Below, piece after piece: positions 1-64,000 of a DNA stretch of 64,000 nt (its first letter is position 1; every line of letters begins with the position of its first letter). The notes under the pieces are model-generated. The model did no database searches. It was not told where the DNA came from and was given only the letters and a program-made list of their open reading frames with translations. The DNA is from Roseithermus sacchariphilus (lineage in GTDB: Bacteria; Bacteroidota; Rhodothermia; Rhodothermales; MEBIC09517). The stretch spans positions 2,084,501 through 2,148,500 of the forward strand of contig CP030158.1 in NCBI GenBank assembly GCA_003285105.1, read 5' to 3'. Both the position numbers and the translations under genes were made by a program.

Positions 1-529
1 CGGCATTGGCGGTGCCGGCGACGGACGTGATCTGGACGTCGCCGGAGAGGGTGACGTCGGTGCCGGCGTAGATGGCTCGCCTGAGGGCGGGAGGCAGCAG
101 CGGCGTCGTCTCGCGGGCGTAGCAGGCGTGGATGGTGTGGGTCACCTCCCCGCCGGCGGCCGGGGCATAGCCGGTCACCGTCAGGCGAATGCGGGAAGTG
201 TCTGCAGTGGTAGACTGCGCGCAGATCGCCGGGTCGGTCCAGGCGGTGTCGGACACCGTGTTGGCCACGACCTGGAATTCGACGTCCGGGCCGGCGGCGT
301 TCGGGTAGGAGGTCCGTGGCCGGCCGGGGTAGGTGGACAGGTTCTCGCGCTCGACCAGGTCGCGCAGGGCGAGCTGGAGGCCTGTCCGGGCATTGGCGCG
401 GGCCCGGGTCTGCTGCTGGTACGCGGCGACGCCGGCATCGACCTGGCCGCTGCCGCGGTACATCGAGAGCAGCAGCAGGCCACCCATGGCGATGGCGCCG
501 ATGGCGTACAGGAGGCTCGAATATCCCAT
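1..529 (-). CDS. Pilus-assembly (PilX-like) membrane-anchored protein, 3' end outside window
   Basis: Reading from the ATG at 529, the protein begins MGYSSLLYAIGAIAMGG, giving one N-terminal membrane segment (about residues 3-22). A short polar stretch rich in Gln, Arg and Ala follows, as in the helical stalk of pseudopilins. Residues about 60-140 resemble a globular pilin-like domain with two Cys. The last visible part (a stretch reading IYAGTDVTLSGDVQITS) looks like the start of a beta-helix. No stop codon occurs before position 1, so the gene is truncated by the window edge. It starts 12 bp after the preceding gene's stop and is the last visible gene of the pilus-like operon. There is no canonical prepilin peptidase site (Gly followed by hydrophobic residues with Glu at +5). 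The pilin-like role is inferred from context and topology, not from a recognised family. Confidence 0.6.
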   Translation of the reverse strand, partial: MGYSSLLYAIGAIAMGGLLLLSMYRGSGQVDAGVAAYQQQTRARANARTGLQLALRDLVERENLSTYPGRPRTSYPNAAGPDVEFQVVANTVSDTAWTDPAICAQSTTADTSRIRLTVTGYAPAAGGEVTHTIHACYARETTPLLPPALRRAIYAGTDVTLSGDVQITSVAGTANA

Positions 530-541
530 GGGCGTGCAGGG

Positions 542-1183
542 TCAGTCCGTGCGGTTGAGGTTGGGCGGGGCCAGGGTGGCCTGCCAGCGGGCCGCCTCGA
601 TCAGGCGGCTGGGGCCGAGCGGGGAGACGGCCTCGGCCTCCACGCGGATGCGGCGGGTCTGGTCCGCCCCGGCCAGGTTCGTGATGGGGTTGTCCTGGGC
701 GTTGCGCAGTTCGATGTGGAAGTGGGTGAGGGTGCCGGGGCCGAAGCCGGCCGGCGCCCAGTTCGGGCAGGTCGACCCGTCCGGCGGCCGGGGGCCCAGG
801 CGCCGCTCGACCCGGTAGGTGGGCCGGTACTGCAACACGTTGCCCACATACACGGCTACCGGGTCGTCGGGCTCCCAGTAGTAGCAGGTGAGCCGGGCCT
901 GGCCCGTCGTGTCCGGCACGCTCCAGAAGGCCAGGTGGTAGGGCGGGGCCGCCGACGTGTCGAGGGCGAAGTTGGTGATCGCCAGACCCTCGGGTTGTCG
1001 TGCCCCGATGTTGTTGAGGTCCTGCTCCAGCATCTGCGCGAGCGTGGCCACGCCCTGCCGGGCGGCGGCGTGCTGGGTCACCCCGATGGAGGCCTCCTGC
1101 CCGCGCAGCATCACCGAAAAGATGATCAGCAGCAACGAGGCCCCCATCAGAAACGCCGAGATCAGGTCCAGCATGTATTGCAT
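542..1183 (-). CDS. PilW/PulJ-like pseudopilin-type protein
   Basis: 213 residues. The N-terminus has a single hydrophobic segment (about residues 5-26), followed by a helix rich in Gln and Ala (around residues 29-55) and then a soluble domain with a Cys pair (Cys near residues 103 and 140). Size and topology match minor pseudopilins such as PilW or PulJ, which prime pilus or pseudopilus assembly at the inner membrane. The conserved Gly/Glu prepilin signature is missing. The gene lies 12 bp downstream of the 1196-1753 gene and 12 bp upstream of the next one, so co-transcription is likely. The pseudopilin call rests mainly on operon position beside PilB- and PilC-type genes. Confidence 0.55.
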   Translation of the reverse strand: MQYMLDLISAFLMGASLLLIIFSVMLRGQEASIGVTQHAAARQGVATLAQMLEQDLNNIGARQPEGLAITNFALDTSAAPPYHLAFWSVPDTTGQARLTCYYWEPDDPVAVYVGNVLQYRPTYRVERRLGPRPPDGSTCPNWAPAGFGPGTLTHFHIELRNAQDNPITNLAGADQTRRIRVEAEAVSPLGPSRLIEAARWQATLAPPNLNRTD

Positions 1184-1195
1184 GGCAGCGCGTCC

Positions 1196-1753
1196 TCAGT
1201 CGTCGGAGGGCGTGGCGTACGGGTAGACGAACACCTGGCTCAGCGGCACGACGGCCTCGTTGTCCGGCGTGCCGAAGTACAGGCCGGGCCGGGTCGCCCG
1301 CACGGTGACGAGCTTCGCATAGGTCGGCGAGGCAACCGGCGTCGTGGGGTCGGCCGGGTACACATAGTCGACGTCGATCTCCACCCGGAACGTCATCCCG
1401 GCCCAGGGCAGGTCGAACGTCTGCCCGTCGTAGTCTTCCAGCGCCTGGCAGGTGTCCTGGTAGGCCCGGCGGATTTCGTCGTAAGAGAGCGTGCATCCGC
1501 TCGTGCCGAAGTCCGCCGGCGGGGTCAGGTCCGCCGGGCTACGGACGGGCAGGGGGTCGCTGTCCGTCGGGGTCGCGTTCGCGTCGAACGGCCGGGTGCT
1601 CAGGTAGGCCATCACGTCGTCCGCGGCGCTGACCAGGTGCGTGGCGATCTCGCCCACCATCAGCCGTTGCTCGGTGGTGGCCGTCGAGCGGTACAGGTTC
1701 ATGGCGAAGGCCATGACCATCACCAGCGAAGCCAGGGACAGCAGGGTTTGCAT
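1196..1753 (-). CDS. Membrane-anchored pseudopilin-like protein
   Basis: 185 residues starting MQTLLSLASLVMVMAFAM, one N-terminal membrane segment with little or no leader. The next 40 residues are helical and polar; the rest is a beta-rich soluble domain with Cys near residues 87 and 103 that could pair. It sits 53 bp downstream of the PilB/GspE-type ATPase gene and 12 bp upstream of a second protein with the same layout. It probably contributes a minor subunit to the pilus or secretion filament powered by that ATPase. I do not recognise a named family, and the prepilin peptidase motif is not present in standard form. Confidence 0.55.
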   Translation of the reverse strand: MQTLLSLASLVMVMAFAMNLYRSTATTEQRLMVGEIATHLVSAADDVMAYLSTRPFDANATPTDSDPLPVRSPADLTPPADFGTSGCTLSYDEIRRAYQDTCQALEDYDGQTFDLPWAGMTFRVEIDVDYVYPADPTTPVASPTYAKLVTVRATRPGLYFGTPDNEAVVPLSQVFVYPYATPSDD

Positions 1754-1806
1754 GGCGAACGGGCGGAAAGGCGGTCAGGGAACGAGGTGGGGCGGCCGGG
1801 CGGCGG

Positions 1807-3780
1807 TCATTCCGAGACCGTCACGCGGAGCACCTCGTCGACGGTCGTCTCGCCGAGCTTGACGACTTCCCGGGCAGAGGCCAGCAGGGTCAGCATCCCC
1901 TCGCGCACGGCCTGCTCCCGGATGGCGTCCTCGTTGATGCGGCCGTCGGCGTCCAGGATAATATGCCGGATGGCACGGGAGAAGTACAAGGCTTCGCTGA
2001 TGGCCCGGCGGCCTTTGTAGCCGACGCCCTTGCAGGTGGGGCAACCGGGATCCTGGCCGGCCCGGTAGAAGGTCGTGGCCGCGATCTCCTCCGGCGTGAA
2101 GCCCAGCTCGCTCAGGAGGCGGGCGTCCGGGTCCGGGTCCACCTGGCGGCAGGTGGGGCAGACCTTGCGGATCAGGCGCTGCGCCACGACCAGGTTGATG
2201 GCGTAGGCGATCAGGAACGGCTCGATGCCCATCTTGTAGAGGCGGCTGACCGCGCTCGGGGCATCGTTCGTGTGGAGCGTCGAGAAGGTCAGGTGCCCCG
2301 TGTTGGCCAGCTTGATGGCCAGCTCGGCCGTCGGGCGGTCGCGCATCTCGCCAACCATGACCACGTCCGGGTCGTGCCGGAGGATGGAGCGCAGCGCCGC
2401 GTCGAGCGACAGGCGCGGCCCCAGCTTGATCTGCCGCACGCCGTGGATGACGTACTCGACCGGGTCTTCGACGGTGAGCACGTTGATCTGGGGCCGGGCG
2501 ATCTGGTTCAGCGCGGCTACGAGCGTCGTGCTCTTGCCCGAGCCCGTCGGCCCGGTCATGATGATCATGCCGTGCGGCTGCCGGACGGCCCGGTTGAACC
2601 GCTCCAGCGCCCCGGGCAGCAGCCCGATCTGGCCCAGATGCGTGAAGATCTTCCGGTCGTCGAGGACGCGGATGACGATGCTCTCGGCTTTGATCTGACG
2701 GTTGTGGCTCGCCAGCGGCAGCACCGAGACGCGGTACCGGATCAGCGCCTTGTCTACCTCGCGCTGGATGAAGCCGTCCTGCGCGGCTTCCCGCTCGAAC
2801 CGGTCGACATTCAGGCAGCGGTCCTTGACGACGGCGATCATGGCTTCGGGGTGGACCTTGTTTTCGGTGTGCCAGAGCTGCAACTCGCCGTCGATGCGGA
2901 AGTGGAATTCGGTGTGGTTGTGCCGGTTGGGGAAGATGTGGATGTCCGAGGCGCCCTGCCGCACGGCTTCGACGAGGGCGGCCTCGAACAGGTTGATCAG
3001 CGCCGAGCGGTTGATCTGGGCGTCGAGCGCTTCTTCATCGACCAGTTGCGACTCCCGCGTCTGGTAGGAGGCGCCCAGGTCGAAAGCGCGGGCGAGGTCG
3101 TCCTCGGCCAGGCGCTCCAGGTACTCGTTGCGCCTGGGGAAGAGCGTCTCCAGCAGCGGGATGATCTCCGAGGCGGGCGCGTAGCAGAGCTCGAAGTGGT
3201 CCAGGTTCAGGTCGTGCACGAACCGGAGCGTCTCCGGGCGGGCGGGGTCCTGCGCGGCGAAGACGAGCGAGAGCACGCCGCGTTCGGCGTCGATCTCGTA
3301 CTCCAGCGGCAACAGCCCCAGCACGAGCAGCCGCTCGCGCTGCTCTTCCGTGAACGACTCGATGACGCGCTTGACGAAGTCCGGCGCGGGCTTGCCGTTG
3401 CCGATCTCGGCCCGGCGGAAGGCGTAGATGCGGGCGGCCTCGGCATAGACCATCTCGGCATCCACCTGGGGATGGCGGGCCAGCACGCGCCAGAGCGTGT
3501 CTTTCTGCCCCTCGCGCGACCACTGGTGCTCGGCGTCCCGGAGGTGCCGCGCCGAGACGGCGCCGCGCTCGAACAGGCTGGCGGCTACGCGGTCCCGGAG
3601 CGGCAGCGGGGCGTCCCGGTTCGTGTCCGGCAGACCCGGCACGGCCGTCCGGCCCTCCGGTGGATGCACCCCGTCCCCTGCATCCCGGCGGTCCCCGTTC
3701 GTCTCGATGAATGCAAAGGAAGCCCCGGCATCGTCTACCTCCTCATCGGTACCAAACCACTTGCGGAGTCCTGATTTCAT
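1807..3780 (-). CDS. PilB/GspE-family type IV pilus or type II secretion ATPase
   Basis: 657 residues, a cytoplasmic hexameric ATPase that drives filament polymerisation. An N-terminal GspE-II/MshEN-like region (about residues 60-220) precedes the catalytic part. The Walker A motif GPTGSGKSTT is near residue 415, the Walker B-type stretch DPDVVMVGEMRD near 478, and the His-box segment TFSTLHTNDAPSAVSRL near 505. A tetracysteine zinc site made of two CPTC motifs (about residues 548 and 585) is typical of the extension ATPases PilB and GspE and absent from retraction ATPases. The start ATG at 3780 directly abuts a heptamer repeat array separating it from the PilC-type gene. Family assignment is secure; pilus versus secretion use cannot be decided here. 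Confidence 0.95.
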   Translation of the reverse strand: MKSGLRKWFGTDEEVDDAGASFAFIETNGDRRDAGDGVHPPEGRTAVPGLPDTNRDAPLPLRDRVAASLFERGAVSARHLRDAEHQWSREGQKDTLWRVLARHPQVDAEMVYAEAARIYAFRRAEIGNGKPAPDFVKRVIESFTEEQRERLLVLGLLPLEYEIDAERGVLSLVFAAQDPARPETLRFVHDLNLDHFELCYAPASEIIPLLETLFPRRNEYLERLAEDDLARAFDLGASYQTRESQLVDEEALDAQINRSALINLFEAALVEAVRQGASDIHIFPNRHNHTEFHFRIDGELQLWHTENKVHPEAMIAVVKDRCLNVDRFEREAAQDGFIQREVDKALIRYRVSVLPLASHNRQIKAESIVIRVLDDRKIFTHLGQIGLLPGALERFNRAVRQPHGMIIMTGPTGSGKSTTLVAALNQIARPQINVLTVEDPVEYVIHGVRQIKLGPRLSLDAALRSILRHDPDVVMVGEMRDRPTAELAIKLANTGHLTFSTLHTNDAPSAVSRLYKMGIEPFLIAYAINLVVAQRLIRKVCPTCRQVDPDPDARLLSELGFTPEEIAATTFYRAGQDPGCPTCKGVGYKGRRAISEALYFSRAIRHIILDADGRINEDAIREQAVREGMLTLLASAREVVKLGETTVDEVLRVTVSE

Positions 3781-3864
3781 GGGCTATGGGCTATGGGCTA
3801 TGGGCTGTGAGCGATCAGCGGTCAGCCGGCTGCCAGGAGCCAGAAGCCGAAAGCCAGCCGCCTC
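3781..3864. repeat. Heptamer array A (12 units)
   Basis: Twelve consecutive 7-bp units fill the gap between the PilC- and PilB-type genes. The first three are identical (GGGCTAT), followed by GGGCTGT, GAGCGAT, CAGCGGT, CAGCCGG and further AGCC-type units. The array lies inside an operon, so it must be transcribed. Confidence 0.85.
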
Positions 3865-3867
3865 GAC

Positions 3868-5223
3868 TCACAGCCCCATGTCCATCACGCTCGAGGCCGA
3901 GGGCATCATGAGGGCCGTTTCGGTCGAGACGATGGTCAGGAAGGTGACCAGGATGGCGATGTAGACGGCCACGCCCGTCTTGATGGCCTCGACCGTCGTG
4001 GTCAGCTTGAGCGTGGTTTCCTTTTCATAGAACTCGGCCATCTCCTCGGCGCTTTCGCGCACCGAGCCCGTCTCGGCGCCGGAGCGGAAGCGAGCCAGCG
4101 TCATGGGCAGGAACACGCCGGCGGCCTCCATGGCCTCGATCAGGTCGGTGCCGCGGGCCATCATCAGCGGCACGGTGATGGTCTTGACCTGGTGCTCGAT
4201 GTACGTGTTGCCGGTGGCTTCGGCGGCGATGCGCATGATCTCGTGGTTCTCCGTGCTGCCGGTGTAGAGCACGCCGAAGACCCGGCAGAAGATCTCCAGG
4301 TTCAGCTTGTGCAGGAGGTCCCCCAGCACCGGGATGCGTAGCATCTGCTTGTGGACCCAGAAGCGCCCGCGTGTGGTCTGGGCGAAGAGCAATCCGCCGA
4401 CGCTGAAGCCGACGACGGTGGGCAGCAGCCACCAGTAGTGCGCGTCCATGAAGGCCGCCAGCCCGAGCGAGAAGGCCGTGAAGGGTGGGATCTCGATCTC
4501 GAACTGTGAGAACAGCGTCATCATCTCCGGGATGAGGTCCCAGACGAACCAGACGAAGGCGGCCAGGGCGGCGATGAAGGTGAGCGTGGGCGTGATGAGG
4601 GCGCTCCGCACCTGCTTGCGGAACTCGTTCTTGCGCTCCAGATACTTCGCCGTCGCTTCGAACATGGCGGCCATGTTGCCGCTGGAGGCGGCCAGCCCCA
4701 GCATGAACGCCGTGAACCGGCCCAGCAGGTGCTGGTGCTTCATGAAGGCCTGCTGCGCGTCCATGCCGCTCTTGAGGTCGCTGCTGAGGTCGCGGATGAT
4801 CTGCCGCAGCGCCTTGCTGCGCGTGTCGGCCGCGAGCAGGTTCAGCACCTCGTCGAACGGCAGTTGCCGCCGCAGCATGTTGGCCGCCAGCCGCACGAAC
4901 ATCACCAGGTCGCCCGTGGAGGGCCGGAACTGCAGGTCGATGACCTTCTTCTCGACCCGCAGCACCTCCAGCCCGAGCCGTTCGAGCGCGACGCGGACCT
5001 CGTCCGGTGAGTAGGCCTTCTGCTCCCCCTTGACGATGCGGCCGTTCGGGTGCCGCACCTTGTAGAGGTACGTGTAGCGCTGCTCGATCTCCTGCGGCTG
5101 GAACTCGTGCTGCTCCGAGAGCGCCCGGATCCGCTTCCACGCCGCCTTCTCCGACGGAGCGAACACGGTGCCGCGCACCGGCTCCCCGATCACGTTGACG
5201 CCGCTGAAGCGAAATTCGCGCAT
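3868..5223 (-). CDS. PilC/GspF-family inner-membrane assembly protein
   Basis: 451 residues if translation starts at the ATG at 5223 (MREFRFSGVNVIGEPVRG), which is where resemblance to the family begins; the frame stays open further upstream but that part is low-complexity. The N-terminal cytoplasmic segment (1-130) carries a type II secretion F N-domain. Two T2SSF domains follow, about residues 130-255 and 330-450, each with long hydrophobic helices (for example around residues 232-252, 285-310 and 425-445). PilC/GspF proteins form the inner-membrane platform that couples the PilB/GspE ATPase to filament subunits. The gene lies directly upstream of that ATPase gene in the same direction. No clear Shine-Dalgarno sequence precedes the start. 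Confidence 0.92.
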   Translation of the reverse strand: MREFRFSGVNVIGEPVRGTVFAPSEKAAWKRIRALSEQHEFQPQEIEQRYTYLYKVRHPNGRIVKGEQKAYSPDEVRVALERLGLEVLRVEKKVIDLQFRPSTGDLVMFVRLAANMLRRQLPFDEVLNLLAADTRSKALRQIIRDLSSDLKSGMDAQQAFMKHQHLLGRFTAFMLGLAASSGNMAAMFEATAKYLERKNEFRKQVRSALITPTLTFIAALAAFVWFVWDLIPEMMTLFSQFEIEIPPFTAFSLGLAAFMDAHYWWLLPTVVGFSVGGLLFAQTTRGRFWVHKQMLRIPVLGDLLHKLNLEIFCRVFGVLYTGSTENHEIMRIAAEATGNTYIEHQVKTITVPLMMARGTDLIEAMEAAGVFLPMTLARFRSGAETGSVRESAEEMAEFYEKETTLKLTTTVEAIKTGVAVYIAILVTFLTIVSTETALMMPSASSVMDMGL

Positions 5224-5434
5224 GGCAAGAACGTCCGGCCCGAGGGGCCGAGGGCTGGGATGCGGGAGGGAAGGAACGGTGGACGGGCGACGAACCCGGC
5301 GGGGCGACCACGCAGGCCCCCGCCTCAGAACTGGCGGCCCTCCCCTCCGAACACGACGCGCGGGATCGAAGGGGAGGGCACCATCAGACCGGCACGAAGC
5401 GCCGCTCGTCGTGGCAAGCCGTGGACGGGAGAAC

Positions 5435-5965
5435 TCATCCGGAGCCGTCGGAGCCGCCGGAGCCATCAGTAGGATTACATGTAGCAGAGAGAATATCTGC
5501 TACAGAAGTCGTCGCCCCTGTTTCGTTAACGCCTCCAATGATGCGTGTGGAGATCACGATATTCGATTCCCGTGTGCCGTCTACGGTGATTTCCACGGCA
5601 TTGGTATTGCTTTCGTTGACGGCTTTGATGGTGAGCCCCGTAGTTGTTCCTTCGAGTTCGAAGGTGCCGTTGAGGGTGGAAAAGCATAGGCCATCACCGT
5701 CAACGGCTCCGGAGTAGCCAATCTTGGGGAAGGTGATGCCGCTGAAGTCAGCGGGGACGCTTTTCGTTCCATCCGGGCTGCCGCCGAAGATTTCCGGTTT
5801 CTGTTTCCAGGACTGGGCATCGCTGGCGATGCGGAGCGTTTCCTGGAGCAGCGTGTCGAAGTTGGCGCGTACGGCGTTCTCGGAGTACGCGTTGATGCCC
5901 ACCACGATCGCCGTGCCGACGATGACGATGCTGAGCACGAGGAGGAGGAGCTGTTGCTGGCCCAT
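5435..5965 (-). CDS. Small pilin-like protein, first gene of the pilus-like cluster
   Basis: 176 residues beginning MGQQQLLLLVLSIVIVGTAI, a nearly leaderless hydrophobic helix, followed by an amphipathic helix (about residues 30-55) and a beta-rich domain with Ser/Thr/Gly-rich sequence and two Cys (near 93 and 165). The layout is that of a major pilin, but the residue at +5 after the Met-Gly is not Glu, so processing would be atypical. AGGG lies about 8 nt before the ATG. It is the first gene before the PilC-type gene and has lower GC than the genes around it, which is usual for abundant surface proteins. The role is inferred from position and topology. Confidence 0.65.
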   Translation of the reverse strand: MGQQQLLLLVLSIVIVGTAIVVGINAYSENAVRANFDTLLQETLRIASDAQSWKQKPEIFGGSPDGTKSVPADFSGITFPKIGYSGAVDGDGLCFSTLNGTFELEGTTTGLTIKAVNESNTNAVEITVDGTRESNIVISTRIIGGVNETGATTSVADILSATCNPTDGSGGSDGSG

Positions 5966-6340
5966 GGGGGTCCCTCACGGTAAGGATTGGTTCGTGTGTG
6001 CGGGCGGGGCGGTGCCCGGCCCCCGGCCGGCGACGGTGCGCGGAAGGGCAGGTCGTGAGGCTGACCGTCGAGGCGAAAGAGATCGTGTGGTTGGGGACAC
6101 ACGCACACCCGCGGCGCCTCGGCCGTCGACCTCAGAGACCCGGGCCGGGGGGCATGGTAGCGCTGCCGGGCCCGTTCTGGTTCCGTAACGCCGGGGGGTT
6201 GTCTGAATTCCGTTTCAGCAGACTATAGCCCGATCTCCAGTTTATCTTCGCTGATCGGCCGGGCCGTGCTTCGTATGGCGCAACGTGAGGGGGTATTCCT
6301 GGATCGTCGGGCCTCATCCTCTGGATGATGCCGGGGGCGA
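5966..6340. other. Intergenic region upstream of the pilin-like operon
   Basis: 375 bp between the pilin-like start and the stop of the CPBP gene. It should hold the promoter of the pilin-like operon, but I could not place a convincing -10 or TAnnTTTG element. No further gene or strong hairpin was seen. Confidence 0.4.
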
Positions 6341-7210
6341 TCAGCGGGAGGTGCCGGAGCGGAGGACGCCGGGCGGGGCAAAGGCCGGCTGCATCGTGAA
6401 GACCTCGTCATAGACGCGGTACATCCACGGCCAGGCGAAGAGCAGCACACCGGCCTGGGCCAGCACGACGAGCGCCGGGTCGACGGACGAGGCGAAGAGG
6501 GGCAGGGGGTGGTTCAGCAGCGCATGGATGCCGATGGCCAGGAACAGGTTGCCCGTGCGCAGGAACACGAAGGCCAGAAAGACGCCCACGAGGCTGACCT
6601 GCATCACGTAGGCCGCCAGCATGCTTCCATGCAGCCCGAACGACACGCCGGCCTGGAGGTGGTTGAGTCCGAAATACGCCTGGGTGAGGACGACGGACAG
6701 GCCCAGGGTGAGGCCGCGCCGGTGGGGCCACCGGTGCTCGGCCAGCAGAAAGAGTTGCATCAGCAGGAAGCCCCGGTAGAACACCTCCTCGAAGAGCGCG
6801 GCGCCGAACCACACCTCCACGAGGCGCCCCCAGAAGGCCGCATCGCCCAGGTGCCGCAGCAGCCAGGGGTCCGGGGCCACCGGGGCGAACACGCGCGTGG
6901 CGAGCCACAGGGCGATCTGCTTCAGCCCCCAGAGGAGCGTGACGAAGATGGCCGCGTTGAGCAGGTGCCGCCGATCCAGCCCGAGGTCGCGCAGGCGCAG
7001 GCCTTCGGCGAAGCGCAGCAGCCCCAGCAGCAGGACCAGCTCCACCAGGTAGGTCAGCACCGTGACGGAGAGCACCCCGCCGAGGGCATCGCGCAGCGGC
7101 ATCGTGACCCGTACGAACGCCTCGCTCAGGAGCAGCGGCTTGAGGGCATTGTGCAGCACGACGCAGAGCAGCAGCGTCTGCCAGCGGACGCGTTTGATCT
7201 CGGTCAACAT
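6341..7210 (-). CDS. CPBP-family intramembrane glutamic endopeptidase
   Basis: 289 residues with about eight predicted membrane helices. The family signatures are in order: motif 1 is EEVFYRG (around residue 142), motif 2 is FGLNHLQ (around 186), and motif 3 is HALLNHP (around 240). In CPBP (Abi, Rce1-like) proteases the Glu pair of motif 1 and the His of motifs 2 and 3 form the catalytic site inside the membrane. Bacterial members act in prenyl-protein-like processing, bacteriocin self-immunity or unknown proteolysis; nothing nearby names a substrate. It starts at 7210 in a divergent arrangement with the gene at 7714. A second CPBP protein lies at 57381-58151. Confidence 0.85.
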   Translation of the reverse strand: MLTEIKRVRWQTLLLCVVLHNALKPLLLSEAFVRVTMPLRDALGGVLSVTVLTYLVELVLLLGLLRFAEGLRLRDLGLDRRHLLNAAIFVTLLWGLKQIALWLATRVFAPVAPDPWLLRHLGDAAFWGRLVEVWFGAALFEEVFYRGFLLMQLFLLAEHRWPHRRGLTLGLSVVLTQAYFGLNHLQAGVSFGLHGSMLAAYVMQVSLVGVFLAFVFLRTGNLFLAIGIHALLNHPLPLFASSVDPALVVLAQAGVLLFAWPWMYRVYDEVFTMQPAFAPPGVLRSGTSR

Positions 7211-7713
7211 CGGGACGGTGGGTGAAACCGGCGGTGGACGGCGGGGGCGCGGTGGCCTCGTCGATTGGGTATCGGCACGTCGGTGGGCACATGAAGGGGG
7301 GAGCGCATCCCCCTCGTGACCGGGCCGGTGGCTGCGACGCCGGTGGGACGCGCGCGCAGGGGTTCAATGCCGGATACGGCGATCCCGTTTCGGCATCAGG
7401 CCCCGGGCGCACACCGCCGGCGCACGGAGCGCCGATGGCGGACGGCCCCGCTCCCGGCAGGGCGCGCCTCTGCCATTGAACGCGGGGTTCGTCTTTCCTA
7501 TTCTTTTGAATTCTTTTGAAGCGCCACAGGTAGCCCCGGGAACGGGACGGCCGGGCAACCTTTGACGGCGGTGTGTGTATCGGAGCTTCGGTATCCCGGG
7601 TGAAGCCGGCCGTTCGGCCGTCGTCGTTTCCTCTCTACACCGGGGCAGGCCGCCGGCGCGCTCGTCCGCGTGCCGTCCCGCTCGATCTTCTGCTCTGTCT
7701 CTCGCCGTACGCC
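7211..7713. other. Divergent intergenic region
   Basis: About 500 bp between the CPBP gene (minus) and the proline-rich membrane protein (plus). Around 7498-7520 there is a short AT-richer run with two copies of TTCTTTTGAA, which stands out from the surrounding GC-rich DNA and could be promoter DNA for the rightward gene. Nothing else recognised. Confidence 0.35.
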
Positions 7714-9681
7714 GTGCAACGAGCCGATCGCCATCCGTGCCATTGCACCATCCTTGCGCTCGTGTGCGGGCTCGCGCTGGGCCTGCTCGGGGGTGTGGTG
7801 GGGGCGGCTCCGGTGCGGGCGCAGGATGTGGCCGTGGAGTGGGCCGCCTTTGCCGGCCCGGCCGACAGCGTCCTGGTCTTCAACGCCTATCCGCCTTTCG
7901 ATCCCGCAGCCCCGGTCTCGGCCCTCTATCTGACCTGGCCGCTCGATGAGCAGGCGCAGCCCCGGGCGCTGCAAGCCTTTCTGGACGGGCTGGCGACGAC
8001 GCCCCGCGCGCGGCAGGTCCTGGCCTCGGCACTCGACCTGGCCCTGTTTCAGCAGCCGCCCGGCCGGCGGGCCTGGGCGCTGGTGCTGGCGCAGCTGCGC
8101 ACGCTCGAGACCGTTCTGGACCGGGGCGGGCTCGTCCGCTTCCGGGAACTGTCGGAGGCGTTGCAGCACCTCTACGCCGTGCGCGGACGCCCGACCGAGG
8201 CGGACCCGCGCTTCCCGCATCTGCTCGGCGGCTACCTGGTCGCCTACGAACGGGACGGACGGCTGGCGCCGGACGGGCTCTCGCTCGACTTCGGTGAGGT
8301 CGAATATACGCGGACCTACACGGACACGGTGCGGATGGCGAACCTGGGGCGCCTGCCGGTGACGGTGACGGCGGCGGAGGATCAGGGCTGGAGCCGGGGC
8401 TTCACCGGGCCGGTCTTCACGCTGGCACCGGGTGAGCGACGGGCCGTTCCCATCACCTTCAAGCCGTATCTCTACTCCCGCGAGCGGCGCAGCGACGTCA
8501 CGGTCCGCTACGTCGGCGGGGTGGGGCCCGGCGTGGTGCTCCATCTCTCGGGCGGGCGGCAGGACGTGCCCATCCGCATCGGCGCCGTGCATGCGCACCT
8601 GTGGCGGAACTACCCCTCGTACCGGGTGCTGCTGGCGGTGGTCGGGGGGAGCCTGGTGCTGTTTCTGGCTCAGGTGGTGCTGCTGGCCGTGCGCACGCTG
8701 GGCGGGCGTCGCCTGCCTCGTCCGCCTCGCCGTTCGTGGCGGTGGTCGTTGCCCCGGCCGTCCCTGCCGGCGGCGCCAGCCATCTGGACGCGCGCCGTCG
8801 CGGCGTTCCGTGCGGTCCGGGAGAAGATGCAGGCCCCGGCGGTACGTCCCGAGCCCCCACCCCCACCTCGCCCCGCGCCGGTCGCCGTCGAGGCCCGGAC
8901 CCGTGGGGTAGGTGACGGCGCCGGCGACGCAGACGGGGTGCGGATGCGGCGGGAGTCGCTGCGCAGGCGGGCGGCCGTGGCCCGCGACGCGCTCCCCCGC
9001 CACGCCGGGAGGACCATCGAGCCGGAACCGCCGTCCCGACCGCCGCCGCGCGAGACGACGTCCCCGGAGCCCCCGCCGGCTGGCACGCCGTCCTCGGACG
9101 ATCTGCCACCTCCATCTACCCGGCCGCCGGGTCCTTCCCTGCAGGAGATGCCCGCGGAGCCGCCCGCCACGGAGCCATCCGCCGCAGAGCCGCCCGCCGC
9201 AGAGCCTCCCGCCACGGAGCCGCCCGCCACGGAGCCATCCGCCACGGAGCCTCCCGCCACGGAGCCTCCCGCCACGGAGCCTCCCGCCACGGAGCCTCCC
9301 GCCACGGAGCCGCCTGCGGTTCGTCTGCCGTTGCCGGAGGGGCGGGGCGGGATGCCGGAGGCGGGCACGCTGGAGGCGCAATGCCTGGAAGAACTGGATG
9401 CGCTGCGGGCCATGATCCCCTCCGGCGTCGGGATCCACCTGGACCCCCGCGCCGTCCGCCGCGCACGGCGCATCCTGAAGAAGCTGGTCCGCCAGATCGA
9501 CCGGGATCTGAAGACGGTCGATGTGCCGCCCATCGAGATGATCGAGCAGCGCAACGCCGCGCGCAACGTGCGCGAGCTGCTGGCCGAGAAGCAGGTCGAC
9601 AAGCAGATCGTGCTGTTGTGGATGGACAACCTGGAGGCGGCGCTGCGGGGCGAGACGGACTGGCTGCGTACGGACGGGTAG
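7714..9681 (+). CDS. Exported membrane protein with ASPM/choice-of-anchor-like domain and proline-rich linker
   Basis: About 655 residues from a GTG at 7714, chosen because it puts a charged stretch before a signal-type hydrophobic segment ending near an AQD cleavage-like site; an in-frame ATG at 7573 would add an unlikely 47 residues. Residues about 180-280 (SLDFGEVEYTRTYTDTVRMAN and following) resemble the Ig-like domains that start with 'FG-V' and end with a 'PV-F-P' pattern. One membrane helix lies near residues 300-325, then a long Arg/Pro-rich linker containing ten 15-bp repeats (TEPPA-type), and a helical C-terminal domain of about 110 residues. The function is unknown; the layout suggests an envelope-spanning scaffold. 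Confidence 0.6.
   Translation: MQRADRHPCHCTILALVCGLALGLLGGVVGAAPVRAQDVAVEWAAFAGPADSVLVFNAYPPFDPAAPVSALYLTWPLDEQAQPRALQAFLDGLATTPRARQVLASALDLALFQQPPGRRAWALVLAQLRTLETVLDRGGLVRFRELSEALQHLYAVRGRPTEADPRFPHLLGGYLVAYERDGRLAPDGLSLDFGEVEYTRTYTDTVRMANLGRLPVTVTAAEDQGWSRGFTGPVFTLAPGERRAVPITFKPYLYSRERRSDVTVRYVGGVGPGVVLHLSGGRQDVPIRIGAVHAHLWRNYPSYRVLLAVVGGSLVLFLAQVVLLAVRTLGGRRLPRPPRRSWRWSLPRPSLPAAPAIWTRAVAAFRAVREKMQAPAVRPEPPPPPRPAPVAVEARTRGVGDGAGDADGVRMRRESLRRRAAVARDALPRHAGRTIEPEPPSRPPPRETTSPEPPPAGTPSSDDLPPPSTRPPGPSLQEMPAEPPATEPSAAEPPAAEPPATEPPATEPSATEPPATEPPATEPPATEPPATEPPAVRLPLPEGRGGMPEAGTLEAQCLEELDALRAMIPSGVGIHLDPRAVRRARRILKKLVRQIDRDLKTVDVPPIEMIEQRNAARNVRELLAEKQVDKQIVLLWMDNLEAALRGETDWLRTDG
9166..9315 (+). 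repeat. Ten tandem 15-bp units encoding PPATE-type repeats
   Basis: The unit GCCACGGAGCCTCCC and close variants occur ten times in frame within the gene at 7714-9681, giving the peptide A-T/A-E-P-P/S. The 15-bp length keeps the frame, so copy number can change without a frameshift. The repeat also opens long spurious frames on the other strand. Confidence 0.9.
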
Positions 9682-9686
9682 CGCCG

Positions 9687-10898
9687 TCAGGGCCGCAGCA
9701 GGTGGCGCAGTACGCCGATGCCGGTCCGAGTGCCTTTCCAGAGCAGACCGGCGTAGAGCGGGTTGCTCGTGTCGAGTCGCCAGGGGAGGCCGGCGCGGAG
9801 GGCCTGCCGCCGGGCCTGGCCGACGGGCAGTGGGACGAGCGGGGCGTCGCCGGGTGGGGTGAGGGCGAGGAGGGCTTCGTCGAGGGCTTCCAGTGTGAAG
9901 AAGCTGGAGGGATCGAAGGAAAAGGCCGGCGTGCGTCTCTGCAGGCGTGCCGCCAGGTGCTCGGCGGCGGCATCGGCCTGCCGGAGGGCGACGATCGCCT
10001 GCTTGACCGGAAACGCGGTTGCGTCGCCGACGGCGTAGTGGACGTCGGTGCCGTCCTCGACCTGTCCGCTGGCGAGCCGGGTCCGAAGGAAGCCGCGGTC
10101 GTCCGTCGGCAGCGTCGGCCAGGGGACCGCGGCCACGTACGGTGGGACGGCGACGAGGACGTCGAAGCGGTGCCGGCCGCCGGCCGCGTCGTGCAGCACC
10201 CCCGGTTCCACGGCCGTGACGGCCAGGCCGCGGTAGGCCGTGATGCCGCGTCGGTCCAGTTCGTGCGCGATCCGGGCATGGAGGTGATCCCCGAGCGCAG
10301 CGAGGAAGGACGGCTCGGCCGTCATCAGCGTCAGTTCCACCCGATTCCGGACCCCCTGCCAGGTCAGCCAGGTGTCGGTCATGAGGGCGAGTTCGTAGAG
10401 CGGGCCGGTCCACGGGCTCGCGGGAGGCGCCAGGAAGGCGATGTGGCGTGGACGTTCGTCGGAGCCGCGCTGGAGGCCGTCGAGCACCGCGCGGAGGCGC
10501 TGCAGGTCCGGCTCGTGCCAGAGGCCGTACGCCTGCTCCCGCAGCCCCGGGATCTCCTCCGGCCGGGGCCGGGCCCCCGTCGCAATCACGAGGGCATCGT
10601 ACGGCACCGTCCGTTCCCCGGCCTGGAGGCGGCGCTGCTCGGGGACGAGGCCGTCGATGCGGGCGCGGATGAAGTGCAGCCCGTGGGCCTCGGCGACGGC
10701 CGGGAGGTCCAGCTCGATCTGGTCGAGCGCGAGGCCGAAGGGGAGGTAGGTCAGGTACGGCTTGAAGACGAAGCGGTCCCGATCGGCGACGAGCGTGATC
10801 CGGGCGGCCTCGCCGAGCCGCTGCCGCAGCCCCAGCGCGGCCTCCAGGCCGCCGAAGCCGCCTCCGGCGATGACGATATGCGGAACGGAGGAGGGCAT
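9687..10898 (-). CDS. NDH-2/SQR-like FAD-dependent pyridine nucleotide-disulfide oxidoreductase family protein
   Basis: 403 residues. The N-terminal FAD-binding motif is IVIAGGGFGGLEAA (residues 8-21), followed by the second motif YDALVIATGARPRP and the C-terminal FAD motif VGDATAFPVKQAIVALRQAD. The central segment around residues 155-170 aligns in pattern with the SQR/FCSD region where those enzymes carry a redox Cys, but I find no Cys in the whole protein, so sulfide oxidation by the standard mechanism is excluded. A type II NADH:quinone oxidoreductase-like or other flavoprotein role is more likely. It converges with the gene ending at 9681. Start at 10898 precedes the nucleotide-binding motif at the usual distance. 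Confidence 0.8.
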   Translation of the reverse strand: MPSSVPHIVIAGGGFGGLEAALGLRQRLGEAARITLVADRDRFVFKPYLTYLPFGLALDQIELDLPAVAEAHGLHFIRARIDGLVPEQRRLQAGERTVPYDALVIATGARPRPEEIPGLREQAYGLWHEPDLQRLRAVLDGLQRGSDERPRHIAFLAPPASPWTGPLYELALMTDTWLTWQGVRNRVELTLMTAEPSFLAALGDHLHARIAHELDRRGITAYRGLAVTAVEPGVLHDAAGGRHRFDVLVAVPPYVAAVPWPTLPTDDRGFLRTRLASGQVEDGTDVHYAVGDATAFPVKQAIVALRQADAAAEHLAARLQRRTPAFSFDPSSFFTLEALDEALLALTPPGDAPLVPLPVGQARRQALRAGLPWRLDTSNPLYAGLLWKGTRTGIGVLRHLLRP

Positions 10899-11033
10899 AT
10901 CCTGCCGAGCCCCGCGGGCGCGTTCAGGGGGACGGATGCCTTCCTATGATACCCGTTCGAGGCCGAGACGTACGAGCGGGTTGCTCGAAGTCTTTGCGCC
11001 GATCCTGTCAATTTTTCGTGTGCTGCGGGAGGA

Positions 11034-12275
11034 TCAGGGCCGGGCCGCCGGCTCGACGGGCCAGCCGTGCAGGAGCGTGCGCGCCGTGGGGAGCGGAACC
11101 GCCGGGCCCTGGACGGGGGCCAGCACGGCCGCGCCGTCCGGGTCCTGGAGCAGCAGCGCGTCGTCTCCGGCCCAGCCGACGAGGGCCGGCTGCCGGAGCG
11201 TGCCGGTAGAGACGGCCCGCAGGAGCAGATCGGTGAAGGTGTAGACCATGGGATGGGCCGTCTCGCCCTCGCGCCGGGTGAAGGCCAGGCGGGTGCCGCC
11301 CGGCGACCAGAGCGGGCGGACGTCGGAGGCAGTGTGGCCCGGGTCGGGCGGCACGAGGTAGGTGGCCTGCTGCGTGTCCCGGTCGTAGAGCGAGACGAGC
11401 CGCCCGGGGCCCTCCGGCGCGGCGACGTCGAAGGCCAGCACCGTGGCGTCGGGCGACCAGGCCGGGCGGTGTGCGCGGTAGCGGTCGCCGGCCACCTCGA
11501 CGGCCTCCGAGCCGTCGAGCCCGGCGAGCATGAGGGTCGAGTCCGGCACGTAGGCCCGCCGGCCGGCGTCGTAGCGCAGCTCCCGGTGCAGGTAGGCCAT
11601 GCGGCGCCCGTCCGGGGCGATGGTCAGCTCGTGCATCCGCCGGGCGTCGACCGTGCTCCGGGTGGCACAGCCGTCCCGCTCGACGACGTACAGGTTGCGT
11701 CCGTCGCTCACGGCCAGCCGGCCGTCGGGGAGCCAGCGATGGACGATCGTCGAGGACGAGCAGCCGGCGTCCCGGATGCCGCCGCCGCGTGCGTCGGCCA
11801 GGCGGATGCCGCCCGGGCCGGTGCGCTCGTCGCCGGAGGGTGGGGGGCCGGCATAGAAGCCGAAGGCCAGGCCCGGCCCGTCGGGCGACCAGGCGAGCGA
11901 GTAGACGGTGCCCCGGGCGGCCGCATGGAGGGGTTGTAGCGTGGCCGTGCGGGTGTCGACGAGGGCCAGCCGCACCGAGTCCCCCGTGGCGACGGCCACC
12001 GCCACCCGGCGGGCGTCGGCCGAGGCGGCATAGGTCTGCACCTCCAGCCGGCCCAGCGCCAGGGCCGTGGTCGTGCCCGTGTGCAGGTTCGTCAGTTTGA
12101 GCCCGCCGTCATCGACGTAGAGGACGCCGTAGGCCGGGCCAGACGGCGCGGCCGGGTCGGGGGCCGGGTCGGCAGCGGGCGGCGTCGCAGCGGGTTCGGA
12201 GCCGGCGCAGGCGCTGAGCAGGAGCGCGGCCAGCAGACTCAACGTGGCGGGGATGAGCGCGGTGCGGGGGGACAT
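11034..12275 (-). CDS. TolB-like beta-propeller lipoprotein
   Basis: 413 residues with a lipoprotein signal peptide ending LLSAC (Cys near residue 23). The mature part carries repeated propeller-blade signatures: WSPDGPGLAFGF, APDGRRMAYL, WSPDATVLAFD and WSPGGTRLAFTRR, the PD40/WD40-like pattern of TolB-type propellers. The protein is probably anchored in a membrane facing the periplasm or cell surface. Neighbouring genes on the same strand are also a lipoprotein (12360-13418) and a flavoprotein, without an obvious shared pathway. The start at 12275 is the only one giving a normal signal peptide. Specific binding partners cannot be predicted. Confidence 0.8.
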   Translation of the reverse strand: MSPRTALIPATLSLLAALLLSACAGSEPAATPPAADPAPDPAAPSGPAYGVLYVDDGGLKLTNLHTGTTTALALGRLEVQTYAASADARRVAVAVATGDSVRLALVDTRTATLQPLHAAARGTVYSLAWSPDGPGLAFGFYAGPPPSGDERTGPGGIRLADARGGGIRDAGCSSSTIVHRWLPDGRLAVSDGRNLYVVERDGCATRSTVDARRMHELTIAPDGRRMAYLHRELRYDAGRRAYVPDSTLMLAGLDGSEAVEVAGDRYRAHRPAWSPDATVLAFDVAAPEGPGRLVSLYDRDTQQATYLVPPDPGHTASDVRPLWSPGGTRLAFTRREGETAHPMVYTFTDLLLRAVSTGTLRQPALVGWAGDDALLLQDPDGAAVLAPVQGPAVPLPTARTLLHGWPVEPAARP

Positions 12276-12359
12276 GACAGGAGAGACGGGTGAAACAAAC
12301 CGTCCCTCCTAAGCCCGAAGGCCGGGAAGGTTCGGGGGCGGGTTGCCGCACCGCCGGAC

Positions 12360-13418
12360 TTACTCGATGCGGCAACCCGCCTGGAAGCCGTCGGCCGAAA
12401 ACTTCGTCGAGAGGATGCCCACGAAGTCGCCGGTGCTGGCGCGGATCGTCAGGTTGTTCTCCCCGCTGCGTTTGGGCGAGCAGTACTCCAGCAGGTAGTA
12501 GCTGTTGGCCTCGTCGCGAACCAGCCCACCGATCTCCTCGAAGCGCGGCAGCAGTTCGTTGATGTTCGCGGCAGAGACGAACCCGTTGCGGCCGATCTCC
12601 TCCAGCGTCGGCGTGTCGATCTCCCCGCCCAGGCCGATCGTGAAGAAGGAGAGGTCGTCGGCGGCGGCGCGGACGGCGTTGAGCGCGGCGCTGCGGGTGG
12701 TGCGGGCCGCCTGGTCCGTGCCGTCCGTGAAGATCACCAGCGTTCCGGCAGCCAGGATGTCATCCTGCCGGAACGACAGCACGCGCTCCTGGGCCAGCGC
12801 CGTCCCCTGCACGACGGCACCGTAGAGGTTGGTCGAGTTGTCGAGGGGCAAGTCGGCCGTGATGCTTTCGATGGCCGACTTGAGCACGTCCGGGTCAGGC
12901 GTGAAGGGTTGCAGCAGGGTGACGTCGGCCTGCCCGTCGAACCACCAGATGCCCAGCTCGATCTCCCCGGAGCGGGGGTCGGTGGTGGGATAGAGGATGG
13001 CATCGACGAAGCGGCGGGCGGCCTGTTTGAGCGGTTCCAGGCTCTCACTCTGCACGATGCTGCCGCTCAGGTCCAGCAGCAGCGCGATGCTGTACTGGAA
13101 GCGGCCGGTTTTGGGGAGGATGCTCAGGTCGGCCTCGAAGCGGGAGACCAGGCGCTCGTTCTCGAAGATGTCGAAGTTGCCGGGCGTCAACCCGGCAATG
13201 GGCTCGTCGTCGATGGTGTCTACCTTGAACAGGACCGAGACGTTGGCCGGGGGGCGGGCGTCGCTTTCGAGCAGCCGCAGCTCCAGCGTCGGCGTGCAGG
13301 CGTCGAAGATCTCGCAGTTGGCCTCGGATTCGCCGCTGGTGGCATCGCAACCGGCCAGCAACAGGCCGGACAGCATGACGAACAGCAGCGAGGGCCGCAA
13401 TAGCCGGCAGAGGTTCAT
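12360..13418 (-). CDS. VWA-domain lipoprotein
   Basis: 352 residues from the ATG at 13418 (MNLCRLLRPSLLFVML), which gives a signal peptide ending LLAGC; the frame is open upstream but that would bury the signal peptide. Residues about 110-310 form a von Willebrand factor A domain: the MIDAS sequence DLSGS (near 119), a conserved Thr/Ser-containing NSTN loop and FTDGTD (near 235). This metal-dependent site binds protein ligands. Before it lies a short beta-rich region with two Cys. A closing stretch with three Cys (YYLLEYCSP and the C-terminal GCRIE) may be disulfide-linked. An extracytoplasmic adhesion or scaffold role is likely. Confidence 0.85.
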   Translation of the reverse strand: MNLCRLLRPSLLFVMLSGLLLAGCDATSGESEANCEIFDACTPTLELRLLESDARPPANVSVLFKVDTIDDEPIAGLTPGNFDIFENERLVSRFEADLSILPKTGRFQYSIALLLDLSGSIVQSESLEPLKQAARRFVDAILYPTTDPRSGEIELGIWWFDGQADVTLLQPFTPDPDVLKSAIESITADLPLDNSTNLYGAVVQGTALAQERVLSFRQDDILAAGTLVIFTDGTDQAARTTRSAALNAVRAAADDLSFFTIGLGGEIDTPTLEEIGRNGFVSAANINELLPRFEEIGGLVRDEANSYYLLEYCSPKRSGENNLTIRASTGDFVGILSTKFSADGFQAGCRIE

Positions 13419-13662
13419 GGGGATACCCGTCAGACGGTGGAAAAGGGGGGAGTGGGGTGGCAGCGAGCACAGGTCGCGCCAATCGGGTGGGTGGCACGCG
13501 CAGCGCCGGAGTTTGATTCGGCGAGTCCGGGGCACGGCGCGCGTGGAGGCCCTCTGCGCCCTGTTTTGCTCCCGTGGCGACGGGAAGTTCCCGGCGCATC
13601 CCCCGCAGCGGCGAAGGGGTGCCGGCGAAGCAGGATGCGTGCCGGGCGAAGGAAGCTTCGCG

Positions 13663-13739
13663 GCTGGCTGCTGGCTTCGGGCTACTGGCTTCTGGCTGCC
13701 GGCTGATCGCTGCCGGCTGACCGCTGACCGCTGACGGCT
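13663..13739. repeat. Heptamer array B1 (11 units)
   Basis: Eleven contiguous 7-bp units, mostly GCTGGCT, TCTGGCT, GCCGGCT and GACCGCT. It lies in the 638-bp gap 13419-14056, whose first 240 bp contain nothing recognisable. It is followed by a foldable repeat (13757-13862) and array B2. Confidence 0.85.
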
Positions 13740-13756
13740 TCGTGTGCCGCCAGACC

Positions 13757-13862
13757 CTTCCCCCTGGCCGCCCCCGGCGGCCGAGCAGGGGGAAGTCCCC
13801 GAAGGGGGAAGGGGGTCAAAGACCGCCGCGCCGCCGCCATCATCCGGGTCTACCCCTCCGTT
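13757..13862 (+). repeat. Foldable dispersed repeat, copy 1
   Basis: About 106 bp, closely matching the inverse complement of 52642-52742. The two copies share an identical 35-bp block at 13786-13820 and 52683-52717. It contains the inverted pair CTTCCCCCTG / CAGGGGGAAG and a second pairing of GGGGAAG with CTTCCCC-type sequence, so it can fold. Both copies are flanked on each side by heptamer arrays. Confidence 0.8.
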
Positions 13863-13953
13863 GCTGGCTGCTGGCTTCTGGCTGCTGGCTTCTGGCTGCT
13901 GGCTTCTGGCTGCCGGCTGACCGCTGACGGCTGACCGCTGACGGCTGACCGCT
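13863..13953. repeat. Heptamer array B2 (13 units)
   Basis: Thirteen units: alternating GCTGGCT and TCTGGCT, then alternating GACCGCT and GACGGCT. The alternation of two unit types implies growth in 14-bp steps. Confidence 0.85.
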
Positions 13954-14056
13954 GCTCGAATGCGCTCGACTTCTTCCGGTGCTTCCGGCTTGCGCCCGGT
14001 TTCGCCGCGTCCTACTATGGGCGGAGCCGTCCTCCCGTACCCGACCGGTTCGCCGC

Positions 14057-14395
14057 GTGACCCGAACTCGCCGCCATCTCGTTTTTGCCTTCGTGGCCGG
14101 GGTGCTGCTGATGGGGCTGGTGCCGCCGTACGAAGCCGTCTACACCGGTACCGATGCCACCGGCGAGCGGCAGACGCGCGAGATGTTCATCCGCTACGCC
14201 CTGATCGGGCGGGGGCCATCGGCGGACGAAGGCTATGCCGCGCTGTTCGGCTCCGGAGGGCCGCCGCGTTCCACGGTGCGGGTCCGGGTCGATGCCCAGC
14301 GCCTCGTCACCCAGGTCATCGCGCTCGCTATCGTCGTGGTAGCGCTTGCGCTGATGATGCCCGGGGGCGCGTCCCCGCGAGGGCGGCGGTCCTGA
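14057..14395 (+). CDS. Small two-helix membrane protein, unknown function
   Basis: 112 residues from a GTG at 14057 (reading VTRTRRHLVFAFVAGVLL), preferred because it places basic residues just before the first membrane segment; an upstream ATG at 13979 would add 26 residues of Arg-rich sequence. Two hydrophobic helices flank a polar loop of about 60 residues: residues about 8-25 and 83-100. The loop contains a region reading TREMFIRYALIG. No family recognised. It is a lone gene between heptamer arrays and a terminator. A real gene is supported by codon-position GC bias and the balanced topology. Confidence 0.5.
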   Translation: MTRTRRHLVFAFVAGVLLMGLVPPYEAVYTGTDATGERQTREMFIRYALIGRGPSADEGYAALFGSGGPPRSTVRVRVDAQRLVTQVIALAIVVVALALMMPGGASPRGRRS

Positions 14396-14412
14396 GCGAA
14401 CGGCTCTGAACG

Positions 14413-14444
14413 AAAAAGGGACGCGGCCCGCCGGCCACGTCCCT
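14413..14444 (-). terminator. Rho-independent terminator after subtilase 1
   Basis: Hairpin arms GGGACGCGGCC and GGCCACGTCCC (14418-14444) with a four-base loop, followed on the minus strand by five T (A at 14413-14417). It lies 30 bp past the stop of the subtilase gene 14475-15893. Confidence 0.8.
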
Positions 14445-14474
14445 TCTCGTGCGCTGTCGATGCAGGGAAAGAGG

Positions 14475-15893
<1,419 letters not shown>

Positions 15894-15946
15894 AGGAGGG
15901 TATGTTTGACGAGCGCGGATGCGCCTTGTGGAGTCATGGACTGCGC

Positions 15947-15992
15947 CAAACATACCGCGGTCATCCTGAAGTCAGGCTGAACCGGGACTGAA
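15947..15992 (-). promoter_or_regulatory. Subtilase 1 promoter block: three TTCAG boxes plus TATGTTTG
   Basis: On the minus strand three TTCAG boxes start exactly 11 bp apart (plus-strand CTGAA at 15966, 15977 and 15988), then TATGTTTG at 15947-15954, which fits the Bacteroidota -7 consensus TAnnTTTG. There is no -33 element; the boxes occupy that place. This suggests an activator of the OmpR/PhoB type, whose sites often repeat at 11 bp. The leader to the ATG is about 50 nt. Confidence 0.6.
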
Positions 15993-15998
15993 GGTTGT

Positions 15999-16089
15999 TT
16001 CAGCTTTCAGCGGTCAGCCGTCAGCCGTCAGTCCACAGCCCGCCGCCCATAGCCCGTCGCCGTATCGTGCCACGCCTGACCGCTGACGC
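15999..16089. repeat. Heptamer array C (13 units)
   Basis: Thirteen units. The left half is of TCAGC type (GTCAGCC repeated), the middle has CGCCGCC and CATAGCC, and the right half switches to the complementary sense (CTGACCG, CTGACGC) after a GTATCGTGCCACGC core. It lies just upstream of the subtilase 1 promoter boxes. Confidence 0.85.
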
Positions 16090-16169
16090 CTAAACCGGCG
16101 AGCCCGACCGCCGGGGCAGCCGGGCTCGTGAGGCCGGAACCAGATGGAAGCGATGAAGACATGGGGCGG

Positions 16170-17549
16170 CTATTCGCCCACCCAGAGGCTCCTGCGCGTC
16201 GTGCCGGTCGGAGCGCCCACCACGAACGTCCGGGCACGGCTTTGCAGGGCCTGTAGCACCTCGGCCTGGCTTGCCAGCGGATGGTGTGCCAGGTACAGCG
16301 CCACGGCGCCCGTCACGTGGGCCGCCGCCATCGAGGTGCCGGACATCGTCACCGGCACGCCCACACCGGCCGGCGAGAGCGATACGATGTCCTCGCCCGG
16401 GGCCAGCAGGTCCACGACGGGACCGTAGTTCGAGAAGCGAGAGAACAGGCCGGCGGCATTGTAGGACCCCACCGCGATGACGTCCCCACGTGCCGGCGTC
16501 ACCGTCGAGGCGTCGATGCCCTGGTTGCCGGCCGCCGCGACGAAGATGACGCCGGCCTGCGCGGCCCGGCTGACGGCCTCGTCGAGCGCCGTGTAGACCT
16601 CGGTCCCGACGTCGGCGCCCAGGCTCAGGTTGACGACGATCGGCTTCTGCGGATGGGCCTGCTTGTAGGCCATCACGGCTTCGATGGCGGCAATGACGAC
16701 CGAGGCATCGGCGCAGCCGTCGTCGCCCAGCACCTTCAGGTTGTGGATCGTCACGCCCGGCGCGACCCCTACGATGCCGTCGTTGTCGTCGGCGGCACCG
16801 ATGATGCCGGCGATGTGGGTGCCGTGGCCGTCGTGGTCGACGGGGTCGCCCACGAGGGTCGGGTCGCGGAAGTCGAGGTTGAGGCCCAGGTAGAGGTCAT
16901 CGTTGGGGTCGATGCTGTCGGCGCGGGCGACGCCGGTGTCGAGCAGGACGACGTCGACGCCGGAGACGCGCCCGGTTCCGTCGCCGGAGACGGCCCAGCT
17001 CGTCTGGCCGCCAATGGCCGCCACGCTCCAGGGGATGAGTTGCCCGCTCGTGGTAGCCGCGGCGGCGGCGCGAGGTGTTTTGACGAAGAAGTCCGGCTCG
17101 TACCAGAGCACGTCCGGGTCGTGTTCGAGCATCTGCAGGAAGGCGTAGAAGTCGTTGAGGCCCTGCAGGTCCTCGATGGTGATGGCCACGCCGTTGAAGA
17201 CCTCATCGTACTCATAGCGGCTGATGAGCTTGTAGCGGCTCAGCAATTTGAAGCGCGTCAGCAGGCGTTGCTTGTCGACGGTGACCTTGAAGCCGACGAC
17301 GAGCGAGAGTTGCTCGGTGGTGTTTTCCGTGCGCAGGGCGTTGCCGTCCTTGTCGAAGCCGGTGGTGCGCACCGGGCGCCGGGCCTGCTCCAGCAGGTGC
17401 GGATGACGCAGCTTCCCCTGGCGAACCGCCAGCGGGGCCGTCGTCTCTCCGGGATCGTCGAGGCTGCTGAGCCCATCGGTGCAGCCGGCCAGTCCGACGG
17501 CGAGCACGAGCGCGGTGAGCGCGAGGAGGTGGCGTGTGGTGCGTTTCAT
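16170..17549 (-). CDS. Subtilisin-like (S8) serine protease lipoprotein, paralogue 2
   Basis: 459 residues with a lipoprotein signal ending GLAGC. The propeptide contains diverged copies of the hexamer seen in its paralogues (RFKLLSRYKLISRYEY). The catalytic residues are Asp in VLLDTGV, His in the canonical HGTHIAG, and Ser in SGTSMAAAHV, with Asn in VAAAGNQGID. It is the only one of the three with the standard HGTH motif and a shorter, fully classical catalytic domain. The shared phrase GFDKDGNAL in the propeptide and matching signal peptides show common ancestry. It is transcribed from its own promoter at 17611-17656. It is probably an envelope-anchored protease. Confidence 0.93.
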   Translation of the reverse strand: MKRTTRHLLALTALVLAVGLAGCTDGLSSLDDPGETTAPLAVRQGKLRHPHLLEQARRPVRTTGFDKDGNALRTENTTEQLSLVVGFKVTVDKQRLLTRFKLLSRYKLISRYEYDEVFNGVAITIEDLQGLNDFYAFLQMLEHDPDVLWYEPDFFVKTPRAAAAATTSGQLIPWSVAAIGGQTSWAVSGDGTGRVSGVDVVLLDTGVARADSIDPNDDLYLGLNLDFRDPTLVGDPVDHDGHGTHIAGIIGAADDNDGIVGVAPGVTIHNLKVLGDDGCADASVVIAAIEAVMAYKQAHPQKPIVVNLSLGADVGTEVYTALDEAVSRAAQAGVIFVAAAGNQGIDASTVTPARGDVIAVGSYNAAGLFSRFSNYGPVVDLLAPGEDIVSLSPAGVGVPVTMSGTSMAAAHVTGAVALYLAHHPLASQAEVLQALQSRARTFVVGAPTGTTRRSLWVGE

Positions 17550-17610
17550 AACGGTCGAAGCGGTATGGTTGGACGAGCGCGAGTGCGCCTCGTGGTGTTC
17601 CGGGTTGCGC

Positions 17611-17656
17611 CAAACATACCGCGGTCATCCTGAAGTCAGGCTGAACCGGGACTGAA
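17611..17656 (-). promoter_or_regulatory. Subtilase 2 promoter block: three TTCAG boxes plus TATGTTTG
   Basis: Same arrangement as upstream of subtilase 1: TATGTTTG at 17611-17618 and TTCAG boxes with 11-bp spacing (plus-strand CTGAA at 17630, 17641 and 17652). The sequence between boxes is identical to that of subtilase 1, so this is a recent duplication. Confidence 0.6.
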
Positions 17657-17662
17657 GGTTGT

Positions 17663-17809
17663 TTCAGCATTCAGCTTTCAGCGGTCAGCCGTCAGCCCAT
17701 AGCCCACACAGCCCGCCGCCCTCAGCCCGCCGCCCTCAGCCCGCCGCCCTATCTTGCCACCCCTGACTGCTGACACCTGATCGCTGATCGCTGACCGCTG
17801 ACCGCTGAC
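17663..17809. repeat. Heptamer array D (21 units)
   Basis: Twenty-one contiguous units: TTCAGCA/TTCAGCT/GTCAGCC, CATAGCC, then three alternations of CCCGCCG with CCCTCAG, a CCCTATC-TTGCCAC core, and CGCTGAC-type units of opposite sense. It lies in the 353-bp gap 17550-17902 with the promoter and a terminator. Confidence 0.85.
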
Positions 17810-17820
17810 CCGCTGACGCC

Positions 17821-17861
17821 AAAACACAACCGGGTCCGGCCATTGAGGTGACCGGACCCGG
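17821..17861 (-). terminator. Probable terminator after subtilase 3
   Basis: Perfect 10-bp arms CCGGGTCCGG (17830-17839) and CCGGACCCGG (17852-17861), followed on the minus strand by TTGTGTTTT. It lies 42 bp past the stop of the subtilase 3 gene. The T-run is interrupted, so termination strength is uncertain. Confidence 0.65.
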
Positions 17862-17902
17862 CAGGCGGTGCGTCTGGACCGCTTTCGGAAGCGTCTCCGT
17901 GC

Positions 17903-20068
17903 TTATTTCTTCTTTCCCCGGCTTCCGGAAGGCGAGGTCGTGTCCGTTGAGGCCTCGCTCGACGTGTAGGCCGCGGCGTCGGTCGACGAGGTGCCCCAGA
18001 TCGGCTCGGTCAGCGCCGGGGAGGCCGGGCGGTACTCGATCGACACACGATCCAGCGTGACGTCTCCCGTTGCGGTGATGCTGCCCCGGATCTTGGCCCC
18101 CGGTGTCCAGAATGTGACGTGATTGTCGACGAACAACTGCGCGGCCAGGCTGACGGGGCCGTTGAAGGTGACCTGGCCGCCGGTGTAGAGCGCCAGCGTA
18201 GACGCATCGGTGGCTTCCGTCGTGGCGACGTCATGGTAGAACGTGGCGTGTTTCTCGACCAGCAGGATGCCGTATCCGGAGAAGCTCACGGGGCCGTTCG
18301 TGTAGAGTTGCCCGGAGACGTACCAGATGAGCGGGTTCTCCTTCGTGCCGAGTTCGTAGTGCCCGTTGAGGACCAGGTCGCCCTCGGTGATGCGGGTTGC
18401 CTTGCGGCGCAGGTCGCTCATCGGGAGGGCCGGGACGTCCAGTGCATCTACCTGTTGGAGAGAGGGCAGCTGGGTCGGGTTGTAGCGCGGCTGGAAGGCG
18501 GCGCTTTCCGCGTCCGTCACGCGCATCGTGCGGCTGTAGTAGCCGAAGCCTTCGATGTGCGAGCCTCGACCGTAGAGGTCGATCTTGCCGTTGGCGAAGA
18601 CGCTGGCGTTGCGGCGGCTGCCGGCCGGTGCCGCAGCGGTGACCTGGTCGCCGACCCAGATGGTTCCGCCGCTGGTGACGGCATACTGGAAGAAGGGAGG
18701 CACCGAGACCCCGGCCAGGCCCGTGCCCGTGGCCTCCTGCGAGCCCGAGCCGCTGTTGTCCATCCGGCCGAGGTAGACGGTCCGGTTCGTCGTGCCCGAC
18801 GGTACGCCCAGCACCGTGGCCAGCCCGGAGTGCGTTACGGCGTCATGCACCTGTGCCGGGGAGGCGTGCGGGTTGGCCTGCAGGAACTGCGCCACCGCAC
18901 CCGAGACGTAGGCCGCCGCCATCGACGTGCCGCTCATCACGGCCAGCGCAGGGCGGCCCAGGGCATCGGTCGCCAGCGAGAGGATGTCCACGCCGGGCGC
19001 CAGGATGTCCACCACCGGCCCGTGGTTCGAGAACGCCGCGAACTGATCGTTGGGGTCATAGGCGCCCACGGTGATCACCTCCGGCACGTGCGCCGGCGAG
19101 ATCGTCGCCGCGTCCACCCCGTCGTTCCCCGCCGCGGCAACCACGACCACGCCCGTACCGATGGCGGCTTCCACGGCCAGATCCAGCGCGTTGTAGGCCG
19201 GTGTGCCCAGGTCCAGCCCGAAGCTCAGGTTGGCAACCATCGGACGGTTGGGGTTTGCTTGCTTCTGCCCGACGAGGTATTCCAGGGCGGCCACGACGTC
19301 GGCCACAGTCGAGGTGCCGGATTCGTTGAGCACCTTCAGGCTACGCACCGGCGCGCTCGGCGCTACACCGACGATGCCGTCGCCGTCGTCGATGGCGGCC
19401 ATGAGGCCGGCCAGGTGGTAGCCATGGCCTTCGAGATCGGCCGGGGAGGCCGTCTCGGTGAAGGCGAGCTGTTCGGTAACGTTCAGGTCGTCGGTGTAGG
19501 TGCCGGTGTCCAGCAGGAACAGATCGACGTCCCGGACTTCAGGTGCATCGAGGGCGCCGATGCGCTCGTGGCCCCAGGGCGTACCCTGGGCGTTGCCGGC
19601 CAGGACCTCGAGCAGATATGCCCCGTCGTCGACGCCGGCGTCGGGTTCGATCCAGAGGATGTCGGGGTCGAGTTGCATGGCCTCCAGCACGGAGTCGAGG
19701 CGGGCGCGCTCGACGTCCCCGGCCAGGCCGTCGAAGACCTGCTCGTACTCGTAGCGCCGGAAGAGCTTGTAGCGCCGGAAGAGCTTGTAGGGGTCGATAC
19801 CCTCGGCGGTGCCGATGATGAGGCCGACGGTCGAGTCCGTGGTGGCCTCGGTCTGGAGGGCGTTGCCGTCCTTGTCGAAGCCGGTCGTGGCCGGGGCCGG
19901 ACGCATGGCGCGGTCGAGCAGGTGGGCGTGCCGCAGCTTGCCCTGCTGGCGACTCTGAACCGGCACCGGCGCCTCGTCGACGCCGGTGAGGCCGTCGGCG
20001 CAGCCCGTCAGGCCGACGGCGAGCAGGAGGGCAGCCAGCGCGAGGAAGGGGCGGATGATGCGTTTCAT
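17903..20068 (-). CDS. Subtilisin-like (S8) protease lipoprotein with C-terminal beta-helix-like extension, paralogue 3
   Basis: 721 residues from the ATG at 20068, matching the start and signal peptide of paralogue 1 (MKRIIRPFLALAALLLAVG, lipobox LTGC). The propeptide again has YKLFRR twice. Triad: Asp in FLLDTGT, His in HGYHLAG, Ser in SGTSMAAAYV, with Asn in VAAAGNDGVD. After about residue 455 there is an extra domain of roughly 260 residues absent from the other two. It is made of short beta strands with patterns such as GDLVLNGHYELG and TGGQVTFNGPVSLAAQ, like bactofilin or pilus-tip beta-helix domains, and ends in a Ser/Thr-rich, Lys-terminated tail. The extension may bind a surface polymer or filament. 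Own promoter at 20128-20173. Confidence 0.92.
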   Translation of the reverse strand: MKRIIRPFLALAALLLAVGLTGCADGLTGVDEAPVPVQSRQQGKLRHAHLLDRAMRPAPATTGFDKDGNALQTEATTDSTVGLIIGTAEGIDPYKLFRRYKLFRRYEYEQVFDGLAGDVERARLDSVLEAMQLDPDILWIEPDAGVDDGAYLLEVLAGNAQGTPWGHERIGALDAPEVRDVDLFLLDTGTYTDDLNVTEQLAFTETASPADLEGHGYHLAGLMAAIDDGDGIVGVAPSAPVRSLKVLNESGTSTVADVVAALEYLVGQKQANPNRPMVANLSFGLDLGTPAYNALDLAVEAAIGTGVVVVAAAGNDGVDAATISPAHVPEVITVGAYDPNDQFAAFSNHGPVVDILAPGVDILSLATDALGRPALAVMSGTSMAAAYVSGAVAQFLQANPHASPAQVHDAVTHSGLATVLGVPSGTTNRTVYLGRMDNSGSGSQEATGTGLAGVSVPPFFQYAVTSGGTIWVGDQVTAAAPAGSRRNASVFANGKIDLYGRGSHIEGFGYYSRTMRVTDAESAAFQPRYNPTQLPSLQQVDALDVPALPMSDLRRKATRITEGDLVLNGHYELGTKENPLIWYVSGQLYTNGPVSFSGYGILLVEKHATFYHDVATTEATDASTLALYTGGQVTFNGPVSLAAQLFVDNHVTFWTPGAKIRGSITATGDVTLDRVSIEYRPASPALTEPIWGTSSTDAAAYTSSEASTDTTSPSGSRGKKK

Positions 20069-20127
20069 AGTCGCAGGAGGGTATGTCTGACGAGCGCGGA
20101 TGCGCCCTGTGGAGTCGTGGACTGCGC

Positions 20128-20173
20128 CAAACATACCCTCTCCAGGCTGAAGACAGGCTGAAGGCGGACTGAA
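20128..20173 (-). promoter_or_regulatory. Subtilase 3 promoter block: three TTCAG boxes plus TATGTTTG
   Basis: TATGTTTG at 20128-20135 and TTCAG boxes 11 bp apart (plus-strand CTGAA at 20147, 20158 and 20169). The bases between boxes differ from those of subtilases 1 and 2 while the boxes and spacing are kept, which argues for selection. Confidence 0.65.
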
Positions 20174-20179
20174 AGATGT

Positions 20180-20347
20180 TTCAGCTTCCAGCATTCAGCT
20201 TTCAGCCGTCAGCCCATAGCCCACACAGCCCGCCGCTCACAGCCCGCCGCCCGCCGCTCACAGCCCGCCGCCCGCCGCTCACGGCCAGCAGCTCACAGCC
20301 CGCCGCCCTATCTTGCCACCCCTGACCCCTGACCGCTGACTGCTGAC
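20180..20347. repeat. Heptamer array E (24 units)
   Basis: Exactly 24 units in one unbroken 7-bp phase. The left units are TCAGC-type, the middle alternates CCCGCCG with CTCACAG, then a CCCTATC-TTGCCAC core shared with array D, then CCCTGAC, CGCTGAC and TGCTGAC. It fills most of the 317-bp divergent gap and lies 39 bp before the start of the rightward gene. Confidence 0.9.
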
Positions 20348-20385
20348 GCACCGACACTGTGCCGCTCTCCTTTCCCCTTCGACCC

Positions 20386-20895
20386 ATGCGCATGTGGCTT
20401 TTGCTTTTCCTGCTCCTCCCGGCCGGTCTGTACGTTCCATCCGTGGCGGCCCAGTCTCCCGAGGCCGCCGTGCGCGCCGTCATCGACCAGCTCTTCGACG
20501 GCATGCGGGCGGGGGACAGCACCCGGGTCCGCGCCGTCTTCCACCCGCAGGCCCGTCTGTGGACCATCGCCGAGCGGGACGGCACGCCCGTGTTGCGTGA
20601 AGGCGCCGTCGACCGCTTTGTCGCGGCCGTAGGCTCACCGCGCGATGCCGTCTGGGACGAGCGCATCCGGGACGTCGAGATTCGCGTGGACGACCGCATG
20701 GCGGCGGCCTGGGTGCCCTATGCTTTTTTCCTCGGCGATGCCTTCAGCCATTGCGGGGTCAATGCCCTGCAACTCGTCGACGACGGTCCCGGATGGCGCA
20801 TCCTCGCCCTCACGGACACCCGCCGGCAGGACGGCTGTGAGCGGTGGACGGAAGGAGGCGATGGGCAGGGGGCGGACGGGAACCCCGACGGGTAA
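20386..20895 (+). CDS. Exported NTF2-like (SnoaL/DUF4440-type) protein
   Basis: 169 residues with a signal peptide (hydrophobic core about residues 3-15, cleavage after VAAQ). The mature part follows the NTF2-like cone fold: a first helix (SPEAAVRAVIDQLFDGMRAGD), FHPQARLWTI, then strands ending GPGWRILALTDTRRQDGC. This is the pattern of putative lumazine-binding or DUF4440 proteins, which bind small molecules or act as periplasmic accessory domains. The start at 20386 is chosen because an ATG nine codons upstream lies too close to the repeat array and would spoil the signal peptide. The last 15 residues are Gly/Asp-rich and probably disordered. Confidence 0.75.
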   Translation: MRMWLLLFLLLPAGLYVPSVAAQSPEAAVRAVIDQLFDGMRAGDSTRVRAVFHPQARLWTIAERDGTPVLREGAVDRFVAAVGSPRDAVWDERIRDVEIRVDDRMAAAWVPYAFFLGDAFSHCGVNALQLVDDGPGWRILALTDTRRQDGCERWTEGGDGQGADGNPDG

Positions 20896-21080
20896 CCCGA
20901 TCGCCGATCCGTGCCCTTCGACCCTGGAGCCCCCCGGCCGACACCCCGCGGGACGCTTCTGAAACGGAGAAGCAACAGAGAAGGCATGCACCCGGCCTGC
21001 CGTCCATTTGCTAACGGTTCCCTGATCTCCAGCTTCGTATCATCGGGGCAGGGACCCCTCTTCACCCATCCTCCAGGCCC

Positions 21081-22157
21081 ATGTCTCGCGTGCTTTCCCT
21101 GTTGCTCTTGCTCGCCGTCCCGCTCGTCGCCGCGGCGCAGCAGACCGAGCACGTCTTCCTCATCACCTTCGACGGGTTGCGCTGGGAGGAGGTGTTCACC
21201 GGCGCCGACCCGGACCTGATCCGCGACGCGCGGTACGTGGATGACCCCGACGCGCTCGTGGCGCGCTTCTGGGACGACGATCCGCTCGTGCGCCGGCGGA
21301 TGCTGATGCCCTTCTTCTGGAACACCATCGCCACCGAGGGGCAGCTCTACGGCAACCGCCACCGCGGGTCGACGGTGGACGTGACCAACGGCATGGTCTT
21401 CTCCTACCCCGGTTACAACGAGATCCTCACCGGCTTTGCCGACCGGCGCATCGACAGCAATGCCAAACGCCCCAACCCGAACACGACGGTGCTGGAGTTC
21501 ATCCACCGGCAGCCCGGCTTCGAGGGGAAGGTCGCGGCTTTCGGTTCGTGGGACGTCTTCCCCTACATCATCAACGAAGCGCGCAGCGGCGTGCCCGTCA
21601 ACGCCGGCTTCGAGGATGCCGAGGGCGAGGACCTGACCGAGCGCGAACGGCTGCTGAACGACCTGCAGGACCAGATCCCCGGCCCGTGGAGCAGCGTCCG
21701 CCTCGATGCCTTCACGCACCACTTTGCGCTGGAGTACCTGAAGAAACGCCGCCCGCGCGTCCTCTACATCGCCTACGGGGAGACGGACGACTTCGCGCAC
21801 GACGGGGACTATGACGCCTACCTGGCTTCGGCGCATCGCACCGATCGGTTCATCGCGGATCTGTGGGACTGGGTGCAGAGCGACCCGGAGTACCGTGGCA
21901 AGACGACGTTCGTCCTCACCACCGATCACGGCCGCGGCGCGCTGGACCGGTGGACCGACCACGGCGACGACGTCCCCGGTGCGGCGGCGATCTGGGTGGC
22001 CGTCCTCGGCCCGGACACGCCCGCGCGGGGCGAGCTCGAGCAGGCCGGCCCGTACTACCAGCATCAGGTGGCCCGGACCGTCGCTGCGTTGCTCGGCCTC
22101 GACTACACGAACGAGCGCCCGGTGGGTGAGGCCCTGGCACCCGCGCTGGGGCGGTAG
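21081..22157 (+). CDS. Alkaline phosphatase superfamily protein (nucleotide pyrophosphatase/phosphodiesterase-like)
   Basis: 358 residues with a signal peptide ending VAAAQQ. Metal-binding motifs of the superfamily appear in order: FDGLRWEEVF near residue 30 (Asp), a probable nucleophile Ser in FSYPGYNEILTG (near 109), GETDDFAHDGDYDAY (near 233; Asp and His), TTDHGRG (near 280; Asp and His) and a final His in DHGDDVP. The layout is that of NPP-type phosphodiesterases or phosphoglycerate mutase-like AP-fold hydrolases, acting outside the cytoplasm on phosphate esters. Nucleophile identity (Ser rather than the Thr common in NPPs) is tentative. It is the second plus-strand gene after the NTF2-like gene, with a 185-bp gap. 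Confidence 0.8.
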   Translation: MSRVLSLLLLLAVPLVAAAQQTEHVFLITFDGLRWEEVFTGADPDLIRDARYVDDPDALVARFWDDDPLVRRRMLMPFFWNTIATEGQLYGNRHRGSTVDVTNGMVFSYPGYNEILTGFADRRIDSNAKRPNPNTTVLEFIHRQPGFEGKVAAFGSWDVFPYIINEARSGVPVNAGFEDAEGEDLTERERLLNDLQDQIPGPWSSVRLDAFTHHFALEYLKKRRPRVLYIAYGETDDFAHDGDYDAYLASAHRTDRFIADLWDWVQSDPEYRGKTTFVLTTDHGRGALDRWTDHGDDVPGAAAIWVAVLGPDTPARGELEQAGPYYQHQVARTVAALLGLDYTNERPVGEALAPALGR

Positions 22158-22228
22158 AAGCCCGGGGATGGCGCGGCCGTGCGCCGGCGGCGCGCCGGGG
22201 TTGCTGCGTGGGGCCGGAGCAGCCCGCA

Positions 22229-22266
22229 CAAAAAAGAAGCCCGGGGACGGAGGGGCGTCCCCGGGC
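22229..22266 (-). terminator. Rho-independent terminator after atpC
   Basis: Arms GCCCGGGGAC (22239-22248) and GTCCCCGGGC (22257-22266) with an 8-nt loop; on the minus strand the stem is followed by TTCTTTTTT. It lies 43 bp past the atpC stop. Confidence 0.85.
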
Positions 22267-22308
22267 GCAGGTGTGCGTACCGGTGTGTTCCGGCGCCGGG
22301 CGGCGGCG

Positions 22309-22722
22309 TCAGACCTTGCCCATCGCGATGCGGAGGCGGTTGCGGGCGCGTTCGAGGGCCTGCTCGGCGCGGCGGCGCTCCTCGCTGCTGGCGCTGCGCT
22401 GCAGACGCTCCAGGGCGCGCTGCTCGGCGGCCCGGGCGCGCTCGACGTCGATGGCCGAGGCCGGTTCGGCCGTCTCCGCGAGGATGGTCACCGTGTTGTT
22501 GAGCACCTCCAGGAAGCCGCCGCTGGTGGCAAACACCACCCGCTCGCCCGAAGGCAGCGTGAGGTAGAGCGGGCCGACGTCGAAGGCGGCGATCATCGGG
22601 GCGTGGTTGTAGAGCACCTCGAAGGAGCCCTCTACGCCCGGCGCCCGCACGATCGTCGCCTCGCCCTTGAACACGCTGTGGTCCGGCGCGACGATGTCTA
22701 CGTATAAGCTTGGCATAGTCAT
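22309..22722 (-). CDS. atpC: F1 ATP synthase epsilon subunit
   Basis: 137 residues. The N-terminal beta-sandwich begins MTMPSLYVDIVAPDHSVFKGEA and contains the family pattern PGVEGSFEVLYNHAPMIAAFDVGPL. The C-terminal part is a helical hairpin rich in Glu, Arg and Ala (about residues 90-130), the element that can inhibit rotation. It lies 69 bp downstream of atpD with a terminator behind it. In Bacteroidota these two genes are often apart from the rest of the ATP synthase operon, as here. Confidence 0.95.
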   Translation of the reverse strand: MTMPSLYVDIVAPDHSVFKGEATIVRAPGVEGSFEVLYNHAPMIAAFDVGPLYLTLPSGERVVFATSGGFLEVLNNTVTILAETAEPASAIDVERARAAEQRALERLQRSASSEERRRAEQALERARNRLRIAMGKV

Positions 22723-22791
22723 AGGGGTTGGGGGGTGAGGAACAGGTTTTCGGCGGGTTTCGCCGGCCCCTGTTCCCTACCGCCGATCACC

Positions 22792-24324
<1,533 letters not shown>

Positions 24325-24534
24325 CTATTGGGAAGATCTGTGGAGAGATGGGGTTCGGTCCGGTCCGCTCGACCGGCTGCGCGGCAGGCGGCCGGAAAAT
24401 AGAACGCGAGCACCGGAGTTGTCGCGTGTCCAACTCACGAGCCCGGGTGGAGATCGCAAAGAAATGAGGAATTCCCCGGTTCTGGGCGGAGGGCCCGCGG
24501 CCGGCGGCTTCTCGTCCCGTCCCGGGCGGGCGGC

Positions 24535-24564
24535 TTGAACCCGGTCGCGGCGGCGCGCTATATT
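24535..24564 (+). promoter_or_regulatory. Candidate sigma-70-type promoter
   Basis: TTGAAC at 24535-24540 and TATATT at 24559-24564, separated by 18 bp, in the divergent atpD gap (24295-24657). It would give a leader of about 90 nt to the gene at 24658. Not tested; the -10 is unusually AT-rich for this DNA. Confidence 0.4.
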
Positions 24565-24657
24565 CGCACGAACGCCTTCCGCCGGGCCGCTCGCCCTGTC
24601 CGGCGGCCCGTCGTCCTCGGAGCGGCGTTTCCTGCCTCCTCACCGCCGGCATTCCCC

Positions 24658-25128
24658 ATGACCCCCCGCCTCCGCCTGCTGCTCGGCGGCTTCGTGCTGC
24701 TGTTCGTGGCCCTCCAGTTCGTCCCCGTGGACCGTTCGAACCCGCCCGTCACGCGGGAGGTGCGCTGGGCCTCCCCGGAGACGCGGGCGCTGGCGCAGCG
24801 GGCGTGCTTCGACTGCCACAGCAACGAAACCGTCTGGCCCTGGTACGCCTACGTGGCCCCGGTTTCCTGGCGCGTGGCCGGCCACGTCGAAGACGGGCGG
24901 CGCCATCTCAACTTTTCGGCCTGGGATCAGCCCAACGAGGACGCCGACGAGGTCGAGGAGGTCCTCCGCGAAGGCGAGATGCCGCTGTGGGATTACGTGC
25001 TGCTGCACCCCGAGGCGCGGCTGACCGGGGCGGAAACGGAGGCGCTGATCGAGGGACTGCGGGCCACCTTCGCCGCCGATCCTCCGGTCCCACGCCGCCG
25101 GTCTGCGTCGCCGGAGCCCGGTTCGTGA
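24658..25128 (+). CDS. Haem-binding-domain (cytochrome c-like) exported protein
   Basis: 156 residues. An N-terminal membrane helix (about residues 6-22) is followed by the haem-attachment motif CFDCH (CxxCH, near residue 46) in a segment ACFDCHSNETVWPWYAYVAP, the hallmark of the bacterial haem-binding domain family. A conserved region around GEMPLWDYVLLHPEARLT follows, with a Met-Pro that could supply the distal ligand. It is probably membrane-anchored in the periplasm, in electron transfer or redox sensing. The start at 24658 is chosen over an upstream in-frame ATG because it places three basic residues right before the helix. It is 41 bp upstream of the zinc metalloprotease gene. Confidence 0.85.
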   Translation: MTPRLRLLLGGFVLLFVALQFVPVDRSNPPVTREVRWASPETRALAQRACFDCHSNETVWPWYAYVAPVSWRVAGHVEDGRRHLNFSAWDQPNEDADEVEEVLREGEMPLWDYVLLHPEARLTGAETEALIEGLRATFAADPPVPRRRSASPEPGS

Positions 25129-25169
25129 CATCCGGCTTCGCTTCCTCATCACTTCTGTCCCCCTTCGCC

Positions 25170-27749
25170 ATGCCTCGTTCGTTTTCGTGGTGCCTGCTGG
25201 GCCTGCTGGGCCTGCTGAGCCTGTGGATGCCGGTGGCCCTGCCGGCGCAGGATCTGCCCTCTATCGCCGAGAAAACCGCCGGATTCGAGAAGCAAGACGG
25301 CTTTTTCCCGATCTACTGGGATGCCCGGCAGGGGAAGATCTGGCTGGAGATCCCCCGGTTCGGGGAAGACGCCGCCTTCCTGTATGTCCACTCCCTGCCG
25401 GCCGGTCTGGGGTCGAACGACGTGGGCTTGGACCGGGGCCAGCTCGGCGAGGAGCGGGTGGTCTACTTCGAGCGCGTCGGGCCGAAGGTGCTGCTCGTGC
25501 GCCCCAACCTGCGCTACCGCGCCGTCTCGGACGACGAGGCGGAGCGGCGGGCCGTCCGGGACGCCTTCGCCGAGGGCGTCGAATGGGGGTTCACCGTGGC
25601 GGCCGAGACGGACGGCCGGGTGCTGGTCGACGCCACGGACTTCGTCGTGCGGGACGTACACCGCATTGCCGACCGCCTCCGGCAGACGAACCAGGGCAGC
25701 TTCCGTCTGGATGCCGGCCGCAGCGCGCCGTACCTGCCGATGACGAAGGCCTTTCCGCAAAACACCGAGATGGAGGCCCGCCTGACGTTCGTCAGCGACA
25801 ACCCGGGGCGGTACGTGCGCGACGTGGCGGCCGATCCGTACGCCGTCACCCTGCGCGTCCGGCACTCGTTCGTGCAGCTGCCCGGGCCGGGCTACGAGCC
25901 GCGCGCCTTCGACCCGCGCGCCGGCTACTTCGGCCTCAGCTACGGCAGCGGCGTGGCCTACGTCGACTACGCCCGGCCCATTCCCGAGGACAAAGAGGTC
26001 CGCGTCATCTCGCGGCACCGGCTGGCCTGTGCCGGCCCGCGCGGCGCCGACGGCCTGTGCGACCCCGTCGAGCCGATCGTCTATTACCTGGACCCCGGCA
26101 CGCCCGAGCCCGTCCGCAGCGCCCTGCTCGACGGGGCTCGCTGGTGGAATGACGCCTTCACGGCCGCGGGCTACCGGGACGCCTTCCGCGTGGAGGTGCT
26201 GCCGGACACGGCGGACATGATGGACGTCCGCTACAACGTCATCCAGTGGGTCCACCGGGCCACCCGCGGCTGGAGCTACGGCTCGTCGGTCGTGGACCCC
26301 CGCACGGGCGAGATCATCAAGGGCCACGTCACGCTCGGCTCGCTGCGGGTGCGGCAGGACTACCTGCTCTTCGAGGGGCTGCTGGCGCCCTACACCGGCC
26401 CCCATGCCGACGGCCTGCCGGATCCGGCCGCTGATCCGATGCTGCAGACGGCCCTGGCCCGCCTGCGGCAGCTCTCCGCCCACGAGGTCGGCCACACGCT
26501 CGGGCTCGTGCACAACTTTGCGGCGTCGTTCAACGACCGCGCCTCGGTCATGGACTACCCCGCCCCGCTGGTCACCGTCGATGCCGACGGGCAGATCGAC
26601 CTCTCGGACGCCTACGACACGGGCATCGGTGCCTGGGACGAGATCGCCATCCGTTACGGGTACACCGACCTGGCCGACACGACGGACGAGGCGGCGGCGT
26701 TGGAGGCGATCCTGCGGGAGGGCCGGGAGCAGGGGCTGCTCTTCATCACGGACACCGATGCCCGCCCGCCGGGCGGGGCGCATCCGGTGGCGCACCTGTG
26801 GGACAACGGCACGAACGCGGTGGAGGCGCTCCGGCAGGAGATGCAGGTGCGCCGCGTCGCGCTGAATCGCTTCGGGCTGGCGAACATCCGTACCGGCGAG
26901 CCGCTGGCGACGCTGGAGGAGGTGCTCGTCCCGCTCTACCTGCGGCATCGCTACCAGGCCGAGGCCGCCGCCAAGCTCGTCGGCGGTGTCTCGTACACCT
27001 ATGCCCTGCGCGGCGACGCCCAGCCCGTCCCGACGGCCGTGCCGGGGGACCTGCAACGCACGGCGGTGGACGCGCTCCTGCAGGCGATCACGCCGGACCA
27101 GCTGGCGCTGCCGCAGAACATCCGTACGCAGATCCCGCCTCGCCCACCGGGCTACCCTCAGAACCGCGAACTCTTCGACGGTTACAGCGGCCTCGTCTTC
27201 GACCCTTATGCCCCGGCCGAGACGGTGGCCTCGCTCGTCCTGGGCCTGCTCGTCCACCCCGAGCGGGCGGCCCGGCTCGTCTACCAGCACGACGCCGACG
27301 CGGACCTGCCCGGCCTGAGCGAGACGCTCACCCGCATCTCGGCCACGGTGTGGGAGGCGCCCATCCCCGCCGATCCCTATGCGGCGGAACTCCAGCGCCT
27401 CGTGCAGCAGGTGTGGACGGACGTGCTCATCGAGACGGCCGCCCGGCCCGACGCGGCCCCGGCCGTCAAGAGCCGCATCACCCAGCACCTGCGGGCGCTC
27501 CAGGAGTGGCTGACGGAGAACCCCGGCCCGCGCCGCGACCTGGAGACGCAGGCGCACCGCCTCTACGTCTTCGACCAGGTGGACCGCTACCTGCTCCGTC
27601 TCTACCGGCCCGACGAGCGGCGCACCGGCCCGACGACGCCCCCCGGCTCGCCCATCGGCCAGGACGACGAGGGGGTCTTCCTCCGCCAGGAACGCCGCCG
27701 GGCGTGGCTGGACCGGTGGACCCCGGCCTGGTCATGGTGCGGCCATTGA
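25170..27749 (+). CDS. Zinc-dependent metalloprotease (DUF5117/DUF4953 type)
   Basis: 859 residues with a signal peptide ending LPAQD. An N-terminal DUF5117-like domain (about residues 75-300) precedes a metzincin-like catalytic domain whose zinc site is HEVGHTLGLVHNF (HExxHxxGxxH, near residue 442), followed by a Met-turn-like ASVMDYP. The C-terminal half is helical (DUF4953-like). These proteins are widespread secreted metalloproteases of Bacteroidota with unknown substrates. The gene starts 41 bp after the haem-binding-domain gene and probably shares its transcript. It converges with the outer-membrane protein gene ending at 27798. Confidence 0.92.
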   Translation: MPRSFSWCLLGLLGLLSLWMPVALPAQDLPSIAEKTAGFEKQDGFFPIYWDARQGKIWLEIPRFGEDAAFLYVHSLPAGLGSNDVGLDRGQLGEERVVYFERVGPKVLLVRPNLRYRAVSDDEAERRAVRDAFAEGVEWGFTVAAETDGRVLVDATDFVVRDVHRIADRLRQTNQGSFRLDAGRSAPYLPMTKAFPQNTEMEARLTFVSDNPGRYVRDVAADPYAVTLRVRHSFVQLPGPGYEPRAFDPRAGYFGLSYGSGVAYVDYARPIPEDKEVRVISRHRLACAGPRGADGLCDPVEPIVYYLDPGTPEPVRSALLDGARWWNDAFTAAGYRDAFRVEVLPDTADMMDVRYNVIQWVHRATRGWSYGSSVVDPRTGEIIKGHVTLGSLRVRQDYLLFEGLLAPYTGPHADGLPDPAADPMLQTALARLRQLSAHEVGHTLGLVHNFAASFNDRASVMDYPAPLVTVDADGQIDLSDAYDTGIGAWDEIAIRYGYTDLADTTDEAAALEAILREGREQGLLFITDTDARPPGGAHPVAHLWDNGTNAVEALRQEMQVRRVALNRFGLANIRTGEPLATLEEVLVPLYLRHRYQAEAAAKLVGGVSYTYALRGDAQPVPTAVPGDLQRTAVDALLQAITPDQLALPQNIRTQIPPRPPGYPQNRELFDGYSGLVFDPYAPAETVASLVLGLLVHPERAARLVYQHDADADLPGLSETLTRISATVWEAPIPADPYAAELQRLVQQVWTDVLIETAARPDAAPAVKSRITQHLRALQEWLTENPGPRRDLETQAHRLYVFDQVDRYLLRLYRPDERRTGPTTPPGSPIGQDDEGVFLRQERRRAWLDRWTPAWSWCGH

Positions 27750-27797
27750 AGAAGGGCGAGGACCGGGCGGAAAGCGCGGCCGGGCCTCTTCGGCGTT

Positions 27798-30221
27798 TCA
27801 GAACACCCGTGCCAGGCCGGCGCCGAGGCTGAAGTCCCGAGCGTCGAGGCGCCAGGTGGCGTCGAGGCGTAGCAGGCCGAAGAGCCCGCTCAGGGAGACG
27901 CCCAGTTCGTGATGCCAGCGCGGCGGTACGAGGCCGTCGTAGCGGGCATCTCCGCGGCGGCGGCCGTCGAGCCAGGTGCGGCCGTGCCCGCCATGCAGCA
28001 GGAGGTTGTAGCCGCGCCGGGCCAGGCCGTACAGGTTCAGCAGCTCGAAGGGCACGGCGCGGAAGCTGTGCTCCCAGAACACCCCGGCGAAGCGGTCGCC
28101 GAGGTAGGGGCGGCCCGCACGGGTGCGTAACCGCCCGAAGGACGTCAGGTTCAGCGCCCCCCCGCCCAGGCTGCCGTCGAGGGCCATCAACCGCTGGAAG
28201 GGCACCGGCCCGGCCGACGTGCCCGCGTAGAGGCGCACGTCCAGCGTGGGAGGGATGAGCCGGCGGCGCAGGAACGTCTTCAGCCGCACGTCGAGCGTGG
28301 CGTGCAGGCGGGTGAACGTGAAATCGCCTCCGAACACCTCCCGGTCGGCCCACTCGGCATTCAGGACGAAGCGGTTGCCGCCGGCGAGTCCCACGGGGTC
28401 CACGTCGTCGCCCAGCGCCAGGGCGAACGTGGCCGAGCGGAGCCGGCCGGGGTCGACGGCGGGGTTGGGCCGGAAGGGGGCGTCGCGGCCCCGCAGGTCG
28501 TAGTCGGTCGTCTTCGCCGCCGGTACGTGCCGTTCGGCCCGGCCGCCGAGTTCGACCGTCAGCGGCACGCCCGTGCCCTGCACGCGGTGCCGGACCCATC
28601 CGCGCACCCGCTCGACGCGGCCGTAGTCGAGGTAATCGTCTCCGCCGGCGAGCACGCGCAGGCTGTTGGCGAGGATGCCGGTGACGGTCGCCGGCGTGTT
28701 CGGGTCGATGCCGTAGCGGTAGGCGAGGCCGGCGTGCGTGCGGCGGCGGAGGGGCAGTTCCATCCGCCCCCCGTAGGTCAGCGTTCCGGGCCCCGTCTGG
28801 TAGCCGGCCTCCACGGCGAGGGCGACCGGCCCGAGGCGGCGACCCAGCCGCAGCCCGAGATGCCCGCCCTCGACGCGGTTGTACCAGAGCCGGGGCGTCA
28901 CGTCCGGCCCCGGGCGGCGGCTTCGCTCGGCGTCCGCGCCGTCGCTTATCTCGGCGATCCGTGCCAGCGCGCCGCTCGGCCGGAAGGCCTGCTCCAGCGT
29001 CATCGTGCTGTCGATCTGCGCGTAGGCCACCCGCTCCGGCTCGGACAGCGGGATCGCCACGCCGCTCCGGTCGAGCAGCGAATCCGCCCGAGCGGTGGCC
29101 CGAGCGGTGGTCCGGGCCGCGGCCGAGTCGGCCGGAGGGGCGGGCGAGGGGGCGAACAGCGAGTCCGGCAGGCGCACGTCCAGGTCGTAGTTCGTCAGCC
29201 GCGAGACCTGATCGACGTAGATGGCCGGGATCTCCAGCAGCCGGCCCAGGCGGATCTCGAGGACCGTCTCGGCCCGGAAGTCGACGGGCAACCAGGCTTC
29301 GCCGCCGAAGGAGGAGAACTGCTGCCGGTAGGTCGCCGTCAGGCGCTCGATGGGCCGGGGGAAGTAGAAGGCCGGGCCGGGCTGCAGCTCCGCTTCCAGC
29401 AGCGCGTAGGCCTCGCCCAGCACCGCCACCCGCCCGACGAACCCGCTGACGAACCGGTTTCGGGGCCGCACGCCGATGTCGTAGACGATCTGCCCGTCGA
29501 GCGCCCGCGTGCCTTCCAGCGTGAACGTGTAGGCCTCCAGCGCCTTCGGGTGGGTCACCCCGATGAGTCGGTGGCCGGCCACCTCGACGTCGTCGTCGTA
29601 CAGGTTCAATACGAACTCGGCGGCCGGCAGGAACGCGTCGATCTCCAGGTTGGCCGTCGTACGCCGGGCCTGCACGACTTCTTTCAGGCCTTTCTCGCGA
29701 TCCCAGTAGACCCTGGTGAGGGACTCGATGATGGAGACGATGCCGGTGTCGTTGCGGATGGTGAAGCGGTTGTAGGCCTCGGCCCGGTACTGGTCGAGCG
29801 TCGCCCGCCATTGCTGTTTCCGCTCGATGACGCGCCGCATGATGGCGGCGGCCGGGTTCTCGCCGGTCACGACGATGCCGTCCAGTTCGAGCGGGACGGG
29901 GTCGAGCCGGACCGTCAGCGTCCCGACGGGCGGGCCGGACAGCCCTACCCGGTGGGTCGCGTAGCCGATGTAGCGGACGACGAGCGTGGCCGGCCAGCGG
30001 GGCACGTCCAGGGCGAAGCGTCCCTCGCGGTTGGTGATGGTGCCGATGTAGGTGCCCTCGACCTGGATCGTCGCCGCCGGCAGCGGCTCGCCCGTGTCGC
30101 CGTCGACGACGCGCCCGGTGACGGTCGGCTGGGCCGCTGCCGGCGGTGCCGTCGGAGCGGCCGCGACGCAGAGGAGGAGCGGCAGGCAGGCACGGAGGAG
30201 CCGGGAGAACGGAGGGCGCAT
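27798..30221 (-). CDS. Outer-membrane protein: carboxypeptidase-like regulatory domain plus DUF5686-like region
   Basis: 807 residues with a signal peptide ending AAAQP. Residues about 33-115 form a carboxypeptidase regulatory-like (CarboxypepD_reg-like) beta-sandwich: TVTGRVVDGDTGEPLPAATIQVEGT and RYIGYATHRV. The middle part matches the DUF5686 pattern (VIERKQQWRATLDQYRAEAY) common in Bacteroidota. The C-terminal 350 residues are alternating beta strands ending in Phe (LGAGLARVF), as outer-membrane barrels do. It is paralogous to the gene at 34237-36621 and closes the same run of minus-strand genes, 37 bp behind the flavoprotein. Its place at the cell surface suggests transport or assembly; the exact role is unknown. 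Confidence 0.88.
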   Translation of the reverse strand: MRPPFSRLLRACLPLLLCVAAAPTAPPAAAQPTVTGRVVDGDTGEPLPAATIQVEGTYIGTITNREGRFALDVPRWPATLVVRYIGYATHRVGLSGPPVGTLTVRLDPVPLELDGIVVTGENPAAAIMRRVIERKQQWRATLDQYRAEAYNRFTIRNDTGIVSIIESLTRVYWDREKGLKEVVQARRTTANLEIDAFLPAAEFVLNLYDDDVEVAGHRLIGVTHPKALEAYTFTLEGTRALDGQIVYDIGVRPRNRFVSGFVGRVAVLGEAYALLEAELQPGPAFYFPRPIERLTATYRQQFSSFGGEAWLPVDFRAETVLEIRLGRLLEIPAIYVDQVSRLTNYDLDVRLPDSLFAPSPAPPADSAAARTTARATARADSLLDRSGVAIPLSEPERVAYAQIDSTMTLEQAFRPSGALARIAEISDGADAERSRRPGPDVTPRLWYNRVEGGHLGLRLGRRLGPVALAVEAGYQTGPGTLTYGGRMELPLRRRTHAGLAYRYGIDPNTPATVTGILANSLRVLAGGDDYLDYGRVERVRGWVRHRVQGTGVPLTVELGGRAERHVPAAKTTDYDLRGRDAPFRPNPAVDPGRLRSATFALALGDDVDPVGLAGGNRFVLNAEWADREVFGGDFTFTRLHATLDVRLKTFLRRRLIPPTLDVRLYAGTSAGPVPFQRLMALDGSLGGGALNLTSFGRLRTRAGRPYLGDRFAGVFWEHSFRAVPFELLNLYGLARRGYNLLLHGGHGRTWLDGRRRGDARYDGLVPPRWHHELGVSLSGLFGLLRLDATWRLDARDFSLGAGLARVF

Positions 30222-30258
30222 GGGCAGGGCGGCGGTGACGGCGGCGGGGTCGTGCGGA

Positions 30259-31758
30259 TCAGGGACGGGCCGCGGTGTGGTGATACAGGTTCGGCAGGGC
30301 GGGGTGAAAGAGGCCGACGGTGTTGTAGGGCGCGATCCGGGTTTCGACGAACGCCTCGTAGGCGCGGACGGCTGCCGGGGTTGCCGGCCCTCGCCGCGTC
30401 AGGTCTTGCAGGCGGGCGAGGGCCTCCCCGACGAGGGCGAGGAGCGCGTCGTCGTCGGCGCCGAGGAACAGGCGATCCGGTGCGGACGGGGCCTGCATAC
30501 GCGCTTGCTCGTAGGAGGTGACGGCGGCAAAGTAGAGCATGGCGCTGGCGATGTAGAGCCGGAACGTGCCGGAGGCGGCGTAGCAGGCCGCCACGAGCGC
30601 ATCGATCAGGTCCAGCTCCCGTTGCAGCGCCGCGTCGTAGGCGCTCAGCGCCGCGCCGAGGGTGGGGCGCCCCCAGTGGGCGGCCAGCAGGCGCATGAGC
30701 CGTTCGATGCCGGCCAGCGTGTGGGCGATGCCGGTGCTGTGCAGGGGATCCACGAAGCCGGCCGTGTGGGGCAGCAGCGCCCAGGTGGGTCCGGCCGCCG
30801 GCCGGACGCGCCGCTGCAGGCGTCCGGTGTGCCGGATGCCTCCCGGCGGGTGGGCCACGGCGGCCTCGTCCAGTTGCTCGCGCAGCGTCGGGAAGGCGGC
30901 GACGAGGCGCTGCCACGCGGCCTCGGGCGGTTCGCCGGGGCGCTCCGGCCGGCGCCTCGCATCGAGCACGAAGCCGGCGCTGACGACGCCGTGGTCGAAG
31001 CGGAGTTGCCACATCCAGCCGCCGTCGAACACGTGGTGGAGGGCGGCGGCGTCGGCCTCGAAGGGGTGCTCCGCCACCGCCCCGCCGCGTTCGGCCAGCA
31101 TCTCGGGCCAGCGCCGGACGCCGATGAGGTGGGTGAAGAGCGCGCGCGAGTGGGTCCGGAAGCCGGCGGCACTCGCCGCCCGCCCCAGCGCGCGCGGCAC
31201 CACGCCCGCCGCCCCCGTCGCGTCGAGGACGAAGCGCGTGCGCAGTCGCACCGGCGCCCCGTGCCGCGTGCCCTCGATCCGCCAGCCCGCGTCCTCGGGC
31301 CACAGCCGGACGGCCGTGTCGTCGAGCAGGGGAATGCCGGCGCGGCGCACCTCGTCGGCGAAGAAGGCATCGACGTCGGCGCGGTACCAGTGCGTGTCGC
31401 ACGCCTCGTCGCCGGCGCTGGCGGCCACGAGCAGCTCGTTGGCGTGATCGGCCTCCGGGACGTAGGGCGTGCCGGGGTGATGGTAGAAGTAGCTGAACCC
31501 CCGCTTCCGCCCGACGCCCAGGTGCGGGTACGTGCGTTTCCACGAGCCGTAGGCGGCCAGCGGCGCCAGGCGCGGCAGGGCGTACCGCGCCGCCAGATCG
31601 CGCAGGATCCGGTCGGCGATGGGGGTGGACGACTCGCCGATGGCGAACCGGGGGTGTGTGGCCCGGTCGATCACCACCGGCTCCAGGCCGATCCGCTGCA
31701 GGATCAGGGCACTCAGGCATCCGCCGAAGCCGGATCCGAGGACGACGACGTCTGACAC
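30259..31758 (-). CDS. Halogenase-like FAD-dependent oxidoreductase
   Basis: 499 residues from a GTG at 31758, placed directly before the dinucleotide-binding motif VVVLGSGFGGCLSALILQR; an ATG 23 codons upstream is possible. Features shared with flavin-dependent tryptophan-halogenase-like and related hydroxylases are GESSTP (near residue 46, where halogenases have GEAT/GEST), a Trp motif GGWMWQLRF (near 257) that resembles but does not match the WxWxIP of true halogenases, and AGFVDPLHSTGI (near 332). It would oxidise or halogenate an organic substrate using reduced flavin. It is the third enzyme of a cassette with a radical SAM protein and an AsnB-like ligase. Halogenation itself is not established. 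Confidence 0.75.
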   Translation of the reverse strand: MSDVVVLGSGFGGCLSALILQRIGLEPVVIDRATHPRFAIGESSTPIADRILRDLAARYALPRLAPLAAYGSWKRTYPHLGVGRKRGFSYFYHHPGTPYVPEADHANELLVAASAGDEACDTHWYRADVDAFFADEVRRAGIPLLDDTAVRLWPEDAGWRIEGTRHGAPVRLRTRFVLDATGAAGVVPRALGRAASAAGFRTHSRALFTHLIGVRRWPEMLAERGGAVAEHPFEADAAALHHVFDGGWMWQLRFDHGVVSAGFVLDARRRPERPGEPPEAAWQRLVAAFPTLREQLDEAAVAHPPGGIRHTGRLQRRVRPAAGPTWALLPHTAGFVDPLHSTGIAHTLAGIERLMRLLAAHWGRPTLGAALSAYDAALQRELDLIDALVAACYAASGTFRLYIASAMLYFAAVTSYEQARMQAPSAPDRLFLGADDDALLALVGEALARLQDLTRRGPATPAAVRAYEAFVETRIAPYNTVGLFHPALPNLYHHTAARP

Positions 31759-31847
31759 CGATCTACGCTCGTGTTGTGCATGTCGAAAAAACCCGGCGTC
31801 CGGAGCGAGGCCGCGCAGGTCCCGCACGCCCTCCGCCTGCTATCCCG

Positions 31848-32801
31848 TCAACCGGCCATCGCACAGGGGCCTGCACACCGAACCGGCGGCAGGATCGTCT
31901 GCGTGAGGTTCATCCGGTGGAGGCGTTCGCGGCGGGCCGGGCCGCAGCGGTCGCACTCGAAGAAGCGTTCGGCATCCCACAGGTCCACGAACACCCGCCC
32001 CCGCCGCAGGCGCAGTCCCGCCTCCAGGACGCGCTCCAGCGAGGCCAGGCGCGGCGGCTCGAACAGCCCCTGCGCCGCCAGCCGCTCCAGCATGCCGTTG
32101 CCGGGGCGGGTCGGGATGACGACGCCGCACGCGACGCCGGCGTCGAAGGCCCAGGTGAGGCTGCGCAGCGCCCAGTCGATGCCCTCGGCCTCGCTCAAAA
32201 AGGGCGGCCGCAGCAGGATGAAGGCCCGCACGGGGACGTCGTGCGCACGCAGGAAGGCGACGGCCCGGGCATAGTCCTCCAGCGTCATGCGCTTGTTGAG
32301 GCGCGGCAGCACCTCCGGGTGTACCGTCTCCAGCCCCATCGCCACTTCGAGGCGGCCGGCGAGACGGTCCCGGAAGCGCAGCACCGCTTCGCCGCAGAGC
32401 CGGGGGTGGTTCTCCACGATCACCGTGGCGAACCCCTGCACGCGGTCGGCGATGGCGGCGTGGTCCGCCGGCGGGATGGCCCGGCGGTCGAAGAAGTTGC
32501 CGCTGTTGTAGAGCTTGACGTGCCGGGTCGGCGGCAGGCGGGCGAGGGCGTGGTCGATCTGAGCCGGGATGGCGCCCGCCGGGACGGTCGCCTCGGTGGT
32601 GTGCCGCCACAGGTCGCACATCAGGCAGCGGAACGGGCACTCGCGGTTGGTCAGGAAGAGGGTGGCCACCTCCTCCACGCGCCCGTCGGGCTGGCACTCC
32701 GGCTCGGTCAGGAAGGCATAGGGCCGCCAGGGGTCGACCGGCCGGCGGGGCGGGCGGGCCGCCAGGATCTCGGCATCCGAAAACGACGGCCAGGCAGGCA
32801 T
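31848..32801 (-). CDS. Radical SAM protein
   Basis: 317 residues. The iron-sulfur motif CPFRCLMC (CxxxCxxC, near residue 55) sits in ATLFLTNRECPFRCLMCDLW, typical for SAM radical enzymes. Downstream are KLYNSGNFFD, ENHPRLCGE and MGLETVHPEVLPRLNKRM, the pattern of the Elp3/MiaB-like radical SAM barrel around the SAM-binding strands. Three further Cys (CDRCG near 286 and the C-terminal CAGPC) might bind a second cluster, although no SPASM domain is recognisable. The start at 32801 gives a normal N-terminus 14 bp after the ligase gene stop. The substrate is unknown. The family may be close to uncharacterised Fe-S oxidoreductases of the COG1244 type; this is tentative. Confidence 0.8.
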   Translation of the reverse strand: MPAWPSFSDAEILAARPPRRPVDPWRPYAFLTEPECQPDGRVEEVATLFLTNRECPFRCLMCDLWRHTTEATVPAGAIPAQIDHALARLPPTRHVKLYNSGNFFDRRAIPPADHAAIADRVQGFATVIVENHPRLCGEAVLRFRDRLAGRLEVAMGLETVHPEVLPRLNKRMTLEDYARAVAFLRAHDVPVRAFILLRPPFLSEAEGIDWALRSLTWAFDAGVACGVVIPTRPGNGMLERLAAQGLFEPPRLASLERVLEAGLRLRRGRVFVDLWDAERFFECDRCGPARRERLHRMNLTQTILPPVRCAGPCAMAG

Positions 32802-32815
32802 CGCAGGCAGGCCGG

Positions 32816-34141
32816 CTACAGGTACAGCGCGGCGAAGGCCTTCCGGTAGGCGGCCTCGTGGCGCGGGAAGAGCTGTTCGAAGCGTTCCTCCGGGACCACG
32901 CCCCGCTGGAAGCGGCGCTTTTCGAAGACCGGCATGTCGAAGCCCGTCACGGCTTTGATGCCGCGGCGGACGACCTCTCCCTTGAGCGCATAGAGCCGCT
33001 CGTGGTCCCAGTCGGTCAGTTCGATGAAGGGGATGCCCTCGGCCACCTCGATGACGCTGGGCACGGTGTACGGGCTGAAGCCCTGGAAGCCCATCTGGCG
33101 GGCCGGGGCGTAGCTGCGCACGTGCCCCCGGCTCTGGCCGCCGGAGTAGGTCAGCGAGTGTTTGATGGCGTCCACCCCCCAGCCCTCCTGGTACAGCATC
33201 AGGTTGTTCAGCACGCTGCGGATGGTCAGCTCCGGGTTTTCCTCGATGGGGTAATCCTTCAGGTTCTCGTCCCCGCCGTCGCCGTCGACCAGGTACGTCC
33301 AGTCGGGGTAGCGCGCGCGGATGCCCCGGCAGAGGGCCAGCGTCATCGTGGCCGCCTGGACGTCGAGCGGCTTGTAGTCCTCCACGACGCGGATGGCGTC
33401 CCGGTAGTCGAGGTCTTCCAGCGCCACGTCGATCGTCTCCAGGAAGAGCGACAGGCCCAGGGCGTCGAGGAAGCGGTGGGCCTGTGCCGCGTCCGCCGCG
33501 CCGGGCGTCGCCAGCGTGAAGGCTTTGAGCCGCGTGGGGGCCTCGCCGCGCTGGAGCAGCAGGTGGTAGAGCGTCAGGAAGACCGATCCGCTGTCGATGC
33601 CGCCGGAGAACAGCACCCCGATCGGGGCCTTCGGGTCGATGCGGTCCAGCCACCGGGTGCAGGCCTCGGCCAGCGCCCCGATGTAGGCCCGGCCGATGAC
33701 GTCGAGGTCGGGTGGCAGGGCGTTGCGCTCGGGGGTGAAGAAGCGCCGGTAGGTCGGGTTCGGGTCCGGGCAGCCGACGAGCTGGATCTCGACGATGTGG
33801 TGGGCCGGCACCATGCGCGTGTAGGACGGGTGGAACTGGTCGTCGAGCCCCTCGGCCTGGAGTTGCCGGTGCAACTCGTCGATGCGCTCGGCGATGACCA
33901 GGCACGGTCCGGCCTCGCGCTTGGCGAGGAAGTAGCGCATCGGGCGGCCGATGGAGCGGGCCATCCGCACGGTGATGCCGTCTTTGTGGACGAGGGCGAA
34001 CTGCCCGTCCAGGGCGCGGACGCGGTCCGGGTCGCCGGAGGCCAGCGCCGCCCGGGCTTCGTCCGGGGAGGCGTTGAGGAAGACATTGCGGGCCGGGTCG
34101 ATCAGATTGACCACGCGCTCCACGTAGGCGGTCGTGGGCAT
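32816..34141 (-). CDS. Asparagine-synthetase-like ATP-dependent ligase without catalytic glutaminase
   Basis: 441 residues. The PP-loop for ATP is FSGGIDSGSVF (SGGxDS, near residue 184), followed by a second binding stretch TYLVDGDGGDENLKDYP (near 290; the family D-G-x-G-D-E). The N-terminus begins MPTTAYVERVVNL, so the Cys at position 2 needed for the glutaminase of true AsnB is missing, and the first 150 residues look like a degenerate class II amidotransferase fold. Homologues of this type (beta-lactam synthetases, lasso cyclases and similar) adenylate a carboxylate to form an amide or ring. It is encoded 14 bp upstream of the radical SAM gene. It probably works with that enzyme and the flavoprotein. 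Confidence 0.82.
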   Translation of the reverse strand: MPTTAYVERVVNLIDPARNVFLNASPDEARAALASGDPDRVRALDGQFALVHKDGITVRMARSIGRPMRYFLAKREAGPCLVIAERIDELHRQLQAEGLDDQFHPSYTRMVPAHHIVEIQLVGCPDPNPTYRRFFTPERNALPPDLDVIGRAYIGALAEACTRWLDRIDPKAPIGVLFSGGIDSGSVFLTLYHLLLQRGEAPTRLKAFTLATPGAADAAQAHRFLDALGLSLFLETIDVALEDLDYRDAIRVVEDYKPLDVQAATMTLALCRGIRARYPDWTYLVDGDGGDENLKDYPIEENPELTIRSVLNNLMLYQEGWGVDAIKHSLTYSGGQSRGHVRSYAPARQMGFQGFSPYTVPSVIEVAEGIPFIELTDWDHERLYALKGEVVRRGIKAVTGFDMPVFEKRRFQRGVVPEERFEQLFPRHEAAYRKAFAALYL

Positions 34142-34236
34142 GACGTCGGTAGGTCGGGCGGTGAATGGGGCCGGTGGGGGGAGGAAGATAGCAGGCCCGG
34201 GCGCCGGAGGCAAAGGGCGCCCGGCCGGGCGGCGGC

Positions 34237-36621
34237 TCACCAGGGCAGGCGGGAGAGGCCGACGGTCACGAACCAGCCGGGGGCGTCGAGGCGGCGGGTC
34301 AGGTCGAGGCGCAGCGGCGTGCCGGCGAGGTGGGTGAGGGCGAGGCCGATCTCGTGGTGCCAGGCATCGGCGACGGCCGGGGAGAAGGGCAGGGCGGCCC
34401 GCCGGGCGTCGGCGAGCCAGGTGCGGCCGTGTGCGCCGAAGAGGCGGAGCCCCATCCGGCGCTCGGCCAGCGGCCAGAGGCCGAGCCATTCGAACGGGGC
34501 GGTGCGGAAGTCATGCGCCCAGAACAGCCCGAGGGCCTGTTCGCCCTCGTAGGGGCCGCGGCGGCCCCGGAAGGCGCCGAAGGCCGCGAAGGCACCGAGG
34601 CGGCCGTCCAGCGCGGCGAGCCGCTGCGGCGGGAGCGTCCCGCGGAACGTCGCCCCGATCAGCCGCACCTCCAGCGTGTTGGGTTCGAGGCGGCGGCGGT
34701 AGAAGGTGGGCACGGCGCCGTCGAGGTGCGCGGTGAAGCGCGTGAAGGCCCAGGTGCTGCCGGCGCCGGGCAGGCTGTGCTCGACCTCCAGGGCGAGGCG
34801 GTTCAGCGGCCCGGTGCGCAGCGGCCGGCGGCCATCGCCCGTCGCCAGCGCCAGCGTCACGGAGCGCAGCGTGCCTGCCTCGACGGGCGGGTTCGGCCGC
34901 ATCGCCTCGCCCAGCCAGGCCCGCCGCTGCCGGCGGTCCACCGGCTCCTGCTCCTCATGCCGCACCGTCAGCCCGAGCCGCACGCGCGGGAACGCATAGC
35001 GCCCCTCGACGCGGAGCCGCCGCGACCACAGGTAGTCGAAATAATCGCCGCCGCCGAGCAGCGCGACGAGGCTGTTCAGCCCGGTCGGATACACGTGCGA
35101 GGCGAGCCGGTGGTCGGTGTCCACGTCGTACGCCGCCGCCAGCGTGCCGCCCCGGCCCCAGCGGTAGCGCCCGCCCGCGTGGTAGCGCACCCGCTCCAGC
35201 CCCGACGCCTGCCCGAGCCGCCAGTCCAGCCGCAGCCGTTCGCCGAAGGGCAGCACCTGCCCGATGGCGCCGAGGTAGCCGTCCACCCGGTTGAACCGCA
35301 CGGCGGCCTGGTACACCCCGCGTACGACCGGCCAGGCAAACTGCGGCCCCTCCTTGTCGAACGGGTCGCCTCGCAGGTCCAGCCACGGGGGGATGCGCGA
35401 GGTCGGCGCCAGCGCCCGGGCGAGCGTCATCGGCCGGGCCTGCAGACGCTCCAGAGCCTGCGCCTCGCGCGGCGTCATCGGCACGAGGTAGCGGCCCGTC
35501 AGGAACAGCGGGTCGCTCATCACCGCCGCCGTGTCCATCGTCACGCGCTGCGCCCGGGCATAGAGGGCCTCGGGCAGCGGCACGTTGACGGCGTGTCCGG
35601 ACAGCTGCGACACCTGGGTCAGGTGGAACGGCCGGAGCGGCTGGCCGTCGGGTTCGACGTGGGCCGTCCCCTCCAGCCGGGCGTCGATGGGCAGCCAGAT
35701 CCCCTCCACCGGCGCGAACTGCTGCCGGTAGAACACCGCCCAGGCCCGCGTCGGCGCCGGGAACGGCACATGCCGGGCCGGGCGCAGGGTGGCCTCGACG
35801 AGCGCGTAGACGCTGTCCAGCACGGAGACGGTGCCGATGAAGGTCGGCGCCAGCGTGGTGCGGGGCGCCACGTAGAGGTCGTAGACGACGGCGTCGCCGA
35901 GGGCCCGGGTGCCGGCGAGCGTGAAGGTGTAGTGGTCCAGCGCGTCCGGGTGGGTTGGCCCGATCATCGACAGGCCCCGCACGGGGACGAGGTCGGCGTA
36001 GAGGTTTGGCACGTGCCCGGCCGCAGGGATGCCGAGGCGCTCGTGGAAGTCGGCCGTTTGCCGCTGTGCGGTGATGACCTCCCGCGGGCCGCGGTCACGG
36101 TCCCAGTACACGTCGAAGACCGACTCGGCGATGAGCACCACGGTGGAGTCCCGTGCCAGCGTCAGCCGCGTGAAGCCGTCGGCGCGGTACGTGCGCAGGC
36201 CGGCCTGCCGGCGCTGCTTCGCCGCGATCACCTTGCGCATGATGTTCGCCGCCACGTCGGGCGTGCCGACGACCACCTCGCCGAGCTGGTAGACGCGCGG
36301 CTCCAGCCGGATCGTCAGGTCCTGCCACCGCTCCGGCGTCGCCTCGGCCCGCGCCGTCGCATAGCCGATGTGGCGGACCTCCAGCGTGACGGGCAGCCGG
36401 GCCACGTTCAGCCGGAACGCGCCCGCCGCGTTCGTGATGGTCCCCGTCGTCGTGCCGGCCACGGTGACGTGTGCGGCGGCCAGCCCCTCGCCCGTGGCGT
36501 CATCCAGCACCCGGCCCGTCACCAGCACCTGGGCCAGGGCCGGAACCGGCACGGCAAGGAGCAGGATCAGGATGGTCGAAGGACGTAAGACGAAGGGGGG
36601 GATAGCGAACCGTTTTCTCAT
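34237..36621 (-). CDS. Outer-membrane protein: carboxypeptidase-like regulatory domain plus DUF5686-like region
   Basis: About 794 residues from the ATG at 36621 (MRKRFAIPPFVLRPSTIL), giving a signal peptide ending PALAQ; an ATG at 36657 is the alternative and overlaps the spacing to the DUF2807 gene. Order of parts: CarboxypepD_reg-like domain (LVTGRVLDDATGEGLAAAHV, RHIGYATARA), a DUF5686-like segment (KVIAAKQRRQAGLRTYRADG) and a long beta-strand-rich C-terminus ending FVTVGLSRLPW, where the closing Trp replaces the usual Phe of outer-membrane barrels. It is paralogous to 27798-30221 with the same architecture and length. It lies 95 bp upstream of the AsnB-like ligase. Transport of the cassette product is possible but not shown. 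Confidence 0.86.
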   Translation of the reverse strand: MRKRFAIPPFVLRPSTILILLLAVPVPALAQVLVTGRVLDDATGEGLAAAHVTVAGTTTGTITNAAGAFRLNVARLPVTLEVRHIGYATARAEATPERWQDLTIRLEPRVYQLGEVVVGTPDVAANIMRKVIAAKQRRQAGLRTYRADGFTRLTLARDSTVVLIAESVFDVYWDRDRGPREVITAQRQTADFHERLGIPAAGHVPNLYADLVPVRGLSMIGPTHPDALDHYTFTLAGTRALGDAVVYDLYVAPRTTLAPTFIGTVSVLDSVYALVEATLRPARHVPFPAPTRAWAVFYRQQFAPVEGIWLPIDARLEGTAHVEPDGQPLRPFHLTQVSQLSGHAVNVPLPEALYARAQRVTMDTAAVMSDPLFLTGRYLVPMTPREAQALERLQARPMTLARALAPTSRIPPWLDLRGDPFDKEGPQFAWPVVRGVYQAAVRFNRVDGYLGAIGQVLPFGERLRLDWRLGQASGLERVRYHAGGRYRWGRGGTLAAAYDVDTDHRLASHVYPTGLNSLVALLGGGDYFDYLWSRRLRVEGRYAFPRVRLGLTVRHEEQEPVDRRQRRAWLGEAMRPNPPVEAGTLRSVTLALATGDGRRPLRTGPLNRLALEVEHSLPGAGSTWAFTRFTAHLDGAVPTFYRRRLEPNTLEVRLIGATFRGTLPPQRLAALDGRLGAFAAFGAFRGRRGPYEGEQALGLFWAHDFRTAPFEWLGLWPLAERRMGLRLFGAHGRTWLADARRAALPFSPAVADAWHHEIGLALTHLAGTPLRLDLTRRLDAPGWFVTVGLSRLPW

Positions 36622-36660
36622 CCGGCCTGTGCCCATCTTCCTTCGACCGTTCGGCATGCG

Positions 36661-37386
36661 TCATTCCAGGGGTTCGATCGTGCCGGCGCCGAGCACCTTG
36701 CGGTCGATGGTCGGCGCGCCGAGGTAATAGACCGAGCCGCTGCCCAGGATGTTCACCTCCAGCCGGTCCCGCACGTGGACGGTGGCCGAGCCGCTGCCGG
36801 CGATGTTGACCTCGGCCGTCTCGCCCAGCAGCGCGCGGGCGTCCACGTCGCCGACGCCGGCCAGCGAGAACGACTGGCGGCTCGCCTTGCCGGTCAGCTC
36901 GACGTCGCCCGCTCCGGCGATCTCGACGGCCAGCTCGCGGGCCGAGAGGTCGGTCAGGCGGGCATCCCCGGCGCCGGCCACCGACAGGGTGAAGGCCTCC
37001 GTCTGGAGCCCGGCCGCCTCGACGTCCCCGGTGCCGGCGATCGTGACGGCGCGGAGGTCGTCGACGGTGAGGTGGAAGCGCAGGCCTTCGTGCGGGGTCA
37101 GGCGGGTGTTGTGCCGGGTGCGGATCTTCAGCGTGCGGCCGTCGACCTCGGTGAGGATGTGCTCCATCAGGTTCGCCTCGGCCTCGACGCGCAGCCCCTC
37201 GGTGCCGGTCTGCTCGATGACGAGATGCCCGGGCAGCGAGAAGACGACCTCGTCGAAGCCCCCGACGTCCCGCCGCTCTTCGATCAGGTCCCCCGAGCCT
37301 TCGATCTCGTTCTGCCCGACGTTGATGTGGATCTCACAGGCAGTCAGGCCCAGCGCCAGGATCAGGGAAAGCAGTAGCTTATGCAT
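36661..37386 (-). CDS. DUF2807 (head GIN) lipoprotein
   Basis: 241 residues with a lipoprotein signal peptide ending GLTAC. The rest is a right-handed beta-helix-like repeat of the DUF2807 family: recurring G-[ST/AG]-G-[DS] turns such as IAGTGDVEA, VAGAGDARL, IAGAGDVEL, LAGVGDVDA, IAGSGSATV and ILGSGSVYY. The beginning GSGDLIEERRDVGGFDEVVFSLPG is the usual start of the domain. Such proteins are predicted surface adhesins or sensors in Bacteroidota. It heads the minus-strand run 37386-27798 and its stop is less than 40 bp from the next start, so it may be the first gene of that operon. Confidence 0.88.
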   Translation of the reverse strand: MHKLLLSLILALGLTACEIHINVGQNEIEGSGDLIEERRDVGGFDEVVFSLPGHLVIEQTGTEGLRVEAEANLMEHILTEVDGRTLKIRTRHNTRLTPHEGLRFHLTVDDLRAVTIAGTGDVEAAGLQTEAFTLSVAGAGDARLTDLSARELAVEIAGAGDVELTGKASRQSFSLAGVGDVDARALLGETAEVNIAGSGSATVHVRDRLEVNILGSGSVYYLGAPTIDRKVLGAGTIEPLE

Positions 37387-37626
37387 GATTGCGTGTGCGT
37401 TCGATCCACAGATTGCTCATGCCTTGCTGTACGCACACGTCGCCAAAAGGGTACAACGCCGAGGGGTAGCGGATCGGGTGTGGGGCATAGGCGACGGAGG
37501 CTTCCGAGCGACTCGACGGCCCGGACATAACCATCTCCTAACCCACTAATGCGCGATTTTCTGAAATCCTTCCGTTCTCAATAGTAAGAGGGCGCCCGCT
37601 CGCCCGGCCAATCCATCCAACAAGAC

Positions 37627-37631
37627 GGAGG
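37627..37631 (+). promoter_or_regulatory. Shine-Dalgarno sequence GGAGG
   Basis: GGAGG ends 6 nt before the ATG at 37638. It stands out because most starts in this window lack a Shine-Dalgarno sequence; the gene at 41531 also has one (GGAGGA). Confidence 0.7.
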
Positions 37632-37637
37632 TACGTC

Positions 37638-38423
37638 ATGAAACGCTTGCTGCTGGTAATCGTGCTTTCGCTGGTCATGACCGTCCCAAATGCACTTGGG
37701 CAGATCAAGATGAACAGTGATGGCCGCGTTGCCGTGGGTACAACTACTTTAAGCAACGCAGTGCTCAAGGTGGTTTCTGATGACCCCGTCGGCATGTACG
37801 TAACTACCGAAGGTAGCGGTAATATCCGCCGGGGCGTCAATTCAGTTACTACCGGTGGGAACTCGAGCACTGGTCTCTACGGGGTAGGACAGGATGCGGC
37901 GCTGGTCAACTTCGGGGTACTAGCCACTGGCGACGGCGGAAACACCAGTTATGGGATCTATGCCCACGGCAAGAATGCCACGACGAACTACGCCGGTTAC
38001 TTCAGTGGCGACCTGGCCTACACCGGCAATCTCTACGATGTCTCCGACATCCAGTTCAAGGAAAACGTGGCAGTGCTTTCCGGCACGGGTATCCTGTCGC
38101 GGCTCCTACAACTCAGCCCTCGCAGCTACACGTTCAAGGCCACCTATGACTTTATGGGCCTTCCCAGCGGTAAGCAGTTTGGCCTGATCGCGCAGGAGGT
38201 GGAAGCCGTCTTTCCTGAGTTGGTCCGGAATCAGGTCCATCCCGGCCCCGTCGACGAAGAAGGCCGCGAAACGGGTGAGCCCGTCACCTACAAAGGTGTT
38301 GACTACGTCGAGATGATTCCGCTCCTGATCCAGGCACTCAAAGAGCAACAGGCCCAGATCGATGCGCTGAAAAGCGCGCTTGAAGCCAACGGCATCACGG
38401 TTGGAGAGGCGGGCCAGAATTGA
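37638..38423 (+). CDS. Exported protein with C-terminal S74 (intramolecular chaperone) domain
   Basis: 261 residues with a signal peptide ending ALGQ. Residues about 22-130 are Gly/Thr/Asn-rich beta repeats, as in tail-fibre-like or adhesin stalks. The C-terminal domain starts SDIQFKENVAVLSG and continues RSYTFKATYDF, KQFGLIAQEVEAVFPELV and YKGVDYVEMIPLLIQALKEQ, the signature of peptidase S74 intramolecular chaperones that help trimeric fibres fold and may cleave themselves off; the Ser-Asp pair near the junction is present. It is found in phage tail spikes and in many Bacteroidota surface proteins. Base composition is less GC-rich than flanking genes. It is the first gene of a plus-strand group of secreted proteins. 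Confidence 0.85.
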   Translation: MKRLLLVIVLSLVMTVPNALGQIKMNSDGRVAVGTTTLSNAVLKVVSDDPVGMYVTTEGSGNIRRGVNSVTTGGNSSTGLYGVGQDAALVNFGVLATGDGGNTSYGIYAHGKNATTNYAGYFSGDLAYTGNLYDVSDIQFKENVAVLSGTGILSRLLQLSPRSYTFKATYDFMGLPSGKQFGLIAQEVEAVFPELVRNQVHPGPVDEEGRETGEPVTYKGVDYVEMIPLLIQALKEQQAQIDALKSALEANGITVGEAGQN

Positions 38424-39912
38424 GCAGACCCGTAGATGGATTCAGCGCGCACTTTGACCAGCAAACCCGGACGCGACCATGAAACGGCATACATACGTTT
38501 GGTTCTGCATTTTACTGGGAATTGGGCTTCTCCTGCAAACCCCCGCCCTGGGACAACGACCTGAGGTCCATTGGGAGATGGCAACCTGGGCACCGTGGAA
38601 ACCTGGCGGAGCCACTCAGGTTCAGGACAGCACGGGCGAGGACTGGGTCTACGACATCGAGATCAGCTACAGTGGTGGATCGCCGGACGGTTACATTTAC
38701 GCGGGATACACGACCTTCCCCGGATATCAGTTTCCCAGCGGTAGCTGGTCGTGCACGAACCTGACCAAGGGCTGTTCGATACCCAAGCTGTTCAAGGCCG
38801 ACCTGGAAGGCAATCTGCTCTGGTACAAACACTACAGCGAGAATGAGGGGGAGTTGACGGCCGTCATCCAAACCTCGGACGGAGGCTATCTGGCTGTGGG
38901 GCGCTCGCGCGAATGGGACACCCGCCTGACGTACTACGGCAAGACGAGTTCCACCAGCAACCTGAGTTGTTCCAGCAACTGCCAGTCCCTCCCCCGCAAC
39001 ATCTACGCCGTGAAAACCGAGGCCGATGGCACCGTGGAATGGGAAAAGCTCTATGGCCTCTCCGACACGCCCGTCGACAGTCTGAGTCTGCTCATTCAGT
39101 CCGCCGAAGCCTGGGACGTGGTGGAGATGGGGAGCGGTAACTTCCGCATTGTAGGTCAAGTGTTGGACCCCGACGACTCGGCCCGCGATTCCAACGGGGG
39201 CTACGTCACGAAGGCCTTCATGCTGGAGATCAACAGCAGCGGTGTGCGCCAGTGGATCAAAGCCTACGGGAACACCGGCAAAGCCAGCATCGCACGGGGC
39301 ATCGCGCGCGACGGCAACGATTACACGATGGTGCTCAACCAGTTTGGACAGGCGGAGTATCTCAGCACGAGTGCCTACGCAGACATATGGGTCTACAAGG
39401 TCGACAACTCCTCCAATCCCTCGCCCGCGTTCACGACACAGTTGACAAGTACCAGCACCCAACACGACTTCGGGTACGACGTCATCTACAATACCGCCGG
39501 GAATATCCTGGTTGCCGGTGTGATCAACTGCACGTACTCTGGCGGCTGTTTCAGAAGTGCAGGAGCAAATGGGGAAGGAACGGCACGTGTCTATCGACTC
39601 AGTTCAGGCGGAAGCGTTCTGGGAAATACGGGCAATAAGCTCGGGACGGTGAAGTCTTTCGACCTATGGGCTACAATGACACCAACGAGTGACGGAGGCA
39701 GCGCGTTCGTTTCAACAAAGCAACCCAATGGGCCTATTAATGTTAATTTACCTTTCTCAAATACCGATGCTTTCGTAGCCAAGCTCAATACCACAGCAAC
39801 CGACACGGCCTGGACCTTCATCTACAACGCGGAGACCACGAAAACACATCGGAATAATGACGGCTCGGATGCAGGGTTCACAAACCAGGAATGCCTCTAC
39901 GTCATCAGTGGT

Positions 39913-40909
39913 AATGCGAATTAAGAGTTGACTCCATGGTGTCCCGGGCGTTTAGAAGGAGATGACCCCTCACCTCCAACCAAACGCCCGAGAACCCCAT
40001 GGACTGGCAATATACGCTCATTCATCTGTTCCTCCACGTCTGTGAGCAGTATCAGCGCCGCCTCTGCGTCGTTGCCCAGCGCCTGAGCAACAACCACTCG
40101 CCGGCCTTCTCCGATGAAGAAGTCCTCACCGTCTACCTCTTCGGGCTCATGCGACAACGACGCACGCTGACCGACATTTACGCCTACGCCCGCGACCACC
40201 TGATGGCCTTCTTCCCCAAACTGCCCTCCTACGTGGCCTTCGTGCAGCGCCTCAACCGGCTGGCCGATGCCTTTCCCCTGCTGGTCGAGGCGGCGCTGGA
40301 GGCATGTCCGCACGAGTCCTCCGCGGAGCGCTCTGCGGAACCAACCGATTACATCATCGACTCTTTCCCGGTGGTGATGGCCCAGCAGAAGCGCTCGGCC
40401 TGGGCCAGGGTCGCTCCCCACATCGCAGGCAAGGGCTTCTGCGCCTCGAAGAACCTGTATTTCTACGGCGTGAAGGTACATGTCGTCGCACGGCGGCGTC
40501 CCGGCACGATGCCGCTGCCGCTCTACATCGGACTGGCTCCCGGCCCGGCCAATGACCTGACCGTGGCCCGCCAGATCCTACCGCGCCTGCACGAGGGGCG
40601 TCTCTTTGCCGATAAGATCTACGCCGACCGTGCGTTGAGCCAGCGGCTGGCAGCCGAGCAGAACCTGCACCTGTGCACGCCGGTGAAGAAGCGCAAGGGG
40701 CAGACCGATGTGCTGCTGACCGAGAAGGTGTACTCGCGGCGGGTCAGTCAGCGCCGGCAGCCGATCGAGTCGCTGTTCAATTGGATCGAGCAGAAGACGG
40801 GCATCGAGGTGGCCTCGAAGGTGCGTTCGTTCGAGGGCCTCTTGGTGCACGTCTTCGGGCGGCTAGCCGCGGCGATGTGGATCCTCGCGTTCTACCCTTA
40901 ATTCGCATT
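39913..40909 (+). mobile_element. IS982-like insertion sequence, 997 bp, with 3-bp target duplication
   Basis: The perfect 13-bp inverted ends are AATGCGAATTAAG (39913-39925) and its complement (40897-40909); similarity continues weakly further inward. The direct repeat GGT flanks both sides (39910-39912 and 40910-40912). One transposase gene fills the element, and its stop codon lies within the right inverted repeat. Size, single gene and short target duplication fit the IS982 group. Ends, frame and duplication are intact, so the insertion looks recent. Confidence 0.93.
39999..40901 (+). CDS. IS982-like DDE transposase
   Basis: 300 residues. The catalytic region is recognised by IDSFPVVMAQ (first Asp, near residue 123), an internal stretch KGFCASKNLYFYGVKVHV, a second Asp in LFADKIYAD (near 205) and a Glu-containing RRQPIESLFNWIEQKTGIE (near 257), i.e. 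a DDE nuclease. The IDSxPV and YFYGxKxH motifs are typical of IS982 transposases. The N-terminal helical region (LSDEE-like FSDEEVLTVYLFGLM) fits the same family. The frame is complete from ATG to TAA. The stop overlaps the right terminal inverted repeat. Probably functional, so further copies may exist in the genome. Confidence 0.9.
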   Translation: MDWQYTLIHLFLHVCEQYQRRLCVVAQRLSNNHSPAFSDEEVLTVYLFGLMRQRRTLTDIYAYARDHLMAFFPKLPSYVAFVQRLNRLADAFPLLVEAALEACPHESSAERSAEPTDYIIDSFPVVMAQQKRSAWARVAPHIAGKGFCASKNLYFYGVKVHVVARRRPGTMPLPLYIGLAPGPANDLTVARQILPRLHEGRLFADKIYADRALSQRLAAEQNLHLCTPVKKRKGQTDVLLTEKVYSRRVSQRRQPIESLFNWIEQKTGIEVASKVRSFEGLLVHVFGRLAAAMWILAFYP

Positions 40910-41530
40910 GGTAACAATAGCAGCAACTTCGATGACGACTACGTGGTCAAATTCAAAGACGCGACGTCCCAGACCGTATCCAACACCACCGTCGATCACG
41001 AGCACATCTACTACTACGGTCCCGACGATCTGACGATAGGCCCATCGTTTACGGTCGAGAGCACGGCCTACGTCGAACTGGTGGCAACAAACTCCATCAC
41101 GATAAACGGTCCCTTTGAGGCCAAGTTGGGCAGTGAGTTCGAGGCTGAGATCGACTCAGACTTCGGCATCCAGTCCGTGCGGCCTGGACCCGAATCCCTT
41201 GCCCCCTTGTTCGAGCCGGAGCCAACGGCTGGAGAGGATGACGTAGAGACACCCGAGGTCTATACACTCTCGGCGAACTATCCAAACCCGTTCAACCCGG
41301 CCACAGCGATTCGCTTCACCATTCCGGAGGCGACTGACGTGTCCCTCGTCATCTATGACGTAACGGGGCGGGAAGTCGCCCGGCTCCTCGACCGACCTCT
41401 GGCAGCCGGCACGCATCGCGTGATCTTCGACGCTACCGGCCTGCCCAGCGGTGTGTATCTGTACCGGTTGCAGGCGGGCACCTTCGTCAAGACGCACCGC
41501 ATGACGCTTATCAAGTGAGCGGAGGACGCC

Positions 41531-42826
41531 ATGAGACGCTGCATCACCCTGCTGATCCTGCTGGCCGTAGGACTCGCCGAGACGTCATGGGCACAGGGCG
41601 GCACCTGGGAAGTCACGGCCATCGACACGGCGCTGCACGTGCGCACGCTCTTCGTGGCCGCCGACGGGACGGTCTTCGCCGGTACGGATGCTGGACTGCT
41701 CCGTGGCACCGAATTGGGAGGGAATTGGACCCTTGTCTTGAGCCTGTCTGACATCCCGGGCCCTCCCGTGGGTATCTGGGATCTGGCTCAGTTCCCCGAT
41801 GGCGCGTTGCTCGCGGCAGGGACTAATGGCGTACATCGCTCCATGGATGCTGGCATGACGTGGACCACCGTGCTTCCTCAACCAATCCGAGACTCATGTT
41901 TGGGTGAGGCGTTCCTCGGGTTCACCTTTGTTCTAGCTGCCCCATCGAACGAAGCATTTGCAGCCTCGATTGAAGAAGAAGGAGGACCATGCAAAACCTC
42001 CGGACGTCTCTACAGGTCAGAGAACGTAGGAGACGAGTGGTCGTCCAAAAATGCCAGCTACCCAGTTACAGCTACCATAAGCCCCGTTGGAACCCTTTGG
42101 TACAGTGACATTTCAGGTCAAATCATCAGTTCAGAACAAGGCGTACTGATAGCAGACTTAGATGCACCGGTCGTGGCATTCGCTACGAGTCCGACCGGAT
42201 CTATTTTCGCTGGTACGGGACGCCCGATCGGCAACAAAACAGGTACTGGACGAGGCATCTACCGCTCGACCGACAACGGCGAGACCTGGCACCCGGTCAA
42301 CACCGGCCTCACGGATACCACCATCACCGACCTCGCCGTCTACCCCAACGGCACCCTCCTGGCTGCTACACTTCACGGCGGCGTCCACCGCTCCACCGAC
42401 GGCGGCGACTCCTGGCACCCCATCAACACCGGCCTGCCCAGCCTGACCGTCACGGCGCTGGCTGTTACTGAAGAAGGCTTCGTCTTCGCCGGCACCGACC
42501 GGGGCATCTATCGCTCGACGCGGGCCATCGCCACCGCCGCCGAGGACGAGGCCGCGCTGCCCGAGGGGTTCACGCTGGCGCCGAACCACCCCAACCCGTT
42601 CAACCCGGCAACGACGATCCGCTACGCCCTGCCGGAAGCGGCTGAGGTCCGGTTGACCGTCTACGACGCATTGGGGCGGGAGGTGAAACGCCTGGTTGAT
42701 GGGCTCCGGGTAGCCGGGGAGCATGAGGTCGTCTTCGAAGGCCAGGGCCTGCCGAGCGGCGTGTACATGTACCGGCTCACCGCCGGGGGCGTCACGCAGA
42801 CCCGGCGGATGGTGTTGATGAAGTGA
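41531..42826 (+). CDS. Secreted beta-propeller protein with T9SS-type C-terminal sorting domain
   Basis: 431 residues with a signal peptide ending SWAQ and a GGAGGA sequence 6 nt before the ATG. Residues about 30-340 contain sialidase/Ycf48-like propeller repeats: GVHRSMDAGMTWTTV, GIYRSTDNGETWHPVNTGL, GVHRSTDGGDSWHPINTGL and GIYRSTR. Residues about 345-431 are a Por secretion (type IX) sorting domain: NHPNPFNPATTIRYALPEA, VYDALGREVKRLVDG, GLPSGVYMYRL, ending RRMVLMK. The product should be exported through Sec and then the type IX system to the surface. It lies 12 bp after the broken gene 38479-41518 and is likely co-transcribed with it, so the IS could affect its expression. Confidence 0.88.
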   Translation: MRRCITLLILLAVGLAETSWAQGGTWEVTAIDTALHVRTLFVAADGTVFAGTDAGLLRGTELGGNWTLVLSLSDIPGPPVGIWDLAQFPDGALLAAGTNGVHRSMDAGMTWTTVLPQPIRDSCLGEAFLGFTFVLAAPSNEAFAASIEEEGGPCKTSGRLYRSENVGDEWSSKNASYPVTATISPVGTLWYSDISGQIISSEQGVLIADLDAPVVAFATSPTGSIFAGTGRPIGNKTGTGRGIYRSTDNGETWHPVNTGLTDTTITDLAVYPNGTLLAATLHGGVHRSTDGGDSWHPINTGLPSLTVTALAVTEEGFVFAGTDRGIYRSTRAIATAAEDEAALPEGFTLAPNHPNPFNPATTIRYALPEAAEVRLTVYDALGREVKRLVDGLRVAGEHEVVFEGQGLPSGVYMYRLTAGGVTQTRRMVLMK

Positions 42827-42874
42827 ACGCACCCACCGGTACATCCCCCTGGCACTACGCTATGCTCCTTGCCT

Positions 42875-42914
42875 GTCCCCCTTCAAATCGAAGATTACCG
42901 AAGGAAAGGGGGAC
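42875..42914. terminator. Hairpin between convergent genes
   Basis: Arms GTCCCCCTT (42875-42883) and AAGGGGGAC (42906-42914) with a 22-nt loop, in the 174-bp gap between the convergent gene 41531-42826 and thiL. No U-tract, so factor-independent termination is uncertain. Confidence 0.45.
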
Positions 42915-43000
42915 CAGCCGCGAAACCACGCCTTTGGTGAGCGGTGCAGGGGGATGTTCGCCTTTGATGGCGTCGCGAACGGCACACCGTCCCGGCTGCC

Positions 43001-44059
43001 CTATGACGCCTCCTCGTCCGAACGCGCCGTGCCGAAGTGCTGGTAGCCGGCGGCCTCCAGCGAGATGATCTCGCCGGTGGGGTCCTGCACGCGCACGCCC
43101 TCGTCCGGGTCGGTGAACCGGCCGATGACGGTGAACGTCTCGGGGTTCATCCGGTCGAGGTGTTCTTCGGGCAGGGCAAAGAGGAGTTCGTAGTCTTCCC
43201 CGCCGAACAGCGCGTAGGTGTCCACCTCCTCGGCGAAGTCGTCGGCCACCTGGCGGGTTTCCAGGTCGATGGGGATGCGGGCGCCGTAGAGGTGGGCGCC
43301 GCAGTGGCTCGTCCGGCAGAGGTGGTGCACCTCCGAGGCCAGCCCGTCCGAGATGTCGATGAGGGCCGTCGGTTGCACGCCGCGCGCGGCCCAGTCCTGC
43401 ACGACGTCCAGCCGCGCCGTGGGGGTGAGTTGCCGCTGGATGACGTAGCGGTGCGCGCTGAGGTCGAGCGCGGCGTCGGCGTCGTGCTCGCGCAGCCGCT
43501 GCTGCTGGTGCAGCAACACCTTGAGCCCGGCGTAGGCCGCCCCCAGGTCGCCCGTCACGCACAGCAGATCCCCCGGCTGCGCCCCGCCGCGGTAGACGAC
43601 GGCGTCCTCCTCGGCCTCGCCGATCACCGTGACCGACACCGTCAGCCACCGGGCCGCCGTCGTGTCGCCGCCCAGGATGACCGTGCCGTAGCGCGCGGCG
43701 GCCCGCTGCGCCCCCCGGTAGAAGGCCTCCACCATCTCGACCGACACGTTGCTCGGCAGCCCGAGCACAATGGTCGCGTACCGCGGCGTCGCGTTCATCG
43801 CCACGACGTCGCTGACGTTGACCGACATCGCCTTGAAGCCGAGGTACTCCATCGGCATGAAGGAGCGGTCGAAGTGAACCGTTTCGATGAGGGCGTCGGT
43901 GGTGACGACGTGCACGCGCCCGCCGCCGATCTGGTAGACGGCCGCGTCGTCGCCGATGCCGGCCAGGAGGTCGTCGCGCTCCGGCTCGCCGACGATGGCG
44001 CGGATCCGGTCGATCAGCCCGAACTCACCGACGTCGCTGACGGGTGTGAAAGAGGCCAT
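43001..44059 (-). CDS. thiL: Thiamine-monophosphate kinase
   Basis: 352 residues. It phosphorylates thiamine monophosphate to the active cofactor thiamine diphosphate in the cytoplasm. The AIR-synthase-like fold is recognised by GEFGLIDRI and GIGDDAAVYQ near the N-terminus, TTDALIETVHFDRS (residues about 53-66; metal-binding Asp), NVSDVVAMNATP, LGGDTTA, GDLGAAYAGL and DISDGLASEVHHL, with GGEDYELLFAL near the C-terminus. The start at 44059 is chosen because an earlier in-frame start would translate the heptamer repeat array I. It is the last gene of the minus-strand group 50352-43001. Length is normal for ThiL. Confidence 0.94.
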   Translation of the reverse strand: MASFTPVSDVGEFGLIDRIRAIVGEPERDDLLAGIGDDAAVYQIGGGRVHVVTTDALIETVHFDRSFMPMEYLGFKAMSVNVSDVVAMNATPRYATIVLGLPSNVSVEMVEAFYRGAQRAAARYGTVILGGDTTAARWLTVSVTVIGEAEEDAVVYRGGAQPGDLLCVTGDLGAAYAGLKVLLHQQQRLREHDADAALDLSAHRYVIQRQLTPTARLDVVQDWAARGVQPTALIDISDGLASEVHHLCRTSHCGAHLYGARIPIDLETRQVADDFAEEVDTYALFGGEDYELLFALPEEHLDRMNPETFTVIGRFTDPDEGVRVQDPTGEIISLEAAGYQHFGTARSDEEAS

Positions 44060-44144
44060 GGGGAGGAGGGGAAAGGTGGAAGGATGGGGGAGCGTGTACC
44101 GTGGGGCGAGCGCGGGGGTTCGGGGTTCATGGGGATTTGGGAAA

Positions 44145-44214
44145 GGGCGAAGGACGAGGTGCGAAGGGCGAGGTGCGAAGGACGAGGTGCGAAGGGCGAG
44201 GTGCGAAGGTCGAA
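44145..44214. repeat. Heptamer array I (10 units)
   Basis: Ten 7-bp units: GGGCGAA, then GGACGAG and GTGCGAA alternating with GGGCGAG. The result is a 14-bp repeat built of two heptamers. It lies between anmK and thiL within the likely operon. Confidence 0.85.
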
Positions 44215-44282
44215 AGGGAAACCCTGTCACGCTCCCGACCTTCTCCCGTGGCACGTCGATCTTCCCTCGATTCGATCTTCCC

Positions 44283-45458
44283 TCAATCCGGCAGGCAGAT
44301 CTTCCCGAGCAATGCCGGCCGCCGGGCGCCGGTGACGCGGGGGAGGCTGGTGGGCACGCGGTTCATCGTCTCGTGGGCCAGGACGGCGAAGCAGAGGGCT
44401 TCTTTGGCGTCCGGGTCGATGCCGTCGGCCGAGGTCGGGCGCACGGGGATGGGGGCGAAGCTGTCGGCGAGCTTCTGCAGGAGGAAGGCGTTGTGCACGC
44501 CGCCGCCGGAGACGATCAGCGCGTCGAGGGCCTGGACGGGGCGGATGAAGCGGGCATAGGCCTGGTAGACGGCGGCGGCGGTGAGCATCGTCGCCGTGGC
44601 GAGCACGTCCGCCGCCGGGCGGCCCGTCATCCGGCCGAGGAGCCGATCCACGAAGGCGGCGCCGAAGCGCTCGCGGCCCGTCGAGCGCGGCGGCGGCTGC
44701 GCGAAGAACGGGTCCGACAGCAGATCGGCCAGCACGGCGTTGTCGATGGTGCCCTGCGCGGCGACGGCTCCGGCGGCATCGTAGGGCCGGCCCAGCAGCC
44801 GCTGCGCCAGCGCGTCGATGACCATGTTGCCCGGGCCGGTGTCGAAGGCGAGGACGGCCTCCGGGCCGGCCCCGGCCGGCAGCACGGTGATGTTGGCGAT
44901 GCCGCCGACGTTGAGCAGCCCGCGCGTCTCGCGCGCATCGGCGAAGCAGACGTAGTCGAAGTAGGGCACGAGCGGCGCCCCCTGCCCGCCCAGGGCCATG
45001 TCGGCCAGGCGAAAATCGCCCACCACCGGCACGCCGAGCAGGTTCGCCAGCACCGACGGGTCGCCGATCTGGAGCGTCGAGGTCACGGCCTGCCCCGCAC
45101 AGTCGGCCGGGTCGGGCACGTGGTGGACGGTCTGCCCGTGGGAGCCGACGAGGTCGAGGGCCTCCACCGTCAGGCCGGCCTCGGCCACGACGCGGCGGAC
45201 GGCCCCGGCGTAGACGTGCGCCAGACGGACGTTGAGTTGCGACAGGTCGAAGACGGAGGACGTCTCCGGGGCGGAGTTGCGCAGCAGCAGCGCCCGGAGC
45301 GCCGGTGGATACGGGATGCTGACGAAGGCCAGCGGCTCGATGCGCATCGCCGGCCCGCTACCCGTCAGCCGGGCCACCACGGCGTCGACGCCGTCGAGCG
45401 ACGTCCCACTCATGAGGCCGGCAACGAGGCGCGACACGGGATCGGGCGACATGGGCAA
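44283..45458 (-). CDS. anmK: Anhydro-N-acetylmuramic acid kinase
   Basis: 391 residues. It converts 1,6-anhydro-MurNAc from cell-wall turnover to MurNAc-6-phosphate. Motifs: the ATP/phosphate-binding GLMSGTSLDGVDAV (near residue 13), GSHGQTVHH (near 105), NVGGIANITVLP (near 180), FDTGPGNMVIDAL (near 203; catalytic Asp) and VSGGGVHNAFLL (near 318). Length is that of the family. ATG at 45458, with a second ATG two codons later as an alternative start. It lies between the acidic repeat protein and thiL in one direction. Confidence 0.95.
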   Translation of the reverse strand: MPMSPDPVSRLVAGLMSGTSLDGVDAVVARLTGSGPAMRIEPLAFVSIPYPPALRALLLRNSAPETSSVFDLSQLNVRLAHVYAGAVRRVVAEAGLTVEALDLVGSHGQTVHHVPDPADCAGQAVTSTLQIGDPSVLANLLGVPVVGDFRLADMALGGQGAPLVPYFDYVCFADARETRGLLNVGGIANITVLPAGAGPEAVLAFDTGPGNMVIDALAQRLLGRPYDAAGAVAAQGTIDNAVLADLLSDPFFAQPPPRSTGRERFGAAFVDRLLGRMTGRPAADVLATATMLTAAAVYQAYARFIRPVQALDALIVSGGGVHNAFLLQKLADSFAPIPVRPTSADGIDPDAKEALCFAVLAHETMNRVPTSLPRVTGARRPALLGKICLPD

Positions 45459-45497
45459 CGCGGCGGGGCGGATCGGGCTGGGGCGGGCGAAACGGAC

Positions 45498-46580
45498 TCA
45501 GGTCTGGTGCCGGGCCCGCATCCGGGCGGCCTGCTCGCGGAACTCGGCCGCCCGGTCCGGCTGCTGCCGGGCCAGGGCATCGTAGACCCGCGCGGCCTCG
45601 TCGAACTGCTGCTGGGCGGCGTAGATGCGCGCCAGCGTCTCGGATACCATGTCGTCGATCTCGTCCTCCAGGTCCGGCGTGGGGATGGCGTCGATGTCCG
45701 GCCGCGGCACGATGCGGGCCTGCTCCAGCTCTTCGATCAGGCGATCCAGGTCCTCGAAGTCCGCTACCCGCTCCTCGGGCGAGGCCCCCGCCGCCGTGTC
45801 GGCCTCGACGGCATCGGCCTCGACGGCATCGGCCTCGACGGCATCGGCCTCGACGGCATCGGCCTCGACGGCATCGGCCTCGACGGCATCGGCCCCGGCG
45901 GCATCGGCCTCGACGGCATCGGCCCCGGCGACATCGGCCCCGGCGACATCGGCCCCGGCGACATCGGCCCCGGCGACATCGGCCCCGGCGACATCGGCCT
46001 CGACGGCATCGGCCTCGACGGCATCGGCCTCGACGGCATCGGCCTCGACGGCATCGGCCTCGGCGAGGGGGGCGAAGGCGTCTTCGGCGGTGGCGTCCTC
46101 GTCGTCCCACGACCGTTCTTCCTCATCCTCCCACGACAGCCCGGTGAACCAGGCCCGCGGCATCTCGGCTCCGGCAAACGGGCCGGCGATGGTCGGCTCG
46201 TCCTCATCCTCCCGGTCCGCCGGCGGTTCCGGGGGCGGGGCATCCATTGCCGGCGGTTCGGGGGGCGGGGCATCCATCGCCGGCGGTTCCGGGGGCAGGG
46301 CATCCATCGCCGGCGGTTCCGGGGGGTGAGCCGCTTTCAGGGCGGCGCGCTGCAGGGCGGAGCGGATGGCCTGGCTACCGGGCACCAGCTGCGCCGCGTC
46401 CTGCCACGCCGCCACGGCCTGCGGCCACGCCTGAACGGCTTCGTAGGCCGTGGCCAGCAGCGCATACGCCGCCGCGTAGCGCGGGAAGCGCGCCACCAGC
46501 GCCTCCAGCGCTTGGACGGCCTCCTGGATGGCCCCGCGCTCCAGCAGGGCCCGGGCTTCCCGGATATCTGGAATGGACAT
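45498..46580 (-). CDS. TPR-like protein with acidic pentapeptide repeats
   Basis: About 360 residues from the ATG at 46580; one eight codons upstream is possible. The N-terminal 80 residues form helical TPR-like repeats (ARALLERGAIQEAVQALEALV, YALLATAYEAVQAWPQAVAAW). Then come four PPEPPAMDA-type 27-bp repeats, an acidic Trp-containing stretch, and 17 pentapeptides of ADAVE or ADVAG type encoded by 15-bp repeats (45801-46055). The C-terminal region again is helical with a TPR-like motif (ARIYAAQQQFDEAARVYDAL). No signal peptide is evident. A similar gene order (activator, lptE, TPR gene) is common in Bacteroidota. The function is unknown; the acidic linker could separate two TPR modules. Confidence 0.75.
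   Translation of the reverse strand: MSIPDIREARALLERGAIQEAVQALEALVARFPRYAAAYALLATAYEAVQAWPQAVAAWQDAAQLVPGSQAIRSALQRAALKAAHPPEPPAMDALPPEPPAMDAPPPEPPAMDAPPPEPPADREDEDEPTIAGPFAGAEMPRAWFTGLSWEDEEERSWDDEDATAEDAFAPLAEADAVEADAVEADAVEADAVEADVAGADVAGADVAGADVAGADVAGADAVEADAAGADAVEADAVEADAVEADAVEADAVEADAVEADTAAGASPEERVADFEDLDRLIEELEQARIVPRPDIDAIPTPDLEDEIDDMVSETLARIYAAQQQFDEAARVYDALARQQPDRAAEFREQAARMRARHQT
45801..46055 (-). repeat. Seventeen tandem 15-bp units (ADAVE/ADVAG)
   Basis: A run of 17 units of GGCCTCGACGGCATC or GGCCCCGGCGACATC type on the plus strand. Two unit types form blocks, which indicates homogenisation by slippage. It opens all six frames, creating long spurious frames on both strands. 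Confidence 0.92.
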
Positions 46581-46818
46581 GGGAGAATCGATCCGCGTCA
46601 ACATGACTCCGTGGCCGTGTACCGGTCAGGTCCGCCGGCGGGGATGGCGAGGGGGTAGAGACGAACGGGGCGTGAGAAGCATACAGCAGGGACGGGCCGG
46701 GGCGAGAGCGGGGAGGGCAGCAGGCCCGCCGGTCACTCCGCAGGCCTGGCCCGGCGCTCGGATGGCGGTATGCAGCCCGCGCGATGCGGGGCGGCTAAAG
46801 TACGTCAGGGCAGGCGGC

Positions 46819-48420
46819 TCAATCAAATGGCCGCACCCGGCTCGGGGCGGCACCCGGCTCGGGGCTGTGGTGCGGCCGGCGCGGGGGTGGAACGACGGGG
46901 CGGGCGTCCTGTTCGCCATGCGTCGCCGTGCGTGGCCCGGCGGCGTCGCCCGTGGCTGCTCGGCGCCTCCGCCCGGCGGGCCACCGGTGGTAGAAGACGA
47001 TCAGGCCGAAGCCGACCACGAACAGCGCCTGGAACGGCACCGCCGCCCACGCGCCGCAGGCGATGATGGCCCCCAGCCCCGCCAGGGCGTACAGCGCCAG
47101 CGCCGTCTCGGCCCAGGCCGTTCCTCCCGACCTGCGCCGGCCGGTCGCGCTGCCGCCGGCCGCCGGCCCGGAGCCCTGTTTCGGGGTGCGGACGAAGGGC
47201 GAGCGCTTGCCGCGCAGGGCCTGCCAGACGGCCCGCGTGTTGCCGGCCGACAGGCCGATGGTGCCGGCCACGAACAGCGGAAAGAGGACCATCCGCCGCC
47301 GCCAGTCGGGGTAGAGCGCGCGCTGCGCGAAGAGCTGGGCCAGGGCGAAGCCGGCGAACCCGAGCAGCCCCAGGCCGAGCAGGGCGAAGTAGCCTTCGCC
47401 CGGGCCGTAGCCCAGGTGCTTGCCGACGAGCAGCGGCGCGTGCAGCAACACGGCCAGCAGCATGCACGGAAAGGCGAGGTGCGCCGTCAGGTGGAGCGTC
47501 CCTTCGATCTTCACCCGGCGCGGCTGCGCCGAGCGCCAGAGCCGGCCGAGCAGCTTCAGCGCGGTTTCCGCCGCGCCCTTCGTCCAGCGGAACTGCTGCG
47601 CCCGCAGCGCCTGCACGTCCGCCGGCAACTCGGCGGGGACCTCCACGTCCGGCAGGAAGCGGAACCGCCAGCCTCGGAGCTGGGCCCGGTAGCTCAGGTC
47701 CAGGTCTTCGGCCAGCGTATCACTCTCCCAGCCGCCGGCGTCTTCGATGCAGGTTCGCCGCCACATGCCGGCCGTGCCGTTGAAGTTCATGAAGCACCCC
47801 GCTTCGTGCCGGACGTATTGCTCGACGGCGAAGTGGGCGTCCAGCCCGAGCGCCTGGATGCGCGTCAGCAGCGAATCCCCGGCGTTGAGGTGCCCCCAGC
47901 GGGCCTGCACCATGCCGATCGCCGGATCGTCGAAGTGCGGCACCAGCCGCAGGAGGAAGTCGGGCGGCGGCACGAAGTCGGCGTCGAAGAGGGCGATGAG
48001 GTCGCCCCGGGCGAGGTGGAGGCCGTTTTGCAGCGCGCCGGCCTTGTAGCCCTGGCGGTGCGGCCGGTGGATGTGGACGACGTCCAGCCCCCGCGCCCGC
48101 CAGTAAGCCACGCGGCGCGCCACCCGGTCCGTCGTCTCGTCCGTCGAGTCGTCGAGCACCTGGATCTCCAGCCGGCGGCGGGGATAGACGAGGGCCGCGC
48201 AGGCGTCGAGGAGCCGCTCGGCCACGGCGGCTTCGTTGTAGAGCGGCAGCTGCACGGTCACGGCCGGCCACGACTCCTGCGGTGCGGGCCGGGCCTCCGG
48301 GTCGGGCGGTGGGCCGGGCCGCAGGCGCTCCCGCCGCGCATACTGCACCGCCAGCCACAACAGGTTGAGGCCGTAGACGAGCAGCACCCCGATGGCGAGC
48401 GCGTAGAGGAAAGCGACCAT
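46819..48420 (-). CDS. Processive family 2 glycosyltransferase (cellulose-synthase/glucomannan-synthase-like), membrane protein
   Basis: 533 residues. A first membrane helix (about residues 3-24) is followed by a GT-A domain: VQLPLYNEAAVAERLLD, VLDDSTDET (near 90), FDADFVPP (DxD, near 148), the TED-like LAEDLDLSYR (near 240) and QQFRWTKG (Q/RxxRW, near 276). Four further membrane helices lie after residue 315. This order of D, DxD, TED and QxxRW with trailing helices defines processive beta-glycan synthases of the CslA/glucomannan type. The C-terminal 60 residues are Arg/Pro-rich. No c-di-GMP PilZ domain is seen. It is 100 bp downstream of lptE. The upstream 214 bp of 46605-46818 hold no gene. 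Confidence 0.9.
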   Translation of the reverse strand: MVAFLYALAIGVLLVYGLNLLWLAVQYARRERLRPGPPPDPEARPAPQESWPAVTVQLPLYNEAAVAERLLDACAALVYPRRRLEIQVLDDSTDETTDRVARRVAYWRARGLDVVHIHRPHRQGYKAGALQNGLHLARGDLIALFDADFVPPPDFLLRLVPHFDDPAIGMVQARWGHLNAGDSLLTRIQALGLDAHFAVEQYVRHEAGCFMNFNGTAGMWRRTCIEDAGGWESDTLAEDLDLSYRAQLRGWRFRFLPDVEVPAELPADVQALRAQQFRWTKGAAETALKLLGRLWRSAQPRRVKIEGTLHLTAHLAFPCMLLAVLLHAPLLVGKHLGYGPGEGYFALLGLGLLGFAGFALAQLFAQRALYPDWRRRMVLFPLFVAGTIGLSAGNTRAVWQALRGKRSPFVRTPKQGSGPAAGGSATGRRRSGGTAWAETALALYALAGLGAIIACGAWAAVPFQALFVVGFGLIVFYHRWPAGRRRRAATGDAAGPRTATHGEQDARPVVPPPRRPHHSPEPGAAPSRVRPFD

Positions 48421-48520
48421 GGTGGAGCAGGTGGGGGAGGGGACGACGATGAGATCGCGCAGCGGCTGCCGCGTTACACCCCGCCGCCGGGGGTTGCCGC
48501 CGGGCGTTGCCGCCGGGGGC

Positions 48521-49060
48521 TTACCAGTTCGACGTTGCGGCGGTGAAGATGTCGTCGGCGATGTCCTCGAGGGCCGTCACCGCCGCCACCCGTTCGCCGT
48601 CCAGCCCTTCTGCGACGGGGTCGTACTCGCCGAAGCCGGTGAACGTCCGTTCCAGCAGCACCGCGTCGTTCACCTGGTCGGTATAGACCACCGCCACGGT
48701 GAGGGTGACGCGGTTGCGGGTGGCCACCTCATCGCCGCTGACGGACGTGGGCGCGTTCTGGTAGCGCTGGATCCGGGCCTGGAGCACGGCGTCGGCATCG
48801 GCCTCGCCGGGCTCCAGCGACAGCCGCGTCTGGTTGACGAAGCGCTCCACCAGAAACTGCGTCAGCGTCTCATCCAGGCCCGTCACCGTGCTCAGGCTGT
48901 TGTCCTCGGCCAGGGGGATGGCGATGGTGTTCAGGTGGGACGGGATGGCGGCGCCGGTGAAGCTGTAATAGCCGCAGCCGGCCAGCAGGCCGAGCGCGAG
49001 GCCCACCGGCAGCCAGCCGCGCAGGCCGGTCCATCCCATCGGCAGGGGCGTCTTCGTCAC
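48521..49060 (-). CDS. lptE: LptE-like lipoprotein
   Basis: 179 residues from a GTG at 49060 whose GTGA overlaps the stop codon of the upstream activator gene, indicating translational coupling; an ATG seven codons later is possible. The lipoprotein signal ends LLAGCGYYSFTG, and the sequence GAAIPSHLNTIAIPLAEDNSL then LTQFLVERFVNQTRLSLEPGEADADAVLQARIQRY follows the LptE pattern seen in Bacteroidota. LptE plugs the LptD barrel and helps place LPS at the outer membrane. Position next to an NtrC-type regulator and a TPR gene matches conserved Bacteroidota synteny. Confidence 0.85.
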   Translation of the reverse strand: MTKTPLPMGWTGLRGWLPVGLALGLLAGCGYYSFTGAAIPSHLNTIAIPLAEDNSLSTVTGLDETLTQFLVERFVNQTRLSLEPGEADADAVLQARIQRYQNAPTSVSGDEVATRNRVTLTVAVVYTDQVNDAVLLERTFTGFGEYDPVAEGLDGERVAAVTALEDIADDIFTAATSNW

Positions 49061-50352
49061 AGGTCTTCGTCCAGTTCCTTCAGCTTGCGATACAGCGTCC
49101 GCTCGCTGATGCCGAGGGCCCGGGCCGTCTGGCGGCGGTTGCCGTCGAACCGGCGCAGCGCCCGGGTGATGAGCTCGCGCTCGGCGTCCTCCAGCGTCGG
49201 GATCTCCGGCTCCTCGTCCTCCGCCTTCGGCGCTCCGGCCGCGAGGCGGGTGCCGTTCGTGCCCGGCTCCTCCCCGGCAATCTCGTACGGCACGTCCTCG
49301 ATGAGCGCGGCATAGTCGTCCCGGTCGGCGTCTCGCAGGATCACGTACTGCCCCGTCTCCGGGGCCGCGTCCCGGTGCTCGACGGCGTGGCGCGGCACGG
49401 CCAGGGCGGTGCCGGCGACGAGCTTCTCGATCTGCTCCTTCATCTCGCGCACCTCCAGCCGCAGCTCCAGCAACGCCCGGTAGATCAGTTCCCGTTCCCG
49501 GGCCTCCGAGGCGTCGTTCCACGCCGCGCCCCGGGCCACGGGCATCAGCTCGCTCGCTCCGCCGGAGGCCGTCACCCCCCGCAGGAAGGGGCGGACCGCC
49601 TCGGGGGTGACCCGCTCGCCCGGGATCAGCACCGTGATCTGCTCGGCCACGTTGCGCAGCTCGCGGACGTTCCCCGGCCAGCGGTAGTTCAGCAGCAGCG
49701 CCTTCGTCTCGGGCTCGAGCCGCTTCATCGGCGTGTTGTACTGCTGGGCGAACCGGTGGAGGAACCGCTCCAGGATGGGCAGGATGTCCTCCTTGCGCTC
49801 GCGCAGCGGCGGGATGTGGATCAGGACCGTGCTGAGGCGATAGTAGAGATCCTCACGGAACCGCCCGGCTTCGACCTCGCGGGCCAGGTCCTTGTTCGTG
49901 GCCGCCACCACCCGCACGTCGGTCGTCAGCACCGTCGCCGACCCGACGCGGGTGAACTGGCCGTTCTCCAGCACCCGCAGCAACCGCACCTGGGCCGAGG
50001 GCGGCATTTCCCCGATCTCGTCCAGGAAGATGGTGCCCTTGTTGGCCTCCTCGAAGTAGCCGCTACGCCGCTCGGTGGCGCCCGTGTACGCCCCCTTCTC
50101 CGCCCCGAACAGCTCCGATTCGATGAGCCCCTCGGGGATGGCGCCGCAGTTGACGATGACGAGGGGGCCGTGGCGACGCGGGCTGATCTGGTGGATGGCC
50201 TGCGCCACGAGCTCCTTGCCGACGCCGCTCTCGCCCTGGATCAGGACCGTGATGTCGGTCCGCGCCACCTGCCGGATCCGGTCGATGACGTTCTTCAGCG
50301 CCGCCGACGTACCAATGATGCCAAACCGTTCCTGTATCGACTCGCGATCCAT
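49057..50352 (-). CDS. Sigma-54-dependent transcriptional activator without receiver domain
   Basis: 431 residues. The AAA+ domain starts near residue 12: Walker A GESGVGKE (near 40), the sigma-54-contacting loop GAYTGA (near 86; the common GAFTGA with Tyr for Phe), Walker B GTIFLDEIGEM and the sensor region VVAATNKDL. R-finger and WPGNVRELRN (near 230) follow. A Fis-type helix-turn-helix closes the protein (ELITRALRRFDGNRRQTARALGISERTLYRKL). No N-terminal regulatory domain is present, so control must come through expression or partners. The gene overlaps lptE by 4 bp. Upstream, 50353-50558 shows no clear promoter and array F lies beyond. Confidence 0.93.
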   Translation of the reverse strand: MDRESIQERFGIIGTSAALKNVIDRIRQVARTDITVLIQGESGVGKELVAQAIHQISPRRHGPLVIVNCGAIPEGLIESELFGAEKGAYTGATERRSGYFEEANKGTIFLDEIGEMPPSAQVRLLRVLENGQFTRVGSATVLTTDVRVVAATNKDLAREVEAGRFREDLYYRLSTVLIHIPPLRERKEDILPILERFLHRFAQQYNTPMKRLEPETKALLLNYRWPGNVRELRNVAEQITVLIPGERVTPEAVRPFLRGVTASGGASELMPVARGAAWNDASEARERELIYRALLELRLEVREMKEQIEKLVAGTALAVPRHAVEHRDAAPETGQYVILRDADRDDYAALIEDVPYEIAGEEPGTNGTRLAAGAPKAEDEEPEIPTLEDAERELITRALRRFDGNRRQTARALGISERTLYRKLKELDEDL

Positions 50353-50558
50353 GCGTGAATAGGGTGATCCGCTGAGGGTGATGCGCTGCGATGGCCTGCC
50401 GGTGTCTCCGCCCCGGCGTCTCCACCCATGCGAAGCCCCGGGTTCGGGCCTGTCACGCTGTCAGTCACAGCCGGCCTGAGTTAATAGGGCAACCCCGACG
50501 ACGGTTCCCCCGTGTGTCGCGGCCGTTGATCTTCACACAGAGACCTTCGACCTTTTCC

Positions 50559-50649
50559 GGCTGCGGGCTTCGGGCTGCTGGCTTCTCGCTTCAGGCTTCT
50601 CGCTTCTGGTTTCTGGCTTCTCACTTCTGGCTTCTCGTCTCTGGCTCAT
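50559..50649. repeat. Heptamer array F (13 units)
   Basis: Thirteen units such as GGCTTCT, CGCTTCT, GGTTTCT and CACTTCT. The last unit, GGCTCAT, contains the ATG start of the gene at 50648, so the array runs right into the coding region. It lies at the end of the 295-bp gap after the sigma-54 activator. Confidence 0.85.
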
Positions 50650-52483
50650 GGTTGCGCTCGTCCTTGCCACGTTCATCCAGCTCATCGCCCACGTCTACAC
50701 CACCGCCCACGGCTTGCCCGACGCGGCCGTGACCGGGCTCCATCTGCACGAGGGGGTCGTCTACGCCCGGGCCGGCGGGGTCTATCGGCTCGACGGCGAC
50801 CGCTGGGTTCCGGCCACCGCGCTGCCGTTCGACGCGGCCCGGCTGGAGCCGCCCGCCCCGCCGTCGCTCGCGTTCCCGCCGCGTTTCTACCACCGCCAGA
50901 TCCCCGTCGACCTCGACGCCGAGCCCCGGTGTGCCGCCACCGACGGCGCCGGACACACGTGGATCGGAACGAGCCGCGGCCTCATCGTGACCACGGGCGA
51001 CGATTACCTCTACATGATCGCTCCCGGGCCGGGGGGGCTGCCCTACCCGGATGTCACCGCCCTCGCCCACGACCCCCACACCGGCTGGGTCTGGGTCGGC
51101 TTCTCCGAGGGGGCCGCCGTGCTGCAGGCAGGCCGCTGGCGCTACGTCTGGGGGCGCCGCTGGATGCCGGGGACCCACGTCTATCGCATCGTGCCGGACG
51201 GGGCCGGTGGGGCCTGGCTCGCCACGGACGGCGGGGTGGCCCACCTCGAAGCGCGCCGCATGACGCTGGAGGCCAAGGCCGCCCACTTCGAGCAGATCAA
51301 CGCGGCCCGGCACAACCGCTACGGCTTCACCACCGAGTGCCGCCTCGCCGATCCCGAAGACCTCTCCACCTGCACCTACATCGCCAGCGACAACGACGGG
51401 CTGTGGACGAGCCTCACCGTGGCCGCCGAAGCTTTCCGCTACGCCGCCACCGGCGATCCCGCCGCCCACGAACTGGCTCGCACGAGCATGCAGGCCTTGC
51501 TGGAGCTGTTCCACAAGGCCCCCGGCAGCTTCGTCGCCCGGGCCATCGCCCGGGAGGACGAGGACAACGTGATCCTGTCCGACTTCAGCCCGGAGCGCTG
51601 GAAGCCATCGCCCGAAGCCGGCTGGCTCTACAAGACCGATACCTCCTCGGACGAGATCGCCGGGCATTACTTCGCCTGGTACCTCTACAGCGAATTCGTG
51701 GCCGATGAGCAGGAAAAACGGGCGATTGCCGCCGTGGCGCGCGCCGTGACGGATCGCCTCCTGGACGACGGCCTGCGGCTGCTGCGGCCGGACGGCACGC
51801 CGACGACGTGGGGCGAGTGGAGCCCGGCCGCGCTGAACGGCGACCCGTCGTGGTGGGAGGAACGGGGGCTCAATGCGCTGGAGATCCTCTCCCACCTGAA
51901 GGTGGCTCACCACCTCACGGGTGAGCCGCGCTTTGCCGCGGCCTACGACAGCCTCATCACCCGGCACCACTACCTCCTCAACGTCGCCGAGGGGCGCGTC
52001 ACCGAGCCGCCGACGGCCATCAACCACTCCGACGACGAGCTGTGGTTCGTGGCCTACTACCCGCTCGGGATGCTGGAGCGCGACCCGGCCCGACGCGCGC
52101 TGCTGCACCTCAGCCTGGAACGCTCCTACCGGACCATCCGCCCCGAACGGAGCCCCCTCTACGCCTTCATCTACGGCGCGCTCACCGGCCATCCGACCAA
52201 CGCCCTCGATGCCATCGAAACCCTCGAACGCTGGCCGTGGGACCTGCGGGACTGGACGGTGCGCAACAGCCACCGCTATGACCTCGTCGTGGACCCGCAC
52301 CGCAGCCGTCCGAACCGCCTCGTTGCGACGACGGCGCTGCCCATCGACGAGCGCAGCGGGCTGATGTGGAACCGCAACCCGTACCAGATGGACGGCGGAC
52401 GCGACGGCCGGATCGAGTTCGACGCCGCGCCCTACCTCCTGCCGTACTGGCTCGGCCGGTATCACGGCTTCATCGACGAGTGA
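50648..52483 (+). CDS. Two-domain protein: propeller-like N-terminus plus alpha/alpha-toroid-like C-terminus, unknown function
   Basis: 611 residues. The start ATG at 50648 gives a short, weak signal-like segment (MVALVLATFIQLIAHVY). Residues about 20-210 contain repeats of the two-component-regulator-propeller type (TWIGTSRGLIVTTG, VWVGFSEGAAVLQAGRW, AWLATDGGVAHLEA). Residues about 215-600 are helical with paired motifs (NRYGFTTECRLADPED, ASDNDGLWTSLTVAAEAFRY, EIAGHYFAWYLYSEF, INHSDDELWFVAYYPL), like a six-hairpin (alpha/alpha) toroid found in glycan-active enzymes. I do not recognise a specific family. An extracytoplasmic carbohydrate-acting role is a reasonable guess only. Confidence 0.6.
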   Translation: MVALVLATFIQLIAHVYTTAHGLPDAAVTGLHLHEGVVYARAGGVYRLDGDRWVPATALPFDAARLEPPAPPSLAFPPRFYHRQIPVDLDAEPRCAATDGAGHTWIGTSRGLIVTTGDDYLYMIAPGPGGLPYPDVTALAHDPHTGWVWVGFSEGAAVLQAGRWRYVWGRRWMPGTHVYRIVPDGAGGAWLATDGGVAHLEARRMTLEAKAAHFEQINAARHNRYGFTTECRLADPEDLSTCTYIASDNDGLWTSLTVAAEAFRYAATGDPAAHELARTSMQALLELFHKAPGSFVARAIAREDEDNVILSDFSPERWKPSPEAGWLYKTDTSSDEIAGHYFAWYLYSEFVADEQEKRAIAAVARAVTDRLLDDGLRLLRPDGTPTTWGEWSPAALNGDPSWWEERGLNALEILSHLKVAHHLTGEPRFAAAYDSLITRHHYLLNVAEGRVTEPPTAINHSDDELWFVAYYPLGMLERDPARRALLHLSLERSYRTIRPERSPLYAFIYGALTGHPTNALDAIETLERWPWDLRDWTVRNSHRYDLVVDPHRSRPNRLVATTALPIDERSGLMWNRNPYQMDGGRDGRIEFDAAPYLLPYWLGRYHGFIDE

Positions 52484-52575
52484 CGCTCGCCGCCCCCGTC
52501 GATGAGGCCGCCGGAGCGAGGGTCAGGCGTCCCCCACGATCCGGGCTTCCCCGTGCCGGCTGCAGGGAGCCGGCC

Positions 52576-52624
52576 GCCGTCAGCGGTCAGCGGTCAGCGG
52601 TCAGCCGTCAGCCCGCAGCCCCAT
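52576..52624. repeat. Heptamer array G1 (7 units)
   Basis: Seven units: GCCGTCA, GCGGTCA three times, GCCGTCA, GCCCGCA and GCCCCAT. It lies in the 444-bp gap 52484-52927, which holds no gene. It is followed by an inverted copy of the foldable repeat and then array G2. Confidence 0.8.
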
Positions 52625-52641
52625 GGGGCGGTGTCGCGCCG

Positions 52642-52742
52642 GCGACGGAGGGGTAGCCCCCGACGAGGGCAACGCGGCGGGTTTTGACCCCCTTCCCCCT
52701 TCGGGGACTTCCCCCTGTGCGGCCTGCGGCCAGGGGGAAGAA
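52642..52742 (-). repeat. Foldable dispersed repeat, copy 2 (inverted)
   Basis: Inverse complement of the repeat at 13757-13862, with the identical 35-bp block at 52683-52717. It lies between arrays G1 and G2, the same surroundings as copy 1. Confidence 0.8.
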
Positions 52743-52758
52743 CTTGTTCTGGTACGAT

Positions 52759-52786
52759 GCCCGCAGCCCGCAGCCCGCAGCCCGGA
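52759..52786. repeat. Heptamer array G2 (4 units)
   Basis: GCCCGCA three times followed by GCCCGGA. It ends 140 bp before the SDR gene. Confidence 0.7.
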
Positions 52787-52927
52787 GTTTCACCATTCCG
52801 TGGCCGTTGCATGGACGTTTGGTGACGTTTCAAGCGCGTCACCCCCCTCGGGCCGGCCGGGGGAAACCGAAGACCGGCCCACCCATTCATAGCGCAGTGC
52901 TCTCCTTCGGCCATCCGTTTCCCCACC

Positions 52928-53629
52928 ATGACTCGTACTGCGCTGATTACCGGTGCCGGCGGGGCGCTTGGCGGCGCCGTGGCCGAGGCCTTTGCCGACG
53001 CCGGCTGGCGGCTCGCCCTCGTGGCGTACCGCGCCGACACCGCCAGGGACCTCTCGGCCCGCCACCCGGACGCCCTCGTCCTGACGGCCGACCTGACCGA
53101 TGAGGCCGCCACCCGCGGCGTCGTCGACCGTGTCCTCGACCGCTTCGGCCGGATCGACGCGCTCCTGGGCCTCGCCGGCGGCTTTGCCATGGGCCCGGCC
53201 CACGAGGCCTCGGCAGACGACCTCGACCGCCTGCTCGACCTGAACGTGCGCACGCTGTTCAACAGCATACGGGCGGTCCTGCCGGCCATGCGGGACCGGG
53301 GGGATGGCTTCATCCTCGGCGTCTCGGCGGCGGCGGCCGAGGAGGGCGGCTCCGGCATGGCGCTCTACGCCGCCTCGAAGGCGGCCGTCGCCGCCTACCT
53401 CCGTGCCCTCCGCGCCGAGGTGCGGGAGCAGGGCGTTCGCGTGACGACGCTCTTTCCGATGGGGGCGCTGGATACCCCCGCCAACCGCGCCGCCATGCCG
53501 GAGGCGGACCCGTCCGGGTGGATCGACTTGAAGGACCTGGCCGCTACGATCCTGCACACCGCCGGGCGCGACCCGCGCGGGCACGTCGGAGCGTTGAAGG
53601 TCTACGCCACCCCGGCCCGGTCCGCCTGA
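52928..53629 (+). CDS. SDR-family NAD(P)-dependent oxidoreductase
   Basis: 233 residues. The cofactor-binding motif is TGAGGALGGAVAEAF (near residue 7; TGxxxGxG type), an adenine-binding Asp-Leu lies near 57, NVRTLFNS near 100, a catalytic Ser in LGVSAAA near 126 and YAASKAA (YxxxK) near 143. This is a classical short-chain dehydrogenase of normal length. The substrate is not predictable. It is a single gene, with a promoter for the next gene right behind it. Confidence 0.9.
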   Translation: MTRTALITGAGGALGGAVAEAFADAGWRLALVAYRADTARDLSARHPDALVLTADLTDEAATRGVVDRVLDRFGRIDALLGLAGGFAMGPAHEASADDLDRLLDLNVRTLFNSIRAVLPAMRDRGDGFILGVSAAAAEEGGSGMALYAASKAAVAAYLRALRAEVREQGVRVTTLFPMGALDTPANRAAMPEADPSGWIDLKDLAATILHTAGRDPRGHVGALKVYATPARSA

Positions 53630-53651
53630 TCGCGTTGCCCGGGCGGTGGGC

Positions 53652-53680
53652 TTGCCGCTAAGCCCGCGCTGGCGTATCGT
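53652..53680 (+). promoter_or_regulatory. Candidate sigma-70-type promoter
   Basis: TTGCCG at 53652-53657 and TATCGT at 53675-53680 with a 17-bp spacer, about 44 bp before the ATG at 53724. The -10 with following GGCA resembles sequences at 16062 and 20309 in heptamer arrays. Confidence 0.4.
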
Positions 53681-53723
53681 GGCATCCGGACCCACGCGTT
53701 TCCCACCGGCTCCCGACGGCTCC

Positions 53724-54329
53724 ATGAAGCGACTCGGCTACCTCCTGATCGCCCTCGGCTTTCTGGGGGGCGCCCTGGCCTCGGTGATCCGGGAAAGCGG
53801 GGTGCCGTGGCCTCACTTCGCCCTGGGCCTCGGCGTGGGCGTGGCCGGCCTCGTGCTCGTCCGCCTCGGCGAACGGCAGCGCATCCAGACCCAGCGCGAG
53901 GCCGCCGGCAGCCTGGAGGACCTCATCGCCACGCTCGAACGCATCACCGCGAACAGCCGGCAACTCGACGCGGAAAAGGCGCACCTCGATCCCCGCACCC
54001 TCCACACCCGCATCGACGCCACTTTCCGCCGGGACCTGGCGCATTTCATGGCGAACCGGGAGCGTATCATCCATGCCTGTGGCCTGCAAGCCTATGCCGA
54101 CGTGATGAGCCCCCTGGCCACCGGCGAACGCTACCTCAACCGCGTCTGGTCGGCCTCTACCGACGGGTACGTGGACGAGGCGTGGACCTACCTGGAGCGG
54201 GCCGCCGCGCAATTCGCCGAGGCCTATGCCCATCTCACTCGCCTCGCGTCCAGCGATCAGCGGTCGGCCGTCAGCGGTCAGCGGTCGGGCCTGAACGCTG
54301 ACGACGGACGGCTGATGGCTGACGGCTGA
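53724..54329 (+). CDS. Small membrane-anchored helical protein with repeat-derived C-terminus
   Basis: 201 residues from the ATG at 53724, chosen because an upstream ATG (53646) would put 26 residues before the membrane part. Two hydrophobic helices (about residues 4-20 and 30-48) are followed by a long amphipathic helical region (residues 50-170: LEDLIATLERITANSRQLDAE and onward) that probably lies in the cytoplasm. The final 26 residues (from about SSDQRSAVSGQRSG) are encoded by heptamer array H and look unlike the rest, so the original C-terminus has been replaced. No family recognised. It starts 37 bp before the ALDH gene and may be co-transcribed with it. Confidence 0.65.
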   Translation: MKRLGYLLIALGFLGGALASVIRESGVPWPHFALGLGVGVAGLVLVRLGERQRIQTQREAAGSLEDLIATLERITANSRQLDAEKAHLDPRTLHTRIDATFRRDLAHFMANRERIIHACGLQAYADVMSPLATGERYLNRVWSASTDGYVDEAWTYLERAAAQFAEAYAHLTRLASSDQRSAVSGQRSGLNADDGRLMADG

Positions 54330-54342
54330 CGGCTGAAAGCTC
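54252..54342. repeat. Heptamer array H (13 units) overlapping a coding end
   Basis: Thirteen units: CAGCGAT, CAGCGGT (three copies), CGGCCGT and CGGGCCT, then after the middle GACGGCT, GATGGCT and GAAAGCT. The first 78 bp are translated as the C-terminus of the 53724 gene. The strand sense switches in the middle. Confidence 0.85.
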
Positions 54343-54365
54343 CGTATGAGCAGCAAGAGGACCGC

Positions 54366-55823
54366 ATGGACACACGGATCCACACAGGGGAGGAGGCCCC
54401 GGCTGTTCAGACCCTGGAGGCTCGCGTCCGGGCGGTGTTCGAGGCACAGCGCCGGCATCAGCCGCAGGTGCGCCGGACGAGCGCCGAAGAGCGCATCGGC
54501 AAGCTGCGACGGCTCCGGGAAGCCCTCCTGGCCCGGCGGACGGCTCTGCACGCCGCCCTGTGGGCCGACTTCCGCAAGCCGGCCGTCGAGGTCGACCTGA
54601 CCGAGATCACGCCGGTGCTGGCGGAGATCAAGCACGCGGTGGACCAGTTGCCGCGCTGGATGGCCCCGCGCCGGGTGAAGGCGATGCCTCTGCTGCTGGG
54701 CACGCGCGCCGAGGTGCGCTGCGAGCCGAAGGGCGTCAGCCTCATCATCGCCCCCTGGAACTACCCCGTCACGCTCACGCTCGGCCCGCTCGTGAGCGCC
54801 GTCGCGGCCGGGTGCTGCTGCGTGCTCAAGCCGTCCGAGTTCACCCCGCACACGACGGCCGTCCTGGGGGAGGTGCTGGCGGCCGTGTTCGAGGAGCGGG
54901 AGGTGGCCGTCGTGGAAGGGGATGCCACCGCGGCGCAGGCGCTGCTGGCCCAGCCCTTCGATCACGTCTTCTTCACCGGCAGCCCGCGTGTGGGCCGGCT
55001 CGTGATGCAGGCCGCCGCCGGGCACCTCGCCTCCGTCACGCTGGAGCTCGGCGGGAAGTCGCCCGCGATCGTCGATGAGACGGCGGACGTGGGCCTGGCC
55101 GCGGAGAAGATCGCGCAGGGGAAGTTCACCAACGCGGGGCAGACGTGCATCGCCCCGGACTACGTGCTGGTCCACACCGCCGTGCACGACGCGCTGACGG
55201 CGGCGCTGCGCGAGCAGGTGCACCGCTTCTACGGCGCCACGCCGGCCGACCGGGCCGCCTCGCCGGATTACCCTCGCCTCATCCACGACCGGCACTGGCA
55301 GCGCCTGGCGGGCTGGCTGGAGGACGCCCTCGCCCGGGGCGCGGAGGTGGTGGTCGGGGGCCGACGCGACGCCGCCGAGCGGTACCTGGAGCCGACCGTG
55401 CTGACCGGGGTGGCCCCGGACGACCCGCTCATGACCGAGGAGATCTTCGGCCCGATCCTGCCGGTGCTGCGCTTCGACACGCTCGACGAGGCGCTGGCGC
55501 TGGTCAACGCCAGGCCGAAGCCGCTGGCGCTCTATGCCTTCACCGAGAGCGAGGCCCACCGGGAGCGGATCCTGCAGGAGACGTCGGCCGGGGGCACGTG
55601 TATCAACGACACCCTGCTGCACTTCATCCACCCGGAACTGCCCTTCGGCGGCGTGGGCCACAGCGGCCTGGGCAAGAGCCACGGGCACTACGGGTTCCTG
55701 GCGTTCTCGAACGAACGCGCCGTCCTGCACCAGAAGCTGAAAAAAGCGCCCATCCGGCTCCTCTACCCGCCGTATGGCCCGCGGGTGCGGAGGCTGGCGG
55801 CGTGGGTCCTCAAATACTTCTGA
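54366..55823 (+). CDS. Class 3-type aldehyde dehydrogenase
   Basis: 485 residues. It oxidises an aldehyde to the acid with NAD(P). Motifs: the cofactor region IIAPWNYPVTLTLGPL (near residue 130), FTGSPRVGRLV (near 203), LELGGKSPAIV (catalytic Glu, near 226) and NAGQTCIAPDY (catalytic Cys, near 260). The segment EIKHAVDQLPRWMAP and the closing hydrophobic, Arg-rich helix (PPYGPRVRRLAAWVLKYF) are typical of ALDH3 and fatty-aldehyde dehydrogenases, which attach to the membrane by that tail. Length is normal. The start ATG follows array H. Confidence 0.93.
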   Translation: MDTRIHTGEEAPAVQTLEARVRAVFEAQRRHQPQVRRTSAEERIGKLRRLREALLARRTALHAALWADFRKPAVEVDLTEITPVLAEIKHAVDQLPRWMAPRRVKAMPLLLGTRAEVRCEPKGVSLIIAPWNYPVTLTLGPLVSAVAAGCCCVLKPSEFTPHTTAVLGEVLAAVFEEREVAVVEGDATAAQALLAQPFDHVFFTGSPRVGRLVMQAAAGHLASVTLELGGKSPAIVDETADVGLAAEKIAQGKFTNAGQTCIAPDYVLVHTAVHDALTAALREQVHRFYGATPADRAASPDYPRLIHDRHWQRLAGWLEDALARGAEVVVGGRRDAAERYLEPTVLTGVAPDDPLMTEEIFGPILPVLRFDTLDEALALVNARPKPLALYAFTESEAHRERILQETSAGGTCINDTLLHFIHPELPFGGVGHSGLGKSHGHYGFLAFSNERAVLHQKLKKAPIRLLYPPYGPRVRRLAAWVLKYF

Positions 55824-55832
55824 CCCGGCGCC

Positions 55833-56261
55833 TCAGCGCTGGTCGAGCACGGCGATGGTGATGCGGCTGACGCAGACGAGGCGGTCCTCCGCGTCCACGA
55901 TGCGGACGTCCCAGACCTGCGTGGTGCGTCCGCGGTGGAGCGGGCGGGCCGTCCCCGTGACGCGCCCGGAGCGCACGGCGCGGATGTGGTTGGCGTTGAT
56001 CTCCAGCCCCACACACACCTGCCTGGCCGGATCGGCGCACAGGTAGGCGCCGACGCTCCCGAGGGTTTCGGCCAGCGCCACCGAGGCGCCCCCGTGGAGC
56101 ATCCCGAGCGGCTGGTGCGTCCGGTGGTCGACGGGCATCGTCGCCTTCAGGTAGTCGTCGCCCAGTTCCGTGAAGCGGATGCCGAGGCGCTCGGCCAGGG
56201 TGCCGACGTTCATCGCGTTGAGGCGGCTGACGGTGACGTCCTGTTTCCAGATGGCAGGCAT
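55833..56261 (-). CDS. PaaI-family hotdog thioesterase
   Basis: 142 residues from the ATG at 56261. The hotdog-fold signature is PVDHRTHQPLGMLHGGASVALAETLGS (near residue 50): His, the HGG turn and the catalytic-type Glu of ALAETLGS, as in PaaI/MenI-like acyl-CoA thioesterases. The rest, VGLEINANHIRAVRSGRVTGTARPLHRGRTTQVWDVRI, completes the domain. It would hydrolyse a CoA thioester in the cytoplasm. It converges on the ALDH gene with a 9-bp gap and follows the MBL-fold gene closely (19 bp). Confidence 0.9.
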   Translation of the reverse strand: MPAIWKQDVTVSRLNAMNVGTLAERLGIRFTELGDDYLKATMPVDHRTHQPLGMLHGGASVALAETLGSVGAYLCADPARQVCVGLEINANHIRAVRSGRVTGTARPLHRGRTTQVWDVRIVDAEDRLVCVSRITIAVLDQR

Positions 56262-56280
56262 GGCGGGGGCGGGTCGGGGG

Positions 56281-57207
56281 TCAGCGTCCTTCGGCGTGCT
56301 TGCGCCAGTAGCGGGCCAGGCCGTGCCAGCTGGCGGATGGCTCGCCGAAGCGGAGGTAGGCCGGGACGAGCGCGGGGGGGACGTGCGCCTCGACCTCGCG
56401 CGCGACGGCCTCGCGGAAGCGGGTGGCGTGGGCGTCGTCGTCCCCTCCGGCTTCGAGCGAGGCCCGGACGGCATCGCCCCAGGCGGTCAGCCGGGCGGCC
56501 ATCGCCTGGAGGTGCGGCTCGACGTCCGCCACGGGGCCGAAGTGGGTGAGGAAGAGCCGGTCCGGGTTCCAGGCCCGCAGCGTGTCCAGGCTGGCACGCC
56601 AGGCCGGCAGGTCGATGTCCGGCGGCGGGGCGACGGGCAGCACGTAGTCGGTGCCGTGGATGCGCATGCCGGCCGTGTCCCCGGCGAAGGCCGTGCCGGA
56701 GGCCCGGTCCAGGTAGCTGACGTGGTGCCGGGCATGGCCGGGCGTGTAGGCCACCGCCAGCGTGCGCTCGCCGAAGGAGAGGGTCTCGCCGCCGGAGAGG
56801 GGATGGACGTTCCGGGCGGGCACGGCCAGGAACGCCCCCCACAGCCGATCCATCATTGCCCCGTAGAGGCGGCGGGCGCTCTGCAGCAGGCGGTCCGGCT
56901 GCACCAGGTGGGGTGCGCCGGCTTCGTGCACGAAAACCTGGATCGCCGGATGAGCCGCCACGAGCGAGCCCGTGACGCCGGCGTGGTCGAGGTGGATGTG
57001 TGTGAGCAGGATCGCGTGCACGTCGGCCAGGGTGGCTCCACGGTCCGCCAGCGCCCGTTCCAGCGCGGCGCGCGTCGTGGCCGGGCCGGGGTCGACCAGG
57101 AGCAGGCCGGCGTCGCTCTCCAGCACCCCGCAGGCAATGAGGTTCGGGGCGTCGAGGTACCGGAGGTCGGTAAACCAGCTTCGAGGACCCAGGGCGACGG
57201 GGGGCAT
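56281..57207 (-). CDS. MBL-fold metallo-hydrolase
   Basis: 308 residues from the ATG at 57207. Zinc ligands: THIHLDHAG (HxHxDH, near residue 72), GHARHHVSYL (near 150; His), FAGDTAG (near 167; Asp) and LTHFGPV (near 219; His). This is the metallo-beta-lactamase fold of broad glyoxalase-II-like hydrolases. The first line (LGPRSWFTDLRYLDAPNLIACGVLESDAGL) is the usual opening strand. It lies 19 bp upstream of the thioesterase gene. The C-terminal helical region of about 90 residues is of the kind found in MBL proteins acting on CoA or phosphorylated compounds. The substrate is unknown. Confidence 0.92.
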   Translation of the reverse strand: MPPVALGPRSWFTDLRYLDAPNLIACGVLESDAGLLLVDPGPATTRAALERALADRGATLADVHAILLTHIHLDHAGVTGSLVAAHPAIQVFVHEAGAPHLVQPDRLLQSARRLYGAMMDRLWGAFLAVPARNVHPLSGGETLSFGERTLAVAYTPGHARHHVSYLDRASGTAFAGDTAGMRIHGTDYVLPVAPPPDIDLPAWRASLDTLRAWNPDRLFLTHFGPVADVEPHLQAMAARLTAWGDAVRASLEAGGDDDAHATRFREAVAREVEAHVPPALVPAYLRFGEPSASWHGLARYWRKHAEGR

Positions 57208-57380
57208 GCCGGGGGAAGACGGGTGAGGGCGATGGGCGGGCATGATACAGCACGCAGGCGGCGCGGTGCAACCCCGGGGACCCCGGCACCCGTACGGGCG
57301 GTACAGAACGCGGGCGGAACGCGGCGGAAGGGCGTCGTGCTCCGCCCGTCCTGCCGGCCTGTCCACGCCCCCCGCCTCGC

Positions 57381-58151
57381 ATGGCCCCGCCCGACTCCCG
57401 CCTCCCCACCGCCGACCCGAAGGCCGCCAGCCGTCCGATGCGCTACGCGCAGGCGACGCGCACGGCGACGTATGGCTTTCTGAGTGCCCTGCCGCTGCTC
57501 GTGCTCTACGAGAGCCTGATCTGGCTCACCAACGAGGGGCGCATCGCCCAGGTCCGCGTGGGCGCGGAGGTCTGGCTGAAGCAGTGGCTGGCGCTGGCCG
57601 GCCTGGCGGGGATGCACGTGCTGGCCGCGGTGGTGCTGGGGGTCGGGCTGGTGGTGCTCTGGTGGGACCGGCGACGCCGCCCGCCGCTGCGGCTCGGCTA
57701 CTTCGCCGGCATCGTCGCCGAGAGCGCGGTGTATGCGGTGGGGCTGGCGGTGCTGGTGTCCGGCGTGGTCGGGGCCCTGTTTGCGATGGCGCTGGTGGGG
57801 GCGCCGCCGGCCGAGGCGCTCGGGTTGCGGCTGGCGCTGTCCATCGGGGCCGGGCTCTATGAGGAACTGGTGTTCCGGGTACTGCTCGTCGGCGGGCTGT
57901 ACGTCGTCCTGAAACGCGTCGTCGCCCGGCCCGTAGCGGCCTATCTCGTCGCCGCCGTGGTCGGCGCGCTGCTCTTCAGCGCGGTGCACTACCTCGGGCC
58001 GCTGGGCGATCCCTTCACGCTGCCGTCGTTCACCTTCCGCGCCCTGTTCGGGCTGGCGCTCAATGCCGTCTTCCTGGCGCGCGGCTTCGGCGTGGCCGCC
58101 TGGACGCACGCGCTCTACGACGTGATGGTGGTCACGCACCTGCTCGGCTGA
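57381..58151 (+). CDS. CPBP-family intramembrane glutamic endopeptidase
   Basis: 256 residues with about six membrane helices. Motif 1 is YEELVFRVLLVG (near residue 160; EExxxR), motif 2 is FSAVHYLGPLGDPF (near 197) and motif 3 is WTHALYDVMVV (near 243; HxxxD). It is related to the protein at 6341-7210 only at family level. The upstream neighbour is divergent (gap 57208-57380), and the downstream gap to htpX is 126 bp. Its role is not predictable; many family members process prenylated or peptide substrates in the membrane. Confidence 0.85.
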   Translation: MAPPDSRLPTADPKAASRPMRYAQATRTATYGFLSALPLLVLYESLIWLTNEGRIAQVRVGAEVWLKQWLALAGLAGMHVLAAVVLGVGLVVLWWDRRRRPPLRLGYFAGIVAESAVYAVGLAVLVSGVVGALFAMALVGAPPAEALGLRLALSIGAGLYEELVFRVLLVGGLYVVLKRVVARPVAAYLVAAVVGALLFSAVHYLGPLGDPFTLPSFTFRALFGLALNAVFLARGFGVAAWTHALYDVMVVTHLLG

Positions 58152-58277
58152 ACCGGGGCGATCGCGCTGCAACAGCCGGTATCGTTCGGCGTTGAATCCC
58201 CCCGACGTCCACGACGGACGTTGGACGTCCCCGACGTTGCTATGTCCTGACGATAACCACCTGTGTCATAGACCATC

Positions 58278-59117
58278 ATGAACGGATTTCGCACCGCGGC
58301 CCTGATGGCCGTCCTCATCGTGCTGTTTGCGCTGGCCGGGCAGGCCATCGGCGGCCAGCAGGGCCTGTTCATCGCCTTCGGCTTTGCCGTGCTGCTCAAC
58401 TTTGGCAGCTACTGGTTCAGCGACAAGATCGTGCTGCGTATGTACGGGGCCCACGAGGTCGACCGTACCACGGCCCCCGAGCTGGTGGACATGGTCGATC
58501 GGCTCCGGCAGCGGGCCGGCCTGCCCATGCCGAAGGTCTACGTCATCCCCTCGGAGCAGCCGAATGCGTTTGCGACCGGCCGGAGCCCCTCGCATGCGGC
58601 GGTGGCCGTGACCAACGGCATCGTGCGGCTCCTGAGCCGGGAGGAACTGGAAGGCGTCATCGCTCACGAACTGGCGCACATCCAGAACCGGGACATCCTG
58701 ACCTCGTCGATCGCCGCCACGCTGGCCTCGGCCATCACCCTCCTGGCCCGCTTTGCCTTCTTCTTCGGCGGGAGCGACCGCGACCGCGGCGGGGCGGTGG
58801 CCGGCCTGCTCATGCTGATCCTCGCTCCCATTGCCGCCATGCTGATTCAGATGGCCATCTCGCGCACGCGTGAGTTTGCGGCGGATCGCGATGGCGCCCG
58901 GATCTGCGGACGCCCGCGGGCGCTGGCCAACGCGCTGGCTCGCCTGCAACGGGGTGCCGAGGCGGTGCCGATGGAGGCCAATCCCGGCACCGCGCATATG
59001 TTCATCGTCAACCCCTTCAGCGGGATGATGAGCGGCATCCAGAAGCTCTTCTCGACGCACCCACCCACGGAAGAGCGCATCGAGCGCCTGCTCGAACTGG
59101 AACGCACCGGCCTCTGA
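58278..59117 (+). CDS. htpX: M48-family membrane zinc metalloprotease HtpX
   Basis: 279 residues. Two N-terminal membrane helices (about residues 5-20 and 32-50) precede the zinc site [10 protein letters not shown] (HExxH, near residue 133), a further pair of helices (about 147-165 and 175-195), and the third-ligand Glu in [12 protein letters not shown] (near 200). Length and motif order match HtpX, a quality-control protease of damaged membrane proteins. A conserved C-terminal [14 protein letters not shown] is present. A strong terminator follows, so the gene forms its own unit. Confidence 0.94.
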
Positions 59118-59140
59118 GCCCTGCCACACCCTCGCAGCGA

Positions 59141-59175
59141 AACGCCGGGTCCGTCGTCGGGCCCGGCGTTTTTTT
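59141..59175 (+). terminator. Rho-independent terminator after htpX
   Basis: Stem AACGCCGGG / CCCGGCGTT, extended by CC/GG, in 59141-59170, followed by five more T. It lies 24 bp past the htpX stop. The next 180 bp contain the AT-rich promoter-like stretch near 59205-59240 (TTTTGAAAAATTTATC) before the TPR-CHAT gene. Confidence 0.92.
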
Positions 59176-59356
59176 GCACCCCCGGGTCATGAAGAGTTTT
59201 TTCGTGCGGGACACGACTTTTGAAAAATTTATCGTACTTCACGACGGAGGCCGAACGACACGATCTCCGTGCAGGAGAAATGGGGGGCGGGGGAATCGTG
59301 CCACGGCCGGATCCGGCACCCGTGCGCTGAACGCGAGATAGATCACGAGATCGATC

Positions 59357-62300
59357 ATGATCGCCATCCTGTCCCTGTCCTCTCGTCGCCGACGGATTGG
59401 TTTCGGTCTGGCGTTGCTGCTGGTGGCTGCCGTGGGTGTGGCTCTCGTCCGGATCGACGCCTCCCGGGCCTACGGCGGTATGCCGGAGGCCTACCGGGTC
59501 TACTGGAACTGGGTGGGCCGCCTGTCGCAGGGAGACAGCATGGCGCTCCGGCAGGGGGTTGAGTTACTGTTCGAGTACCCGGATCTGCGTCCGCTCTACC
59601 TGCAACTCGCCGAGACGTGCCGGCAGGCCGACCGGCTTCCGGACTGCCGCGAGGCCATGCGGCTGGTGCAGCCGGCCGAGCCGGCAGCCGTCCTGTATCA
59701 GCAGGTGGCCCTGCATCAACTCGACCCCGAGGCCGACCTCGACGCGGCAGACGGGCTGGCGCTGGCCGGTCATCCGGCGCTCGACCCGACGCTGGCCCGC
59801 TGGCTCGTCGACGAGGCGGGCCGGGCCCACGAGGCCGGCCGCGAGGCGCTCGCAGCCGTCTGGCAGACCCGCCTGGCGTCCGACTCCACCGCGGCGGCCG
59901 CCGCCTTCGGCCTGGGCTACCTGGCCGTCCAGCAGCGCGACTGGGCGGCGGCCGAGCGCTACCTGGTGCAGGCGACCCGCATCCACCCGGATGACCCCGA
60001 GGCGTACCGCGAGCTGGGTCGCATCTACTACCTCACCGGCCGGCCCGACCGCTTCGAGGCGGCGCTGACGGACGGCATCCGTGCGGCAGAGGCCCAGTTT
60101 GATCTGAAGAAGGAACTGATCCTGCGCGGTAACCTGGGCTGGGGACTGATGCAGCGCAGCGGCCGGCTCGACCAGGCCGCGCAGGTCTTCGAGGAGGCCA
60201 TCGCGCAGAGCCGCATGCTGGCCGACGGCGAAACCGAGGGCATCAACCTCTATCGCCTCGCGCTCGTCCGCTACCGGCAGTTCCGCTACCAGGACGCGCT
60301 GGATCTGCTGGATCGTGCGGACGAGCACTATGCCGTACACCTCCCACAGCGCCGGTCCGACGTGCTGGCCCTGCGGGGGACGGTGCTGGGGGACATGGTG
60401 CGGCTCGGCGAGGCCGAGCGCACGCTCCGCGCGGCCATCGAAGACGCCCGGACGCAGGGCCACGCGAGTGCCCACGTGAACGCCTCCATCGCGCTCGCTC
60501 AACTCCGGTATCGGATGGGGCGGTACGAGGCTGCGGAGGCCACCGCGCGCCAGGCCCTGGCGCAGGCCCAGGCGTACGACATGGCGGACGCCGTCATCGG
60601 CGCCCACATGGTGCTGGGCGACCTCGCCGCGCGCCACGGGGACTTCCGCGAGGCCGAGCGGCACTACCGCGCCGGACTGGAACAGGCCGAAAAGACGAAA
60701 AGCGACAGCCGGATCCGTGAGCTGTACCGGCGCCTGGGACGCATGGCGCTGACCACGCATGATGCCCGCCGTGCACAGTTCTACTACGAGAAGCTGCTCG
60801 AAACCACCGGCCCGGATCAGGGAGAGCGGGCGGAGATCTACCTGGGCCTGGGAGACACCTACGCCCGTTTCGGCAACGAGGACAAAGCCCGGCAGTACTA
60901 CGATCAGGCTCTGGCCCACCTGGGCGAGGGCGGGAGCCGGCACCTGCGGGTCAACGCCCTGCTGGCCCGGGCCTGGGTCGACATCGAGGCGGCCGACTAT
61001 GAAGCGGCCGCGGCCACGCTGGAGGCGGCCCGCCCGCTCGTCGCAGACGACCCCGGAGGCCGGTCCCGCCTGGAGGCGGCGCTCGGCAACCTCTACCTGG
61101 CGCAGGGCCGCTACGGCGAGGCCCTCCGGCACCTGCGGCGTGCCGCCGCCGTGCCCGCCCAGATGCAGCGTCCGGCCACGCGCTGGCACCTGCTGCACGG
61201 GCAGGCCCTGGCCTACTGGCACCTCGGGCAACGCGCCGCCGCCGAAGAGGCTTTCCTCGAAGCCATCCGCGGCATCGAGTCGCTGCGGAGCACCCTCGAC
61301 GCCGCCGAGGACCGGGCGTTCTTCGTACAGAACAAGACCGGCGTCTTTGACAACTACGCCGCTTTCCTGGAGGAGCAGGGCCGGCTGGAGGAGGCGCTGT
61401 ACTACACCGAGCGGGCACGCAGCCGCAGCCTCGTCGACCTGCTGTATACCACGCAGCGCGGCCGCGAACTGGATGCCACCCGCCTCACCGATCAGGCCAT
61501 CGAGATGGACCGGCGGCTGCGGGCGCTGGCGCAGGAACTGCGGTGGACGGCCCTGGAGCCGACGTCCGACGCGGAGGAGACCCCCGAAGCCACCACGCGC
61601 GCCGCGTACCTGCGCCGGGAATACGAGCGTACCGACTCGCTCTACCGGGAGGTGAGCCTCCGCCTGCGCGCCGCCGAGCGGATGTACGTCTTCGATCCCA
61701 TCATGCCGGACTCCGTGCAGGCCCTCCTGCAGCCGGATGAGGCGATGATCGTCTACAACCTCCACCCCCGCGAACGCGGCGGACGGCCGGAGCCGCGCTC
61801 CCTGGCCTACATCGTGCATACGGACGGGGTGCAGCTCCAGCGCCTGGAGGTGGACGATGAGACGGTGCGGGAAGCCGTCCGCTTCTTCCGCAGCCAGATC
61901 AGCACCGGAGAGGGCACGCCCGGCACCGGCTGGCAACCCACCGCCCGCCGCCTCTATGCCGACCTGGTGGCCCCGCTGTTGCCGGCATTGCCTCCCGGAG
62001 TCCGGCACCTCCACCTCGTCCCGGAAGGCGCCCTCCATTACCTGCCGTTCGCCGCGCTGCAGGATGAGCAGGGGCGGTTCCTCGTCGAGCGCTTCAGCCT
62101 GTCCGTCGTGCCCTCGGCCTCCGTGCTGGCGCTGAGCCGCCGGCGCAACCCCCGGCGCTGGCGTTCCATGCTCCTCGTGGCCGACCCCGCCGGACGGCTG
62201 CCGGGCGCCCGCCAGGAGGTGCGTGCCATCGCTGCCCGCGCGACCTCCCGGCGCATCGTGCTCGAAGGCGCCCGTGCCACGCAGGCCAACCTGGAGGAAC

Positions 62301-62743
62301 GCGCCCCGGCGTATGACATCCTCCACCTGGCCACCCACGGCCAGTTCGTGAGCCAGGCCCCCTGGCGCTCCTACCTCGAACTGGCCGACGGCCCCTTCCA
62401 TGTCGACGAGATCGGCCGCCTGCGCCTCGATGCCTACCTCGTCACCCTCAGCGCCTGCGAAACGGCCCTCAGCGGCGGCCTCCTGTCCGACATCCCCGAC
62501 GGGGATGAATGGATCGGGTTGAACCAGGCGTTTCTCGCCGCCGGCACGCCCACCGTCATGGCCAGCCTCTGGGCCATCGACGACGAGGTCAGCAGCCCGT
62601 TGATGATCGGCTTCTACGACCGCCTGGGGCCCGAAGGCAAGGCGCACGCCCTGGCTACCATGCAGCGCCGCTTCATCCAGGACCCGACCACCCGCCACCC
62701 GTTCTACTGGGCGGCCTTCACCGTCATCGGTGACCCCCTGTGA
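59357..62743 (+). CDS. Membrane-anchored TPR-CHAT protein (caspase-like peptidase)
   Basis: 1128 residues. An N-terminal basic stretch plus one membrane helix (about residues 14-30) make a signal anchor. Residues about 60-650 are TPR repeats with typical W/G/Y and A/P spacing (for example DWAAAERYLVQATRIHPDDPEAY, GDFREAERHYRAGLEQAEK). The C-terminal CHAT domain (about 790-1128) contains HLVPEGALHYLPFAAL, the catalytic His in HLATHG (about 993), and the catalytic Cys in VTLSACETALSG (about 1034), followed by FLAAGTPTVMASLW. CHAT domains are caspase-like proteases used in bacterial death and defence systems. It lies 74 bp upstream of a secreted subtilase, probably on one transcript. The trigger and target are unknown. 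Confidence 0.9.
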   Translation: MIAILSLSSRRRRIGFGLALLLVAAVGVALVRIDASRAYGGMPEAYRVYWNWVGRLSQGDSMALRQGVELLFEYPDLRPLYLQLAETCRQADRLPDCREAMRLVQPAEPAAVLYQQVALHQLDPEADLDAADGLALAGHPALDPTLARWLVDEAGRAHEAGREALAAVWQTRLASDSTAAAAAFGLGYLAVQQRDWAAAERYLVQATRIHPDDPEAYRELGRIYYLTGRPDRFEAALTDGIRAAEAQFDLKKELILRGNLGWGLMQRSGRLDQAAQVFEEAIAQSRMLADGETEGINLYRLALVRYRQFRYQDALDLLDRADEHYAVHLPQRRSDVLALRGTVLGDMVRLGEAERTLRAAIEDARTQGHASAHVNASIALAQLRYRMGRYEAAEATARQALAQAQAYDMADAVIGAHMVLGDLAARHGDFREAERHYRAGLEQAEKTKSDSRIRELYRRLGRMALTTHDARRAQFYYEKLLETTGPDQGERAEIYLGLGDTYARFGNEDKARQYYDQALAHLGEGGSRHLRVNALLARAWVDIEAADYEAAAATLEAARPLVADDPGGRSRLEAALGNLYLAQGRYGEALRHLRRAAAVPAQMQRPATRWHLLHGQALAYWHLGQRAAAEEAFLEAIRGIESLRSTLDAAEDRAFFVQNKTGVFDNYAAFLEEQGRLEEALYYTERARSRSLVDLLYTTQRGRELDATRLTDQAIEMDRRLRALAQELRWTALEPTSDAEETPEATTRAAYLRREYERTDSLYREVSLRLRAAERMYVFDPIMPDSVQALLQPDEAMIVYNLHPRERGGRPEPRSLAYIVHTDGVQLQRLEVDDETVREAVRFFRSQISTGEGTPGTGWQPTARRLYADLVAPLLPALPPGVRHLHLVPEGALHYLPFAALQDEQGRFLVERFSLSVVPSASVLALSRRRNPRRWRSMLLVADPAGRLPGARQEVRAIAARATSRRIVLEGARATQANLEERAPAYDILHLATHGQFVSQAPWRSYLELADGPFHVDEIGRLRLDAYLVTLSACETALSGGLLSDIPDGDEWIGLNQAFLAAGTPTVMASLWAIDDEVSSPLMIGFYDRLGPEGKAHALATMQRRFIQDPTTRHPFYWAAFTVIGDPL

Positions 62744-62817
62744 CCCCGATCCCTGATTCCGACGAACCCCGCGTGAGTCCCCTGTCGCGTACCCCGGTGA
62801 ACCGAAGAGGTTTTGAA

Positions 62818-64000
62818 ATGAACGATGGAGCCTCTCCCGTACGGCCCCCTGTGCGGGCCCTGACGACCGCCCTCCTGCTCGTTGCATGCCTGAGCCTGAC
62901 GGCCCAGGCCCAGGTCCGGGTGACGAGCCAGCACGGTGAAGTGCGCATCCAGAACGGCCCGGCCGTCCTGCGCATGATGCCGGTGGCGGGTAAAAGCTCT
63001 GGAACCACCTGGATGGCGCTGGACAACGTCGGCAATGCCTATCGGATCAGCGGCTACGCGGAAAACCCGACGGGGGGATCGGACGACCCGACCGAGGAGA
63101 CGGTCGTCGTCGTCGACGGCTATCAGAACAACCCGACGGGGGGATCGGACGACCCGACCGAGGAGACGGTCGTCGTGGCCGACGGCTATCAGGACGTGCT
63201 GGTCTACCTCCGCGAAAAGCACGGGGTGACGGTGCGGCATGACCCGGACCTGGGGGCCGATCTGCTGACGCTCCCCGGCGCCGATGACCCCCTGGCGGCG
63301 CTGCTGGAGATCCTCACCACCGACACCTTCGACGGCCGCCCCCTCACCGACTATTTCCGGCTGCTGGAGGTGGCCACGATGGGGCTGTTCGACCAGCCGG
63401 GGCCGACGCCCGCCAAGCCGACCCGCTGGGTACTGCCCTTCCCCAACGATCGCTTCTACCCGATGCAGTGGAACCTCTTCCGGGCGCGGCTGGCGGCGGC
63501 TCAGTGGCACCCGGCCCGGCCGAAGAAGCGCGTGCGGATTGCGATCATCGACAGCGGCATCGCCCCGGCCAGCCGGGCGCACGAAGGCCTGGACGGCGCT
63601 GCCGTCGCGCATCGGCCCGTGGCGCCGTCCACCGGCGCGCCCGTTGCCCACGCGCTCGGGATCGTGTCGCTCCTGGCGGATCGCGGCCAGGATGCGAGCG
63701 GCATCGTCGGGCTGCTCGGGCAGTGGGACGGGACGGGCTGTTTCGGCCGCACGCCCCTGCTGGCGGACGCCCCGCCCGAGATCATCTCCTACAACGTCGG
63801 TGACTTCTCGCCCAACTCGATCTATGTGGCCGAGGCCATCCGGGCCAGCGTGGCGCAGCAGGTCGATGTCATCAACCTGAGCCTGCGCCTGGCCTACTCG
63901 CCGCTCGTCGAGGAAGCCATCCGGGACGCGCTGGCCGCCAACGTCATCGTGGTCGCCGCGGCGGGCAATTACGCGCCGGGCACCGCATACCGCCCCACGG
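62818..64000 (+). CDS. Secreted subtilisin-like (S8) protease, 3' end outside window
   Basis: 394 codons are visible from the ATG at 62818. A signal peptide ends AQAQ. Residues 83-126 contain a 22-residue segment duplicated exactly in tandem (NPTGGSDDPTEETVVV core). A helical region follows, then the S8 domain: Asp in IAIIDSGI (245), a His in VAHALGI (278) at the classical 33-residue distance, and Asn in VVAAAGN (384). The His context lacks the usual HGT, so this is a divergent subtilase. The Ser motif lies beyond 64000. It is directly behind the TPR-CHAT gene. Protease activity is likely but needs the missing Ser to confirm. Confidence 0.82.
   Translation, partial: MNDGASPVRPPVRALTTALLLVACLSLTAQAQVRVTSQHGEVRIQNGPAVLRMMPVAGKSSGTTWMALDNVGNAYRISGYAENPTGGSDDPTEETVVVVDGYQNNPTGGSDDPTEETVVVADGYQDVLVYLREKHGVTVRHDPDLGADLLTLPGADDPLAALLEILTTDTFDGRPLTDYFRLLEVATMGLFDQPGPTPAKPTRWVLPFPNDRFYPMQWNLFRARLAAAQWHPARPKKRVRIAIIDSGIAPASRAHEGLDGAAVAHRPVAPSTGAPVAHALGIVSLLADRGQDASGIVGLLGQWDGTGCFGRTPLLADAPPEIISYNVGDFSPNSIYVAEAIRASVAQQVDVINLSLRLAYSPLVEEAIRDALAANVIVVAAAGNYAPGTAYRPT
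63064..63195 (+). repeat. Tandem 66-bp duplication in the subtilase gene
   Basis: Two units, 63064-63129 and 63130-63195, identical except for about four bases, keep the frame and encode a 22-residue acidic Gly/Pro/Thr segment just before the protease part. This appears recent and could vary between strains. Confidence 0.9.

Follow-up and report, generated by a model that had tools for sequence, protein, structure and literature searches.

The three paralogous subtilase genes of the 64-kb window, the whole stretch of DNA analyzed here, are each preceded by the same four-box operator, CTGAA-N6-TTCAG-N6-TTCAG-N6-TTCAG-N11-TATGTTTG, which recurs elsewhere in the genome and has the architecture of CopR/CusR-type operators. 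The sequence of the boxes, their spacing, the genome-wide set that they form, and their association with regulator genes are observed directly. Our current working hypothesis, which we consider probable as a whole, is that a regulator of the CopR/CusR subfamily, most likely the protein L042, fills the array, replaces the -33/-35 element, and would activate transcription by a class II mechanism.

Within the window, TTCAG-N6-TTCAG-N6-TTCAG is matched exactly three times, always on the minus strand (15966-15992, 17630-17656, and 20147-20173), and 100 dinucleotide shuffles of the window gave no match. The original prediction of three TTCAG boxes at 11-bp intervals followed by TATGTTTG is exact at all three subtilases; it had overlooked a fourth, inverted box, CTGAA, which lies exactly 11 bp upstream of the three-box array at each of these genes and recurs at each of the genome's seven exact sites. 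Because this distal box is the half-site inverted, the operator can be read as an inverted repeat of 16 bp with two direct half-sites after it. Operators, promoter elements, and genes all lie on the minus strand: operator 1 (15966..16003, pattern search) upstream of subtilase 1 (14475..15890; Peptidase_S8, PF00082, 7.5e-44), whose N terminus, judged by eye, resembles a lipoprotein signal; operator 2 (17630..17667, pattern search) upstream of subtilase 2 (16170..17549; Peptidase_S8, PF00082, 1.4e-42); and operator 3 (20147..20184, pattern search and copy comparison) upstream of subtilase 3 (17903..20068; Peptidase_S8, PF00082, 1.1e-41). In all three, the candidate -7/-10 element TATGTTTG starts 11 bp past the last box (15947..15954, 17611..17618, and 20128..20135). 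Since the 38-mers of operators 1 and 2 are identical, we count them as one recent duplicate and not as independent sites. Between copies 1 and 3, 6 of the 18 spacer bases differ and none of the 20 box bases (P = 0.007 that all six changes fall in spacers), which bears out the earlier description of a third copy with changed spacers and preserved boxes. The 11-bp step is exact in all sites, as expected for OmpR/PhoB-type regulators, with half-sites every ~10 to 11 bp on one face of the helix.

The same region holds other repeats. A second TATGTTTG-like sequence, in the opposite orientation, is found shortly before each subtilase start (15899-15911, 20077-20092, and, imperfectly, ~17565-17580); together with the -7 element it makes up an inverted repeat. 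GCTGACC/GCTGGCT-like 7-bp repeat arrays and GCCCGCCGC repeats occupy intergenic DNA beside several genes (13680-13990, 16000-16090, 17660-17820, and 20180-20340). Subtilases 1 and 3 have a duplicated YKLFRR segment (YKLFRRYKLFRRYEY) in their propeptide regions (15565-15610 and 19745-19790), and a relative (L176) shows a similar repeat in its DNA. At 6203-6218, the CTGAA-N6-TTCAG palindrome stands alone, with neither of the direct boxes after it.

The whole genome (4.8 Mb) contains seven exact three-box matches, and the reversed pattern has none, even with one mismatch. The search for the motif upstream of other genes, proposed at the outset, was rewarded beyond the window with four exact sites, two further TTCAG sites with one or two mismatches (C1:1500002 and C1:1500483), and one TTAAG-rich variant (C1:3701442) beside the copper-type OmpR-family regulator L041. 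What had been described as a feature of three paralogous subtilases is indeed found at all three, as part of a genome-wide set of nine TTCAG sites. The genes behind these nine are the three subtilases, frames of 31, 77, 75, 74, and 104 aa, and a gene for a 372-aa protein; none of the five small proteins matches Pfam at E <= 1, nor does the 372-aa protein. Each with an operator before its gene, the proteins of 77 and 75 aa share 40% identity and are the sole members of their family among 114 genomes. As the original prediction required, the motif lies upstream of genes rather than inside them: nine of the ten own sites are intergenic by gene calls made with a custom codon-usage script instead of a standard gene finder, and the tenth (L029) is overlapped solely by a low-scoring upstream start picked by the caller. 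Among the own sites, TTAAG boxes are confined to L030, where linkage to metal-resistance genes is found; the subtilases and small proteins have no such linkage. The arrangement suggests that the subtilases and several of the small proteins can probably be switched on together. No phosphate genes were seen beside the own sites, and we rejected a phosphate regulon here.

The assignment of TATGTTTG as a Bacteroidota -7 element, already part of the original prediction, is supported by its fixed spacing. TAnnnT stands at offset 11 past the last box in 8 of the 10 own sites and is absent from all other offsets between 0 and 29; TATGTTTG itself also occurs at C1:1500483, independently of the subtilase copies, so that a TAnnTTTG-type -7 element is present in the three window sites and one independent site. 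The flavobacterial sigma-A -7 consensus is given as TAnnTTTG, with a related TAnnTTGY form (PMC9723704). The element is conserved in 36 sites of relatives (A at +12 in 0.89; TT at +15/+16 in 0.92/0.97), and among 43 sites of other phyla, offsets 10 and 11 are the commonest for TAnnnT (16/43), with 11 matches over the remaining 28 offsets; this count drops one far site at a locus edge (L146) and adds two far sites with one TTAAG box, the regulator count below using 42. The boxes would then span about -61 to -24, consistent with the proposal that they take the place of the -33 element. With its CTGAA-N6-TTCAG palindrome, two further TTCAG boxes, N11, and TAnnnT, the operator has the makeup of CopR/CusR operators, a 16-bp inverted repeat and in-phase half-sites before the -10 element.

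Comparisons with other genomes covered one genome per family. In the order, which we take to be Rhodothermales, relaxed CTKAA/TTMAG operators with at most one mismatch occur at 47 places, spread over 13 of 114 genomes, with one match for the reversed control. Exact three-box matches number 51, 37 of them also in the relaxed four-box list; the 14 outside that list compare with 5 reversed-control matches. The contexts examined in relatives include copper islands with CopA multicopper oxidases, copper ATPases, and CusA, which score above NCBIfam cutoffs, and with an adaptor that is only CusB-like. At 10 of 37 order sites (one own and nine in relatives), a CopR/CusR-like regulator gene starts within 250 bp of the operator, and the operator-adjacent OmpR-family regulator genes of the order and of other phyla are divergent from it in 17 of 17 cases. 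Because of this constant divergent arrangement, we assign the binder to the class of CopR/CusR-like OmpR-family regulators. The OmpR/PhoB type proposed by the original prediction is thereby supported as a class; a link to PhoB (phosphate) is not indicated, the nearest group being CopR/CusR.

Relatives' operators mix two boxes, TTAAG (84) and TTCAG (52), and at least one TTAAG box is found in 34 of 36 relatives' sites versus 0 of 8 nonredundant own TTCAG sites (P = 2.5e-7); these statistics cover 36 of the 37 sites that are neither own nor from genome G014, with G099:C90 left out. GC pressure is, in our view, a poor explanation for TTCAG, since a relative of 66 to 67% GC in this DNA (G010) keeps TTAAG in 12 of 16 boxes. 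The TTCAG-only form, searched across the phylum with at most one mismatch, occurs in 2 of 394 genomes, the present one and G014, where the single match sits within a long reading frame. Separately, direct TTTAAGG boxes at 11-bp steps, without an inverted box, are found upstream of the gene for a 966-aa secreted protein in another relative (L070:9063-9122; G022:C213).

Outside the phylum, 257 Gb of sequence yielded 42 exact TTCAG operators in 39 stretches, where by our own estimate from base frequencies less than one is expected. A regulator gene lies within 250 bp in 7 of the 42, always divergent. The neighbors, among 10 downstream proteins scanned, include a CusB-type adaptor, multicopper oxidases, TonB receptors, a PepSY protein, two PBP-like proteins, and one phosphate-type porin. 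Such variety argues that the operator grammar is common to several OmpR-type regulators and, as the same operator adjoins TonB, PepSY, PBP-like, and phosphate-type porin genes, that the boxes alone leave the signal unfixed. The porin and the two PBP-like proteins may reflect a phosphate link in other phyla. Exact TTCAG operators in Betaproteobacteria precede TonB receptor, PepSY, and PBP-like genes (L132, L143, L149, and L151), and such neighborhoods suggest that the betaproteobacterial sites may be a set of their own.

From these features we infer binding, activation, the identity of the regulator, and the signal. The box array would be filled by a phosphorylated response regulator of the OmpR family, from its CopR/CusR (heavy-metal) branch, that would stand in for the -33/-35 element and, as a class II activator, recruit RNA polymerase. 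The direction of activation may be set by the inverted distal half-site, and the switch that would operate at the three subtilases would also serve the five small proteins and the 372-aa protein. Trans_reg_C has 11 matches in the genome, and for both L041 and L042 the best family is the TIGR01387 heavy-metal regulator profile, which they match at 202.5 and 211.4 bits, below the 279.2 cutoff. L042 (C1:2873915-2874616) is an orphan, the closest paralog of L041 (~54% identity), and adjoins another regulator gene; no kinase gene is adjacent to it. The tandem OmpR-type regulator genes L042 and L037 (L088:7913-9444) have no histidine kinase gene beside them. L042 groups with a protein of genome G065 (support 0.85), and its recognition helix, INTTVSS, is elsewhere seen only in that protein; the helix departs from those of copper regulators at positions conserved among them, which could mean a different DNA site for L042. 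The 16 kb around L042 contain no operator site with up to four mismatches, hence no autoregulation site. Beyond this genome, subtilase 1 has its closest counterpart in G065 as well (43% identity), and the region upstream of that counterpart carries TTCAG-N6-TTTAG, a two-box form found in none of the upstream regions examined in 10 other relatives. The shared helix and the two-box sequence are suggestive only as a pointer to L042: G065 (84% complete) contains no four-box site with up to three mismatches, and its two-box sequence is without the other two boxes.

The L041-type regulators of relatives, of which the closest is similar in GC, go with boxes rich in TTAAG; for this reason we favor L042 as the regulator of the TTCAG set, an identification to which we give about even chances. 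Control of all ten sites by the copper-island regulator L041, which would make the subtilases part of the copper response, is less likely yet the strongest competitor. An operator of the same architecture lies 151 bp from L041, in the divergent promoter of the L041 gene itself; one TTCAG site (L028) adjoins a heavy-metal ATPase gene, lying between it and the 75-aa gene; and TTCAG is evidently tolerable to regulators of this type, as their operators in relatives mix both boxes. However, three of the four boxes at L041's own site are TTAAG, while the native sites have no TTAAG box, and the island (60.8% GC versus 68 to 71% around the other sites), together with the 82% identity of L041 to a G010 regulator from another family, suggests later acquisition.

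That the regulator is neither L042 nor L041 seems distinctly unlikely, and a binder from outside the CopR/CusR group, drawn from the remaining Trans_reg_C proteins, a little more so. Regulators of other branches do occur near the same operator in Bryobacterales and Betaproteobacteria, so the box pattern spans subfamilies, but all operator-adjacent regulators in the order belong to the L041 group, and the 3-kb loci inspected around other own regulators contained no operator. A repressor that blocks the promoter is very improbable: 11 bp separate the last box from the -7 element, a distance that would set a bound protein against RNA polymerase, but position and geometry are those of the activators BqsR (PMC4682146), LciR (PMC6989116), and AgrR type II (PMC7380067). 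We give practically no credence to a chance origin of the boxes or to their belonging to the intergenic simple repeats of GCTGACC type. At the window sites, the inverted box is directly bordered by a 7-bp GCTGACC/GCTGAAA array; the six TTCAG sites beyond the window have no array and keep all four boxes (with one or two box mismatches in two of them), and shuffles and reversed controls were empty.

Returning to L042, a broader scenario, which we put forward tentatively and with less than even confidence, is that it diverged from a copper regulator, kept the ancestral four-box architecture, narrowed the boxes to TTCAG, and took over lineage-specific secreted subtilases and small proteins; the grammar of one inverted and three direct half-sites, 10 to 11 bp, and TAnnnT would be a fixed directional module of OmpR-family regulators across phyla. 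The operator and promoter provide an exact, searchable signature for metal-type response regulators in Rhodothermales and beyond, and a predicted nine-site set in one genome, with three exported proteases and several small proteins predicted to switch on jointly. The paralogs L041 and L042, with similar operators of differing box makeup, offer a clean pair for studying how duplicated regulators come to differ in specificity.

Several described elements share the geometry of this operator. The element of the copper-responsive LciRS system of Legionella pneumophila consists of a 16-bp inverted repeat, two shorter conserved sequences, and the -10 element; mutation of the four parts abolished copper induction or nearly so, and its authors suggest that the two short sequences give direction (PMC6989116). 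It resembles the present operator in this order of parts, in its CopR/CusR-type regulator, in the divergent regulator gene, and in the one-way activation proposed, but its half-sites are ATTACAA/TTGTAAT instead of TTCAG and the Legionella genome has one site, versus nine here. The AgrR box of Cupriavidus metallidurans has an inverted repeat of the same 16-bp size (PMC7380067), and the AgrR and CopR/CusR/CzcR palindromes (PMC7380067 and PMC11195947) share extra in-phase direct half-sites and class II activation by a heavy-metal regulator; their half-site is ATKACA/GTAAT and their direct half-sites are variable, whereas here there are always two, at fixed spacing. The BqsR box of Pseudomonas aeruginosa, TTAAG-N6-TTAAG, occurs near the promoter in overlapping arrays that reach five pentamers (PMC4682146); pentamer, 6-bp spacer, and arrays are alike, and relatives of this genome put TTAAG in the same grid, but BqsR boxes are direct repeats of TTAAG, unlike the TTCAG boxes and inverted distal box found here, which do not form a BqsR array. 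The cre/blr-tag TTCACnnnnnnTTCAC of the OmpR-family regulators CreB/BlrA (PMC3660660) is likewise an 11-bp direct repeat of a TTCA-pentamer, but has two boxes, TTCAC-N6-TTCAC, in place of TTCAG. Literature searches with the literal spellings TTCAGN6TTCAG, TTCAG-N6-TTCAG, TTCAGNNNNNNTTCAG, CTGAANNNNNNTTCAG, and two TTAAG spellings returned no paper, notations differing between papers. Because the LciR, AgrR, BqsR, and cre/blr-tag elements share its geometry, we regard the architecture of the operator as already known; by our analysis, the novelty lies in the half-site TTCAG, in the constancy of the four-box form, and in the set of proteases.

Follow-up and report, generated by a model that had tools for sequence, protein, structure and literature searches.

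A co-inherited AsnB-like ligase, radical-SAM enzyme and halogenase-like flavoprotein in Rhodothermia and Planctomycetota as a candidate amide-forming and halogenating pathway

A three-enzyme locus

Three adjacent genes, encoding an AsnB-like ligase, a radical-SAM enzyme and a halogenase-like flavoprotein, form one co-inherited unit whose members group together far beyond chance. We put at about one in two the probability that they constitute a single, horizontally spread pathway combining amide formation, radical chemistry and halogenation, which would supply a small molecule or modified residue to an extracytoplasmic system. The set combines a PltM-type halogenase with a radical-SAM enzyme of RaSEA type and an amide ligase that lacks a glutaminase. 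Literature searches returned no description of the three enzymes together or of their product.

The window, that is, the whole stretch of 64,000 nucleotides analysed here (C1:2084501-2148500), lies in a genome consisting of one 4.81 Mb contig. Its minus strand carries, from 37386 to 27798, six co-directional genes: a DUF2807 lipoprotein-like gene (36661..37386; Pfam 1e-42), a gene for an outer-membrane-type protein with CarbopepD_reg and DUF5686 domains (34237..36657; Pfam CarbopepD_reg_2 + DUF5686), the genes for the predicted AsnB-like ATP-dependent amide ligase (32816..34141, 441 aa), the RaSEA/TIGR01210-like radical-SAM enzyme (31848..32801, 317 aa) and the relative of PltM/CTC7-type flavin-dependent halogenases (30259..31758, 499 aa), and a second gene of the CarbopepD_reg + DUF5686 type (27798..30221; Pfam CarbopepD_reg_2 + DUF5686). 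The gene order, strand and gaps of 14 and 89 bp given in an earlier note on this DNA were reproduced with a GTG start of the flavoprotein gene at 31758.

Co-inheritance of the three enzymes

The ligase was detected in 32 of 146 sampled Rhodothermia genomes, and the radical-SAM protein occurred in the same 32 plus a weak, partial match in one incomplete genome (G145). The halogenase relative gave 33 Rhodothermia matches, comprising 31 of the 32 ligase-bearing genomes, one genome (G126, 89% complete) in which the flavoprotein alone was found, and a weak match in G128; in the sole ligase-bearing Rhodothermia genome lacking it (G094), the contig ends just behind the radical-SAM gene. Among 149 Planctomycetota genomes, five encoded the ligase, and the radical-SAM protein was present in the same five together with one weak match elsewhere. 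Fisher tests of the co-occurrence of radical-SAM protein and ligase gave p values of 6e-33 (Rhodothermia) and 2e-9 (Planctomycetota), both over-optimistic due to kinship among genomes in these phylogenetically structured samples; ORF calling was mechanical. Presence and absence nevertheless recur within genera, with one genome of group g8 carrying the set and the other sampled g8 genomes lacking it. In addition, the radical-SAM protein was recovered in 14 of 15 ligase-bearing genomes from the scan of named genomes, also where its gene was unlinked to that of the ligase, and the halogenase relative in 18 of 19 further ligase-bearing genomes (those 15 and four more), often on other contigs. Across 53 loci, the pairwise divergences of the three proteins were correlated (Mantel r = 0.90 for each pair), and clustering of neighbouring genes by family placed the ligase in 110 loci, the radical-SAM protein in 80 and the halogenase in 64, followed by the next family in 18.

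The earlier note had read the three enzymes as one tailoring-type set, to be abandoned if they proved not to be co-conserved, and the profiles bear this reading out. That three unrelated housekeeping genes should stand side by side by chance would agree with the loss of their adjacency in part of the Planctomycetota, but the genes co-occur even where unlinked and diverge in step, and the profiles refute this hardly credible explanation.

Distribution and ligase phylogeny

At least 521 ligase relatives were retrieved in the named-genome scan, the best 80 of which belonged to Planctomycetota, Rhodothermales/Balneolaceae, Chitinophagaceae, Sphingobacteriaceae, Spirosomataceae and one Acidobacteria MAG. 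The ligase alone is thus represented by hundreds of homologous loci in at least two phyla, with no described product, and the hosts include cultured Fodinibius, Agriterribacter, Parafilimonas, Dyadobacter and Mucilaginibacter. Phylogenetic analysis of the ligase grouped the clade of the window with planctomycetes (support 95/82), apart from the Balneolaceae/Bacteroidia clade and from a long branch formed by f2, another, Rhodothermus-like family of the window's own order, and this placement suggests horizontal transfer. One genome harbored a second, more distant AsnB-like ligase copy (L073, G146:C1:7155722-7157038), together with a single radical-SAM gene of the family.

Predicted activity of the AsnB-like ligase

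The ligase matched Pfam PF00733 (Asn_synthase; 1.5e-13) with 51.6 bits against a cut-off of 21, and scored 38.9 bits against a cut-off of 267 for TIGR01536, the glutamine-hydrolysing asparagine synthase. Its N-terminal Ntn-like domain is truncated and, as the earlier note had claimed, devoid of the glutaminase Cys, with Cys at position 2 in none of 46 aligned rows. The ATP-pyrophosphatase core is intact, with S179, G180, G181, D183, S184, D291 and E292 conserved in 46 of 46 rows, and the SGGxDS motif, the GDGGDEN motif (D288-G-G-D291-E292) and K408 are likewise invariant in these rows. Judged from its surrounding motif, K408 would be the counterpart of the catalytic lysine of AsnB. D288 aligns with E348 of Escherichia coli AsnB; in beta-lactam synthetases and lasso cyclases, a Tyr-Glu dyad takes over the catalytic role of the AsnB Glu. 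The retention of an acidic residue at the E348 position leaves free ammonia as a possible nitrogen source, alongside the cyclisation or use of another amine that the earlier note had deemed necessary.

Structural comparison of the AF2 model of the ligase (pLDDT 84, with residues about 290-340 uncertain) gave matches of similar TM-score with AsnB, beta-lactam synthetase, carbapenam synthetase and the hydroxyamidotransferase TsnB9. With these enzymes the ligase shares the AsnB-type fold, the SGGxDS ATP-pyrophosphatase motif and the GxGxDE region, but it differs from all of them in its shortened, Cys-less N-terminal domain and in a highly conserved C-terminal substrate region of its own (mean column identity 65% across phyla). 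An AsnB fold without the glutaminase Cys, resembling beta-lactam and carbapenam synthetases in structure, could also belong to a RiPP tailoring cluster in which the ligase acts on a ribosomal peptide like a lasso cyclase or beta-lactam synthetase, and radical-SAM enzymes and halogenases are frequent RiPP tailors. Against this, no small ORF within 2.5 kb of the trio was conserved across lineages, and no leader-peptide or recognition domain appeared among the Pfam and NCBIfam matches of the trio. The nearby small ORFs showed lineage-specific synteny only and were rejected as precursors, in line with the earlier statement that neither a precursor peptide nor a scaffold enzyme accompanies the trio, and a ribosomal peptide substrate is considered very unlikely.

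Predicted activity of the radical-SAM protein

The radical-SAM protein (Radical_SAM 2.2e-8) carries the CxxxCxxC motif of the superfamily (C55, C59 and C62) in 41 of 41 rows, and a C-terminal set of cysteines (C283, C286, C309 and C313), which may bind a metal or an auxiliary cluster, in 35-39 of the 41. Its nearest curated family is RaSEA (NCBIfam TIGR01210, 7.9e-31), for which it scored 107 bits, short of the cut-off of 212. A PDB sequence search returned no credible relative, and the nearest solved folds to its AF2 model (pLDDT 96) were those of Elp3. Archaeal RaSEA acts with ArcS on preQ0-tRNA. Lysine is attached in this synthesis, and RaSEA, complexed with ArcS, brings archaeosine to completion (PMC11298593). 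By analogy only, this pair may be regarded as the nearest precedent for the ligase and the radical-SAM protein, as in both cases a TIGR01210-type radical-SAM protein stands beside an amine-adding enzyme; the present set differs in that the partner is an ATP-dependent AsnB-like ligase, an extra halogenase is present, the hosts are bacterial and the TIGR01210 score is half of the cut-off.

The kinship with RaSEA and Elp3, and the archaeal complex of RaSEA with a lysine-adding enzyme, would fit an archaeosine-like RNA modification in which the ligase joins an amino acid to a carboxylated nucleoside, with cleavage or carbon addition by the RaSEA/Elp3-like enzyme and completion of the base by the flavoprotein. 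We regard this as quite unlikely, given that the TIGR01210 cut-off is not reached, that the cassette contains no ArcS/TGT-like gene, and that the set is patchy within genera, which would be unusual for an RNA-modification gene.

Predicted activity of the halogenase-like flavoprotein

The flavoprotein (Trp_halogenase 5.9e-15) gave its best PDB profile matches with PltM (3e-74) and CTC7 (1.5e-64), a tetracycline 7-halogenase, both phenolic flavin-dependent halogenases. Its K85, present in 27 of 27 rows, aligns with K87 of PltM, whose K87A mutant is inactive (PMC6424973). Shared with both enzymes are the FAD fold over about 400 residues, the GxGxxG motif and the catalytic lysine within a GxKxGF region, whereas a divergent C-terminal region and the three-gene cassette with ligase and radical-SAM protein set the flavoprotein apart. 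It also departs from them in the WxWxIP motif, in which W248 and W250 are invariant but the IP is replaced, giving WxWxLR, such that hydroxylation instead of halogenation is possible.

An extracytoplasmic companion protein

The next neighbour family after the trio, found in 18 loci, consisted of large secreted-type FG-GAP/UnbV_ASPIC proteins. UnbV_ASPIC proteins as such are no exclusive partners of the trio: all 32 trio genomes contain them, but so do 66 of the other 114, and none occurred around the unlinked planctomycete copies of the radical-SAM and halogenase genes, loci that were checked for ASPIC only. One subfamily, of about 1150-1300 aa and secreted-type, carries an unannotated C-terminal domain (CTD) of ~440 aa, which begins with GSCP, shows about 42% identity between its Bacteroidota and Planctomycetota versions (alignment A7, comprising L107:14772-16109, L121:6065-7378 and 10 others), and has no match in Pfam or NCBIfam and no credible relative in a PDB sequence search. 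In three Bacteroidia families, represented by Chitinophagaceae, Mucilaginibacter and Dyadobacter, the CTD gene adjoins the trio behind the halogenase gene, in convergent orientation. It stands in divergent orientation in front of the ligase gene in three planctomycete contigs (L098, L121 and L143), which look like one planctomycete lineage.

In a set of 80 chosen genomes, the CTD was found in 31 of 32 trio-positive Rhodothermia and in all 19 other ligase-bearing genomes (50 of 51 in total; one of the 19, G148, showed the ligase only). The CTD was also present in 6 of 17 and 3 of 10 trio-negative genomes, which were hand-picked (Fisher 4e-6 and 8e-5, respectively), indicating that the trio nearly implies the CTD protein but not the reverse. 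The CTD protein is therefore a recurrent extracytoplasmic companion of the trio and need not be its client. Moreover, in many Bacteroidota-type genomes the CTD gene lies beside genes for an ASPIC protein of ~600 aa and an RnfD-like membrane protein of ~280 aa, and this block of three is conserved in L216, L217, L219, L223, L224, L226, L227 and L233, trio-less genomes included. One CTD protein is encoded in the window's own genome (L214, C1:967864-969168), at a locus remote from the trio and about 12 kb from a UnbV_ASPIC gene.

The adjacency and co-occurrence of the CTD protein and the RnfD-like membrane protein raise the alternative that the trio matures a protein-derived redox cofactor, with the flavoprotein modifying an aromatic side chain in the manner of QhpG, GoxB or LodB, the radical-SAM enzyme cross-linking or cleaving, the ligase amidating, and an extracytoplasmic protein, e.g., the FG-GAP/ASPIC-CTD protein, as client. 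The flavoprotein fold is related to that of these maturases, and QhpG likewise acts in a system containing a radical-SAM enzyme. In favour are also the flavoprotein's NCBIfam matches to QhpG, GoxB and LodB, although all fall far below the curated cut-offs; against stand its closeness to PltM/CTC7 and its retention of the halogenase lysine. A CTQ-like Cys-x5-Trp site in the CTD (GSCPxxxTW) was rejected, as the Trp is absent in many trio-positive Rhodothermia, leaving the candidate client without the conserved Cys/Trp pair of CTQ type. No residue pattern separating trio-positive from trio-negative CTDs was evident within Rhodothermia, where the domains look alike with and without the trio, and the differing residues are missing chiefly from distant paralogues in planctomycetes. 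Probed through the residues of the CTD, cofactor maturation gained no support, and it appears unlikely.

Proposed pathway

Returning to the preferred reading of an amide-forming, radical and halogenating pathway, the reaction order, substrates, product and role that we infer are as follows. The ligase would activate a carboxylate with ATP, presumably as an acyl-adenylate, and couple it to an amine not supplied by a glutaminase of its own; the RaSEA-like enzyme would then perform radical chemistry on the substrate or the conjugate; and the PltM-like enzyme would halogenate, or hydroxylate, an electron-rich aromatic ring. The end product would be either an aromatic amide bearing a halogen or a modified residue, with a probable role in the extracytoplasmic FG-GAP/ASPIC-CTD (and RnfD-like) system. 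A bolder version, tentative and rather doubtful, is that the trio makes a new halogenated cofactor or protein modification which is used by a complex of the FG-GAP/ASPIC-CTD and RnfD-like proteins and has become common to Bacteroidota-related lineages and Planctomycetota via gene transfer. The trio is small enough for reconstitution, leads to a large secreted protein with a new conserved domain, and opens a way to probe what bacterial CRTAC1-like FG-GAP/ASPIC proteins do.

Other neighbouring genes

The two DUF5686 genes bracketing the three enzymes had been put forward as possible parts of the same system. The neighbourhood comparison that confirmed the joint travel of the enzymes gave no such result for these genes: DUF5686 homologues occurred in 0 of 110 other ligase loci and DUF2807 was represented there by a single distant homologue, so the bracket is incidental and both families were ruled out as system parts. 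Genes for an FGGY kinase, a xylose-isomerase-like protein, Wzi, a tRNA methyltransferase and a chromate transporter were also frequent neighbours; different lineages have no such function in common, and these genes were set aside as apparent lineage synteny.

Just past the downstream DUF5686 gene, on the opposite strand, a met-zincin metalloprotease with DUF5117 and DUF4953 domains is encoded at 25179-27749 (+) of the window. On the other side, the region 38479-41518 (+) contains a DDE transposase gene (39999-40901) between an ORF without Pfam match (38479-39924) and a downstream piece with a Por_Secre_tail sorting domain (within 40673-41518), an arrangement suggestive of a type-IX-secreted protein whose gene was split by an insertion element.
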